From the NCBI GenBank assembly GCA_024663395.1, contig JANFAH010000019.1, positions 496,001 to 560,000 on the forward strand: DNA of 64,000 nt, written 5' to 3'. How positions within the stretch are numbered: the first letter of the stretch is position 1; each line of letters starts with the position of its first letter. The notes under the pieces were generated by a model that worked only from the letters and a program-made list of their open reading frames with translations, was not told where the DNA came from and did not search any database. This document shows positions 1 through 64,000 of the stretch, one piece after another. The stretch comes from Pisolithus tinctorius (lineage: Eukaryota; Basidiomycota; Agaricomycetes; Boletales; Pisolithaceae). The position numbers were made by a program, and so were the translations under genes.

Positions 1-1
1 A

Positions 2-265
2 ATCCCGAATATTCGCTGCGAGCCTCCACCGGAGGAGTACCATATCCAGGTCGAACGTCGCTGGCCAGGACCGACGGAGGACTTCAGCCAGCTGAGGGCA
101 CAGTATACTCATATCGTGGAAGGGCCGACCTGGCAGATTCGCCCAGTGGGGTTGGAGTGGGAACGCCAGAGCGAGGATGTAGATGCGATGGGTAGATATG
201 TCCAAGGTGTATTCAGCGATACAGAGTTCCCCCCTCACAGTAGAGGGATAGGTTTGCTGTTATGA
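2..265 (+). CDS. C-terminal tail of an unrecognised protein, cut by the window edge
   Basis: An open frame enters from the left edge and ends at a TGA at 263-265, giving about 87 codons with no ATG needed inside the window. The residues are of ordinary composition (PPPEEYHIQVERRWPG near the start, GLEWERQSEDVD in the middle) and contain no motif I recognise. It runs towards the end of the KDZ-1 transposase, about 200 bp away, so the two are convergent. It could be a further accessory gene of the KDZ-1 element or host sequence. The assignment as coding rests only on the open frame and its amino-acid composition. Confidence 0.35.
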   Translation: MPNIRCEPPPEEYHIQVERRWPGPTEDFSQLRAQYTHIVEGPTWQIRPVGLEWERQSEDVDAMGRYVQGVFSDTEFPPHSRGIGLLL

Positions 266-464
266 TACCCGCATTCTGTATTGTCATAGCCTGACAATTC
301 CATACCGCTTTTATGTGAGTACCGTTCGGAAGATATGCTCGGATCGAAGAAAATGGAACATTGCCTTAAGGCTAATATGGACTTCCGCAATTGCAATTTA
401 ATTTCTATCGATGAACTCGACCTGAATGGTTATATTGAATAATAGACCACTCGTCCGACTATAG

Positions 465-3400
465 CTACACATTGCTAGCATCAATATCCATCGAAGTTGG
501 GATATACTTCAAGCTCATGCTCTGTTGTTTCAACTTAGCATGCTCTGAAAGCCTCTCATACACTGCTATCTGCCTCGCAGCGTAACAGCTGTGCGCAAGC
601 GCATCGCATTCCTGAGTGGCAGGTGCGCCATTGGACATGGCTCGATAATTGAAGTAATTGATTGTCCATTGAAATTCAGCCAGTCAGCAACTGTTCCTCT
701 TCTGACCAACGGTCTCGCACTGCTTTGGCTCGAAGCCAATGAGTCCGGTAAACTTTGTGTACAGTCAACATCGAATCCATACATACATAGATGAACACAT
801 ACATTCCGACATCCAAGTGATGGATTTCGTATCCAGTCGGAACATCAACGGACCAAAACTATGGCAAAATGGCTGACCCGGTGCGCATGTGCATTCTGAG
901 TTATGGCGGCTGTGCTCACAGGTGAGATCCGATGTCTCCAATTGCTGGTAATGGGTAAGGGTCTTGGCACTCGCACCCAGAGCGACCATTGCCTTTCGGC
1001 ATTGCTTGTATATTGCGGCTTGCTTCCGAACCTGCTCTATTAATTGTATGGATTGCGTCCCATGCGCGTGTTTTCATACTATAGCTTTTGGCATGTCGGC
1101 ACCACATTCCGGAAGACCACAGCCTTGTCCACCAATGCAAGCCGAAGCCCTGTTTAGCTGCATCATTCGCTTGACCGATCTGGAGCCTCAGCTCCATATC
1201 ACGGAGACTGGCCTGAAATTGCAGGAATGGAAAGCAGCCATTCCAACAGTTCGATGGAAGCGGCAACTGTGGGCTTATCCCTCCAAGGTCAGTGGTATCA
1301 GGCCATGAGCGTTTCGTCAGAGCCATTCGTTTGGGTCTTCAGCATCCGATAGATATCCAGTCGGACATGCATCGGCCATCCCGCTGTTCACTGCCTTCCG
1401 CATTGATTGGATTCCAATCACCTCCCGCATCTTGCTGTAGATCGATGTATATGGTGGCATCTGCGATAAAACTTGACTGCTCTGATAATAGGCGCTCCGT
1501 GCGTCAGTGCAATTACCAATCTTTTCAGCTCTGGCGCATGTACACCTGACATTGCTGATAATCGATGCGCAATGTGATTGCCGCTTCTTCCAACCTGAGA
1601 CCGCGAGCGAGCCAACTTCCCATCCCACGCTGCGCTCCGCTCGATGTGATATTGTTCAAAAAACTCAGTTTCAACGGTATGAACTGTTGGGGCTAATACG
1701 CATTTCAGATATATTCCGAAAAGGAGGAGCAGGTGAGAACCTTACCCTTCCTCATTTGCACTTCAAAGATATCCATGGCGGAGGGGTCAACCATTCGGTC
1801 TCTGAAGGCCACTTGCTCTTGGTAGGTCCAAGTATCACGTTGCATCGTAGACACTGCTTCATCCAACGTCTTGAATGCCCGTTTTGCCATATCTGCCTGC
1901 TACCCTTGCGGTTGTCAGTTTCCTGTATCAGACTATCGACTAAAGGCGAACAGTCAGGAAGGTTAGCGCATGAATAGAAGCTCATACCCATGCGAATCAT
2001 CTTCATGAAGTTGCAATCGCTGATCTGAAAATCCAACAGCTCCTGCGATGTGGGGAACTCATGCCCCTGGGCCGAAGTGGATGCAATGTTGAGTAGCGAC
2101 CACAAGGTCTCGATGATTTCTCCATCTACCCACCCAGCGCCTTGCATGAATAAGGGTGCATATCGGGCATAGCATTCCTGTTTGTGGACCGTGCACATGC
2201 CACATTCCGATTCCTGGCATAATCTGCATTGAATCTGGGATGTCAATGAATGCGCTATTTCGGACCCGTGTGTGTAAATTTTTCATGTATGAGCAGTTGA
2301 TGTCATAGAAGCAGAGGACACGGTTGATTCCTGTCATGTTGTACTGCAATGCATTTGCCAATGAGTAATCCATGTTTAATTGCCTGAACTGCCATGAGCT
2401 GGAGGCAACATCATTGATGTGATATCCCGACCTTTCCCCTTTTGGAAGAAGTCAACCACAGAATGCAGGTAAAAACACCCAGTTGCCTAGGGCACATGCC
2501 AGTCGCACCAATTCTCGGTCGAGGTGAAGTCTGCTTCCCGTTGGGCATTGGCCTGATTAATAGCCTTATGATTGTTTGCATGCACGATTTCTAGTTAACA
2601 CATGAGTAATTGAATGGAGGAAGCAGTCCGACAAATGTACCTCTGTGATGTGGGGTGTGACCTTCAGGTAGGTCTGATAATCTGGATCTGTGACCATGAA
2701 TCCATGGCCATCCATCAACCACACCTGATCTGCAGGACGCCTGTCGTGCATATGTCGGCTTTGAAATTTCCATCCATCACTAGCGTGCTGGGTATATTTC
2801 CAGCTTCGAAAGGTTAATGACAGGGGATGAGCTGAATCCCAACACTTACTGATCCAGATCTTCCACCGGGTCGACATTGATCCCAGGCTGTGGACATGCC
2901 GCACAAATAACCCCAACTCCCCTTTTTAGGAGCCTGCTCGCATCGCAGGAAGCCTTTCCATTTCAACAGTTTCAGGAGTCGCCATTGCCTTGCAACTCGA
3001 AGCAACTCCCGGTATCTGTCCTGGTCACATTACTGCCTTAGATCCCCTGCAATCGACCATCGTGGTCCGATGACTTACTGGAACTAGGTGAGGAAAGACA
3101 CCAGAAGTCACCCGTCGCAGTTTTGAGTAATAGTTCATCCCGGATGTCCCACATTCCAGGTTGTCTCTCACAAAATCGTCCAAGACTGCAAATGTAAATG
3201 CAGTACTCGGTTTTTTCGAATGTAGCAGGAAACAGCTTGGCTCGCAGCAATTGTAGCCAGGAAGCTTTCTGCAGCTTCACACTGGCACCAACGTACTGGA
3301 ATGAAATGCACCCAGTCACATCGCGACAGTGAGATATTTCGACACGACGGCCGACGGCATGTGGGGCGGAACATCATCAACATCTTCCCACTCAGGGGCA

Positions 3401-4141
3401 TTCATTTTGACTGGCCCTCCAGTGCCATTCGCATTGGATGGATCTGAAAGGCAAGCTGCTCCAATGTGCCCGAGCTGCAGCTGAGCACCAGTCTGAGTCC
3501 GCTCTGTAAATGCAATGCGGAAGTAATGAGGGCATCTCTCACCATATGGAGTGCCGATTCCTCAAAGAACTCCCCATTCCAGTGCTGCACTCTGTGAAAA
3601 AGCAAGCGTTGGTGAGTCATTCTAACAACATTCCCTGCAAAACATGGGCTGGTGCAAGCAATCTGTACATCTGTACAACCCATCTGTTCCACAACTTATG
3701 CAGTTCCGTGGGTCAGGAGGTGCTTCCAGCTCCAACAGGACCCTCATGAACTCCTCTTTGTGCGGAAGCCATTCACAGGATGTAATCATTCTGTGTCTGA
3801 CAATGGAAATGAGCTTGGGTTGTTGCATGAAGGATCCCTTGGTACCTTTTTCGAGGTAACTGTAATGGCTCTACAGGAGGAGCATTATCTCATATTCCAT
3901 GTCGAGTGCATCTTCATCAGTGTGCATGTGCTGTTTGGAAGGCGAGCGGGAGTGCTTGGACGGTGAAGAGCGGGGTGAATGGACAGCGGAGGTGGCATCG
4001 GGTTGTGCGAATCAGTGACCTCAACCAATCTCGATCTGCTCCGAACCGCTGTTGTCGAGTTTTAACTTCTAGTTGCTTGACCCGATGGCCAGCCATACGC
4101 CCGATCATTCTCATGCGCTTTCCTGCGCTGCGTTTGGCCAT
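465..4141 (-). pseudogene. KDZ-family transposase, copy 1 (KDZ-1), frameshifted
   Basis: KDZ transposases (Kyakuja-Dileera-Zisupton) are DDE-type enzymes of basidiomycete DNA transposons. The frame starts at a Met at 4141 (MAKRSAGKRMR). It then shows the Cys-rich CxC zinc cluster (CISCGTDGLYRC, CTDC, FCRECC, about 3620-3710), the following HRVQHWNGEFFEE block (about 3540-3600), CFYDINCSYMKNLH (about 2260-2310), the core block GAGWVDGEIIETLWS (about 2090-2145) and the C-terminal MELRLQIGQAND and TRAWDAIHTINR blocks (1040-1200). The last exon ends at 465. A single extra base just after the CxC cluster (about 3622-3626) changes frame, so this copy is broken even after allowing for introns. The next gene along, at 4.6 kb, is divergent. 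Family assignment is firm; exon borders were not fixed. Confidence 0.85.
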
Positions 4142-4599
4142 GGCTATGGCGTTGATGGTAAGTATGATTGAGTCAGATGTGGGTAGGAATCATCTTAGAT
4201 ATCTTGGATAGAAGCTTGACGGTCATTTCATGATCAATGATCCCAGCAATGATAGATCGAAGATTCGGTATCAATGCGAAACTGATGCGGCCGACTTAAA
4301 CCCATCCTGCACTAACCTTTTAGGGCTCGGAGTAGTCAACAGAATGAGTTTGATTGGCTCATCTCACCCATGACGGAATTAATGGCCCGCTGAAACCCCA
4401 ACAATGAATGTGGAAAGATGGGGCAAAGTCAATTAGCAAGGCAGGAGATGCAATCTGGAGTCAATTTGAACGATGTCATGGATACCATAATGCCTTCCTT
4501 CAGGCCAATATAATACTTATTGTAGTAGGGCCCATAGATACCCTCCTTCCATTCCAGAAGTCCTCATGGATTGCCGTACTGACGCAGACGATGGCTATG

Positions 4600-7152
4600 A
4601 TGATTGGGTCCTCGACAGACGTAGAAGATGGGAGTAACATCTCAGACAAGGCAATGAGCAGTCAGTAACTGGGGATTGGGGACCAGGAGAACTTTGACAT
4701 CACCGAATTGGAGGTGCTGGTTCGAAGACGGAAGGATTGGAAAGAGTCTGGAAAGACAAAAAAACCTGATGATCTTGCAGTCAATATTGGGGGAGCTGCA
4801 CGAATTAGACAAGAACACAGAGTTGTCACATGCAGAAATGCAGCTGAAGGCTGGGGTATGGGGTTGCAAGCTCTGAATGGGTCTTCGAAGACTAAACGAA
4901 TCGCTTGTAGCTCGTCACAGCTTGGTTGAAGAAGCCATTGCGTGCCGGAAGCCCCAAATTACGCTCCTGGTCCGGATACAGATATTCCGTGCATGGTCGG
5001 TGGTTCGGGAATTGTATCATGACCTTGTGCAGAGAAAACTCGCCAGAATGAGGGAGGACACTGGGAATGAAGAAAGCACCAAGCAAATTGGTGTCTATCA
5101 GCAGGCACTCACTGCATTCATGCAGGAGGACCTCTCCGAAGAGCAGTTGGCAGCAGCAGAGGCCATAGCCGACAAATGGAATGGGATGGAAGGGACCCAC
5201 CCCCCGAAATAAAAGCCAGGTGAGTTCCCAGATGCACAGTTTGTCACAGTGTTTGTGACAGAATGCGGGTCCTTAGAAATGCAGCAAGATACAGGTACAA
5301 GTATTGCCGCAATTTTGCAGAAGAGATGTGAGGTATTGCGGCATGCGGGTCGTATGTTTGCTGGGTGGAAAAATGTGGAAGGTACTGTGGAGGCATGCAC
5401 GTGGGTTCTGATTTTTATCAAGCATCATTGTGCACTGCTGATCCCTTCCTAGCATGGACTTCAACCGAGATATTGCTGGACAGGAACCTTGTTTAATGAG
5501 GTTTCGGAACCTAGAGGGACCATGGCAGGATTACCTTGGCGAAGCATTTGAGGAGTCTGGAATTCAGACGAAGATGAAGATGGCCAAGGTGACGGACGGC
5601 CGGGGGCAAGAAGGCCGCAAGGACCGTGAAAGTCGATGCTGTCTCTTTGGTGACAAACGAAGACGGCACAGTATCGATTGGTGAAATCGCAGGTCTGTCA
5701 CGCGATTTACTGCAGAAAACGGTGCGCTGGGTTCATGACTGCCCACTACAGTGAGTGTCAGATCGTAGATGTGGGTTGCGCTGATCATCGGTCTGAAGGA
5801 CGAGCTTGCGGAAAGGCAACGTCGACTGTGCCGTTCAAACAGCTCGGAACGCATCAAAAATCAATGATTGCGACCCGACATCTCCCACCAAATTTCTCCT
5901 TTACTGTTGACCCCAGTCATATTGTTCGGTCGCAGCAGGCTACTGAACTTTTGAGCTTCTGGTCAACGACAGGACAAGAACACAGACGATGTATTTCGCT
6001 TTGAAAAGTGGCTGGATCGAGGTGGAAAGTTACAGCCACCAGCAGTGGACAGCGGCATTCCCATTCAGATTGTAAGAGACTGGCGATCCAGGTCCCGCAC
6101 ACCTGCAACTGCTCCTGCCCAATCCAAAGCCCCAGCTGGGAGGACTCAAAGGTCAGATCGGCGGGGAAATGGAAAGGGCAGCGAACACAGTGCAGCCAAA
6201 TGTCCAAGGCAGTGACATGGATGACTTTGAACGGGCATCTCCAGTCATCTTCGAAGGTGCAGATATGCCCAGTCCAAGCCATGATCGGCATGGCCGCGTC
6301 AGTAATGGAGGAAAGTCATCCCACCTGAAACGTCTCCACGAAGGAAGATAGCTGCAGACGTTGAAACTGACCATGATGATGACCCACTGGATGATGGGTG
6401 GCCACAGGCCAACCAGCGTCACGAAGCGACTCCCTTCCCGCAAGACAACTGCACCGATTCGGCCCGATGATGCGCACAGAAAGACACCCGCCAGGTCCGC
6501 AATAAAACTCCATTCCCGGGGAGGGCAATGAAGGAAACCAACACATCGTATGTTGAAGAAGAAGCGTCCAATTCCGATGAAGTCGATCGATCGGAAGGTC
6601 TAGGTGCAGCAGACGAATTACCAACACTTGCCAAAGAGGCCAGGTCTGTTTCCATCGCATGGACAGGCTATCATATTTATCATTTATTAGCTGAGTTGAT
6701 TGAGTTCACGCAAAGATTAAGGATGGTTCCGAGCACCAGGGTGATGATCATTTGCGAAGTCTTCCAATCGCCCAGGATGCACCTCCAAATCCAGTTGGAC
6801 GTGGAAACAAGCGACCGGAGGTAAGGCTGAAGCCTTCCTTGAAGCAAGGAGGCCAAGCACGGATCAACCCTGGACGCGCTAAACAGGATGTAGCCCAACC
6901 TCATTCTGCAACTGCCAGTAAGGGCCATCAAATTCCTTTACGAAATGGCAAGGGTACGGATTCCAAATCAGGACAGAGGCAATTGGCAGTGAGCAGTGGA
7001 GATGGAATGACGGAGGGCATCTGGAAATCCCCTGGGTCCTCAGGCCCCTGCCCGGCCGGATGGATGTCCCTTCACCCCCATCCAAGCGATCGCGGAAGCA
7101 TACATTGGCAGATCCAGGGGTTTCTCCAGGAAAGAGGGCAAGGATGCAATGA
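4600..7152 (+). pseudogene. KDZ-associated accessory protein gene, copy 1, frameshifted
   Basis: A long gene divergent from the KDZ-1 transposase. Recognisable blocks are HAEMQLKAGVWG (about 4830), QIGVYQQALTAFM and ADKWNGMEG (5090-5195), LEGPWQDYLGEAFEESG (about 5511-5560), LPPNFSFTVDPSHIVRS (5880-5935) and a basic, low-complexity tail ending KRARMQ with TGA at 7150-7152. The frame changes at about 5200 without a plausible intron, so at least one indel breaks it. The same layout (KWN...G block, then a P..F...DPS block) recurs in the accessory gene of KDZ-2 at 25.5-27.9 kb. It is therefore probably a standard second protein of this transposon type. No enzymatic motif was recognised and I assign no function. 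Confidence 0.6.
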
Positions 7153-7559
7153 TCTCGGATGGAGTTTGGATCTGCATGTACATATATATTATAGAGGCGA
7201 TGAAATCATTGATTCAGTTCAGGTTGCAAAGGTCATGTCAGGGTGCATGCCCCACCCCGGTTACGCAGGGCCCCAATCGTTTCGTGTTGACTCACACACA
7301 TTTGTGGGCACCCATGCCATTGCTATGTAGTTGTTGGTATTTCTACTGGATTACATGCCAGGCAGCCAGCATTTATCTTTCATACTGGGCAGAAACATGA
7401 CATTCTCAACTCCCGCCTCGTGGCAGATGTTCCCACGGTTGGGTGTGGAACATTGATATTCGGAGCGGCAAGCTTCCGACAAGTGAAATTGTTTAGCATC
7501 CATCCACTATGGCCGAAAACATTCCCCACAGAGTACGCTTCAATCCCGGAGGTTTGGTT

Positions 7560-9280
7560 CATTCAATTTCATACCACAATTCCATTAATCATTCGTAGTT
7601 CGTATTCGGCAAATCGAAGCCAGGGGGGAGGACCCTCTGCAATCCGCAGGCCCCTCAAGGAGGGGTCAAAAGGCAGGAACCATCCGACAGTTGACGAGCC
7701 ATGGTCGACATAGCCAGATGCTGGAGCACCTTCCACCTCAACCACGGCTTTCTGAGGTTTCCGCATCAATGGTTGATCCATTTCCACCCCCCCCGCCACC
7801 TCCTGAGGATGACATTCCCCCCCCCCACCGCCTCCTGAGGATGACATTCCCCCCCCCCACCACCTCCTGAGGATGACATTCCACCACCCCCGCCACCTCC
7901 TAATGATCTTGAGGTCACGAGGAGGTGCCACCGCCACAACCTAGCGAAGCCAGTGACGATAGCGAGGAGCAAACCCCCCCGCCACAGTCTGATGAAGATG
8001 AGACTGACAATGCCCTCATCCCACCTCCACCCCCCTCCTCGCAAGGATCGACTCCCACCATTCAGTCACATCACCGGATGGGAATGATACCATATGTCAA
8101 GTTGATTTTGTACATGTTTGGATTGCCGTCTGACGAATACAGCGATGGACACTGACATAACTTTGGAACTACCTGCAACCCCCATCCGACGGTAAGTGTT
8201 CATTGGCCCATTCAACCCCGTCGGTAATTTTCATTGATAGTATAGACACCGATTCCTGGCTGAAGACATCAGCAATCCCCAGGTGCCAATTCTTGAAGAT
8301 CAGCCGGATGTTTTATTCCGTGCAGAATGGCACCGACTGCAACAGAAATTTACGCGCCTATGTTCCGCCTGGATGGGTGAGTTTCATTTCATAGAATGCA
8401 ATTAATCCAGCTGCTCGACACAGTACAGGCCACGACCTGTCCGATGAGGAGAAGCAGGAAATGGAGGTGCATGGTTTCGTGCGTCCAGGAGCTGATCATG
8501 CCAGTAAGCACCCCAGACAATGTTCCTATCCTCACTTGACTCCCATGCAGTATATTGGGTTCATCAGCTTAGGCTCACCCATCCCGTCCGGTATCATTTC
8601 CCTTTCCATCCAAATGACCAGTTTGATCCAGCAGTCGCGGATGCAATGGCACGGACGGCAACAGATTTCGCCTATGTGGTACTACGACAGATGGACCTTC
8701 AGGAGGAAGCAGAGAGATCCCTCCGTCAAATCGCTGATTTGGACACCTTCTATGACCCATTCGCTGCGATAGGCCTTCAGCGGTTTGCAGCACAACCTCG
8801 ATACCTGGCCCGGCAGTCAGTCATGGACATGATCTTCATGTACATGAGCTGCCGCATCGATACTGCCATTCGGCACCTAGTACAACTGCCGACCGTGGCC
8901 ACATGGCCAGCACACTGGTATCGCAATCTCTGCATTGATATGGTGAGTGTTCTGTGCTAGAGAGATTGCAAGGCATTGACTCACTATTATTCAGAGTACC
9001 CTGGACTGTCTCATCCCGATAGCAGTCACGCAAATTGTTATCGGCTCCTGTTTCCCACGTCGTACATGCTGCAAACATATGGGGGGATGGACAGAAGAAA
9101 CCTTCCACAATGCCCTGTCTCGTGTTCCAGAGGCGCAGATGTCCGATACCTGCTCACACGTTATGGAATTACTGCCACAGTGGACTCCACACCTGCAGGA
9201 AGATGGTGGGTTTGTGCTTCCGTGGTGGTTGATGGCTGCATCGAACTATGCAAGCAACTCGCGCGTTTTTGTGCTCCGAT
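7560..9280 (+). CDS. Unrecognised gene with a proline-rich repeat segment
   Basis: Two stretches look coding. At 7780-8045 a 33-bp unit repeated about three times encodes runs of proline separated by PPEDDIPPPP, followed by acidic PPPQSDEDETD. From about 8290 to 9280 a well-composed segment reads YWVHQLRLTHPVRYHFPFH, DTFYDPFAAIGLQRFAAQP and WTEETFHNALSRVPEAQ, with an apparent intron at about 8941-8995. The joins between blocks, and whether this is one gene or two, are not resolved. It lies between the accessory gene and the TET/JBP gene of KDZ-1 and so is probably element cargo. The 400 bases between 7152 and 7560 hold no gene I can support. Confidence 0.4.
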
Positions 9281-9779
9281 GAGGTGCAGACCATTGCGCA
9301 AAGGTATTTCAGGGTACAAGCTCCAAATTTCAACTGTCATAGGCAGGGCATACTGAACAATATACTTAGGACCTTTGGCCATCGGACAAGTCCCCCATCA
9401 AGGATTGCCTCCATGGGGACATTGGAATCGTGGGTGGAGAGTTACATGAACATTGCATGCAGAGTAGAGGAGCTTCTCCCTGACCTTAATGCAGAAGTAG
9501 AAGAATTATTTGAGCAGTTGACATGCATGGCCCAGATGTTGGGATTGTACACCGATGGGGCTAGGATGCAAATTTGTGTACTTGTGTAGGAGTAGATATA
9601 ATCATCTCCCACTGCACCTGGCATGACAGAGATCGATATGCAAAGAACCATGATTTCGGCACAATGATGACCCCGAACATTGAGAATGATCTTTCGATAT
9701 GCCTCAATAAATTAATATGCCCATGTCTTTATGTCTGCACTGCCCGCAAATCCCTTGCTATGTCCGATATGTGTGGCCT

Positions 9780-11340
9780 CTCACATAGTGGGACTTGAAC
9801 ATATCGATGGACATTCTCTCGCATGTAATATGCCAGGCATGCCCCGATCACCATCTATTGCCGTCGACTTGGTGAATCAATGCCGAACCTGCAAGGCAAT
9901 TACAGTGCCCGGATTGTACTGCAGCCATATTCCGAGCTCCGGGACCAAGAAGTGGAGCCACGGATAGTTGCCAGACAGTAAGCAGGGTGTCTAGCCATAC
10001 CTTCCAGCCATTCGTATCTTTATGTGCGGGTGAAGCGCGATTCACCATTACTGACATAGAACTGTAGACCGAGTTCCACATTGGCAAGATGGCCTCCATA
10101 TCTTCATCCTGCTGTTCGGCAGCCTTTGATCTGAGTCATCTTATTGCCTCCCGTCCGTGAGGTACATTTTCGGGTGCATGATATGCAGTGCTCCCGATAG
10201 GACGGCTTGTAGCCCAGCCGTGCACTGCAGCCATTCACGTACCTCCTTCGGTTGCGATTTTGACTTTAAGAGTCGCGATACTTCGGGATGATGCACATCA
10301 TTGCTCGGCTTGAAACTGCATTTCAGCCTGACCCATGTGCCAATAGTGTCTTCCATACCCCATGCCCTTGTTGAAACCATGCAGGTGAGAGGTCTATCGC
10401 GCCTTTAAGATTTGCATCGTTGTGAAAGTTCTTCCCATCGTTCCGCCATCCTCCATTCCATGTGACTTCAGGCTCCGTTGAAGTGGAATGCTGAGCAGTC
10501 CAAGAGAATTCCAAACTTCTGACTGCTCCCCATGTTAGCGTTGCAGCAATCCAAAATTCAGAAGGTCACCTGATAGGCTTGGCTGATGGCGTTTGGAAGA
10601 TACCATAGCAGGATGCTGCCCTCCTTGTCGATCACCACTGTAGGACGTGTAATTTCCATATCGTTTGAATGGGCCAGGTTGGTCTGAACACCCTGCTTTA
10701 TGTTGCGGGTCACTTGTTGATGCTTTTAATCACTTTTCATTTGGCGGATCTTGTGTACTCACCGCATTCTCGATATGCTTGTATGATGACGGCCAGAATG
10801 TGATCTGCCTCACAAGCTATTTGCATTGGAATGGATATTGCTGGCAGGGCACGCGGGCCGTCCACTATTTCTTCGTGCAGCCTTGCCATCATGTACTGGC
10901 AGACGGCATCTGTTAGATGCATTTGCCAATCATTGGAGGTGTTGGCAGGATGTTGCACAGCAGCCATTCGATTTCGGTCAAGAGGTAGATGGCCCGATGG
11001 AAATCCTGAAATGCAAGAGTACCAACGCCGCATGTGCAATATTTTCGACTTACGACATGAGTTGGCACCTGATATGTGGTCAACTGCCTGGAAAGGCAAT
11101 CGAAGCTATCAACAGTGCATTGATATTGCACCTTCAATTCCAGCTTGAAAATCAGATCGGATATGATTTCCAGAGGCCACACTCAATACTGCAACAATTT
11201 GGTGATGACATGGGCTGGATACATTTCCTCTACTGGTTGTTCACATACTTTGCTATCATCTACGATAGCGACAGTGGACACCTCCACGGGTTGCGACGAC
11301 AGGCGCCATATCGATAATGAGCATGTCTTCCATCTTGGTT
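9780..11340 (-). pseudogene. TET/JBP-family 2-oxoglutarate/Fe(II) dioxygenase of KDZ-1, frameshifted
   Basis: TET/JBP enzymes oxidise 5-methylpyrimidines in DNA; in basidiomycetes they are expanded alongside KDZ transposons (Iyer and colleagues, 2014). Visible in order on the minus strand are an N-terminal region (LKVQYQCTVDSFDCLSRQL, about 11,130), the WYLP block (VVIDKEGSILLWYLPNA, 10,575-10,660), the iron-binding HxD motif in SPAHKDTNG (10,012-10,038), then YNPGTVIAL (about 9,885) and ACLAYYMRENVH (about 9,815). After the HxD segment the sense reading jumps frame at least three times within 250 bp, without introns, so the catalytic core is broken. It converges with the proline-rich gene at 7.6-9.3 kb and is followed by the KDZ-1 repeat array. 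Confidence 0.7.
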
Positions 11341-11559
11341 TAGCCTCGCCCAACCTTCTTGGAGATGCCTGTCAGCAGAGTGGGGGAGGAATCTGCCACA
11401 TATGCGACACAGTCGGCCATTGGGTTTGACTTGTGGACCACCCATGGACTGGCCCATTGCTTGCTTTTGATTGGATCGGATATATCCCAGAGGCCCTGCC
11501 CATTGGTTGCGACTGGTTCAATCTTCCTTCTATTTGCCCGTTCGTGTTTGTGATGTCGT

Positions 11560-13400
11560 CCAATATCTACCCGACGGGCCCACCCATAACATTTCACGTG
11601 CACAACATTACTTGTACAGGCTCTTCCGTGGGTTGTCACCTCATCTGAGATATATTTGCCAGGCCTGTTCGCATTATCCGATCGAAATCATATCCGTTCA
11701 ATGGGCCCGTCCCTGATTTCGAACTCCATCTGCTATAGACACAATTGGCCCTCCCATACCATTAGTTGGATAGAATTCACCATGGATGGGCCCATCCATA
11801 GGTTTCGACCCCATCCAAGATACAACTGTCATGCCTTCCTATATGATTTTTCGGATGGAACATCCCATGCACAGGCCCGTTCTTGTCGCACAAATTATCC
11901 AATATGTACCCGATGGGCCTCCCCATAAGATTTGTTGGACGGGTCCTCCCATGCATGGGCCCATCCATCGGTTGAGACCTTATCCATTATATACATGGCA
12001 GGCCTGCCATATGTTAGTGCTCATGCTGCACCCCTTCTATGGCCCATCCTCGTGTTACCACATCATCCGCTATATACCCAACGGGCCTGCCCATAAGATT
12101 TGTTGTATGGATCATCTCCTTTCTCAGCACATCAATGGGTTGAGACCTCATCCGCTATATAGATGGCGGGCCTGCCATATGTCAGTGTACATGCCGCCCT
12201 CTTTTATGGGCCCATCCGTGTGTTACCACATCTTCCGCTATATACCTGACGGGCCTGCCCATAACATTCATCGCATGCCTCATCTCATTGTCGGGCCCGT
12301 CCATGGGATGAGACCCAATCTGTTATATACATGGCAGGCCTGCCATATGTTAGTGTACATGCCGCACCCCTTTTATGGGCCTGTCTGTGTGTTACCACAT
12401 CATCCGCTATATACCCGACGGGCCTGCCCATATCATTCATTGCATGGATCATCTCATTGCCGGGCCCATCCATTGGTTGAGACCTCATCCTTTATATACA
12501 TGGCGGGCCTGCCATATGTTAGTGTACATGCCGCACCCCATTTATGGGCCCATCCGTGTTTTACCACATCATCCGCTATATATGTGACGGGCCTGCCCAT
12601 ATCATTCGTCACATGGATCATCTCATTGCCAGGCCTGTCCATGGGTTGAGACCTCATCAGATATATACATCGCAGGCCTGCCATATGTTAGTGTACATGC
12701 CACACCCCTTTTACGGGCCCATCCGCATGTTATGACATCATCCGCAATATACCCAACGGGCCTGTCCATATGTTCCCATGGATGTTTCATCCATTCCCTG
12801 GGCCCCCCCATGGGATGAGACCTCATCCGTTATATACGTGGCAGGCCTGACATTTGTTGGTGTACATGCCACCCCCCTTTTACGGGCCTGTCCTCATGTT
12901 ACCACATCATCCGCTATATACCCGACGGGCCTGCCCATATGTTCCCATGGATGTTTCATCCATTCCCCGGGCCCCCCCATGGGTTGCGACCCCATCCGTG
13001 ATATACATGGCGGGCCTGCGCATAAGATCCGGGCCCTACCCATATCTTCTGATAGCTATCGCACCCCTCCCACTGACCTGCCCTGGGGTGTAACATCATC
13101 TGATATTTTCCCGACAGGCCTGCCCATAAGATTAGACAGGTAGAACACCCCTTGGATGGGCCCATCAATTGGATGTCGCATCATCCGCCATATTAGCAAT
13201 GGGCCTGCCCATATTTTCCAACCGGTTCCTTATCCCTTCGATGGGCCCGACTATCAGTTTTGATGGGTGCAGCATGCTTCAGACGGGCCTGTCCACAGGC
13301 TGCGGCGCACCCACTGTATGCATGATGGGCCTGACAATAAGTTGCAATGGATTGACTCTTGTAATATACTTGTCACGGGCCTGCTCATTTCCTGCTGTCA
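11560..13400 (+). repeat. Array of about 85-bp repeats (dimers of about 175 bp) at the end of KDZ-1
   Basis: The core GACGGGCCTGCCCATA alternates with GGCAGGCCTGCCATATG every 80-90 bp, together with CCGCTATATACCCG and TGTTAGTGTACATGCC, making a higher-order unit of about 175 bp. Copies are clearest from 11,990 to 12,950 and degrade on both sides. Several frames stay open across it, but that is a consequence of the repetition and not evidence of a gene. It plays the same structural part as the 45-bp arrays at the ends of KDZ-2. Confidence 0.8.
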
Positions 13401-13559
13401 CTCTGGGCTTCCAGGCCTCTTCATATGTTATGACTTAATTAATTTGATGGGCCCACATCAGGCTCTACATGAGTAATGGTAATTTGGCGTGCAGGCTACC
13501 CATATGTTGTGACTAAGCTGACTACATGGGGTCATAGGAATGTGGTCTGTGAGAGTAGA

Positions 13560-13770
13560 TACAGTAAATACAGGATGGAAAAGTGAGTGGGAAGTGTTGA
13601 AAGATCTGTAGGCTACCTCAGTAGTGAACAAACTACTGATGTATTAGATGTACCTGTAGGCTACTACAGGATGTCAGTATAGTAGAATACTTGTAATATA
13701 AACAGACTTACCCTCAGTAGTGAACAAACTACTGAGGGAATACTAGTAGAAAATACTACAAGTAAGTGCG
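13560..13770 (+). repeat. Hairpin-rich segment with two copies of a palindromic motif
   Basis: The sequence CCTCAGTAGT-GAACAA-ACTACTGA occurs at 13,617-13,639 and again, as a perfect 11-bp stem, at 13,711-13,738. A second hairpin, CCTGTAGGCTACTACAGG, lies between them. It may mark the outer end of KDZ-1 or a small inserted MITE. No target duplication was found. The bases from here to the ICMT upstream region (13,771-14,040) hold nothing I can name. Confidence 0.5.
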
Positions 13771-14307
13771 CTATTTCAGCTTATGTAAGCAGCCAAAACA
13801 TCGCACAGTGGTCAAGTACCACAGGGGCACTTTATGTTCCAACAGGAAGGGAAACGAGCAGTGGATGGTAGCAGATGCTGTTGCAAAGGGTATTGCAATG
13901 CGCGTTGCCAGCATATTACAACTCCACACTCCCACTTGCAATCTTATCATGAACTGATTATCACCATGTAAAAATCTGATGTCATTGCAATGGACTGAAT
14001 AATTTTCCGACATAGATAAGAGCTGAAAAGGGATGCAGAGCGATGGGAGAGGAATTCATCAGGACAAACAGTGAGAGGGCCATTCGTTTCGCGGGGGTCT
14101 TCTGGCACAGGTACATACCACTGCAGTTTTTACCTGTGATCGTGACTAGCTACACTTGCGCCAATGGATCACTTCTAACACTAACCTTGAGCTTGCCAAG
14201 AACCCCCAATTCGGGTCTATCATCATTCGGCCGGACCCTAACAACGGCATAGCCCATGATAGCCACGTATGCTGTGTGACTTTGACATCGTTCCTTCATC
14301 AACCACG

Positions 14308-15122
14308 ATGAACTCGCCCATCTGGAAAATGGTTTTCGTGGCTCTCGTCGGGTCCATCCTTGACTACTCATTAAGCCCGCCTCAGCCACCACCCGCGCCA
14401 AAGGAGCTTCTCAAACCCCCAGAGTCATTTACTACCAGGTTTCCGAGGACATCAGCTTCGTCCGGTCAGGTGAGTTTCATCGCAAAACCTATCTACATCG
14501 TATCTTGCGCCCCTCCCGCTCAGCAGCTTGTTTCTAATAGGTGGTGATAGCGGCATGGACACTGGCGGAAATTGCCGTGTCATTCGCAGCTACCGACATT
14601 TGCCCTCCCAATCTGTCCAAGCGTATTATCAGTCTACTTGTCTACAGCCAACAGCCAGCTGACGCCGTCGCACGCGCCAGTACTCTGACACCAATCTTCT
14701 TTGTTGGAGGTTGCATGATAATTGCTGGTTCTCTCCTCCGGCTCGCCTGTTTTAAAATACTCGGTCGTTTCTTCACCTACGAACTGAGCATCCGCAATGA
14801 ACACAAGTTGATCACATCAGGTCCATACGGTTTCGTCCGACATCCCAGTTATACGGGTGCTATGGTGTTTGTATCGGGACAATACCTGTGCATGCTCGAT
14901 GAAAGTTCGTGGCTGGTGGCTTGTTCGGGACTCTTCCCTCGTAACGAGTACGTGCGGAAAAGTGTGGCGTGGGGCATTAGGATCGTCTTGTGCTCCACAC
15001 TGGCAGTGTATCTGCGCCGCCGTATGAATGAGGAGGACGCAATGCTCGAAAAGCATTTTGGGAAGGAATGGAAAGACTGGACGAAGAGGGTACCTTACAA
15101 GATTGTGCCTTGGGTGTATTGA
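14308..15122 (+). CDS. Isoprenylcysteine carboxyl methyltransferase-like protein, copy 1
   Basis: ICMT/Ste14 enzymes sit in the endoplasmic reticulum membrane and methylate the C-terminal isoprenylcysteine of proteins such as Ras and mating factors, using S-adenosylmethionine. Exons are 14,308-14,469 and 14,541-15,122, with a 71-bp GTGAGT...TAG intron; the product is 247 residues and the frame is intact. The family signature is clear: HKLITSGPYGFVRHPSYTG (cofactor-binding region) and the C-terminal EEDAMLEKHFGKEWKDW...RVPYKIVPW, with hydrophobic segments near residues 3-20, 55-75 and 110-135. The start chosen is the ATG of MNSPIWKMVF, conserved in all three copies. Copies 1 and 2 are in tandem. 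Whether these extra copies act on farnesylated proteins or have diverged cannot be told. Confidence 0.9.
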
Positions 15123-16175
15123 AGGTGATGTAACTTCGGTCAGTCGCCTTGGCAGGCAGTGCTTAGCTGTGGATCTTGCCATCAAATGTTGAGTATGTAT
15201 GTATGCATGCATGATGACTTACAAGCCCAGCGGTGTTTATCTTTGCATCCGAGATCAAGCGACTTGTCTCAATCACAAAATCGGGGGAGGGATTGAGAGT
15301 GACAGCGTGGCTACACAAGTTTGGGAACCCTCATTTACGGTGATGCGGTGATGTGGCTGATACCGAAGTGCATGGAGAGGCGGAAGATTTCTCGGTCATT
15401 TACGCGGCATGTGGGACGAACACAGGCGGGACTTTGCCAACGCACGCCGATCTGAAAGGCTCTAGGTGTTCGTACTGACCGCAAACTTTCAGGAATCATT
15501 ACATTTAGTGATGCCAGAGTGCGCAAAGCACGCTTGGCAACCAGGCTGCGCCCCCCAGACGAGTGGAGGCCCCGTCGCCATTTTTAAACCTAAGTAACGG
15601 AGTCGCTCTCATGAGAGGCAGTGCTTAGCGCGTCTTGTTCTTGCCAACTTTCGAGTACACACTTACCTATGTATGACTCATGAGTCCAGCGGTGTTTATC
15701 TTTGAATACAAAGATCAACGACTTGTACCAGCCAAAATCAAGGCATTCGAGGTATGCATGGGCGTGAGCTTGGATTTGTCTGAGAACGCTCTAGTTATTA
15801 TGTAGACCCTGCATAAGCCAGTGCGAAATGAGTTCAAAAGCCGGTCACGTGCCCCAAGATCATAACGGATGACCAAATAAACTCAAATTCAAACTGACCA
15901 AGGGACGCAGACTCAGAGATGGGAATTCATCGGAGCGAACAGTGAGAGGGCCATTCGTATGGCGGGAGTCTTCCGGCGCAGGTACATACCACTGCAGTGT
16001 TTACCCGTGATCGTGACTAGCTGCACTTGCGCCAATGGATCACTTCTAGCACTAACCTCGAGCTTGCCAAGAACTCCCAATTCGAGTCTATCATCGTTCA
16101 GGACCCTGACAACGGCATGGCCCGTGATGCCCACGTATACTGTGGGACTTTGACTTTGCTTCTTCATCGATCACG

Positions 16176-16990
16176 ATGAACTCGCCCATCTGGAAAATGG
16201 TTTTTGTGGCTCTCGTCGGGTCCATCTTTGACTACTCATTAAGCCCGCCTCAGCCACCACCAGCACCAAAGGAGCTTTTCAAACCCTTGGAGTCATTTGC
16301 TACCAGGTTTCCGAGGGTATCAGCTCCGTTCTTTCAGGTGAGTTTCATCGTAAAACCTATCTATATCGTATCTTGCGCCCTCCCCGCTCAACAGCTTGTT
16401 TCTAATAGGTAGTGGTAGCGGCATGGACACTGGCGGAAATTGCCGTGTCGTTCGCAGCTACTGACATTTGCCCTTCCAATCTGTCCAAGCGTATTATCAG
16501 CCTACTTGTCTACAGCCAACAGCCGGCTGACGCTGTCGCACGTGCCAGCACTTTGACACCAATCTTCTTTATTGGAGGTTGCATGATAATCGCTGGTTCT
16601 CTCCTCCGGGTTGCCTGTTATAAAATACTCGGTCGTCTCTTCACCTACGAGCTGAGCATCCACAATGAGCACAAATTAATCACATCAGGTCCATACGGTT
16701 TCGTCCGACATCCCAGTTATACGGGTGCTATGGTGTTTGCATCGGGACAATACCTGTGCATGCTCGATGAAAGTTCGTGGCTGGTGGCTTGTTCGGGACT
16801 CTTCCCTCGTAACGAGTACGCGCGGAAAAGTGTGGTGTGGGGCATTAGAATCGTCATGTGCTCCACAGTGGCGGTGTTGCTGCGCCACCGTATGAATGAG
16901 GAGGACGCAATGCTCGAAAAACATTTTGGGAAGGAATGGAAAGACTGGACGAAGAGGGTACCTTACAAGATTGTGCCCTGGGTGTATTGA
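16176..16990 (+). CDS. Isoprenylcysteine carboxyl methyltransferase-like protein, copy 2
   Basis: Exons are 16,176-16,337 and 16,409-16,990 (71-bp intron), again giving 247 residues with an open frame. It has the same SGPYGFVRHPSYTG and FGKEWKDWTKRVPYKIVPW signature as copy 1, with conservative changes such as VVVAAW for VVIAAW after the intron and LLRHRMNEED for YLRRRMNEED. It is the downstream half of the 1.87-kb tandem duplication, so it carries its own copy of the upstream region (15,905-16,175). All three copies keep the frame, which suggests selection rather than decay. Confidence 0.9.
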
Positions 16991-17919
16991 AGGCGATGTA
17001 ACTTCGGTCAGTCGCCTTGGCAGGCAGTGCTTAGCTGTGGATCTTGCCATCAAATGTTGAGTATGTATGTATGCATGCATGATGACTTACAAGCCCAGCG
17101 GTGTTTATCTTTGCATCCGAGGTCAAGCGACTTGTCTCAATCACAAAATCGGGGGGAGGGATTGAGAGTGACAGCGTGGCTACACAAGTTTGGGAACCCT
17201 CATTTACGGTGATGCAGTGAGACGGCCGATTACCGAAATGCATGGAGAGGCGGAAGATTTTTTGGCAATTTACACGATATGTCGAACGAACACAGCCGTG
17301 AGTTTGGCAATGCGCGCCAATCTGAAAGGCTCTAGGTGTTCGTACCAGCCACAAACCTTCCGGAATCATTACATTTAATGACACCAGAGTGCGCAAAGCA
17401 CGCTTGGCAACCAGGCTGCACCCCGCAGACGAGTGGAGGCCCCGTCGCTATTTTTAAACCTAAGTAAGGAGTCGCTCTCATCAGAGGCAGTGCTAAGTGC
17501 GTCTTGTTCTTGTTAGATTTTGAGTACACGCTTACCTATGTATGACTTACGAGTCCACCGGTGGTTATCTTTGAATACAAGATCAATGACTTGTACCAGC
17601 CAAAAACAAGGCATTCGAGGTATGCATGGGCGTGAGCTCGGATTTGTCTGAGGAACGCTCTAGTTATTATGTAAACCCTGCGCAAGCCAAGGCGAATGAG
17701 TTCAAAAGCTGGTCACGTGCCCCAGGGTGATAATGGATGACCAAATAAACTCAAATTCAAACTGATCAAGCCATTAAGTACTACAGTGCAATGAACAGTT
17801 TGGCGTAGCAACATGCTACGAGGTTACATACAACCATCGTATCGCACAGATGGGACAAATCAGACTTGAGTAGGCTTACAAATGGGTGTCGAGGACTGAG
17901 ATTTCTCCTTACTGCTGTG

Positions 17920-18030
17920 TGCGGTGGCTGAGGCTCGTGACGTCACGGATTCCCGGCCGCTCAGATCACGTGCGTGCGCCCACCGCAAATTGGCAGGTGC
18001 CCTTCGCCACTGCCAATTTTTCGAACTAAG
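17920..18030 (+). promoter_or_regulatory. GTGACGTCAC-containing block, shared with 60.40-60.53 kb
   Basis: A palindromic GTGACGTCAC (a CRE/ATF-type site) at about 17,938 is followed by GGATTCCCGGCCGCTCAG, a GTGCGTGCGC stretch and GCCACTGCCAATTTTTC. The same order of motifs is found inside the 41.9-kb unit at 60,395-60,530. Here it lies just upstream of the broken trypsin-like gene and may be its promoter. It could equally be a dispersed repeat end. The function is inferred only. Confidence 0.35.
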
Positions 18031-18059
18031 TGGCTGACATGAAAGTCAGAGTTGACAAC

Positions 18060-19644
18060 CGTTTTCGGCCTGGTGTGGTTTCCGCTATTTCCCCTATTTA
18101 CTTCCCACATAAGACGTCTCATCTCTCCCGCGAGAAACACATCAAACGTGTCTGGTTCGAGTGAGTGCTACCGTATTTTCCCCCAGATCCGCAACCTCTT
18201 GAAAGCTTGAACGATTTGTTACTCAGCCATCCAGACAGCTCGTTTCCTCACCCATGACGAGGATGGGAAGGATACTCTCGGTCTCATCGTCGTTCGGATT
18301 GCGACTCATCCCAATACCACCACCGCCGAGAATGCGCATGATGCTTCCCAAGACATTCTCGCTCTTCAGCGGAGTCAAGGGTGTGGTAGTCGAATGGTAC
18401 GAGGGAGTTGTAGAGAAGCTGTCAGGTCTACCCCTTCTGCGCATCACTGGCAAAATCGACCCCACCCACTATGTCCATCGCTTCCTTACTGCTTACTGCT
18501 GTGCTTGGCATGCCCATCGCTGCTGCGGAGAGGGAGGCCGCTGGTGCTCAGAGGAGCGTTGCGCTGTTCTTCCACGAGAACAAGGACAACGATGGCAACC
18601 CTAGCGCCAGGGTCTTCACCGTTACCAACTGCCATGTTCTCCGCGAGGACACCACCACCACGTACGAGTTCAGGGGCGCTGGCGCACCTCGCCAGCACGT
18701 TCGACTTGCCAGATTTGGTCGTTTCCAGCGTGGCCTCAACGAGATCAAGGACTGTGTCAGTGGTTGTGAAATTGACACTGACCTTTTGGCTAGGGAGATT
18801 GTGCAGTTGGAGGCGAAGCCGGAGAGCGATGACCAGGAGGTGGTAGCAGAGGACAAGGCGGAAGTGGAAGCTAAGCGGAATAAGTTGCCTAATCTTAAGA
18901 AGGATATCTGTGTACTCGAAGCCTTCTACAACGAAGTCAAGAGCCAGTGGGGTGATATTACATGCCGAACCATCGACCACGTCCACTGGGCTCCCAACAT
19001 CTCGATCTCCATCGACGTCCAGGGTCGCAAGTACACTAAGGACATTTGTTCGAGGTTGATGCAACGAGGTTCATGGGTAACGTCATCGACTTAGGTGAGT
19101 TTTGCCTCATCTTTCTCATAATTAGCTCGTCTAATAATAGCGACCTTCAGGAGCCAAGTTTAGTCCCTGGCAACTCACCAACATGTTCTGCCCTCAAAGT
19201 GGAGGTGGAGGTAGAACGGTGTTCGAATTCCCCATCAATGGCCTGCTCAGGATCAACGGTTGGGTCCCGCATGAGCTCCTGGCTCATCCCGACTGTTTCG
19301 ACATCAACGGCAAGCCTTGCCTCATCGTCATGAAGGACGGTAACACCACCGACCTCACGGTTGGACGATTCACTGGCCTCGAGGCCTACCTTTGCGGTGA
19401 GCTTGGCGTCGAGTCCGTCGAACTTGCCATCTACAACTATGACAGGAACTCCAGCCAGTTCTCCGCCAAGGGCGACTCCGGCTCGCTCATCTTCGATGGC
19501 GAGGGTCATATGGTCGGTATTCTCCACTCTGGGATGGGGAAAGACGGGAGCAACCATGTCACCTGCGCCACCCCCGCCTGGTAGGCCATCGAGCAACTCA
19601 AACGCCAGTATCCGCATGCTGACTTCAACCGCAAGACCTTCTAA
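18060..19644 (+). pseudogene. Trypsin-like-fold protein of a fungal multicopy family, multiply broken
   Basis: The reading starts with RFRPGVVSAISPIYFPH (about 18,060) and, after small introns, continues to a TAA at 19,642. A trypsin-type fold is suggested by the His motif FTVTNCHVL (18,617-18,645) and the Ser motif AKGDSGSLIF (19,467-19,496); a long charged insert lies between them. Lesions seen: a frame change near 18,370; a 7-bp tandem duplication TTACTGC at 18,486-18,499; a lost base near 19,047-19,052; and a TAG at 19,582-19,584 where the context (TPAW-stop-AIEQLKRQYP) calls for a Trp codon. An intron is visible at about 19,094-19,149. Peptidase activity of the parent family is not established as far as I know. 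The gene is host sequence lying between ICMT copies 2 and 3. Confidence 0.7.
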
Positions 19645-20415
19645 ACGCGAACATGATTGTCGGCCATCTGCTCTCCCATCTCTCCGTTCCTATGTACCTT
19701 CCACTATGTCCCCTACCCTATTTTTCTCGTTTCTTGGACTCATCCCCCCTCCTCGACTTTGCTGTTCATGTTCGTCCCGTTCTTTCGTCTCATCCTTTCA
19801 TGCTGATAACTGACAATCTTGATGTCTAGGTCTTTAAGCGAACCTGCATGCTTCCTTTGACTTCGACTCGGCTCCCCACGTTCGTTACATATTGGTTGGT
19901 TTGTTGGGATGATAGATGCCTTGACCAGCGAATCACTGCCTTGGTTCGTTTCTCTCTCCTACCTTGTTCTTGCGTACTTGTAACCAACGACCTTGACGTC
20001 TAGGCCCTGGATTCGCGAACTCGTCGTTTAGGTATATCTTGTCCTCTTCTCGTTTCTCGATCTATGCAGCTGATATCTCTCGTCAATGGTTGAGGCTTTG
20101 GACTCGCGGATTCATCGCGTCGATCACTGTAGCATCTCTTTGTTTGACACTTGCAACCTCACGCGTGTTATAAATCCCTTTCTCGACTCGTATGTTTTTC
20201 CCTCCCCCAATCCACACTCGCCCTGCCTCTTCCAATCGTATAAACCCCCACATATTGTTACTACTCGGTAGTTATATCTTCGGGCGCGTCTACTGCAGGG
20301 CTTTGTTGCTGACAATCTAGGTCATGATATGTCCTAATTGATGTCCCACTCGCACCAAGAGTATACAGCGCCAATGTCTATTACTGTTCAAATAATTTAG
20401 CGATGTGCGTATAAT
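19645..20415. other. Non-coding stretch after the trypsin-like pseudogene
   Basis: About 770 bases rich in CTT/TCG runs, with loosely repeated phrases (GACAATCTTGATGTCTAGG, CCAACGACCTTGACGTCTAGG, GACAATCTAGGTCATG) spaced about 150-300 bp apart. It looks like repeated downstream or untranslated sequence of the preceding gene. I see no coding pattern. Confidence 0.4.
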
Positions 20416-20540
20416 AACAGTGAGTCTCAGGGCCATTCACATGGCGGGGGTCTTCCGGCGCAGGTACATACCACTGCAGTTTTTACCTGTGATCGTGACT
20501 AGCTGCACTTGCGCAATGGATCACTTATAGCGCTAACCTC
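20416..20540 (+). promoter_or_regulatory. Left half of the upstream region of ICMT copy 3, severed from its gene
   Basis: This 125-bp piece matches the upstream regions of ICMT copies 1 and 2 (GGGCCATTC..., GTACATACCACTGCAGT, CGTGACTAGCTGCACTTGCG, ending GCTAACCTC). In the other copies the next bases are GAGCTTGCCAAGAAC; here the 41.9-kb unit starts instead, and GAGCTTGCC appears at 62,455 on the far side. The last six bases (20,535-20,540, AACCTC) form the left target duplication. Confidence 0.85.
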
Positions 20541-21458
20541 TATGGAAAGCCGGACAATCGCGCTTCCGTACGGCCGAAAGTTGGAACTTTTTCCGGCGGT
20601 CACGTGGACATACAGCACATATCTTCGAAGTTAGGAAGTACCGTCGGTTAGGAGGACACCGGACACTGCAGTCATGCAGTTCGTTCGGTCGTAGGTCACG
20701 CGGTCACACATTCATGCAGTCCGAAGGTCGTGCAGTTCGTTCGGTCGTAGTTATGCAGTCATACATTCATGCAGTTTGTTCGGTTGTAGGTCACGTATCA
20801 ATATACTAGGAGTGCAGATCTGAGATCTGCCCACCCCCTCCCTTTGGGAGTTTCTCCCCACAAATCCCCACTCCTCCGCATTTTATGTAATTACATAAGC
20901 ATAAAGAAGCGCAGCCATTACTCCCAAAACATGTCCTCATTTGGCATGTGCCTGATACCCAACATTCCCACACACTGCCCTCATTGCCCTCAGCCTCCCC
21001 TTCCTTCCTGGGCTCTGTCCCTGCCCTGTGGGCATTGTATATGATAGTTAGATGTACTATAAGTGTATTAGACCATAAATGAATGTTTTTCTGCCCATCC
21101 TAATGGGCCTAAATGATTGCAAAGTGTGATAGGGGGAAAAACAGAAGAAGTGAACGCTTTTTTGATATATTGGACATATCTATCTATTTATTATGTCCCC
21201 TTGAAGGGGCCATGTGTCCCTACAACATATCAAAAGTTTATAGGATGGGATGGGGGTGCTTCAAGTGTAGTGGCACAATTGCCTCCTCCCTGTGGTACAC
21301 CCTGAAAATATTTCTCTGGGCTTTTTGGCACTTGTAATATAATTGGACATGGTGTAGTTATCATAGTAAGTGTATTTGCATGTAATTTGATCATCCATGC
21401 AGTGTCTGAAAGGCTCTGAAAAACTGGAAAGTATCTTAGGGGCTAAAACAAAAAAAGT
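20541..21458 (+). repeat. Left terminal inverted repeat of the 41.9-kb element
   Basis: 918 bp, matching the complement of 61,531-62,448 with three differences that I could find (at or near 20,794, 20,960 and 21,244). The outer 270 bp carry three or four spaced copies of a CATGCAGTTCGTTCGGTCGTAG-like motif (20,673-20,790), as expected of subterminal protein-binding sites. The inner part starts at a palindrome, GCAGATCTGAGATCTGC (20,814-20,830), and ends at CTAAAACAAAAAAAGT. No coding gene. Confidence 0.9.
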
Positions 21459-23150
21459 AGTACGTTTATTCCGAAAAATTTGCAGGTGGCTGTGCTGGCG
21501 GACTGCAAATTTTCCGTCGGCCTCCCAGTCGCAGCGGCTCGTCTTCGGCGGTGGGGACGGCCGTTCGGAGTGTCTGATGGCTCGTGACGGCACTGGCATC
21601 GTCGATCGTGCAGGATGGTGTCGGGACGCAGAAGCAAATGTAGGGGGTGACTCACCTTCAGCACTGAACTCAGGGTCCGAAGGGAGTGCCGTCAACGTCG
21701 CTTAGACCTTCAGGTGGCTCCAATTGTGATTGGTATCGAGATGTAGACCTACTCTAATTCAGACTTATCAATATAATGAGTTGGCAGTTTGAGCCTTTGA
21801 GGTCTTAGCTATTCTTGGAATGTGAATGTGTGTCGGGCAACCTCAGAAGTTGGTGGGGGGCAGCTCTGGTGTCTCCTACGACTCGCTGTGCCGCATCAAG
21901 CGCTCGAGCTCAGTGGTTGACTTGGCATGTATGACAGAATGCCATGACAGGCCCATGAGCTAAATTGGTTCGTACCGAGCTGCATCTAATATACATACTA
22001 ATAAACTGACATAATATGATGTGTTGAGCCTGGCCTATTATTGGTATCAAGCGGTTTATCGTGGGCAGGCCGCCATCTAAGTGACAGAATACTGGTCACC
22101 GCAAATCGACTGCACTCGTTCTGCGTAGTATATGTACAGTACAGTGTAACCGTGTAACCCTAGCTGGTGCCTGTGTGACGGCGTGAATTGGCTGGACATA
22201 TCATGTACAAAACTCCCTGCCCCTGCTACATCTGCAAAACTACCCAAGGGGATGAGCAGTGTATGGATGCCTCTGTTTGGAAGTGACTTGTCGTAACGCT
22301 CCTTTTGCGCTCGGTAAAACACTTATTGGCCAATGAGAGGGCTTGCTCAAGTACAAAAGGCTTGTCAACAGCCATGTCACATAGCTGTTTCCCAGATGTA
22401 GTACTGTACTGTATGTAATACCGTAATGACTTGTGACGTCACACAGAACCCGAGTCGGCAAGTGGGCAACTTCAAGCTTCAAGGGTCTTGCCCTGTCGAA
22501 TGGTTCACCAATTTTATTGGTTCGACCTTGCGAATCCAGCCAGTGTGGTCGCAAAAATTGGTGTACATTTCCTGTTGCAAAGTCACTTTGCAGCACTTTA
22601 CAATTGGGTCTAGCACTTTGCAGTTCGAACCGGTTCGTGGCCTCAAGGACATCACGGCACTAACATCATTGCTTAGGGCAGGTTCAGGTGGTGTATCACA
22701 GCTCTGCGCATGCTGGCAGGAACCCTTGCCTCCTCCCTCCATTCCCTCTTCATCGCCCGATGCTCTTCAAGCTCTCGCTGCCATCCGTGGCCATTGAATG
22801 ATTATTATTGGTGAGTACCTGCCAGCGCCGATCTGAGCGTTTCACCCAGCTGACATGTTGCTATTGCTGCTCCCATTATCTGCTCAGCGCTGATAAGCTT
22901 TCGAAGCCGATCTCCCACTTGCGACTTCGTCCACCATGATGCAGCATCTTACATTGACAAGTGGTAAGCCTAGTCTTTGTCAGCTGGGCACTGCTATGTC
23001 AGCCAGCTCTTTTCGTCACTCCCTTGCTCAACTTCCTCCAGACGAGTTGCCGTGCTCAGAGCATCATGAGAGACTGTGAACTGTGGCTGGTCAGTACTTA
23101 ATGACTCTCTTCCCTTCTGTTGCATTGATGTACTGTTCGTAATTAGCTTC
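21459..23150. other. Region between the left TIR and the XPG-like gene
   Basis: No complete gene seen. On the minus strand a short ATG-led stretch (MTALPSDPEFSAE, about 21,695) is followed by a GTGAGT donor, an acceptor at about 21,598 and an Arg/Pro-rich continuation that runs into the TIR. It may be the first exons of a truncated gene. A second GTGACGTCAC palindrome lies at 22,434. The rest is probably the 5' flank of the XPG-like gene. Confidence 0.3.
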
Positions 23151-23157
23151 TTATGCC

Positions 23158-23721
23158 TGCAGGAAGACCCTGCACACTCAGCGAGTTCGCTGCTGAGCAC
23201 TCTGACCTCTCTGGTGACAAAGCAGGTTTGCTTGCTGTGGGGTTTAACGCCAGGTTAGTGGCCTGCCGTGCTCGGTCCATCTCGTCCCTGACAAATGATA
23301 CTAGTGCTTGGATGTTCTCACTGCTTAACGTATTCTCATGGCATCGAGCCAGTACAGGTCAGTCGCATGAAATGCCAACCATCTTCTGTCGCCTCTCCAC
23401 CATCTCTCGGATGCTCCTCCACCCCTACTTTGTTTTCGATGGACCAGACTGCCCTCAAATCAAGAGGGGAAAAGACGTCTTGGGCTGGTCCCCTCCATCG
23501 CTCCTTGTGCAGCGCTTTCAGGAACTTCTGATGGCATTTGGCTTTGGTTGGCATGTGGTAGGTTGCTCACTGTGGATCTCGCTCAACACTAATGCAATTC
23601 ACCAGGCTCCAGGAGAGGCGGAGGCAGAGCTCAGCTGCCTTCAGTCATGTGGGTTTATTGATGCTGTGGTGACCCCTTACAATGACACACTACTGTTTGG
23701 TGCAACCTGTGTTCTCCATAG
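23158..23721 (+). pseudogene. XPG/Rad2-family nuclease, 5' piece (N and I regions)
   Basis: XPG/Rad2-family enzymes (FEN1, GEN1/Yen1, XPG) cut branched DNA. The sense residues are LSEFAAEHSDL, then LLAVGFNARLV (position of the usual GVDAS motif; the catalytic Asp appears as Asn), ISRMLLHPYFVFDGPDCPQ (FDGP box), IKRGK, QRFQELLMAFGFGWH, an intron at 23,558-23,604, then the I-region APGEAEAELSCL and VVTPYNDTLLFGA. The segment between the two N-region motifs is scrambled. It ends at a GTGAGT donor at 23,722, just inside which KDZ-2 has inserted. The gene continues at 40,214. The start codon was not identified. Confidence 0.7.
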
Positions 23722-23859
23722 GTGAGTCTGTTCCAGACCCTTCAGTCACATGTAATCCAGAAAGTGGGTCATCTGACATGCACATTTGGTCCTGAAAGTG
23801 GGACTAACCGACGTCGGCCTATAGACCCTGATGGTGGATAGGCTGACATGTTGGAGGGA

Positions 23860-25250
23860 GGTCAGCCAACCTCACTGGGCGATGGATCCACACCCTGGAA
23901 GTGGTGTCAGCCGACCTCACTGGGGGATGGACCCACACCCTGGAAGTGGTGTCGGCCGACCTCACTGGGGGATGGATCCACACCCTGGAAGTGGTGTCGG
24001 CCGACCTCACTGGGGGATGGATCCACACCCTGGAAGTGGTGTCGGCCGACCTCACTGGGGGATGGACTCACACCCTGGAAGTGGTGTCGGCCGACCTCAC
24101 TGGGGGATGGACTCACACCCTGGAAGTGGTGTCGGCCGACCTCACTGGGGGATGGACTCACACCCTGGAAGTGGTGTCGGCCGACCTCACTGGGGGATGG
24201 ACTCACACCCTGGAAGTGGTGTCGGCCGACCTCACTGGGGGATGGACTCACACCCTGGAAGTGGTGTCGGCCGACCTCACTGGGGGATGGACTCACACCC
24301 TGGAAGTGGTGTCGGCCGACCTCACTGGGGGATGGACTCACACCCTGGAAGTGGTGTCGGCCGACCTCACTGGGGGATGGACTCACACCCTGGAAGTGGT
24401 GTCGGCCGACCTCACTGGGGGATGGACTCACACCCTGGAAGTGGTGTCGGCCGACCTCACTGGGGGATGGACTCACACCCTGGAAGTGGTGTCGGCCGAC
24501 CTCACTGGGCGATGGACTCACACCCTGGAAGTGGTGTCGGCCGACCTCACTGGGGGATGGACTCACACCCTGGAAGTGGTGTCGGCCGACCTCACTGGGG
24601 GATGGACTCACACCCTGGAAGTGGTGTCGGCCGACCTCACTGGGGGATGGACTCACACCCTGGAAGTGGTGTCGGCCGACCTCACTGGGGGATGGACGCA
24701 CACCCTGGAAGTGGTGTCGGCCGACCTCACTGGGCGATGGACGCACACCCTGGAAGTGGTGTCGGCCGACCTCACTGGGGGATGGACGCACACCCTGGAA
24801 GTGGTGTCGGCCGACCTCACTGGGCGATGGACGCACACCCTGGAAGTGGTGTCGGCCGACCTCACTGGGCGATGGACACACACCCTGGAAGTGGTGTCGG
24901 CCGACCTCACTGGGCGATGGACGCACACCCTGGAAGTGGTGTCGGCCGACCTCACTGGGCGATGGACCCACACCCTGGAAGTGGTGCCGGCCGACCTCAC
25001 TGGGCGATGGACCCACACCCTGGAAGTGGTGCCGGCCGACCTCACTGGGCGATGGACCCACACCCTGGAAGTGGTGCCGGCCAACCTCACTGGGTGATGG
25101 ATCCACACCCTGGAAGTGGTGTCGGCCGACCTCACTGGGGGATGGACCCACACCCTGGAAGTGGTGCTGGCCAACCTCACTGGGGGATGGACCCACACCC
25201 TGGAAGTGGTGTCAGCCGATTTCACTGGGGGATGGACACAGACCTCACCA
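23860..25250 (+). repeat. 45-bp minisatellite, about 30 copies, left arm of KDZ-2
   Basis: The unit contains CACACCCTGGAAGTGG, TGTCGGCCGACCTCACTGG and GGGGATGGAC. Copies are near identical, with phased variants (GGATCC, GACTCA, GACGCA, GACCCA after GATG) that cluster along the array, which suggests local expansion. Because 45 is a multiple of three, frames on both strands stay open for hundreds of codons; I do not count these as genes. The complement of the unit matches the right-arm array. Confidence 0.95.
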
Positions 25251-25532
25251 CCTGGAAGTAGGGTTGGCCAAACCCTGAAAATTCCCTTGGCATAATCAAT
25301 TGCTTGTCAATTTAGATGTTACCAGAAGTATTGACTCTGATGACACTTCCAGATGGACATACCCCCTGAGACCAGTGTTGGCCAACCTCACTGGGGGGTG
25401 GCCTTACCCCCTGAATCCATGGCCATTCTTCACCTCCAGGTGATGTCAGTGATCTCACAGGGTTTGAAACTTGCAATGAGCATGGGTAGCCATATATAGG
25501 GATCCTTTTGATTCACACCATCTACAGTTTAT

Positions 25533-27911
25533 TTATAGACCAAGACCCAGAGCTCTCTTGGTTGGTTGACGAGCTCTAGTTGATTTCTTGCTTGCCTCTT
25601 CACCCTCCTTTGCCATCTTCTGATCAACATCCCCACTGCCTCCCCTTTTTCTTTTCCTCACATCCTTTCTTGTATTCCGGGATTCCTTCATGCCACCCCC
25701 CTGGGTGGGACAGGAATCCCCTGCACTGACCCCAGTTGTTTCCTGTGCACCAATCCCTCTGCTTGAGCCACCAGAATTCTGCTGCAGTCTTGCAACTACC
25801 AGCCCCACTGCACCCATAACATCTTCCCCCTTGTGGATATCAAGACCTGAGCCTAGCAAAAAGCCCAGATTAGCAGCTTCAGGGTCATCTGATTCTATGT
25901 CCTGTGCTCTTTTGCACTCCCTCCACAACAAACCAAATCCCAGTACAATGGTAAGACCTTTTTGGGTGGATGCAAACTTTTCACTTTGCAATTGATACAG
26001 TGCCTTCCAGAAGGAATCCCCATTGCCATGCATCTCCTGGGGCAAATACTGGGCACTCCAGGCCCAAGATGCCCAGACAGGCAGGTTGACTGGTCCAGCA
26101 TCAGGTTCCTGTACAAAATGTTTGTTAACCTGGTATTTGAAGAAAGTTTATCACTTACTGTCTCTGGCAAGCCATCTACAAGCTCAACAAGTTCCTGGTA
26201 CCTGGGCATGATGCAAAGGGACTTTAAATATTTCACCCTGTCCCCATTTGCATGACAAGCAGGGCTGGATTCATGAGGGGTATCTTCAGATGGGGCCCTC
26301 CCAGAGTCAAGGATATCCTGGGCCCCTGATGAAGTTGCTATAGGGGTCATACCAGCCCCACCAATTTCTTCCCCTAAATCTGAGGGCTTGGCCTCCACCC
26401 CAGCTTCACTGTCCTCCCCAGGGCTCATCCACTCTCTCTTTTTGGATGGGGTTTTCCTGTTCCAGGGCCTTCCCAACGGCTCGTCCTCCTTTTTGCACTT
26501 GATGAATGAAACAATCACCTTATCCTCCTCCTCTTGGGAATTCCAATGATTCCAAAGCATCCACATGTCGGCCTTGGTCCATTTTGAAGGATCTTTCATC
26601 ATGAATCCTTCTGGGATGGAATCAGAACTCAGATACTCCAAATGGGACTTGATAAGCAGGCCCCAGGGAACCTTGGCCTTGGGCTTCCCTGTAAACTTTG
26701 CTATGTTTCCAACTTCCATCAACAACTGTAGATGCACTTGACAATCAAGAACATACCATAGGCAGCCTGGAAGACCATTCTTGCCAAACTCTGCTGGACC
26801 TTGAGTTTCTGACCAGTCCAAGCTGGTACCTCTGGGTTTCCTTCATCATCCAAGGCTATCTCCACCTTTGGATTCTCATCATTCAAATCTTCCTCAGCTG
26901 AGTATGGAATCAACCTAGGTACACATATTACATTGATCACCAATGTTTATCACTTACCAGCTTCAGTCAAAAGATAATTGGTTAACATTTGCTCTCCCTT
27001 TAGAACCCACTCCTTGGTGGGCTCTGAAGACTCTGAGAAGGCCTTCTTCCCATCAGGGGGTTGTGTTTCAAAGCTAGGTTTCTTCATTAGCATTGGATAG
27101 ACAAGGTAAAGGGGAACCTACACTGCCATCTTGATCTGAGAATCAGTAGTCTCATGAGCCAGAAACTCACTATATTTGACCCCATGGTCCTCCTGACTGT
27201 TTCAATAAAGTCTCTGGCCATGTTGGGAAAATTTTTTCTCCTGTACCTGAATTATTGCATGATTAGTATAAGACATTTGAAGTAGACCAGCACTGACAAT
27301 TCATGAGTTTCTTTTGGAGCTCCCAACTTATTCCACTTGGAAGCAGCCCTCCCTGCTTCAGCCTTCTTGTCATCTGCAAGAGACTCCCACCACTGTTGGA
27401 TGATTTTGGTCCTCTGACCTATGGTCTTGGGGTCCTTGGTGTCCCTCCTCTCCCTATCATAGGCATCCATGTCCTCTTTGAAGAGCTGCTGGGAGGCAGT
27501 AAAATCAGTGAAGGGTTTTCTGTAATTTCCAGCCTTGGTAGGTCTGGTCCTCTCCTCTCTGCCATCCTCATCCTCACCAGTCCCAGGCTGCTCCTTCCTC
27601 TTGTCTGTTGCAGCCAGGATGCTCTCAATGATGTGTTCCTCATCATCCTGGTCTTCAGGGTCTAGTTCTGGCAAAAACAACCCTTCTGATGGCCTAAATA
27701 CACTTGAGATATGTGAAACTTGATGAAAAAGATACCCTACCACTCTCAAGTTCTGGGGCAATTCCACAGATCCTGAAGATGCTTGCTGAAGGATCTGGGA
27801 TTTCACATCAGCCAGGATCTGGGCCCTGAGGTCAGGATTCCCTCAGGCATCTGTGTACTGCTCCACATAGGAGGACAGCAGATCAGAGTAGACTTCAGAC
27901 CAATCAGCCAT
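25533..27911 (-). pseudogene. KDZ-associated accessory protein gene, copy 2
   Basis: The reading starts at an ATG at 27,909-27,911 (MADWSEVYSDLLSSYVEQY) and runs through ADVKSQILQQASSGSVEL, an intron-separated QQWWESLADDKKAEAGRAA and KWNKLGAPKE block, NMARDFIETVRRTMG (about 27,190), a P..F...DPSKW block (about 26,590), a Ser/Glu-rich linker and a basic tail ending at 25,533 (KRALGLGL). It parallels the accessory gene of KDZ-1 (same KWN-G and DPS blocks). An in-frame TGA at 27,843-27,845 interrupts the first exon (TDA-stop-GNP), a change expected from CGA by CpG deamination. Function unknown. Confidence 0.6.
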
Positions 27912-28177
27912 GAGAGAATAAAATCAGGGGGATAATTAGCAGCACAGATGATGGAGGTTGGAAGCAAGGTGAAAATTTTTCAGCCTTTCCAATTTAGGCA
28001 GGAGGTTGAAGTTTTCGGCCCATCCACTCTTTTAGGAAAGGTACCATTATGGTATGATTGTTTTGATGTATTTGCTATTCACTTTGATTCAGATACCAAG
28101 TGCAAAGCAAGGGTAATCAGAAAACTATACACATATACCCATGTTCTAAATACAATCCATTTGTTTACCTTGGAACA

Positions 28178-31100
28178 TCAATTGGGCCTTTTGGAAAAGT
28201 CAGTCCACAACACTATCTGCTTATGAGCATAAGCCTTTTTCCCTGGTTCCAACAATTGTAGAGCCCTTTTTCTCCCATATGTCCTTCTGGAACTCAAACC
28301 ATAAGATGGCCCAAACCATCTCATGCCTCACCAATGACAATTCTTCTTTCCACCTGTCCCTTCTTGCCCTTGCTTTGAGCCAGTTGATCCTGTAAACTGC
28401 CCCACAATTTATTGGTGAGATTTTTTTGAGTAGTATTAACACTTACACTCCTCCATTAAACCCCCCTTCTCAGCATTCAGTTGACCCTGTTCACCATCCA
28501 TCATCCAAAACCATGCCATTTTGCTGGTTCCCTGCCCAAACCGGTTCTCCTCTGTAACATCCTTACTCACTGCCAGGTCCTGGGGCTGAATAGCCTGATA
28601 TTTTGTCCAATCTCTTGATTGGGTTCCAACTGGAGAATGGCCTGCCTTGCCCTCTGATAACTTCTGACCTGCTTGTTTATCCGAGCCACCACTTTTTGGA
28701 TGTCCTGCTTGGTTCTTGTACCTTCCCTAGTTGATTGTGCACTGCGGAAGTTCTGTCTGTATAACATTGCCTTGTGTCCAAGGTTGGTTCGGAGCTGGGT
28801 CTAGACAATCATTAGCTTGCCCAATCCTGAGTTCCATTTCTTCTTTGAGGAGGTCATGAAGGCCAAGCTCCATCAGTTTGGTTGCTCCAATGGATGAGGG
28901 CATCCATATACTCATGAGCTCAGCAGGTAGCTCCTCTCCTTCTTCTGTAGCCTCCCAATCCTCATCATCTTCCCAGTACTCTCCATTGTCATCAATTTCT
29001 TCACCTTGCCCAAGGAATGCTGGATCATCCTGGGGTATGAAGACATTGTCCACCTCCAAACCTTTGAGAAATGCCTGGCTGGTGCCATGGAATTTGTCAA
29101 TCCTGGCAGAAAGTCTTTTTCTTTTCTCTGAGACTTTGATTTCTTGTCTGGTAGACATGTGGCTCTGTCTAAGCTCAGATCTTAGCTGGTCCCTGCAGGT
29201 CTGGTTAGCAACCTATTGCTTCTGGAAACCACAGACCATACTGTGCATCCTCTATGCTAATTCCTTCCACAAGCCAAGCCACAGAACCATGGCTCCCTGG
29301 GGACACAGGTGGATTTTTCATGAGCTTTAACTGCACTTCACCCATGGTAGGGGCTACAGGCCATCAGACATGCCCAGGGTTTCTTAGGAACATACTGACC
29401 TTTTTCCCCTTTCAACAAATAAATGTCTAGGGAATCACCTCGATTTGCTTCTGCCTCAAGAACATCCAACTCCCATTGGGCAAGTTGGCCAGGGTCTAGA
29501 ACAGCTGTCAACTGCTCATATGCCTGATTCATTTCTTCTAGGCACTTGTGTGAGGTCTTGTATTTTTTCAACAGTGCAGGAACTGAGATGTACAGGGTAA
29601 ATTAACTTCTCTTTGAGAAAAGGTCTCTCACCCATGTTGACAATTTTTTTCCAGTTAGAATCTCTCATATGGTCATCATACACTTCTTGTCTGTGGGCCT
29701 GAGTCATAGACCTTGCAGTGGGAGAGATCTTATTGAATGGAGCCCACAATGTCTCCAAAATTTCACCATCCAGATGACCAGCACCCTTGATAAAGTTGAG
29801 GCTATATCTTGGAAAGCAAGAGAGTTTGTGGGCAGCAAGATGAAACTTCCCCACAGCAGGAATGATTTCCAGGGAGGGAGGGAGATGGAGAGAGCAGCTG
29901 GATTTTACCCGACTCTGGAAGTTAATACTCCACTGGCACCCAACATCATAAATGACAAGGGCCTTTGTGATGCTTTCTGAATGATAATCAAGAGCACTGC
30001 AGATGGAGTAATCTGTGTTCATGTACCTAGCACAAAATGAGTTCCAAAGGCTTCCAGTACATCCATCAGGTCCACTCACTTTTCCCCTTTCTGAAAGTCC
30101 ACCACAGAATGGGGAACAAAGCAACCATGCCGAGCACAGGCTGTGGCACCAATCCCAGTGGACCGGAGATTGGACTTGTTAATATTAGCAGCATTGATTG
30201 CCCTGTGATTGCTGCAGGTGGATCTCTACCAGTACAGTGGGTCATTTAAACTCCATGACCTTGGGACAACTCACCTCCTTGTTATCCAAAGACTGCTCAA
30301 GATGGGCCTGGTAGGGCTCTTCAGGAAACCATGTAACCAGTTCTATCTGATAATGACACATCCAACTCAGGCTTGTTCATTTTCATATGCTGAGCAGTGA
30401 AGTTGCCATCCATGACATATTGCCTCATTATGGTATCACTAAGGGGGGAGGGAGTTAGAAATCAAAACCCTACAGATTATCACTCCATACCTGTCATATC
30501 GGGTTTTCCAATCTGGAGGTAAATTAATACCTGGTTGTGGGCAGGCAGGACAAAAGAGTGCAAGTTCTCCTTGTCTAGGATCTTGTTCTTTATCATGACC
30601 AAAGCCAAACCATTTCCTATGTTTCAAATCCCTCCACAGTCTGGAAACCCTCATCAGCTCTCGGTACCTGTCCTAATTGGAAATGAATGCATTAATAGAA
30701 CCCCCTAAGAGCAAATAGTGCATGGCACTCAACTGGTATACAGTCAGGAAATGCATTGTTGGTGAACCTCTTCAGCTTCTGATAGAAACTCATAGCTGAA
30801 GTCTTGCATTCCAGGGCATCAATGAGAAAGTGATTAAGAACATCAAAGGTGAAAGCAGTCTTGGGCTTTGTTATACTGGCTGGAAAGAGTCTTTCCCTGA
30901 GTAAATCAAGGTGCCAGTCCATTGGATCTGACCCAGGGCAATTGCACCAAGAAATCTCATGAGTGAAAATTCCTTCTGTGTGCACTATGGTCATTTTTGA
31001 TCTGAAGGATCTCCTGCTACCAGAGGTTAACATGGAGGCTACAGGATATGACTGCCATTGACCTGTAATTGGGAGGCCCTTCCCCAGAAGTATAGCCCAA

Positions 31101-31743
31101 CTCCTCTGAGTCTGGATCCTGATTCTGTCTGTTTTGAGGGCAAGGATGACCCCCATGGCCAATGTGCCAAAGGAACCCAAGTGCCATCAAGAGGTAGCCT
31201 GGTAATGAGTAGCATTCCATCTTTGTACCTTGTGGAATGGAAGATTTTGATGCACTTCACAGCACAAGGACCACACCAGGCATGCACACCAATGCAGGAC
31301 ATGCATCTGATACTTCCTTCTGCCTGACAGCACTGCTCACATATCCCCCCCTTAGCCAGCTGCTCTCCCTTGAGAATGACTTTGAGATATTCTGCTCTCC
31401 AAGGCAGCCATTCTCTGATGAAATCATTTTGACTCTAGGGGATAATTTAGCCAATGCAGTATCAGGCAAAACTTCCCACCTTGGTAACCCTCCTAGTATT
31501 TGGGGTATCTTCCTCATCATTCCAGTCCAAGGTAGGCATGTCAAAGGAGTCTGGGACAACATTTTGGGAGCCTATTGTCCTGGGGGTCCTTGGAGTTGAA
31601 GGTTGACTCTGAGATGGGAGGTAGAGGTGTCTAGCATCCACCTCCTTGTAGGTGTCCTTTCCTCTCTGGGTTTTAGTGACTTCAAATTTATACAAACCTC
31701 CTGCAGAGCTTTTGCCAAGGACTTTGGTTCTACAATGACACAT
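28178..31743 (-). pseudogene. KDZ-family transposase, copy 2 (KDZ-2), nearly complete
   Basis: It starts at a Met at 31,743 (MCHCRTKVLGKSSAGG). Blocks in order: a CxC-like cluster (CIGVHAWCGPCAVKC, about 31,260); TAFTFDVLNHFLIDALECK and NNAFPDCIP (30,730-30,870); MRVSRLWRDLKHRKWFGFG (about 30,640); the ATACARHGCFVPHS block (about 30,120-30,160); VIYDVGCQWSINF (about 29,950); GAGHLDGEILETLWAPFNK (about 29,740); MELRIGQAND (about 28,810); and the tail INWLKARARRDRWKEELSL (about 28,350), ending at TGA 28,178-28,180. All landmark blocks of a full-length enzyme are present. One extra base near 30,321-30,330 shifts the frame in the DRTGYMV...EEPYQAHL segment, so this copy is probably inactive. Several short introns split the gene. 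Confidence 0.88.
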
Positions 31744-31887
31744 GATTGAGCACAGGAAGAGTCAAAAGCAAGGTTTTCAGCTGTATTGAAAATTTTTCAT
31801 CCCCAAAACAACACCACACAAGTCCAGAACAAGGTTATCAAATGTATTTAAAATATTTGTACCCAAAAATTGCCACTAAAATGTGTT

Positions 31888-33233
31888 TTAAGTGTATCTG
31901 ACAGCCAACCCAAGAATGTCCTTTTGGGTAGTCCATGCTGGTCTTGTGACCTTGAGTCGGTCATGTACTTTGTCCTTTATATAATGCACCAATGCAATTC
32001 TTTCTCCCTTCTCCCACTTTGGCACAGAATGTTGAAGGATTTTTCCTGATAGGAAAATCATGGTGCCTGGGGAATAAGCCAGTTCAGCCCCCAGATCTGG
32101 AATAAGGAATTTAGCATTGTGAGAACCCAGGCTCACTAATGAATCCAGAAGGGTTGGGGTGGATGTGACATCTCAGTGAGAGGGAGTTTCCTGATTGACA
32201 ATAATATCAATGTTGGTATAGACCAATGGCCAATCCAGGGATATCTCATTCTCCACCCTGCCAGCCTTGGCCAACATTGCTTGATCACCAGCCCTGGCCA
32301 TATCTGGCAATGAGACCTTTGCTATATTGCTCCAGAAGTGTTCCACATAAGAAATCTTGAGCAGCCATTCCCTATTGGCTTTCTGTTTGAGGGATGTGCT
32401 TTGATAGAGTGTATCAACCAACCTCTTTAAATTTGTCAGCCCCTACCATGGAAATCACAGCACCTGGACAAACCTCATGGGCCTGTTGGAATGTGGCAGG
32501 AGACATGGAAATCCTGCCATGTCCATACATGACTTGGTCAACAGGCTGATGCTTATGGCCATATCGTTTGTTAAGCTTGCTTTTGTCTTTTGGCTTGTTC
32601 TTGGGCTCAGTCTGAAGATTGTCTTTTATGGAAAGGAGAAGGGAATTGAGAAGTTCCTATGATATAAAAGCTGTAGTGAAGGGTTGTCAGAGAATGAAAA
32701 CACTCACTATCCATGCATCTGGGACAATACCAGGCAGATACCATACTATCACCCTGCCATGCACATCCAGAACTGTGGCAGGAGCATTGATATACCCAAT
32801 TTTTGGGTTTTCAAAATGGATGGTCCTGTCCTTGGCATGCACCAATGGTTCAGAAAACCTGTCTGCATCCCAATGCAACACATCTATTAAGGGTCAGACT
32901 TGGATCACTTGGAATTGTTGTGGAAATCACCTACAGGGATTGAGGATGGCATGTGTAATGACTGCAGATGCCAGCCTAACTTCCAAAGATGTAATAGCAT
33001 CTGAAGTTAGACCAGATTCCCCTTGCAATGTTGCCCTGACTTGGGTTAACTCAGCCAAGGATCAAAGTCTATTATCCAACTAAATACATAGCAAGTGTAG
33101 CATCACTGCTTATGGCTTACCTTGGCTTCCTGAGCTGGTGATTTGAGAAAATAGAGCTGGAAGAGATCATAGGGACTGTTCCAAAGGCAGCCTTCAGCAT
33201 TCCAACCACCATTGTATGCAGGGAATCATCCAT
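31888..33233 (-). pseudogene. TET/JBP-family dioxygenase of KDZ-2, stop codon inside the iron-binding motif
   Basis: The likely start is MDDSLHTMVVGML at 33,233. Landmarks: GRVIVWYLPGIVPDAW (about 32,720-32,770), SYVEHFWSNIAK (about 32,330), NIDIIVNQETPSH, then DLGAELAYSPGTMIFLSGKILQH and ERIALVHYIKDKVHDRL (31,950-32,100), ending at 31,888. The HxD iron-ligand pair is present (His at 32,176-32,178, Asp at 32,170-32,172), but the codon between them is TGA (32,173-32,175), consistent with a former CGA Arg. The remaining frame looks well preserved, so the gene was lost recently or reads through. The expected role is oxidation of 5-methylcytosine in DNA. It lies 145 bp upstream of the transposase start on the same strand. 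Confidence 0.75.
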
Positions 33234-33239
33234 GATGAT

Positions 33240-34500
33240 GTGGGGGGTGTTGGAAAAGTCAAAGGAAAATTTTTCAACCGTGAGAAAAATAGTTAAAAAT
33301 CACTCAGTACATAAGTTGGAAGTTATTCTCCACAAGGGACCTTGCTTGACTTGGGGGAAGATCCAGAATCCAGAAACCCAACTTAGTCTACTAGATACAC
33401 CATGTTTCTTGAAACATCTAGTCATGTAAGCAGGGGCCTGGAATGGTGCAATCAAACTCAGCAGCAGTTGAACTCCAAGTCAATCCAGTCCAGCAATCTC
33501 TTGAGCATCATGGGAAACCATGGAACACCAATACTAATCTAGCAATCTAGCAACATCCAACAGCTAGGAACACATCCAGTCAGCATTTGAAGGGAAGATG
33601 TTGGGTTGCTAGTAATGCCATTGGCAAGCTCTTGAGCATCAATGGGAAACCTTGCTTAAGAAGATCAGCCATGGAACACCAGTGCTAATCTAGCACCATC
33701 CACCAGCCAGGCAGACTGACATGAAACAATACACCAAGTCATTTGCTAAGGTTAGGGTTAGAAGGAGACTTGCATGAAGAAATACACCAAGTCTTATGCT
33801 AGGGTTAGGGTTAGCACATGCTTCATTCAAAAAAAGAAGCATAGATTCCCTCACAGCATTCAAATCCAATCAAAGCAGTGGCATTTACAAGGTCATACAT
33901 AAATTCAACTACAGTTACAATTTCAACTACAAAGGTATAATGGTTTCATAAGAAACCAAGGCTTGCCTGCATTCCAGAGGGGGCCCTCCTCCAGAAGTAC
34001 AGTTGGGCCAATAAAAACTGTCCTCAATTCAACCAAGTTCCCAAAAAAGTGCACAAAAGCTGATAACAAAGATCCTAAAAACACATTAGCATCAACACAA
34101 CTTTGCAAAGTTCACATACCTGAGGTGCACTATTTATTCACCAGGAGTCAAAGACAAACAGCTCTAGAAAGTTTATGTCAGTACAACATAGATTATACAG
34201 AAGTTGAATACTCACTACACCAAAGCCTGACCAACTAGCTACTACCAATATATACCAACACATACCACACAAAAAAATGTCATAGGCTGACCCACACAGG
34301 TGGGTACAGACCAAATAAAACATCATAAGCTGACCTACAATGTAGGTACAGACTAGCCCCCAGATCCCATGAGCTGGCCTACAATGTAGGCACAGACTAT
34401 TCCCCCAGACCCAACATATTACCCAACAACCAAAAATTGTGCTGGCCAAGCACAATCTAAGGTCAAGGGTAGCCCCTCCCTACATCCTGTAGCTGCAGAC
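33240..34500. other. Non-coding part of KDZ-2
   Basis: No gene seen. It contains loosely repeated phrases (CACCAGTGCTAATCTAGCA, TACACCAAGTC, ACAATGTAGG) and two short telomere-like runs, GGTTAGGGTTAG, near 33,750 and 33,805. CpG is scarce as in the flanking genes. Confidence 0.4.
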
Positions 34501-35690
34501 TACAGTCAATAGTGAGGCGCCAAGGATGCTGCAAAGTAACGGTAATCAAGTAATGTGAAAATTCTGGGATCAGAGGTGCCACTTACCTTATGACAGCCGA
34601 GATGACAGGCTGAGATAAAAACGAAGATGACGTAGCACAGAAAACAAGAAAGAGAGAGGGGGAAAGGGAGATGGAGATGGAGGGAGAGGGAGGACGGCGG
34701 AGGGGAAGCGTCACATCGCAGAGAAACGCAGTAAGGGAAAAAACATGCCACTGACTGGGGGGGATTTATATACTTGAGTCTTATGTACTGTTGTTTGGCC
34801 ACAGTCCAACTAGTGAGGTCGCTGTCAATGTCACATTCTCGGCCTCGGTGCATGTTCAGTTGCCGTGAGTGCCGGCAACTTCCTCTGAGTCAGTACTGCG
34901 TGTCATACTATACATCGCGAATAGCGATGTCACGTGACTCCACTGTCACCGGATTCGGCTTCTATATACTAAATACTAAATGTTCGCTTGACATTCTCGT
35001 AATTGCATTGTCGAGCCGAGCAAGCACTCCCTCGTGCCGTTGGCTGAGCGGTAGTGGTGGCTTACCCTTGGGATTTCACAGAAAATGTATTGTAGTAGCA
35101 CTACCGGATCATTTAATACATGTAGTCACTTATTGAAACTGGAAATTGGCCTAGCGGCGACGGACCACTCCGTATATAGTCCTACGTAATGTTCCAGAGA
35201 CGCATCCGAAGTACGGGTAGACACGTGTGATAATCATGACAGCCGTGATGTTGTTCATGTCACAATTAAGGTTGTGTCCAAGATTATCATAGGTCTCACT
35301 ATGTGACCTGTCCAAAATCAAGATCTGTGCATCCGAGTATCTGGATTGACATGGTCTTTTGCTCCTCTCCTCTTGCCACACAGTGTCTCCCTCACCGACT
35401 GTCGTTGCGTTATCCCACTCTCTGGCCCCGCTGCATCTCAGCGAAATTTTTGGTACGTCGTTGTCCTCTGGATCTCTCGCGCCTCTCCCTCTCTAAACAC
35501 AAAATAGGTACATCGTGCCATGTCTCCCTTCAAAAAAAAAAACAAAAAAGGTATGTTGTCAAACCTCTCATGGCTTCAACACTCACATCACACACCAGGA
35601 CGCTGCCATCCTTCTCAGTCTATTGCACGTTGTTCAGTGTCCCATACTACTCACAAAGCCCGTTCATTCAAAAAGAAGGTAAGTAGCTCG
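34500..35690. other. CpG-retaining block between the TET/JBP and H3-tail genes of KDZ-2
   Basis: Unlike the surrounding element, this block keeps many CpG sites (for example GACGGCGG, GCGTCACATCGC, TCGTGCCGTTGG). It includes a purine-rich GGAGATGGAGATGGAGG tract on the plus strand (about 34,665-34,690) and a short ATG-led lysine-rich stretch, MSPFKKKNKK, ending at a GTATGT donor (35,520-35,552). It lies between divergent genes and may hold their promoters. No complete gene was identified. Confidence 0.35.
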
Positions 35691-36560
35691 CAGCGTCCCT
35701 CTACAACTCACAAAACACCCCCCCCCTCTCGCCTTGTCTCATCCACAAAACAGGTATGTCGTCCTACTTCCCGGCGTCCCTCTACCACTCACAAAACGCC
35801 CCCCCCTCTCGCCTTGTCTCATCCACAAAACAGGTATGTCGTCCTACTTCCCGGTGTCCCTCTACCACTCACAAAACACCCCCTTGCCGTGCTTATCCAA
35901 AAAAAAGGTATGTCGTCCCAACTTCGCGGCGTCCCTCTACAACTCACAGAACACCCCCTCGCCGTGCCTTATCAAAAAAACAAAAGGTAAGTCGTCCCAG
36001 GTCGTGGCATCCCTCTACCACTCACAGAACACCCCCTCGCCGTGCTCATCCAAAAAAAAAGGTATGTCGTCCCAGCTTCGTGGCATCCCTCTACAACTCA
36101 CAGAACACCCCCTCGCTGTGCCTTATCCAAAAAAAAGGTACATCGTCCCAGCTCGCGCAGCGTCCCTCTACAACTCACAAAACACCCACAGACCACCCCC
36201 TCGCCGTGCTCATCCAAAAAAAAAGGTGTGTTGTCCCAGCTTCACGGCGTCCCTCTACAACTCACAGAACACTCCCTCGCCATGCTCATCCAAAAAAAAA
36301 GGTATGTCATCCCAGCTTCGTGGCGTCCCTCTACAACTCACAGAACACCCCCTCACCGTGCCTTATCAAAAAAAAAAGGTATGTCATCCCAGGTCGTGGC
36401 ATCCCTCTACCACTCACAGAACACCCCCTTGCTGTGTCTCATCCTACAAAAGGTATGTTGTCCCAGTTCCTGGTGTCCCTGTACCACTCACAAAACACAC
36501 TAGTAGGCTATCAATTCATATCTCCCTCCTGCCACACTGCATCTCCCTTGCTGTGTCTCA
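35690..36560 (+). repeat. Array of 74-87-bp repeats, each with a splice-donor-like and acceptor-like site
   Basis: About eleven copies of a unit made of an A-run, GGTATGTCGTCCCAG, TTCGTGGCGTCCCTC, TACAACTCACAG and AACACCCCCTCGCCGTG. Each A-run/GGTATGT junction resembles a 5' splice site and each CTCACAG an acceptor. Frames remain open by chance, but unit lengths are not multiples of three and the readings do not agree between copies. It lies upstream of the H3-tail gene and on the same strand. Confidence 0.8.
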
Positions 36561-36863
36561 TCCAATAAGGTATGTTGTTGCACTTCTACTTCATGGTGTC
36601 CAGATGATACTTACATATCACCCTCTTTGGTCTGCTTATCCAGTGCCCAGTGTTGTGTAGTTGCATACATTGGCTTGTCTTTTCCATAAATATGTAGATA
36701 TCTATCCCTGCTGCATGATATATGTACTAAACTAAATGCATTTATTGTTATCTTACTGCTTGTCCCCTACACCTTCTGTGTCTTGTAAAGATAATAAGGT
36801 ATGCTACTGTTCCCTTCTGTGTCATGTTGCTGCCACTCACTAATGTTGGCATAATACACTCAG

Positions 36864-38451
36864 ATGGTGAAGACCAAGCAGACAGCTAAGAAGACCACTG
36901 GGGGTAGAGCTCCCAGGGTATCTCTTGCTGGTCTGAAAGCTAGGGAAAAACATGCTGCCAAGTCAAGCAAGGCCCATGCTAGGAAGGCCCCTGTTGCCAA
37001 GAAGAGAAGGATGAGGAACTTGGCAAGTCTCTTTTTATATTCCATCCATCTTTCTAACATTCTATGCAGTTCTGTGTGATGTGCAGGGATGGAGGGACAT
37101 TGTGGCCTTGTGATCAGGCAGGATGCAGAAGGGTAGTGTGTAACAAGTGTGTTGTAGTACCTGAGGATTGCCTTGCAGAGGTCACCCAGCTTCCTGTGAC
37201 CTTCAGGTGTGTTAACCTCCCTTTTATGAATTAATTCCATTGACTCAAACTCTGGATGAACTTCAGGTGTGTTGCCTGTCATTGGAAAATGACAAGATTT
37301 GAAAGTCCTCAGCCCTATTTTGTAAGTGCATATTGCCACCCCAATCACTTCTAACTCCAAGTACAGGGCTTCTACTTGTCAGGCAAGCCAGTCCTGAAAC
37401 ACCCTCTTGTGGTCATTGGGGGGTTTGAGCATGCCACCACCTCTGAAGTGGCTGGTAACTCTACTGCCATTATCCACCTCCACCTTGAGTCTCTAGAGCT
37501 TGGCCATGCCCCTGTGCATATCCTTCACACCATGTTGCAGGGATATTTCAGACAAGACACCTACCACTTCTCACAACTGCCCTTCAACTTTGCCACTGAG
37601 GAGTCCAGAGCTGCCTATGACACTGCAGCATCAAAGCTAGCTTCAAGTCTGACTACCTTTGCTAAGGTAGTCATTTTCCTTACTACCCATACTGATGAAG
37701 ACAGGGGGGATCTGTTCTCTGGAATGGAGAATAAGGTTCCAATAGCCACAGAGGTCTTTGAGGTAAGTCACCATTGTTTGACTGTCACTCCCATCTGACC
37801 AGTTGCAGTTTCTGCAAGGCCTTCTGTTACCCCTCTCCAACATTGTCAAGGGTGGAGACCTCATCTTCTTTGTATGTGGTTCTACTGTAAGGAAGGAGCA
37901 GAGCTTCCAAGGACTGAAGGCAGCTGTGCAACAGTAGGTTTTCTTTCAATGTTGGTGGTTATGGCTGACACCATATCAGTTTCAAGCCAAGGTCCATGTT
38001 GCTTTTTGATGCTGAGAGACTTCAACTAGTCACCACCATTCCCTTCCTCATGAGTGTCCTTGACTCCACCCTTGTTCAAGGCTTCCATGTCCAAAGTGCA
38101 GTCAGGTATGCCCTGAATGACTGTGGTATGTTGGGTAGGCACTCCAACATCATCCTGATGTTGTGGCAGGAGAAGGTAGTGGTGGAGAAATTTGTCTGGA
38201 CTGACAAGTTCATCAGGCCTTGGGGACAACAATTGCCTGCCCAGTGCCCTCAGTGTTATAGCATTCAGAAGTGGGAAGCTGGTTGTTCAGGGCAGACTTA
38301 TTCCTATGAGTGCAAGAATCCTGGCTGTGGGAAGGACACACAAGGCACATCTCAGCCTCCCCAAACCTATACTATCTGCATGTCCAAAGGGGCTACCAAA
38401 CTGACACAGGGAAAGGGGCAAACATCATCCTGGCTGTTGGAATCTTTGTAA
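36864..38451 (+). CDS. Histone H3-tail mimic with PHD-like zinc cluster, KDZ-2 cargo
   Basis: Six exons (36,864-37,022; 37,070-37,206; 37,267-37,321; 37,367-37,762; 37,809-37,933; 37,980-38,451) join into 447 open codons, with GT-AG introns except a GC-AG first intron. Directly after the Met, residues 1-17 read VKTKQTAKKTTGGRAPR: 12 of 17 identical to the histone H3 tail, with K4 and K9 kept, R2 and R8 to Lys, S10 to Thr and K14 to Arg. A basic Lys/Ala linker follows to residue 50. Then comes an eight-Cys cluster (FCVMCRDGG, CDQAGC, CNKC, CVACHW; residues 55-105) resembling a PHD finger. The middle holds an unrecognised domain (DLIFFVCGSTVRKEQ; LLFDAERLQLVTTIPF). The C-terminus has a second Cys group (CPQC...C...C..PGCG). 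No lesion was seen. The function is inferred to be chromatin binding or mimicry; the exon model is unaided. Confidence 0.75.
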
Positions 38452-38819
38452 AATACCCTACCTTGATACATATGATATGCATGTACTACAATCAAAAATA
38501 GCTGCTTTGTGTTTTCAAATTTCATATGACATTGAATGTTCAGAAAAAAAAGTAATTTCCTGCAGGACAATTCCTCCTTAAGTACTGATACACAACTGAG
38601 TAAATTTGCCCAATGTTAATTCCAATACAATGGCCAGATTGGTAGAGTTAACTTCAATACCACAGGATAAGGATAGGATATAGGATTTTTCCACAACCAT
38701 GTGGGTTCAGCCAGCTAACTACCAAGGAAGTAGTGTACTGAGTAATAAGATTGGCCAGCCCCACTAACCCACTAGCAAGATATTGGTCTTTCTTGCAAAG
38801 TGTCTGCCCAACCACAACT

Positions 38820-40065
38820 CCAGGTCATGGTTCATTCCCCCCAGCCACATCAGCTGACCCCACTGCCAGGACATCATCCCTTCCCCCAGCCATGTCAGCT
38901 GGCCCCACTTCCAGGTCACTAATCTATCCCATAGCTGGTTTGGCCAACCCCACTTCCAGGTCACTAACCTATCCCATAGCTGTGTCAGCTGACACCACTT
39001 CCAGGTCACTAATTCATCCCATAGCTGTGTTGGCCAACCCCACTTCCAGGTCACTAATCTATCCCATAGCTGTGTTGGCTGACCCCACTTCCAGGTCACT
39101 AATTCATCCCATAGCTGTGTTGGCCAACCCCACTTCCAGGTCACTAATCTATCCCATAGCTGTGTTGGCTGACCCCACTTCTAGGTCACTAATTCATCTC
39201 ATAGCTGGGTCGGCCGACCCCACTTCTAGGACACTAATCTATCCCATAGCTGTGTCAGCTGACCCCACTTCCAGGACACTAACCTATCCCATAGCTGCAT
39301 TGGCCGACCCCACTTCTAGGACACGAATCTATCTCATAGCTGTGTCGGCCGACCCCACTTCTAGGACACTAATCTATCTCATAGCTGCATCAGCCAACCC
39401 CACTTCTAGGGCACTAATTCATCCCATAGCTGCATTGGCCGACCCCACTTCTAGGGCACTAATTCATCCCATAGCTGTGTCGGCCGACCCCACTTCCAGG
39501 ACACTAACCTATCCCATAGCTGCATCAGCTGACCCCACTTCTAGGACACTAATCTATCTCATAGCTGCATCGGCCGACCCCACTTCTAGGACACTAATCT
39601 ATCTCATAGCTGCATCGGCCGACCCCACTTCTAGGACACTAATCTATCTCATAGCTGCGTCGGCCAACCCCACTTCTAGGACACTAATCTATCTCATAGC
39701 TGTGTCGGCCGACCCCACTTCTAGGGCACTAATTCATCCCATAGCTGTGTCGGCCGACCCCACTTCCAGGACACTAACCTATCCCATAGCTGCATCAGCC
39801 GACCCCACTTCTAGGACACTAATCTATCTCATAGCTGTGTCGGCCGACCCCACTTCTAGGACACTAATTCATCCCATAGCTGTGTTGGCCAACCCCACTT
39901 CCAGGACACTAATTCATCCCATAGCTGCATCAGCCGACCTCACTTCCAGGTCATCAATCCATCCTATAGTCATGTCAGCCAACCCCACTTCCAGGGAAGT
40001 TGATCCATCATCCTGTGACATAGGCCGACCCCACCTTCACAGTCCAGCCTACCCAACCCTAGGGA
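38820..40065 (+). repeat. 45-bp minisatellite, about 27 copies, right arm of KDZ-2
   Basis: The unit reads GTCGGCCGACCCCACTTC plus TAGGACACTAATC and TATCCCATAGCT. Its complement aligns with the left-arm unit through the GTCGGCCGAC core and CCACTTCCAGG, so the two arrays are inverted homologues that have drifted apart as separate arrays. Long open frames here (about 450 codons) are a product of the repetition. Confidence 0.95.
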
Positions 40066-40213
40066 CCACCAGCCGATGTCGGTTAGTCCCAGTTTCAGGA
40101 TGAAATGTACATGTCGGATGACCCACTTTTAGGACTACAAGTGACTGAATCATGTGTCTGTTCACACATAGAAACATGGCCGATGCGACTGTCTGACTCA
40201 CCATAAACAATAG

Positions 40214-41005
40214 CATCCATGGCAACGAAGACATGGAAGTCTACTCAGCAGAAGCCATAGAAAATAGTGCCTCCCTGGAATGGGGTGATGTCACATACCG
40301 AGAAACCCACGGTTCGGTCTTAGGTACTGAACGCCGGGTCAATGCCGAACGCCGAGACAAGGTCTGTTTTCTTACTATACTTTTCTAGTTAGTCTTTGTA
40401 CCACCCTCGCTTGTGCCGGGGCAGTGTCTGTCTTCGGCTCTCCGATCCCCGCCTTCTCGTTTAATCTTTAGTTAGTTCCTTGCACAGCTATTTAGTTCCT
40501 CACCGGTAACATCGGCCTTCGGGTTGCCGGTCTTCGGTATATATACTCTACGTACATTGTACTTAGTTCCTCAGTCTGAATATCAACTTAGTTCACCCCC
40601 AAGTCCCTAGCTTAAGCCCAAGTTGACTCTCGGCTTTCGCTCCTGATCCCCTCGGTTTTCTCTGACCTCAACCCGGCTTGCGCAAGGGTCTAGCGCACGA
40701 GCTAAGACCAAGGGTTGTTGCCCCCGGCGCTCGGCCTTTAACCTTCGACCCCCGCCCCAGTCACGAACTTAACAGGTGATCTCCTTCTGATCACGCTCAT
40801 GAGCAGTGCAGACAGTGATGTAAGTACTGTATCTGGTATCCCAAATGCATTACTCAGTTCTGTGTGATTTACAGACAGGTTGCCGCTGGTGCGACACAGA
40901 TGTCGCCCGTCGGTTGATAGATTATGGCTTTGGAAGAACCCTCCTTGAAGCTGCCATCTCACTCCAATTCGTCGAGTTCATGGAATTCGTCGCTAAGTGG
41001 CACGA
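40214..41005 (+). pseudogene. XPG/Rad2-family nuclease, middle piece
   Basis: Continues the gene cut by KDZ-2. After an acceptor at 40,211-40,213 it reads SIHGNEDMEVYSAEAIENS (40,214-40,288). A solo LTR then interrupts a Gly-Asp codon pair, and the frame resumes at 40,775 as DLLLITLMSSADSD, the position of the conserved LL-SGGDYD metal-ligand block (here degraded to SSADSD). After an intron (40,820-40,874) the helix-hairpin-helix-like GCRWCDTDVARRLIDYGFG and FVEFMEFVAKWHD follow up to 41,005, where the gag-only LTR element begins. Loss of the GGDYD motif suggests the nuclease was already dead or divergent. Confidence 0.7.
40289..40774. mobile_element. Solo LTR, 486 bp, with a 5-bp target duplication
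   Basis: Begins TGTCACATACCGAG and ends ACGAACTTAACA (TG...CA), flanked by GGTGA at 40,284-40,288 and 40,775-40,779. Removing it with one GGTGA restores the exon reading GAA TGG GGT GAT CTC. It contains a TATATATACT box and CG-rich, T-rich tracts typical of gypsy-like LTRs. No internal genes remain, so it is the product of LTR-LTR recombination. Confidence 0.9.
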
Positions 41006-41356
41006 TGTAGGGAATGTAATTTCCCTACTGGGGGAGTTGTTTTATTTTGTTCATTTTATTTAGTTTTGATTCTAGGAGTTTTTTCTGCTAGTGGTACTTA
41101 GAATTTCGCATTTTTGGTCGCTTAGTCAGCACTACCTAGTACTGGATGTAGTTAGTTTTTTTAAAAAAAATAGACCAGTTACCAGAGACGAGAGACGAGT
41201 TCGAGCAGGTCGTTTCCCTGCACCCAGACAGCCTTAGAAGCCTTCAGACGACTACCAGGATCCTTGCTCAGGCTATAGAAGCCCCTTTTGGCTTACTCAT
41301 TCCCCTCAGATCTCATCATTCCCCTCACTCATCCTCATAAATCTCAATTTCCTACA
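41006..41356 (+). repeat. Left LTR of the gag-only element
   Basis: 351 bp. The first 229 bp are identical to the right LTR; the last 120 bp differ by many substitutions and indels. Confidence 0.9.
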
Positions 41357-41859
41357 ACTGGAGCCCACCGTGAGGGGCTTCTGTCTTAGCCTGGCACCCA
41401 TCCAACCCTTCCCAGATTTTATTTTTCAGTCTCCAGCTTCGTTTTCGCAATTTTCAGGCTCAGTTCAGCAGATTTTTGCCTTTCGGCCTCGTTTTGCAGT
41501 CACTTCGCTCGCAACTTCGTGTTTTCCCACTCGCACACACTCACATATCAAGCACTCGCACTCATGTTACCCACTATCTTCATGCTCGGCCTCAAAATTC
41601 CGTGCCGAGGCTCGCCCGAAGCACCGAGCTTCTCTGGGTGCCCCGAGGACCTTCGAAGCTATTTTGATGACATAATCAACTTCTGCAATGGATTCGGCCT
41701 CTCGGACGGGCTCGCGCGCATCAAATTCGCGCTCAAATATGCGCCTTTTGAGTCAGCTGACCTCTGGTCCCACTTCGTCAATAGTACATGGCAATGCAAG
41801 TCAGATGGCCAAAGGTTGAACCCACCCCTTTTAACTGTGATTTCAAAGTCAGATAAATA

Positions 41860-42640
41860 TGAATCAAATGCTCTCATAGCTACTGGATTGCCATGACTGG
41901 CACGAGCATAATACTAGAACTTGTATTTAGTGTGATAGGTGTAACTTGATAGCACAAGCTGATAGATGTCCAATGAAGAAAATCAAGTTCATCCTGGGTT
42001 TGAATCCTAGGCAACCCAGGTACGGCCTCCCAGATGGAGTATCCTAAGACTGATAGTGACCTACATACATCATGCCGTCTCACACAGATAGTGTGTACAT
42101 CCCATCCACTGTTCAACTCAGAGATCAAACCTGCATTGTCTGGATTTCATCCAGCAATCATCTGCACATCACCCAGGCTGCATCCAGCGAGGAGGCTGCC
42201 AAACATCCTTGTGTGTATCAGTGGTGCATATGTACATCTAATCTACTTTTTGACTTGGAGATTGAACCCGCATTATCTGACATTCATCCAGCAGTCAGCC
42301 AGACATCATCCACAGTATATCCCGCAAGACAGCTGACAAACATCAGTGCGTACACCTGTTGGGCTTTGGCACCAGGATCTGTGTACTGTAGATTGGGTAA
42401 GCATCGCTTATCACGATTACTACATCTCTGGGCCCACAACAACTTGACAGGCCCCTCCTGATCACAACATTATTGGCACCTACCTACACTTAAGTGTGTA
42501 TACAATTACCGCTGATTGTCAATTACTTGTGCTTAATACATTCAGTCACAGCCATACTGCCTACCCCACAGTAACCATTGACATTCATTGTGGGACAGTA
42601 AGCAAGCTTATCTATTGTAGATCTGACTCTTAGGTCATCA
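41860..42640. other. Left subterminal region of the CACTA-like element
   Basis: About 780 bases without a coding pattern. It carries spaced direct repeats (ATCCAGCA with TCTGCACATCACC or CAGACATCATCC, and TGTGTACA phrases) of the kind that serve as transposase-binding subterminal repeats in CACTA elements. Confidence 0.4.
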
Positions 42641-42806
42641 GCAGTCACTTGATCTCAAGTGTTCCTGGGGAAGTATTATTGATGGTTGAACACTCATTTC
42701 CTAGTGCTGAGACAGCAGAATGTAGGTCATCACAGTGTCCCCTGTATTTTTGTGCTGAATTCTTTTCAAAGGGTGGAGGCCAGTTGGAAAAAATGGATGG
42801 ACATGC

Positions 42807-45800
42807 TTGGCATGCTGGGACAACAAAGTCCACTCAAGAGACCATGCAAGGAGGCATGAAAAAACACAGACACATTTGAGCTCTGTTCAGTATCATTGTT
42901 CTAAGCACCAGGGAGCTTTTGATGCAGGGGGCTGTGTACCAGGTGATGGTGAAAAGTTCCCCAGTACCCATGATCAATCCATGCATGGTATTGGCCTTAT
43001 TCTTGAGGAGATATCTGTCCCTAATGTGGAGGATGGCTTTGGGGAATACATTGGTGCAGACTTTGGTGAGGGGGGGGTTCAGTTTCAGGAGTCTCTTCTT
43101 GAGAAGAGCCATGCCCAAATTGCAGCAGCTCTTTCTAGCTTACTTGATGAGGATAAATTGTCAGATGAAGAGGGACCAGGGGAGCAAGATGGGGAGACAC
43201 TGGATAGTGAATCAGAGGTGAATATGTTTATGGGGACTGGAAATGGTATGGGTTACTACTGCTAATGTCAAATTTGTGATTTTTGACCTGAATTTTAGAA
43301 GGGGATACTGGAATGAAATCTGATGGATGGATGACTACTTCTGAGGGAAATGAGTGGTTTCCATGGCCAAACAAATTGGTATGCAGCTATTAACAGAGAG
43401 GACTGACATTCACTAATAATACTCCAGTCTTGTACAATAGATATCTTGATGCACATCCCTCGCTCTGTCTTCTCACAGCGTCAACTTGATCTCTTGATGT
43501 GGCTACTACACATCAATGGCATTCAAGATGTACCATCTGTTAGAACAATGAAGACTCTTGAAGATGGCCTTCAAAAAATCTGTGGTATTGAAACTTTGCC
43601 TTTCACTGGTGCTTTTGGGCACCAATATTATATGAATTCATTTTCAGACATTATCAGGCAGGTTGGTGGTTCATTGCCATAACTGACAAATACTGATTAT
43701 GCTAATATAGGAGATGGCTAACCCACATATTTGACCACAACTTCACTTCTACCCAGAAGACTCAGGGGGACAGTTGAATGAGGCATACCAGGCCAGAAGG
43801 TGGTTAAAAGAAATGGATCCAACACAGCTGACTCCTATGATTCGCCTTCATGGTCAAGATTTTTTCATATTTGAGCCAGCCCTTTTGTCAAATGGGCAGG
43901 TTTGCATGCCTATAAGGTGGTTTAAATGTGGAGGGCTTTTTTTTGCCAAGGCATGGTCTCTTCATGCTGTTGTTAATGACACAGGAAGTGGTTGGATAGT
44001 TGAGGGGCACACAGAGATTGAAATCTCAGAAAGAAACTTACTGGTATCATTCAAGAATTGGAATATCAGTCAATCAACATCTGTTCTCCCTCCTGCACAC
44101 AATATCTTAGGTATGTTTCTTTTACTACTACATTTGTCCTACTCAAAACAACTAGGAATTGAAAATAGTCATCAGGCTGGACTGTTGTTGGAACCATGGA
44201 CACTCACAAACCCACATGAGGGAAATCATTGGTGTGTGCTTGCAAATGGAGCTTATGTCTATGGTTTTCCAATCTGGCTTTACTGTGATGATACTTCAGG
44301 GAATGTATCAAAATGTTGGAACAAGCACCATTCATTCCTGTTCACACCAGCTGGCTTGCCACATGCTGCAGTGCATCAGGAATACAATGTTCACTTCCTA
44401 TGCACATCTAATGTTGCACCACCCCTTGAAATGTTGGATGGTTTTGTAAATCAGCTTGAGTAAGTTTATGTTATTTTTCATATTCACTCTGATTTATACA
44501 TATTTTCTAGGGCTGCTCAAAAGACAGGTGTATGGGCATGGGATTGTGTACACAAGGAGCAAGTGTTAATGATTCCCTCTGTCTTAGCCCTGTTGGGGGA
44601 CAATCCAATGCAAAGTGAGCTTGCCTGTCATGTAGGGTTGAGGGGAAAATACTTCTGTCGTGTTTGCAATGTCAAAGGCCATGACACTCAAGACTTGGAC
44701 ACAAATGCTAATGATGAAACACTGGAGCAAAGTGATGGAGGACAGAGTGATGGTCAGAGGTCAGTCAGGAGTGCAGGGGGGGAGTCAGTTAGTGGTAGAA
44801 AGAAGGGAAAAGGGAAAGAGACAATGAGTGGTATGGTTTCTCGAATTAAGCGATTTCTGAAGGTATGGGCACATATGACTGTCTAGGCAACTACTTAAAA
44901 TTTTAACCAAGATTGGTGAACCTCGCCAGCGAGAGCAGTCAATAATTGAACTCAAATCAATGTTTACAATGGCAGCTACCATAGGGAATCAAACCAAAAT
45001 CAAGGAGAAGATGACATCAACTGGATTGAAAGACACATATCTTGAATACTTTATCAATGGGATGGCAGCATCATGTAAGAGGCAACAGGGAAGCAGTTCA
45101 AAGCAGGAGGCACTGGATGTGTTCATCAAGGGACTTCCTGAGAATGTGTATAGCCCAGTGTGGCGCATCAAAGGTGAATGGCTTGACATGTGACACAAAG
45201 AAAAAAATCCTCACAACCCCATAGGACTTAATCCTCATGCAGACACTCCTGTGGAGGTGCTGCACACTGTTCTTTTAGGATTTGTCAAGTATTTCTGGAG
45301 AGATGTGGTGAACATCAGGGTTGGCAAGAACAAAATAAAGCGTGAACTTCTTGAAGCTCACCTGTCTTCATTTGATACAACAGGGCTAGGGATACCACCC
45401 CTGTCTGGTCACACCCTTGTCCAGTATGCTGGATCATTGGTGGGCCGTGACTTTCGTGCAATAGCACAGGCTGCACCATTTGTTCTCCATGGTCTTGTTC
45501 CACAAGAATGCTATGAGGCCTGGGTAGCATTATCAAAAATGATCCCCCTCATTTGGAAACCAGAAATTGAAGATGTTGATGCTCACCTGGTAAGTGAATA
45601 GAACTTCCCCTTTTGTTTAAGACTTATTTCATGTGCCAGACACAACTTGAAATTGCAATTCAAGAATTTCTTGCTCGCACTGCATGCTGGACACCTCGCT
45701 GGTTCAACAAACCCAAATTTCATATATTGCTCCACCTTCCAGAGCATATCCATTGTTTTGGTCCTGCTGCCTTGTTTGCCACTGAAGGATTTGAGTCATT

Positions 45801-46851
45801 CAATGCAGTCATCCGTGCCAAAAGTGTTCACTCAAACCGACAATCTCCATCATGTGACATTGCAAAGGCATTTGCTCATGGAAACCGCATTCGTCACATT
45901 CTCAGTGGTGCTCCATTACACATCCGTGCAAATCACCCCAACCTTGGAGTTCAAATAAAGAAGCTGATTGAGAAGCCACCTCTGGATGCCCTGAATGCTG
46001 GAGATGCTGGAGTTTGGTGGCCTGCAGGCACAGCCCTGCTGACACTTGTTAGTAAACCCAATATTGTCACAGATTATCTGGGTATGGATAGCTCCTCTCT
46101 GTCAAAGCCAGGATCTTGTGTAAAGGACAACCTGCCCTGGCGTCCATACCATGAAACCAGGACTGGCCAACAATTCCCCACAGCTCTCTCTTCCCTTTCC
46201 CAGGAAATACTGCATGACAATAATTTTCATACATGCAGGTCTATGATCTTGATGAATGGGGACAGATGCATTCCAGGCCAATGGGTTCTCATTCACCAAC
46301 AGAATGGTCAGCAACCTCTGGTTGCACAGGTGAAGGAGATTATTCAAAGGCGAGGGTCAACTGCAGAGATGACATCTTCCCCAGATGCCATTTTTCTTCA
46401 GCTAGGAAAAATACAGGGGTCCACCAGACCTTATCAGATGCCATTGGTGCAGTATGATGATACCAATATACTTCTCCCCATTGAGGTAAGTTTACTACAT
46501 TTATCCATTCATGATACTTAGTTCAAGTAGCAGTTACTGTGCTCAGTCAACCTTCAGCATTGTTGTGATATCCACAATTGTGCTGCAGCTCACCAGGGAA
46601 CATCCAATACCTCCCCCAGTATTGTTCACAAGGGAAACCCAAATGATTTTGTGCTAAACACTGCAAAAATGCATGATGCCAAGCACATTCTGCCCCTAGT
46701 TTGTGAGCCCCTAACTCCACTCAGCACAGATCATGCAATTATGGAGGGTTGTGCTCGTGAGATAGACAATAAAAAATCTACACAATACCCAAACAATATC
46801 CCCCAACCTCAGGCGAGCTCATCAGGGCATTCCATTAGGCTGATTAAATAG
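42807..46851 (+). CDS. Transposase of the CACTA-like element
   Basis: A multi-exon gene. The N-terminus has a zinc-finger-like [11 protein letters not shown] segment (about 42,840) and an acidic region ([12 protein letters not shown]). The body follows with [19 protein letters not shown] and [14 protein letters not shown] (43,840-43,960), [15 protein letters not shown] (about 44,270), [18 protein letters not shown] (about 44,390), [19 protein letters not shown] (about 44,535-44,590), [12 protein letters not shown] (about 44,650), [19 protein letters not shown] (about 45,255), the core block [18 protein letters not shown] (about 45,783-45,835) and a final Cys/His block, [11 protein letters not shown] (about 46,570), ending at TAG 46,849-46,851. 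Such proteins excise and insert the element by DDE chemistry. I did not find a certain lesion, but the start and all splice sites were not resolved, so integrity is open. Confidence 0.7.
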
Positions 46852-47192
46852 TAGATGCTACCATTATGCTCCAAGTCTAATAGATGTGTTGTTCGTATTA
46901 CTGGTCATGTGTTCCTTAGTCAGCATATCACTGTGAGTTGCACTGTGATACACCTTTGCGAAACCAGTGCAGGGGCCTCATTCTTGGACGTGGTGTGCAA
47001 ACCATCATGTCTTGTTACGCCTGTGTACAGCCTTTTGATGATCCTACCAGTCCATGTTGGAAACATGTGGATGAACATGTGGACGCTTATCTCGGTTCCA
47101 ATGTGCATAAAAACTCGCTCAGCTGCCCTCCATGGTTCCCCCAGTCCATCAACTCACTCCACTCATTTCTACTACTGTACCCAAGACCCTCA
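46852..47192. other. Spacer between the two genes of the CACTA-like element
   Basis: About 340 bases; probably the 3' end of the transposase transcript and the promoter of the second gene. A CYACVQPFDDPTSPCWKHVDEH reading upstream of the chosen ATG of the next gene could be an N-terminal extension of that gene. Confidence 0.35.
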
Positions 47193-48683
47193 ATGTCTTT
47201 CAATTTTTCTAATATTGGGAACTCTCCATCTACTCAGTCTAGTAGTCATTCGTTTGCTACTCCATCCACCACCCCATTCACCCATACCCTGTCCACCACT
47301 CCACACCTCCCCCCTGCTCAAAACAACCCCAATATCGATCCCGCCCTTCTGGATGAAGATGTCATCCCAGCTCGCTTTATTGATGCCCTCGCCAATCAGT
47401 TTAGTTTTGGTGATTCCGAGCAGGACCTACGGTGTAACCTCCATGGCTTTGCAAAGGCAGGTAACTCTTTGTGACAGAATCGTAATACTAATACATTGGC
47501 AGATGGGGCATGGCCTCCAGAAAGCAGATATTGCTACACATTCATACTCACTTGCAGCCATTTTCAGCTTAATCAAGGAAAACCGGGCAATGACCAATGC
47601 GCACCGCAACACACAACAACTTCTCGCAGACCTGCAAATTCGACTCGAAAACACATTTACACTATCACATGAACAGAAGGTTAGTTTATTTAGCACACAA
47701 ATTCAGCCATTCATCCGTTTCTTTCTTGTAGGCTAATGTCCGTATTGTTGCTGGAGACATAATTTTTGAGGCTAGCCGGATCACATTTATGACGATCCAC
47801 TTCGACGTTGAGGTTTGCAACCATATATACTGATTCTAAGTCACTCTAATTCCACCAGTCAAAGGTCCAGCAATCCCAAAAAGAATTACAGTTCACAAAT
47901 ATCTATGGCAACCCAGCACGAGAAAAAATCCTAATGGCATATATCAAGCAGCAATGCTCAAGTGTTCGTAATTCATTCCGAGAGCTGGTATGTCTCATTT
48001 TCTGTTTCCAACTCCATCCTGATTGATTCATTTGTCATAGCTGCGAGATAGTGTCATTGGAGACGGAACATGCACACTCTCTGACTTTGTGTTTGAAAGT
48101 GCACAGCGGTACAAAATTGGTGGCCCTACTTCGGGCCTCACACCAGCATGCACTGCTCGACTTGCTATACTTGTAAGTGGTACATACCAATTACAATTTT
48201 CGTATTAATTTTGTGTGTAGCGCCGTTTTGCTTATGAAAATCCTGAGCTCCTTGACCGTGAGGAAGATGTTGAGGACGATTCACCACCAATGGAAGATGA
48301 CCCAGGCTCACGGCACCACTCTGCCCAAGAGCCTCAAAGGAAAAAGCAAAAGTGTGGTGGCCGTGTCCCCAGGGGAGAGGATTTCTGGTCACAAGTGGAA
48401 AAATGGTTTGATGCATGCAGAAAGCAATGGGGTGATTCATGGACCACACCCAACTGGAACAGGTGAGAATGCGAGCCGTCATACACACAGCAGTCATGCT
48501 AACACCTGCCTATGCTCTAGCTACATCTCGGAAACAATTGCCAAGGACAAAGATCGCTACAAGGTCCATGTCATTCACAACCCGTTCATGGAAGATGTGC
48601 ACACAGATGACAGGTTTTTCACTGGGCCCGTCGCTTCAGCTGGTCTTGGGGCTGCTGAGGATCTCCTTCAAGAAATGGTTTGA
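47193..48683 (+). CDS. Second protein of the CACTA-like element, function unknown
   Basis: It starts at MSFNFSNIGNSPSTQSSS (47,193) with a Ser/Thr/Pro-rich N-terminus, then DEDVIPARFIDALANQFSF. After short introns come SLAAIFSLIKENRAMTNAH, LLADLQIRLENTFTLS (about 47,620-47,660), NIYGNPAREKILMAYIKQQ and SSVRNSFRELLRDSV (47,900-48,050), TPACTARLAILRRFAYENP, a nuclear-signal-like PQRKKQK, then FWSQVEKWFDACRKQWG and a last exon ending at 48,683. The SVRN-F block and the charged C-terminus suggest a DNA-binding accessory protein such as CACTA elements carry beside the transposase, but I recognise no named domain. The join near 47,456 is not resolved. The 630 bases after it hold only the right subterminal region of the element. 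Confidence 0.5.
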
Positions 48684-50749
48684 TGGTTTACATCCATACT
48701 GTACCCTGTTCAATCTCCTGTCGTCCATAGCACAACACTCCATACATTTTAGTACCGTATGATTAAAGGACGTTGTCTACATTGAGCATTACACCCACTT
48801 TCTTTATACATCACCCAACATTTGAGCGTCCGACTCCACATGTGTGATTGCAGCTGTTGGAGAGTGCATCCTCAATCTCCTCCCCAGCATGTACTCTGCT
48901 TGGCATGACATCCAGTTGAGAGTTGTCACTGTTCGTCAGCTTGTTGTGTGACACATGGTCCTGGTACCATAATGCATTCATATGTGATCTGTACCGGCAG
49001 CCAAATGAGTGAATAGACAACGAATTCATGCATTACAACCCAAGGCAGTGGCATAATAATCTGTGGGCCAACTAATCTTCAACCCATGGCTCAGCTACAT
49101 TGAAACATATTATTTGCCAAGCTCACCCATCCAACATCACAGAGCAAATCTTGTATTCTACTTCAACCGGCGACGACAACCAGCAACAACCAAAATTTGG
49201 TGAGCAGAGTCCATTGTAACCACCAGACGGAATTCCCTTTTTAACTGCATTCTCAATTATAGAATACACTAATTGCATCTGCCTACGGTTAACCAGGAGC
49301 TGACAGTTTTGCATGCTGGTGTAGCAAAGGAGATTGGGCTCGTTTTACCTTGGAAATCACTCAGCAGTACCCAGAATTGGACGAAACGAGTCGAAGTCAT
49401 GCTGCTGAGCTTGCCAGCCTAAAGGTTGGATTTGTGAGCTCAGATGTCGTCTCAATGTCATCCCTAGGGCAATATTATCGCAATTTCCGTCGAATTTCGT
49501 TATCTCTCGAGAACCTACTGGGTCCATTGCCCCACCTGGCCAGTATGTTCAAGTATGGGTTCCCTCCAGAGTTCAGGCGAGAGGTGCTCGAACACCACGA
49601 CACATCAGAGTATTCTGTACTCAGTCTAATGTCTACAGCTAAGGAGGTCCTGAGGTCAAGCGGCGGCCTCTGGAAGAGCAGCAAGGTCGACAGTTCCCGC
49701 GCGCAGCCATCACGCGCCTCGGACAGTCGCTCTCCCCGCCATTCATACTCGTTCTGCTTCTTCTGCGGACTTTCGGGCCATATTCGGGCAGGTTGCTATT
49801 CGTTCAAGTCATATTTAGCTTCGGGAAAGTGTCTACTCGTAAATGGCCACGTTGTTCTACCTACAGGTCAGGAAATCCCACGTGAGGTTGCCGGAAGGAC
49901 TCTACGAGACCGTCTCGACAACTGGTCTTCATTGGCAAGCCAGTTCGAGACTCATAGGGGCTCGTCACTCGCTCGCTCGCTATCACCCACAGCCGCGCCC
50001 TCTCGAAGCATGTTCGACACACCATCGCGTGTACCCACTCGAATGAGCGTCGTGTCTACTCGGTCCCTACCTACTCTCCAGCCCGAGCCAGTGGTACCTG
50101 AACCACCAGCCATTCAGTCTCGTCGCTCGTCAGCTGAGCGCTCTCGTAGCTCACCACACGCGCAGCCACATACCCAGGGTGAATCGCCCTCGCATCGTCA
50201 TTCACATTCACGCTCACAGACTCGAAAGGGTTCGTACATACATTTGAAAGATGAATTCATACCGGTCCAGTCGTATTCCCGCAGCTTGAAGCAGCGTCAC
50301 GCTCGAAGGCGCTCATGTTCATATTCGACTAGTGGCTCACCCCCTTCTTCCTTGTCGTCGTCATCATCCTCACGCTCGTGCTCTCGTTCACGTTCGAGGA
50401 AGGCGTATTCATACATCCGTTCCAAACCGAAGCGGTCGCGCAGCCGCAGTCGCACGCCCCGGCGCTCTCGAAGAGCGTGTTGATGCTGCATGTCGCACAA
50501 ATTCCGTTATGTTGTTTTTACTTCTTTTGCTTATGGATCTTACAGTATCTAGTATGGATCTACCTGCGTCGTAATGCGGAATTTTTGGTACATTAGATAT
50601 GTTTGAATTTTCTTGTTTTGCCCTTCATCTTTTACCCCCCAGGCTCGAGTTCCCCGCAGAACACTGAGTAGCATTGCACCTAGCACCTCCCCGCGCTCTA
50701 CACGACACCTCCCATCCGCGGATACAGTTCTGACGAAGTTACTGCCGAC

Positions 50750-51980
50750 ACCGCTCGTCGCTTGTCAAGACAAATGCTACCTCCCTTGTACCGAGCACAT
50801 ACTGAGCGTGTATCTCGCTCATTATCACGCCGTGCCTCTCGCTTTTTGGCAGGCTCGTTCTACTCGACGTTAGCTCTCTGTTGGTACCAAGATCGCTTGC
50901 AGGCGCCCAGCCGTTGAGGAGATATTCGCGTTTTTTTGTGGATAGGTCCATTCTCAGGGTCCTGTAGTCGTATCTCGCTCGTTTCCGCGTCACGCCTCTC
51001 GCTTTTCCGCGGACTGGTACTACTCTACCAGAGCTTTCCAGAGAGCCCAAGAATGTTCCAGCGCGCTCAGTGGTTCCGGAGTTATTTCGCATTTTTGGCG
51101 CATGAGGTCTTCTGACTGTAACTCGCGCAAGTTTGTGCCGCGTCTCTCGCCTTTTGGCATGCCGGTACTACTCGACGAGACCTTTCCAGGGATACCAAGA
51201 ATGTTTTGGCGCGCGCAGCGGTTTCGGAGGTATTCGCATTTTTGTGAGAAGGTCACCTCGAGGTCTTGCCGCAGTAGCTCGCACAGTTCTGCGCCGTTCC
51301 TCTCTCTTTTCGGGTCGTTCATCCCTCTCGCTGAGCCCTTCCTGGGGACACATGCTTTGTAAAATTCCGCGCAACCGTTGTCGAGATATCAGCATTTTCG
51401 TATCCAGAGGGCTTCGAGCCAGTTTTGCGTATAGCTCGGGATCGGCTGATCCAATCGGCTTATCTCCTCGTTCTCCCTGTTCGTCTACGGGTCCTCTACC
51501 GTCTCCCGGAGTTTCGTGTTGATCGTCCCAGCCGTTGTTGTGTGAGTTGACCCCTTCTCCCCACCCTCGAAGTCCTCTCGTCGTATCTTGCGCACTCAGG
51601 CACTGCTCCTCTCGCTTTCCCGGCAGTCCATTCCCCTTGTGTATCCCTTTCTGGGGACACCTCTTCTGTCAAATTCCACGCAGCTATTGTTGAGATATGC
51701 CCATTTTTGTGGTTAGAGATACTTTCAGACGACTCTTTGAGTATCTCGCCCGTTTCTCCACCGGATCTCTCGCTTTTCGGGATCCTGATGCTACTATTCG
51801 ACAGCTTCAGAATGGTAGCTTTTCCGTCGTCGTCGCTGCAGAACTCGTGGCTACATTTGGTTTTTGGTGGATGAGGATACCTTTGGGCGGTTTTGTGGAT
51901 ATCTCGGGATCGGGCACGTGGATTCTCTCCTTTCATTTTGCAAGGTCCTCGCTGCATTCCCTTCTGTCATCATATCTTGT
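50750..51980 (+). repeat. Degenerate tandem array of about 155-bp units in place of pol
   Basis: Units share TATTCGCATTTTTGTG, a GTAGCTCGC-like phrase, CTCTCGCTTTTCGG and TTTCCAGGGA-AC-CC-AGAATGTT. Copies are recognisable near 50,925, 51,085, 51,230, 51,390, 51,700 and 51,890. Frames are not conserved between units. The array occupies the space where protease and reverse transcriptase would lie in a complete element. Confidence 0.65.
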
Positions 51981-52115
51981 ATCGCGGCATTCCGAGCACC
52001 CATTTTTCGTCAACGAGTCGTTGTCTCGCCTCCTCCCTCGTGACCATGGATTATTGTGTAGTCAAGCCGCCTTCGGGTTGACTGGGGACAGTCAAGATCT
52101 CGAGTACCCCTGGGA

Positions 52116-52473
52116 TGTAGGGAATGTAATTTCCCTACTGGGGGAGTTGTTTTATTTTGTTCATTTTATTTAGTTTTGATTCTAGGAGTTTTTTCTGCTA
52201 GTGGTACTTAGAATTTCGCATTTTTGGTCGCTTAGTCAGCACTACCTAGTACTGGATGTAGTTAGTTTTTTTAAAAAAAATAGACCAGTTACCAGAGACG
52301 AGAGACGAGTTCGAGCAGGTCGTTTCCCTGCACCCAGACAGCCTCAGAAGCCTTCAGACGACAACCAGGATCCTTGACCAGGTTATAGAAGCCCCTTTGG
52401 CTTACTCCTCCCCTCAGATATCCCTACTGCCTCAGCTACTGCTACTCTCCCATTCTCAAATCAATTTCCTACA
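52116..52473 (+). repeat. Right LTR of the gag-only element
   Basis: 358 bp. Identical to the left LTR for 229 bp (up to 52,344), then strongly diverged to the shared end TTTCCTACA. The polypurine tract before it is poor (CCCCTGGGA). Confidence 0.9.
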
Positions 52474-53276
52474 GCGATAACGTCTGTCAGGTACTAAGAA
52501 CAGATCCTCAGCACTTCCTGGGACGTAGGTACCACGAGCTCGCTCGCGTCATCAAGGAGGAACACTTCGAGTTCCCTGACCTTGCCATCCTGGCAATGTA
52601 TCTGTCACCTCTTACCTCATGGTCAGACGATGGACATCCCCCCATTACCTGTGTGATGTCTCATCAGCCTAATCTCACTGCCCTGGTGGCATTCTGCTTG
52701 CAGCGCCTTGGCTGGCCACCGGATACTGTTCAGTCTGTGTTGATGGACGCTTGTGCTGGTGCAGTCATGCATGCCCTTCTACAGGTGAGTTTCGCAATTA
52801 TGCCAAATATGCCTATCCCATCTCATCCTTCACCATATGCAGCTGCCGGGCAACGTCGATGGTGAGGGGCTGCGATGTGGCATTCAGGTCAACAGCTATT
52901 TCCACAAGTCATTGCCTACCTACAGGCTCTCCATGCCAAGCTGGTTCCTTCCATTGCCAGTGGAGGTAGATCTGTCAGCTGTTGTGCATACGTCGCCGCT
53001 GGGCGAGATCAGTAATGGTAACCTGTTCTATGAAATGGAGGTCCCTGCCATCGTGTTGGAATACTCAAGGCCTGACTTGGTGCAAGGTGCTGTCGCTCCA
53101 TCCTCCCAGCCATCTTGCATGGAATTGGTGGATGAGGATGCTGGTCTTTGACCACCTGAGCCAATGGTTAATCTTGTTCCACCAATTCCTGAAGCTAGAG
53201 TGATTGACTTGACAGGTGGTGAGGACACACTGTGTCTTGAAACTGGAGATGTTGTTCTCATGAGGAGTGAGGACTA
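52474..53276 (+). pseudogene. XPG/Rad2-family nuclease, 3' piece
   Basis: The frame resumes across the LTR element as WH-DNVCQVLRTDPQHFLGRR, then FPDLAILAMYLSPLTSWSDD (position of the conserved PLTSWS-type segment), an intron at 52,785-52,842, and a C-terminal region of unknown fold (CGIQVNSYFHKSLPTYRLS; WFLPLPVEVDLS). A TGA at 53,149-53,151 interrupts it, again in a context fitting CGA to TGA. The same frame then continues as PPEPMVNLVPPIPEARVIDLTGGED to TAG at 53,274-53,276. VIDLT resembles a SUMO-interacting motif. The pieces at 23,158, 40,214 and 52,474 together make one gene spread over 30 kb. Confidence 0.7.
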
Positions 53277-53439
53277 GTCACACCTAGTACATGTATTTGT
53301 AGCATTGTATCAGTTCGTGAGTGGCACATTGTGTGCACTATTCATCCCATCCCTCACAAACTTTGAAGCCATCAGCAGCGTACGGGTACTCGTGTGATGT
53401 CAGTTTTGTTATGTTGTCCTTGGCCAGCTCCAGTCTGAT

Positions 53440-55170
53440 GATGGCTCCCCTGGAGTTGCAAGTGAGGCTTGACGAAGAATACGCCCGCCTCATACAGCAC
53501 CATCACAAGTCAACTTTCTTTTTCTTTTTCCCCTTCAGACAGCGTTGCTCCCCACTTCTCAACAAATTACGGGGTGTGTGCGACTCTATCTCATTGACTT
53601 CCCTGCCCGCTCTCGTTCTTGTGCTGTGTATCTAGCATCCTGATGCAACTGGATGATTGCTTTCTGTGATTGCCAACTCGGTCACATGCATCCCCCTATC
53701 TCCACGCCCCAATATTATCCATCTCATTTATCTCACCTTCCTCGCATACTATATCTGGGGATCACACATGGCGTGCCTACCTTATTCCTCATGATTGTCA
53801 ACTCTGCGATGCCCACAGATTGAAATATGCACTGGGCTTAGCTGGTGAGGTCTCATCAATACCACCATCAAACCCGCCTCTGCGATTTCCTCCGCACCCC
53901 CTCCTATCCCCATCGGCATCAAAGATGTGTCAGCCAAAATCGCATCCACATCATCTTTGCAGGGGTACTCGATGGAGCACGTACACACCTTGCGTCGAAG
54001 ATGAAGACGTTTGCGTTCGCATCACTTGCTGTCTGGTAAACAACTTTTGGCTGGGGTGGTACCTGCCTCCACAACTTCCTTCACACCCCCACCTATCCCC
54101 ATCAGCGCCGAAGACACATCAGCCAAAATCGCATCTGCATCGTCTTCGCAGGGCTACTCCTCGATGGAGCATGTACACACCTTGTTGTCGAAGATGGAGA
54201 TGTTTGTGTTCACGTCACTCACTGTTTTGTAAGCAACTTTTGGCTGGGGTGGTACCTGCCCCTGCAACTTCCTCCACACCCCCACCTATCCCCACCAGCA
54301 TTGAAGATGTGTCAGCCAAAATCACATCCGCATCGTCTTTGCAGGGGTACTCCTCGATGGAGCACATACACACCTTGTCATCGAAGATGAAGACATTCAC
54401 GTTCGCGTTACTCAATGTTTGGTAAACAACTTATGGCTCTACATCCGTTTCATCGATACCAGAATTGCCTCCGTCTGCCTTGCCGGAGTTTTGTAGATCA
54501 GTATTGACGAGAGCCCCCTGGAGTTGGAAATGAAGCCTTGCAAAGAATATGCTCACTGCACACAAGATCGTTGTGAGTCGTGGTCATTCATTTCCCCCAT
54601 GCAGACAGCTAATCCCATGTTGTACAATCTATTGGTGAACCAGCTACTCAGATGATCATTAACACCTTCCACTACACTGGTGTATCCAGCAAAAATGTTG
54701 CACTCGATGCACCTCGTCTGAAAGAAATCATCAACGTTGCAACCAATATCGAAAACATGTTCGCATGAACTTACCATATACTTGAATGCTGATATCGCCT
54801 GGGACAGGATGCTGGCAAAGAACGCGCAGCAAGAGCTCGCTTACACACTGTTTCAAACTTTGGTATGACCTCAACCCTACATCCACGATTATCAAAGACT
54901 CCACGGTCATCGAATTCTTCTTTGCCCTCCCAGATGAGGAAATGGAGTCGAAGATCCACCTTAAGTCACCACGGCTCCTTCAGCTGGTGTTTTTGATCAT
55001 GCTAGAAGGATCAATTGGTGAGCCACATCGTTGCCCTGAGGAAGGCCCATTGATACCAATGTTAAAACAGCAGAGACAGGCTATATCCAACGATGTCTCA
55101 TCAAGGTGTGTGACGGTGCAGTGTACAAATTGTTGGGCAACCTCATTCAGTTGTATATGGAGAGGTTCAA
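53440..55170 (+). pseudogene. Rearranged fragments of the RNA polymerase II largest subunit gene
   Basis: RPB1 is the catalytic core subunit of RNA polymerase II. Fragments: LELQVRLDEEYARLIQ (53,453-53,500); [18 protein letters not shown]...[20 protein letters not shown] (54,628-54,768); LNADIAW...NAQQELAYT (about 54,782), then in another frame WYDLNPTSTIIKD...FFALPDEEMESKIHLKSPRLL (54,865-54,980); and ETGYIQRCLIK...LGNLIQLYMER (about 55,070-55,160). In yeast RPB1 the ETGYIQRRL segment precedes the LDEEY and GEPATQM segments, so the order here is scrambled. Stops and frame changes are frequent. It is a captured, decayed host-gene fragment inside the 41.9-kb element. Confidence 0.8.
53840..54430 (+). 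repeat. Three copies of an approximately 190-bp repeat within the RPB1-derived region
   Basis: The phrase GTCAGCCAAAATCGCATC recurs at about 53,930, 54,118 and 54,310 with the surrounding 190 bp (ACTTTTGGCTGGGGTGGTAC, GCACACACCTTG). One frame reads EDVSAKI and EDEDVCVRITCCLVN, which might come from the RPB1 segment after the pieces listed above, but the match is too weak to be sure. Confidence 0.6.
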
Positions 55171-55239
55171 TACATTCGGGCTCAGTGGTAGGAGGGCTTC
55201 CCTCCCGGGGTCCTCTCGATCAGTCTCGATGACAATTCC

Positions 55240-56870
55240 CTGGGTGTGAAGCTTGACGAAGAATACACTTGCCTCATACAGGACCATTGCTAGCTGCAGT
55301 CGTTCATTTCCCCTCATGCGGACAGCCTTTCTCCCCACTACAGGTATGTGAAACATGATGAAGAGTGTGCTCACCTCATACAGGTGTGTTGCAGTCGTTC
55401 ATTTGCCCTTGCACAGACAACCTTACTCCCTACTGCAGGTATTTGATGCTTGATCGTTCACTTCGCCTCGTACAGGTGTGTTGCACTCGTTCATTTTCCC
55501 TTGTGCAGACAGCCTTACTCCCCACTACAGGTATGTGAAGCTTGATCGTTCGTTTCTGCTCGCGCAGACAGCCTTACTCCCCAGCTGCAGGTATGCGAAG
55601 CTTGACGAAGAATATGCTCGCCTTGTACAGGACAGCCGTGGGTTGTGGCCATTTGCTTTTCCTTGCGTAGACAGCCTTACTCCCCACTACGGGTTTATGA
55701 AGCTTGACGAAGAATATGCCCGCCCTGTATGGGTCCATCGTATGTCACAGTCATTTGTTTTCCCTTGCACAGACAGCCTAACTCCCCATTACAGTATGCG
55801 AAGCCTGGTCATTCATTTCCCCTCGCGCAGACAGCCTTACTCCCCGTACGTTGCAGTTGTTCATTTTCCCTCATGCAGACAGCCTAACTCCCCATACGTT
55901 GCAGTCATTCATTTTCCCTCGCGCAGACAGCCTAACTCCCCATTACAGTACGCAAAGCCTGGTCGTTCATTTCCCCTCGTGCAGACAGCCTAACTCCCCA
56001 TTACAGTACATGAAGTCTGGTCATTCATTTCCCCTCGCACAGACAGCCTAACTCGCAGTCGTTCGTTTTCCCTCGTGCAGACAGCCTAACTCCCCATTAC
56101 AGTATGTGAAGCCTGATCGTTCGTTTCCCCTTGCGCAGACAGCCTAACTCCCCATTACAGTATGTACATCGTGGCCGTTCATCTTCCCTTGCGCAGACAG
56201 CCTAACTCCCCATTACAGTATGCAAAGCCTGATCGTTCGTTTCCCCTCGCACAGACAGCCTAACTCCCCATTACAGTATGTACGTTGCAGCCGTTTGTTT
56301 TCCCTCACACAGACAGCCTAACTCCCCATTACATTACATGAAGCCTGACCATTCGTTTCCCCTCGCGCAGACAGCCTTACTCCCTGTACATTGCGATCGT
56401 TCATTTCCCCTCACACAGACAGCCTAACTCCCCACTACAGTACATGAAGCCTGACTGTTCGTTTCCCCTCACACAGACAGCCTAACTTCCCATTACATTA
56501 TGCGAAGCCTGACCATTCGTTTCCCCTCGTGCAGACAGCCTTACTCCCCACCACGGGTATGCCAGGCTTGACGAAGAATATGCCTGCCTCATACAGGACC
56601 ATTGTAAGTCGCAGTCGTTCATTTTCCCTCGCACAGACAGCCTTACTCCCCACCACAGGTATGCCAGGCTTGACAAAGAATATGCCTGCCTCGTACAGGA
56701 CCATTGTAAGTCGCGGTCATTCGTTTTCCCTTGCACAGACAGCCTTACTCCCCACCACAGGTATGCCAGGCTTGACGAAGAATACACCTGCCTCGTACAG
56801 GACCGTCGCAAGTTGTAGTCATTCGTTTTCCCTCATGCAGACAGCCTTGCTCCTCCCACCTGTCAAATAC
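55240..56870 (+). repeat. Tandem repeats derived from an RPB1 exon segment
   Basis: At least 20 copies, 40-100 bp apart, of GACAGCCTAACTCCCCATTACAG preceded by a TCGTTCATTTCCCCTCGCGC-type phrase. The longer units also contain CTTGACGAAGAATACGCCC, which reads LDEEYAR(L/P)VQD followed by FIFPRADSLTPHY. This is the RPB1 LDEEY segment seen once in fuller context at 53,453-53,500. The array is thus an amplification of a piece of a host coding exon; short units have lost the LDEEY part. Not translated as a gene in any consistent frame. Confidence 0.75.
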
Positions 56871-57080
56871 ACATTCAATACTCTAGCATTACATTAGTAC
56901 TACTTGACTTGCTGCACTCCGTAGTACACACACGTCGAGACTTTCTGCCAAGTCCACTCATGTATTAGAATTGAAATAAATGACTATTTGACATGGTAGC
57001 TAATGCCCCTGTGCTCGTGACTTCACACAACTCCCACATTGTGAAGTCAAGTTCGGGTCCATGATCAACATCCTGTCATA

Positions 57081-59913
57081 ATGGCCAGACAGAAGGCATT
57101 GACTACCAAGTACCCCGCCTCGTCTGGGTCCCCGAACAAGCCAAAAAAGAAGGCAAGGGTGTCCACTGCAAAGGAACTGCCGAGCTTGCATACTGTCCAT
57201 CAAATCAAGGAAGCCAGCAAGCAAACTCACCTGCGAGCAGCAAAGACGAGGGCAACGTACTTTAGGCATGTCCGTCAAGCACGCTCATGGCTGGGGAGCC
57301 ACTTTCCGGCAGAGGGGACGCCGTCAGCTCTGAGCCATGCTGTAGACGACTCGGAAGTCTACAGTGATCCCAATTTCAAGAACGTGTTTGAGTGTGTGCC
57401 AAACCAGTGCTCGGATAAAGCATTGGCACTTTACCTTTCATGGAAGGGATTCCAGGAGAATTGTAGCCAGAGCACAATCGACGGAATTCGAGCAGCATTC
57501 AAGATGTTGTGGGATGAGGTGTGCATGCTCTAACCACTCATTTTACCCCTGTACTCGTTGACTAATACCCTCGATGCACTGTTCCTCCCAACAGCAAGGG
57601 CACAACATTCCGTGGGCGATGGCATCACGACGATGCACGACACCAATGGGAAGGTAACCTGGTCCTTTCAGCAGAAGTTGTCGTCGTCGTTGCATCTATC
57701 AGGCACAAGGTTAACTCCGAAGGGGCTGAGTGAACACACTCAGGAGCCATGAAAAAGGAGTACATGGATCGGATCCTCACCTGGTCAGAATCTCTATGTC
57801 CCCTCGATGTCCCATTGCAGTATATTCGTCTCGCGATGACAGGCTTGCAAGGGCTGCCGATGAGCAAGTGCTTGAGTAACAAGGCAAAGCTAACAATCAC
57901 ACGGCACCTCGAATACTTGGCCTGTGGTGCCATCGCATTCACGCTCTGGACAAGGAAAGTGCTAGTGTTCTATCTGCGATGTTAACAACGGTTTTGACAG
58001 CGACCCACGACAGGAACTACAAACTGGTGAAATTGAAGCGCAGAGATGTCCAGCTTGATGGGACTGTCATCAATGCCGTGTTCATGAAATACCTGTGAGG
58101 TGAGGAACACACACTCACTATAAACGAGCTTAACACTTACTTTGAGATCCACTTGAGAAACCGAAAGGGATGGCAGAAAAAGCTGGACAAGGGGATGAGG
58201 GAAGCCGACTTGTGAAGTGTGTCCATCCATCTTCATCGTGGTGTGGCGACGCATATCTGATCTTCTTCCTACCGAAGGTAATCACTATAAGATCTATCCA
58301 TGCCCCGATATGGGCAAGGCATGCGACACCTTCCTGCACCTCGTGTTCTGGATAAGGTGGGTCGAGCTTGTGCATCTCGACCGGCCGATGGCTGACGAGG
58401 ACTTCCTGTTTCCTGCTATCGGTGTAAACGGCATGCTGCAGCCGGGCAAGCCACTTTCCCATGACATGGTGCAGAAGTGGATCAACGAAGCAGTAGCAGG
58501 GTCCGGGATTCCTGGTACGTTCTTGACACATTGTTACCGTCGGGGTGGGGCACAATACAGATTCATGTTTGCCCCACTGGGGCAGCAATGGACCCTCACA
58601 CGGGTCTGGTGGTGGGGAGGGTGGGCAGAAGGCAAGCATGTGAGTTGCCCTCTTTCCTATCTGGGTGTGCAGTAGTTGATCAGCGTGTGTCGTACTGACT
58701 TCTCTTTTGCTCCATGCCACCAATACAGCACGATATGCTAATGCGCTACTTGCTTGACGAATTACACTGTTACGAAAATGACCACAGTGATGCGCTGTGT
58801 CCAGTCTCATGCAAGGCTGATGGTTCATTTGCAGGCAAAGCTGCACTCACCAGGCCAGCCTCCACCAAGGCACTCAACATGGCCCATGCATCACTAACAG
58901 CAGACATGGCCTCGCTGCACACGACCATGAAAGAAGTCTGCCAACAGCTCAGTGACATGAGCAACTTGGTCGTGAAGGCCCTAACCTCGCCCTCGACATA
59001 CTTGGCTCAACCTGAAACAGTGTCACATCAGGTAATGCCAGCGATTGGTGAGTCCATAAATGCTATAACAATTCTACCACACCAACTGACTAGCTGCACG
59101 CATCAGTCCACCAGTTGCCTGCACAGACCATGGCCTCGGTGCCTCCAGCAACCCAGTCCGTTTCCGTCCCAGCTGCCCAGTCCCGCTTAAACGCATTCCC
59201 AGTCCTTTGGACCGGCACGACCTCATCATTCCCGGCAGTCCAGTCTGTTTCTGTCCCAGCTGCCCATTTCCGCACACCCGCCTTCGGTTTACAGCCAACT
59301 CTCGCACAGTTCAGGATACCACGGGTCGTCCAGCCATCAGACATCAATATCTCGATCTCGACGTCCCTCCCTTCTCATGTCGGACCACAGAGGACCAGCA
59401 CCTGCCCCTCAGTCCCTCTTCGCATCCCAAATGTGCCAGTCTTGCGTGTCAATGGGACTCGGATGCCAAAATCCGACTCCTGGAGGGATGTAGTGCACCA
59501 CTGGACAGAAGGCGAGCCACGGCTTGGCCTGTATGTTCTGCTCAAGGACTGGCCACACCACCACCACAATGGGAAGCATGGGCGGCAGTTCAATACAAAG
59601 CACCACCAGCGAGGTGTCATCGCAACAGAATTTCTCAATGAGTAAGTCAGTTTGTTCGTGCCACCGCCTCCTGAGCTCCTCCTGGCAAACTCTGCCCTCT
59701 GAGTCTCTGATGACGTTTCCCTTCAGATTCCAAGGTGACAAGGAAGCCTTCCTCAAGGCTTATGGAAGTGCCGCCAGTCTAGGACACACAAGACTCCTCA
59801 AGGTGATCTTGGACGCTCACAAATGGCATCCCAGAGATGGGGAACGCCATCGTCACCTCGCCGACAAAGTCCATGACATTCCTTCGATGGGGCAATCCAG
59901 CAATGATCAGTAG
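57081..59913 (+). pseudogene. Crypton-type tyrosine recombinase with GCR1_C-like tail
   Basis: Tyrosine recombinases of Crypton transposons cut and rejoin DNA through a covalent Tyr link. It starts MARQKALTTKYPASSG; N-terminal core-binding segment YFRHVRQARSWLGSHF and ALALYLSWKGF; catalytic domain with the first Arg region (FTLWTR, KLKRRDVQLDG), KGWQKKLDKGMREAD, the HxxR box THCYRRGGAQYRF (about 58,535), WWGGWAEGKH and, after an intron, YLLDELHCYENDHSDAL with the candidate Tyr nucleophile (about 58,770). A Ser/Pro/Thr-rich linker leads to a C-terminal block (DSWRDVVHHWTEGEP...LKDWP...KHHQRGVIATEFLNE) resembling the GCR1_C DNA-binding domain of fungal Cryptons. TGA at 57,731-57,733 (CGA context) and frame changes near 57,990 and 58,213 break it. 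It lies 2.5 kb from the right end of the 41.9-kb element. Confidence 0.75.
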
Positions 59914-60520
59914 TGATGCATGTTGACATCATTTTGTCTTTTTCTTCTCCTTCTTAATACTTAAACTACGTCGTCATCATCGTCGCCGTCTTCGCATGCC
60001 GTACATATTACTGTCATACACATCATACAGCAACTTCAATTTTCATTTTTTGGGGTCTCTCGAAGTCTGCTAGGTCACTGTGTAAGGTGACATGATCATC
60101 ATTCCGATCCTCCGAAATCACACTGTCATGGTCACACCATCATGGGGAATGTTGTCGAGCACAATCATCGACGATGCGCTGCTTGCGAATGGTCTGACCA
60201 TAGTACATGCGTATATAGTGGCATGTAGAGATCGTATGTAATGAAATGGGTGGTGATGTGTGTATACAATCCCACGGAAGCTGCCAAGCTGGGGGCGACG
60301 GAGCCCGATTGCACTCGATCGCACTATTTGCCAACGGGATGCGACCACATATGGCATGCCCAGCCATGCCGATGATGCCGGCAAGGGGCACAATGGGGCC
60401 GAGGTGGCTGACGGTGGCTGACGGCGGTGACGTCACAGGGTTTCCGGCCTCAGCGGTCATGTGCATGCACCCGCCGTGGTTGGCAAGTTGGCTTCACCGC
60501 CACTGCGAATTTCTCATGCT
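59914..60520. other. Spacer after the recombinase gene, with the GTGACGTCAC block
   Basis: No gene supported. The end (60,395-60,520) carries GGTGACGTCAC, TTTCCGGCC, CATGTGCATGCACCCGCC and CCACTGCGAATTTCTC in the same order as 17,920-18,030, and stops where the foldback element begins. Confidence 0.5.
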
Positions 60521-61534
60521 AAGTGTTCACATTTTTGATATATGACATGGGCACTTAAAAAAGGAATCAGCTTTGAGGATGGTTCTGTACCTACAACATA
60601 TCAACAGCTCATTATCTGTGGCAGACACCTTGAGGTGTTGTGCCATGATCTCTTCCTGCTGGTATTTAGGGGTTTCATCATGTTCTAGGCTGTTTACTGC
60701 TATTCTGACTATCTAGGCAGCACTTTAATACTGATTGGCAGTCACCACAACATTCCCAAGTACATCCCTTCAGGGGAGAGGGCTGGGGAACTGAAACAAT
60801 CCTCCAGAGAGTGTGGGAAAAGGTGCAAAAAATTGTGGAGACTTTCAAAACATATCAAAAAGATGAAATTGCACACCCCACACAATGTATGGTATCCAAT
60901 GGATAGTAGTACTGAGCTTCCCTTGGTGATTGGATATACATACATGTAACATATTATATTCATCACTTATTAAAACCCAAAAATGCGAAAATTGATACAC
61001 TAGGACCTGTCATTCAATGGATACATTTGACCACTCAAGGTGTAGGAGACTAACACCCAGTCTGAAGTTCTGAGTTGTGTTACACTCAAGTGGGTCTAAT
61101 ATAGCCCAAGGGGGTCCTATCATATGTTCATAAAAAATCTCAGTACTACAATCCATTGGATACCATACATTGTGTGGGGTGTGCAATTTCATCTCTTTGA
61201 TATGTTTTGAAAGTCTCCACAATTTTTTGCACCTTTTCCCACACTCTCTGGAGGATTGTTTCAGTTCCCCAGCCCTCTCCCCTGAAGGGATGTACTTGGG
61301 AATGTTGTGTTGACTGCCAATCAGTATTAAAGTGCTGCCTAGATAGTCAGAATAGCAGTAAACAGCCTAGAACATGATGAAACCCCTAAATACCAGCAGG
61401 AAGAGATCATGGCACAACACCTCAAGGTGTCTGCCACAGATAATGAGCTGTTGATATGTTGTAGGTACAGAACCATCCTCAAAGCTGATTCCTTTTTTAA
61501 GTGCCCATGTCATATATCAAAAATGTGAACACTT
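60521..61534. mobile_element. Foldback (MITE-like) element with 396-bp arms
   Basis: Arms 60,521-60,916 and 61,139-61,534 are nearly perfect inverted copies (I see only about four mismatches) around a 222-bp spacer. The ends read AAGTGTTCACATTTTTGATAT. Its last four bases overlap the inner end of the right TIR (61,531). No target duplication was found. A stretch near 21,149 in the TIRs (AAGTGAACGCTTTTTTGATAT, then CCTACAACATATCAA) resembles its ends, so the two probably share ancestry. No coding capacity. Confidence 0.85.
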
Positions 61535-62448
61535 TTTTTGTTTTAGCCCCTAAGATACTTTCCAGTTTTTCAGAGCCTTTCAGACACTGCATGGATGATC
61601 AAATTACATGCAAATACACTTACTATGATAACTACACCATGTCCAATTATATTACAAGTGCCAAAAAGCCCAGAGAAATATTTTCAGGGTGTACCACAGG
61701 GAGGAGGCAATTGTGCCACTACACTTGAAGCACCCCCATCCCAGCCTATAAACTTTTGATATGTTGTAGGGACACATGGCCCCTTCAAGGGGACATAATA
61801 AATAGATAGATATGTCCAATATATCAAAAAAGCGTTCACTTCTTCTGTTTTTCCCCCTATCACACTTTGCAATCATTTAGGCCCATTAGGATGGGCAGAA
61901 AAACATTCATTTATGGTCTAATACACTTATAGTACATCTAACTATCATATACAATGCCCACAGGGCAGGGACAGAGCCCAGGAAGGAAGGGGAGGCTGAG
62001 GGCAATGAGGGCAGTGTGTGGGAATGTTGGATATCAGGCACATGCCAAATGAGGACATGTTTTGGGAGTAATGGCTGCGCTTCTTTATGCTTATGTAATT
62101 ACATAAAATGCGGAGGAGTGGGGATTTGTGGGGAGAAACTCCCAAAGGGAGGGGGTGGGCAGATCTCAGATCTGCACTCCTAGTATATTGATACATGACC
62201 TACAACCGAACAAACTGCATGAATGTATGACTGCATAACTACGACCGAACGAACTGCACGACCTTCGGACTGCATGAATGTGTGACCGCGTGACCTACGA
62301 CCGAACGAACTGCATGACTGCAGTGTCCGGTGTCCTCCTAACCGACGGTACTTCCTAACTTCGAAGATATGTGCTGTATGTCCACGTGACCGCCGGAAAA
62401 AGTTCCAACTTTCGGCCGTACGGAAGCGCGATTGTCCGGCTTTCCATA
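61531..62448 (-). repeat. Right terminal inverted repeat of the 41.9-kb element
   Basis: 918 bp, the complement of 20,541-21,458 with three differences. The outer end GCTTTCCATA (62,439-62,448) is followed directly by the duplicated AACCTC (62,449-62,454) and then GAGCTTGCCAAGAAC of the ICMT upstream region. Confidence 0.9.
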
Positions 62449-62574
62449 AACCTCGAGCTTGCCAAGAACCCCCAATTCGAGTCTATCTATCATCGTTCAG
62501 GACCCTGACAACGGCATAGCCCGCGATAGCCACGTATACTGTGGGACTTTGACTTTGCTTCTTCACCAACCACG
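62449..62574 (+). promoter_or_regulatory. Right half of the upstream region of ICMT copy 3
   Basis: 126 bp left between the 41.9-kb element and the start codon. It aligns with the same stretch of copies 1 and 2 (CTTGCCAAGAAC, AGTCTATC, GACAACGGCATAG, CCACGTATACTGTG). The gene may now depend on this remnant or on sequence in the TIR for transcription. Confidence 0.8.
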
Positions 62575-63389
62575 ATGAACTCGCCCATCTGGAAAATGGT
62601 TTTCTTGGCTCTCGTCGGGTCCATCTGTGACTACTCATTAAGCCCGCCTCAGCCACCACCAGCACCAAAGGAGCTTCTCAAACCCTCTGAGTCATTTACT
62701 ACCAGGTTTCCGAGGGTATCAGCTTCGTTTGGTCAGGTGAGTTTCATCGCAAAACCTATCCATATCGTATCTTTCGCCCTCCCCGCTCAACAGCTTGTTT
62801 CTAACAGGTAGCGATAGCGGCATGGGCATTGGGGGAAATTGCCGTGTCGTTCGCAGCTACCGACAATTGCCCTTCCAATCTGTCCAAGCGTATTATCAGC
62901 CTACTTGTCTACGCCCAACAGCCGGCTGACGCCGTCGCACGCGCCAGCACTCTGACACCAATCTTCTTTATTGGAGGTTGCATGATGATCGCTAGTTCTC
63001 TCCTCCGGCTCACCTGTTATAAAATACTCGGTCGTTTCTTCACCTACGAACTGAGCATCCGCAATGAACACAAGTTGATCACATCAGGTCCATACGGTTT
63101 CGTCCGACATCCCAGTTATACGGGTGCTATGATGTTAGCATCGGGACAACACCTGTGCATGCTCGATGAAAGTTCGTGGCTGGTGGCTTGTTCGGGACTC
63201 TTCTCTCGTAACGAGTACATGTGGAAAAGTGTGTTGTGGGGCATTAGAATCGTCTTGTTCTCCACACTGGCAGCATATCTACGCCATCGTATGAATGAGG
63301 AGGACGCAATGCTCGAAAAGCATTTTGGGAAGGAATGGAAAGACTGGACGAAGAGGGTACCTTACAAGATTGTGCCCTGGGTGTATTGA
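62575..63389 (+). CDS. Isoprenylcysteine carboxyl methyltransferase-like protein, copy 3
   Basis: Exons 62,575-62,736 and 62,808-63,389 (71-bp intron) encode 247 residues with no lesion. It has the same signature as copies 1 and 2 (SGPYGFVRHPSYTG; EEDAMLEKHFGKEWKDW). Differences include Cys for Leu or Phe at LVGSICDYS, ALGEIAVSF for TLAEIAVSF, and SLFSRNEYMWKSVLW in the loop after the fifth hydrophobic segment. Its upstream region is interrupted 126 bp before the ATG by the 41.9-kb element, yet the coding frame is intact, so either the insertion is recent or the gene still works. It converges with the GH17-like gene, 131 bp away. Confidence 0.9.
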
Positions 63390-63520
63390 AGGCGATGTAA
63401 TTTCCTAACGCCTTGTACTTTTACCTTGTCTTTATCCGATACTTGTTCCGTGATATCCCCCCTCGAACCCCATATTGACCCGATATACAAAGATATGAAC
63501 ATGCAACCCACACGCATGCC

Positions 63521-64000
63521 TCAACATGACGTACGTGGCTGGAAAGGGAACTTCAACTGTCCTTTTGTATTGTAAATCCCATACCCAACTTCCTGCTTGT
63601 CAGAGTAGATGTGTGCGAACCATCCGATCCCACCACAGGGCCCTTTTTTCAGTGCCTCACATTGGCTGTCGAGCATCTGGAAGTACCCCTATACAACCAA
63701 GGGTAAAATGCCACTGCACAAGTCATCAGACGCACTTACCTCTTCGCTGCTAACGCTCGCCACGGCATTAGGGGTGTTGGGCTGCACGCCAGGAGACGTC
63801 GACGAGGGCCACCCGTTCTGAGGTGAGAAAAACGCAGTGAGACATATGAACTCTTAGAACATCCATGACCTCCCCCTGTACCGACTTTACTCGCGCAAGA
63901 GTCGACACAACGGCACGTACCTCGTCGAAGTAAATCTTTTTGGCATTTCCGTTCTGGATAAACCAATCCATGTCTTGCTGAACGAGGGGCCATGCCGCAC
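63521..64000 (-). CDS. GH17-like beta-1,3-glucanase family protein, C-terminal part
   Basis: GH17 enzymes act on beta-1,3-glucans of the fungal cell wall. Read on the minus strand, the gene enters from the right edge: PLVQQDMDWFIQNGNAKK, then IYFDENGWPSST, where FDENGWPS matches the GH17 nucleophile motif ETGWPS (catalytic Glu at the end of the exon). Introns at 63,818-63,920 and 63,689-63,739. The last exon reads GYFQMLDSQCEALKKGP, GGIGWFAHIYSDKQE, VGYGIYNTKGQLKFPF, with TGA at 63,521-63,523. The frame is open through both splices. It is host sequence on the right of the element. The N-terminal part, including any signal peptide, lies outside the window. Confidence 0.75.

Follow-up and report, generated by a model that had tools for sequence, protein, structure and literature searches.

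Does a fungal DNA transposon encode a protein that poses as the amino-terminal tail of histone H3, and what might the element gain by it? The question is raised by a gene in a 64,000-nucleotide stretch of Pisolithus tinctorius DNA (contig JANFAH010000019.1, positions 496,001 to 560,000; hereafter the window), whose predicted product opens with an H3-like sequence followed by a cysteine-rich finger. Known cases of histone mimicry come mostly from viruses. An answer depends on whether the gene truly belongs to the element, on which residues of the tail have been kept by its relatives, and on what the remainder of the chain may do.

A KDZ element and the gene it carries

The gene lies within a KDZ transposon whose borders were set by comparing copies and by its ends (Table 1), and the matches to PF18758 and PF18803 bear out an initial claim, made in a first-pass annotation of this DNA, that the gene is transposon-borne. 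The same annotation had called the element otherwise decayed, a description that no longer holds, since the window copy has its two ends inside a perfect 7-bp duplication and, in seven of nine other copies, the sequence to the left of the gene matches it at 97–99%. This comparison, extended leftward from the gene in each of the nine, located the left end in seven; the repeat-rich right part aligns at 94–97%, and copies C17b and C10 show additional stretches at 86–92%. The ends (CAGACC and CATGTG) are of the CA..TG type, and identical 7-bp flanks also enclose four of the six other copies with both ends visible. The KDZ piece of the window is an open frame, and in seven other copies the same frame differs by one gap and three stops in five, carries eight stops in one, and has none in one. 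A TET/JBP stretch, which the first-pass annotation had not included, is recognised by a PF12851 match on 31888–32172 with an E-value of 1.9e-4 and a score of 21.1 bits, below the Pfam cut-off of 34.9; its frame contains one stop in the window copy and is open in seven of nine other copies. The founding paper on KDZ elements and TET genes is said to be that of Iyer et al. 2014.

Two further observations concern the body of the element. Blocks of tandem repeats of ~45 bp lie near both ends (23861–25244 and about 38850–39995), their length varying between copies, and more open frames of the element occupy the minus strand at 25533–27842. Two of these frames were scanned and gave no Pfam match; part of this sequence appears to have been fused into a P. 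orientalis gene model (P0078).

Table 1. Features of the element and of the H3-tail gene in the window
Feature	Position	Strand	Basis
KDZ (Kyakuja-type) DNA transposon, 16,423 bp	23734..40156		copy comparison and ends
Left target-site duplication TCTGTTC	23727..23733		identical to right flank
Right target-site duplication TCTGTTC	40157..40163		identical to left flank
Left imperfect terminal inverted repeat	23734..23787	+	44 of 54 bases match right end
Right imperfect terminal inverted repeat	40103..40156	-	pairs with left end
KDZ transposase piece (PF18758)	29516..30175	-	E 2.3e-28
CxC2 cysteine cluster of transposase (PF18803)	30692..31186	-	E 5.3e-24
TET/JBP dioxygenase stretch, one stop in window copy	31888..32442	-	weak PF12851 match
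Gene of the H3-tail / PHD / caspase-like protein (447 aa), six exons	36864..38451	+	joined exons
H3-tail copy, residues 2–18	36867..36917	+	12/17 identical to H3; family conservation
PHD-type finger, about residues 54–108, intron 37207–37266	37070..37294	+	profile match to H3-reading PHD fingers
CHAT/caspase-like domain, about residues 141–365, two introns	37436..38202	+	relatives' models and fold searches
His225, putative catalytic	37688..37690	+	30/30 members
Cys272, putative catalytic	37875..37877	+	30/30 members
C-terminal part, CPxC-type cysteine cluster (zinc ribbon-like, by eye)	38203..38448	+	C380 28/30, C383 27/30

The six-exon model, annotated from the start as open over 447 codons, was confirmed on the sequence: from the ATG at 36864 the exons (36864–37022, 37070–37206, 37267–37321, 37367–37762, 37809–37933, 37980–38451) join to 447 codons and a stop, separated by introns of 45–60 nt of which the first is GC-AG and the rest GT-AG. 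The predicted start agrees with the family, in which 129 of 143 tails follow immediately on a Met, and the longer gene models of P. orientalis place a repeat-derived leader ahead of this same Met. Several relatives (for example P0001 and P0002) have false leader exons in their models that derive from an array of repeats ahead of the gene (about 35690–36500). One relative, P0025 (source labelled lgn), is an unbroken 494-residue frame on a contig of 1,705 bases, where the window gene has five introns; it looks like spliced RNA, while falling short of proof.

Within its own genome the first 437 bases of the gene recur at 97–100% identity in at least 40 places. Four of these (L015, L016, L020, L027) are element copies on different contigs with a common right flank, so that some of the 40 must be duplicated DNA or duplicate assembly and not separate insertions. 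Linkage to KDZ sequences, proposed as a check in the first-pass annotation, was followed in this one genome, and it stands for the near-identical copies: 35 of 40 scored places have CxC2, and 35 have TET, on the other strand and no more than 30 kb upstream (CxC2 at 5.8–8.1 kb in 28 places, TET at 4.6–6.4 kb in 29), and five have neither within that distance among the matches listed. It weakens among 11 further places of the gene, where, among the matches listed, both are found at three (C42, C3, C20) and neither at eight, and it is seen at only one (C42) of the seven diverged places (about 51–56% protein identity), again among the matches listed. At C42, whose copy has about 55% protein identity, CxC2 (82% DNA identity) and TET (75% over 179 bases) keep the same layout, and the association of gene and element is thus older than the recent burst. 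Elsewhere, at C1:631092–632488 of genome G000, a diverged pair of TET and CxC2 from the same type of element has no H3-mimic gene nearby among the matches listed, and is possibly an element without this gene.

How strongly the gene is maintained bears on whether it is of use to the element. Comparison of 21 copies gave 45 nonsynonymous changes over 1,038 sites and 22 synonymous changes over 303 sites, a ratio of about 0.6 from copies too young to decide the matter, and the first 18 codons hold one synonymous and one nonsynonymous variant. This weak constraint, together with the stop found in three of 20 other copies, is what speaks for a captured passenger, that is, a host-derived gene carried on the element to no benefit of the latter. 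Such an origin of the pattern is nevertheless quite improbable, as 14 of the 20 copies are free of stops, gaps and insertions when compared with the window gene, and both the architecture and the tail persist in three genera at 20–30% overall identity.

An H3-like amino terminus kept between genera

The resemblance to H3 begins directly after the initiator Met, where 12 of 17 residues equal H3 ARTKQTARKSTGGKAPR. This count, already given in the first-pass annotation, was confirmed and exceeds all shuffles of the rest of exon 1, which reached at most 10 of 17 in 200,000 trials and at most 9 in 500,000. The window tail departs from H3 at A1, R2, R8, S10 and K14, departures that count against its being a decoy. 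Searched alone against PDB sequences, the window protein matches H3 best (E 0.0024), and a profile built from 51 family members matches H3 at 1.2e-8; Pfam gave no histone match for the window protein, nor among the families listed for the 51 members. Chance resemblance is rejected in view of the shuffles, these profile matches, and conservation between genera.

The wide family to which the protein belongs, absent from the first-pass annotation, was assembled from protein searches that returned 183 proteins, of which six with histone domains were set aside, leaving 177 relatives (178 with the window). Where a source is named it is Pisolithus, Suillus, Rhizopogon, Mycena or Stygiomarasmius, the others being metagenome proteins, and a scan with P0021 gave no viral relatives. 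A tail of at least 9/17 is present in 143 of the 178 (window included), a threshold on which the per-site counts are conditioned. Among these 143 tails, K4 is kept in 137 (96%), K9 in 140 (98%) and G12 in 141 (99%), followed by T6 and A15 (129 each), P16 (124) and R17 (119), while R8 (51, with K in 84), S10 (55) and K14 (39, or 27%) vary. Many relatives lie nearer to H3 than the window copy does, among them P0049 MARTKQTARKVTGGKAPR at 16/17. Removal of the initiator Met is permitted by A, V, T or P in the next position, but not by D. In the 129 tails directly preceded by Met, the next residue is A in 78, V in 38, T in 7, P in 5 and D in 1, a small residue as required for Met removal in all but one of them, so that this removal would expose an H3-like amino end.

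The high content of Lys and Arg in exon 1 (34%) lends some colour to a plainer account, in which a basic stretch for nuclear import or DNA binding came to look like H3 by chance. This reading is disfavoured and very improbable: it leaves unexplained why K4, K9 and G12 are kept while R8 and K14 vary, why the family profile finds H3 at the E-value given above, and why the small residue follows Met in 128 of 129 tails. In an alignment of 30 hand-picked full-length members with tail, no other region is as well conserved from genus to genus as the tail, with a mean identity of 0.58–0.61 as compared with 0.14–0.20 for the linker, 0.32–0.38 for the finger, 0.22–0.26 for the caspase-like part and 0.21–0.38 for the C-terminus.

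A less conditioned figure is obtained by starting from the finger, for 71 of the 80 proteins with its first six cysteines carry the tail at 9/17 or better. Relatives without an H3-like start had been named at the outset as what would speak against the claim, and on this point the family came out in its favour. Among the nine that lack the tail, four models begin at the finger or up to 13 residues from it, two begin at a Met inside the tail, one scores 7/17, and one scores 8/17 inside a fused model, leaving P0110 as the only one with neither an H3-like start nor an evident fault in its model. Variants of the arrangement also occur: in three Mycena proteins (P0164, P0168, P0169) an insert splits the tail into MARTKVTAR and KSTGGKAPR, hinting at two separately read halves, and in Stygiomarasmius P0176 the H3-like stretch is internal, at residue 43, and not N-terminal.

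A finger of reader type and a caspase-like domain

The PHD-like finger reported after the tail is real. Its eight cysteines, in PHD spacing, are spread over exons 2 and 3, and in 22 aligned finger stretches six cysteine columns are invariant or nearly so, as is, nearly, the last pair. The fifth zinc ligand, usually His in PHD fingers, is here an invariant Cys (C26 of alignment A4). Pfam's PHD model matches weakly in eight of 51 members (best E 9.6e-4). A profile of the 22 stretches run against 177,635 PDB sequences placed CHD4 first (E 1.9e-9), then SP140 (7.8e-8), PHF21A/BHC80 (1.4e-7), AIRE (2.6e-7) and ATRX (8.3e-7), and both SP140 and ATRX are readers of H3. In the excerpted text of PMC3471955, BHC80, AIRE-PHD1, CHD4 and TRIM24 form a group that reads H3 when K4 is unmodified. 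By sequence, the finger is thus predicted to belong to the H3K4me0-reading class.

Tail and finger are both parts suited to chromatin recognition, and a transposase is encoded by the same element. They might accordingly steer transposition, the tail by recruiting readers of K4/K9 methylation or the finger by binding H3, so that excision or insertion sites are chosen by their chromatin. This we consider improbable, since the gene is separate from the transposase and since such targeting leaves the caspase-like domain and its conserved His and Cys without explanation.

That domain, half of the protein and missing from the first-pass annotation, was recognised by fold searches with two predicted models of relatives, not of the spliced window protein, in which a caspase/CHAT-like fold is matched at 8–12% sequence identity (SAVED-CHAT 8tl0, MALT1, caspases). 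The putative catalytic pair is identical in every aligned member (Table 1), and in the P0021 model strands 219–225 and 268–272 precede H227 and C274, the equivalents of window H225 and C272. Up to E 0.1, 51 members of the family matched 19 Pfam families, of which CHAT is not one; for the Mycena model no Foldseek match fell below 1e-3, and KaiC appeared among the caspases in its list. On these models, the domain is probably a protease, with the pair as its putative active site.

The predicted models also bear on the state of the tail. Residues 11–30 are placed with pLDDT of about 72–85 in both, which show a strand near residue 18 and a helix that starts at residue 21, so that this half of the tail may not be freely exposed, and the modelled confidence favours some packing in cis. 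A protease gated by H3 would make use of such packing: the tail would be a built-in ligand or pseudosubstrate held, in cis or in a dimer, in the chain's own PHD finger or protease groove, until displaced by nucleosomal H3, upon which an H3-clipping protease is switched on. The presence of reader and ligand in one chain and the placement of these residues in both models accord with this, which we regard as a possible but rather unlikely arrangement. A K4me0 reader needs about residues 1–6 of H3. Yet K9, G12 and A15–R17 are as well kept as the site such a reader would use, and the linker is poorly conserved (14–20%). Cleavage of H3 tails as such has precedent in other proteases (among others those in the excerpts of PMC3938757).

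Proposed role and known systems

The conservation specific to K4 and K9, the small residue after Met and the reader of H3K4me0 class together point to the H3 tail as an object of recognition and away from a merely basic stretch. A protein that joins the tail copy, the finger and the caspase-like fold suggests that the element interferes with the chromatin marks by which it is silenced. Our preferred reading, held tentatively and at a little less than even confidence, is of an anti-silencing protein encoded by a TET+ Kyakuja-type transposon and combining decoy, reader and probable protease. Once Met is removed, the tail would pose as H3 and draw host writers, erasers or readers of K4/K9; the finger would put the protein on nucleosomes with unmethylated H3K4; and the caspase-like domain could cut H3 tails or such silencing proteins as the bait attracts. 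DNA methylation would meanwhile be the target of TET/JBP, leaving the histone side of silencing to the H3-mimic protein. A sharper version of this anti-silencing role, more speculative and with the chances clearly against it, joins bait to blade: host silencing enzymes or readers would dock on a free K4/K9 tail as they would on a nucleosome and be destroyed, or neighbouring H3 tails destroyed, by the caspase-like protease. If this were true, the element would hold with TET/JBP a two-armed kit for wiping both DNA methylation and histone marks off itself. The suggestion in the first-pass annotation that a protein showing and perhaps reading an H3 tail could shield the element or draw off H3K4/K9 enzymes is borne out in part, namely as regards the conserved N-terminal mimic, the PHD finger of H3-reader type that shares its chain, and the location on a KDZ element.

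That a transposon-borne family has retained a long H3 tail at the N-terminus in several fungal genera, with K4 and K9 almost invariant and K14 variable, amounts to a natural mutagenesis experiment on the H3 residues needed by the silencing machinery. Next to their DNA-demethylase gene, TET+ Kyakuja would have a partner on the histone side, and the escape of these elements from silencing becomes directly testable in culturable mushrooms. As judged from the models, the caspase-like proteins also gain a family that has no name yet and has ties to chromatin.

By its sequence, the window element fits the published TET+ Kyakuja. These elements of Agaricomycetes have 7-bp duplications and CA..TG ends, and in Boletales TET+ elements are Kyakuja only (Kojima 2025, PMC12730594, here and below as excerpted); the window element, likewise from Boletales, shares with them the KDZ transposase, the 7-bp duplication and the CA..TG ends, and has the TET/JBP match below the Pfam cut-off. 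Two Laccaria Kyakuja families are described as being without terminal inverted repeats, which is not stated as a general rule (PMC12730594), and the ends of the window element match at 44 of 54 bases. For TET/JBP on these elements a role against DNA methylation has been proposed, described by Kojima as experimentally unvalidated, and the excerpted text contains no H3-mimic protein, leaving PHD and zinc finger unmentioned and speaking of histones in general terms (PMC12730594). Comparable too are the anti-silencing regulators encoded by Vandal elements of plant MuDR and the SET-domain genes on HarbingerS and MuDR, also element-encoded and acting on epigenetic control; their domains differ from those of the window protein, and no histone-tail copy is mentioned for them in that text (PMC12730594).

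As to the separate parts of the chain, the PHD fingers of BHC80, AIRE, CHD4 and SP140 and the ADD domain of ATRX are the best profile matches to the window finger, which differs in its Cys fifth ligand. The likeness to CHAT/caspase peptidases (SAVED-CHAT 8tl0, MALT1, caspases) is one of fold in two models and of a His-Cys pair after core strands, at the low identity given above and with no Pfam CHAT match. A literature search returned, among the matches listed, no H3-tail mimic encoded by a fungal transposon, and an earlier mention is possible. Viral histone mimics are short motifs. The ARKS of SARS-CoV-2 ORF8, a mimicry that is disputed (PMC10833455), is likewise a selfish agent's copy of part of the H3 tail, as described in the excerpts of PMC10208167 and PMC10833455. 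The window protein, in contrast, carries its copy on a transposon and over 17 residues at the N-terminus, in one chain with a reader and a protease-like domain.
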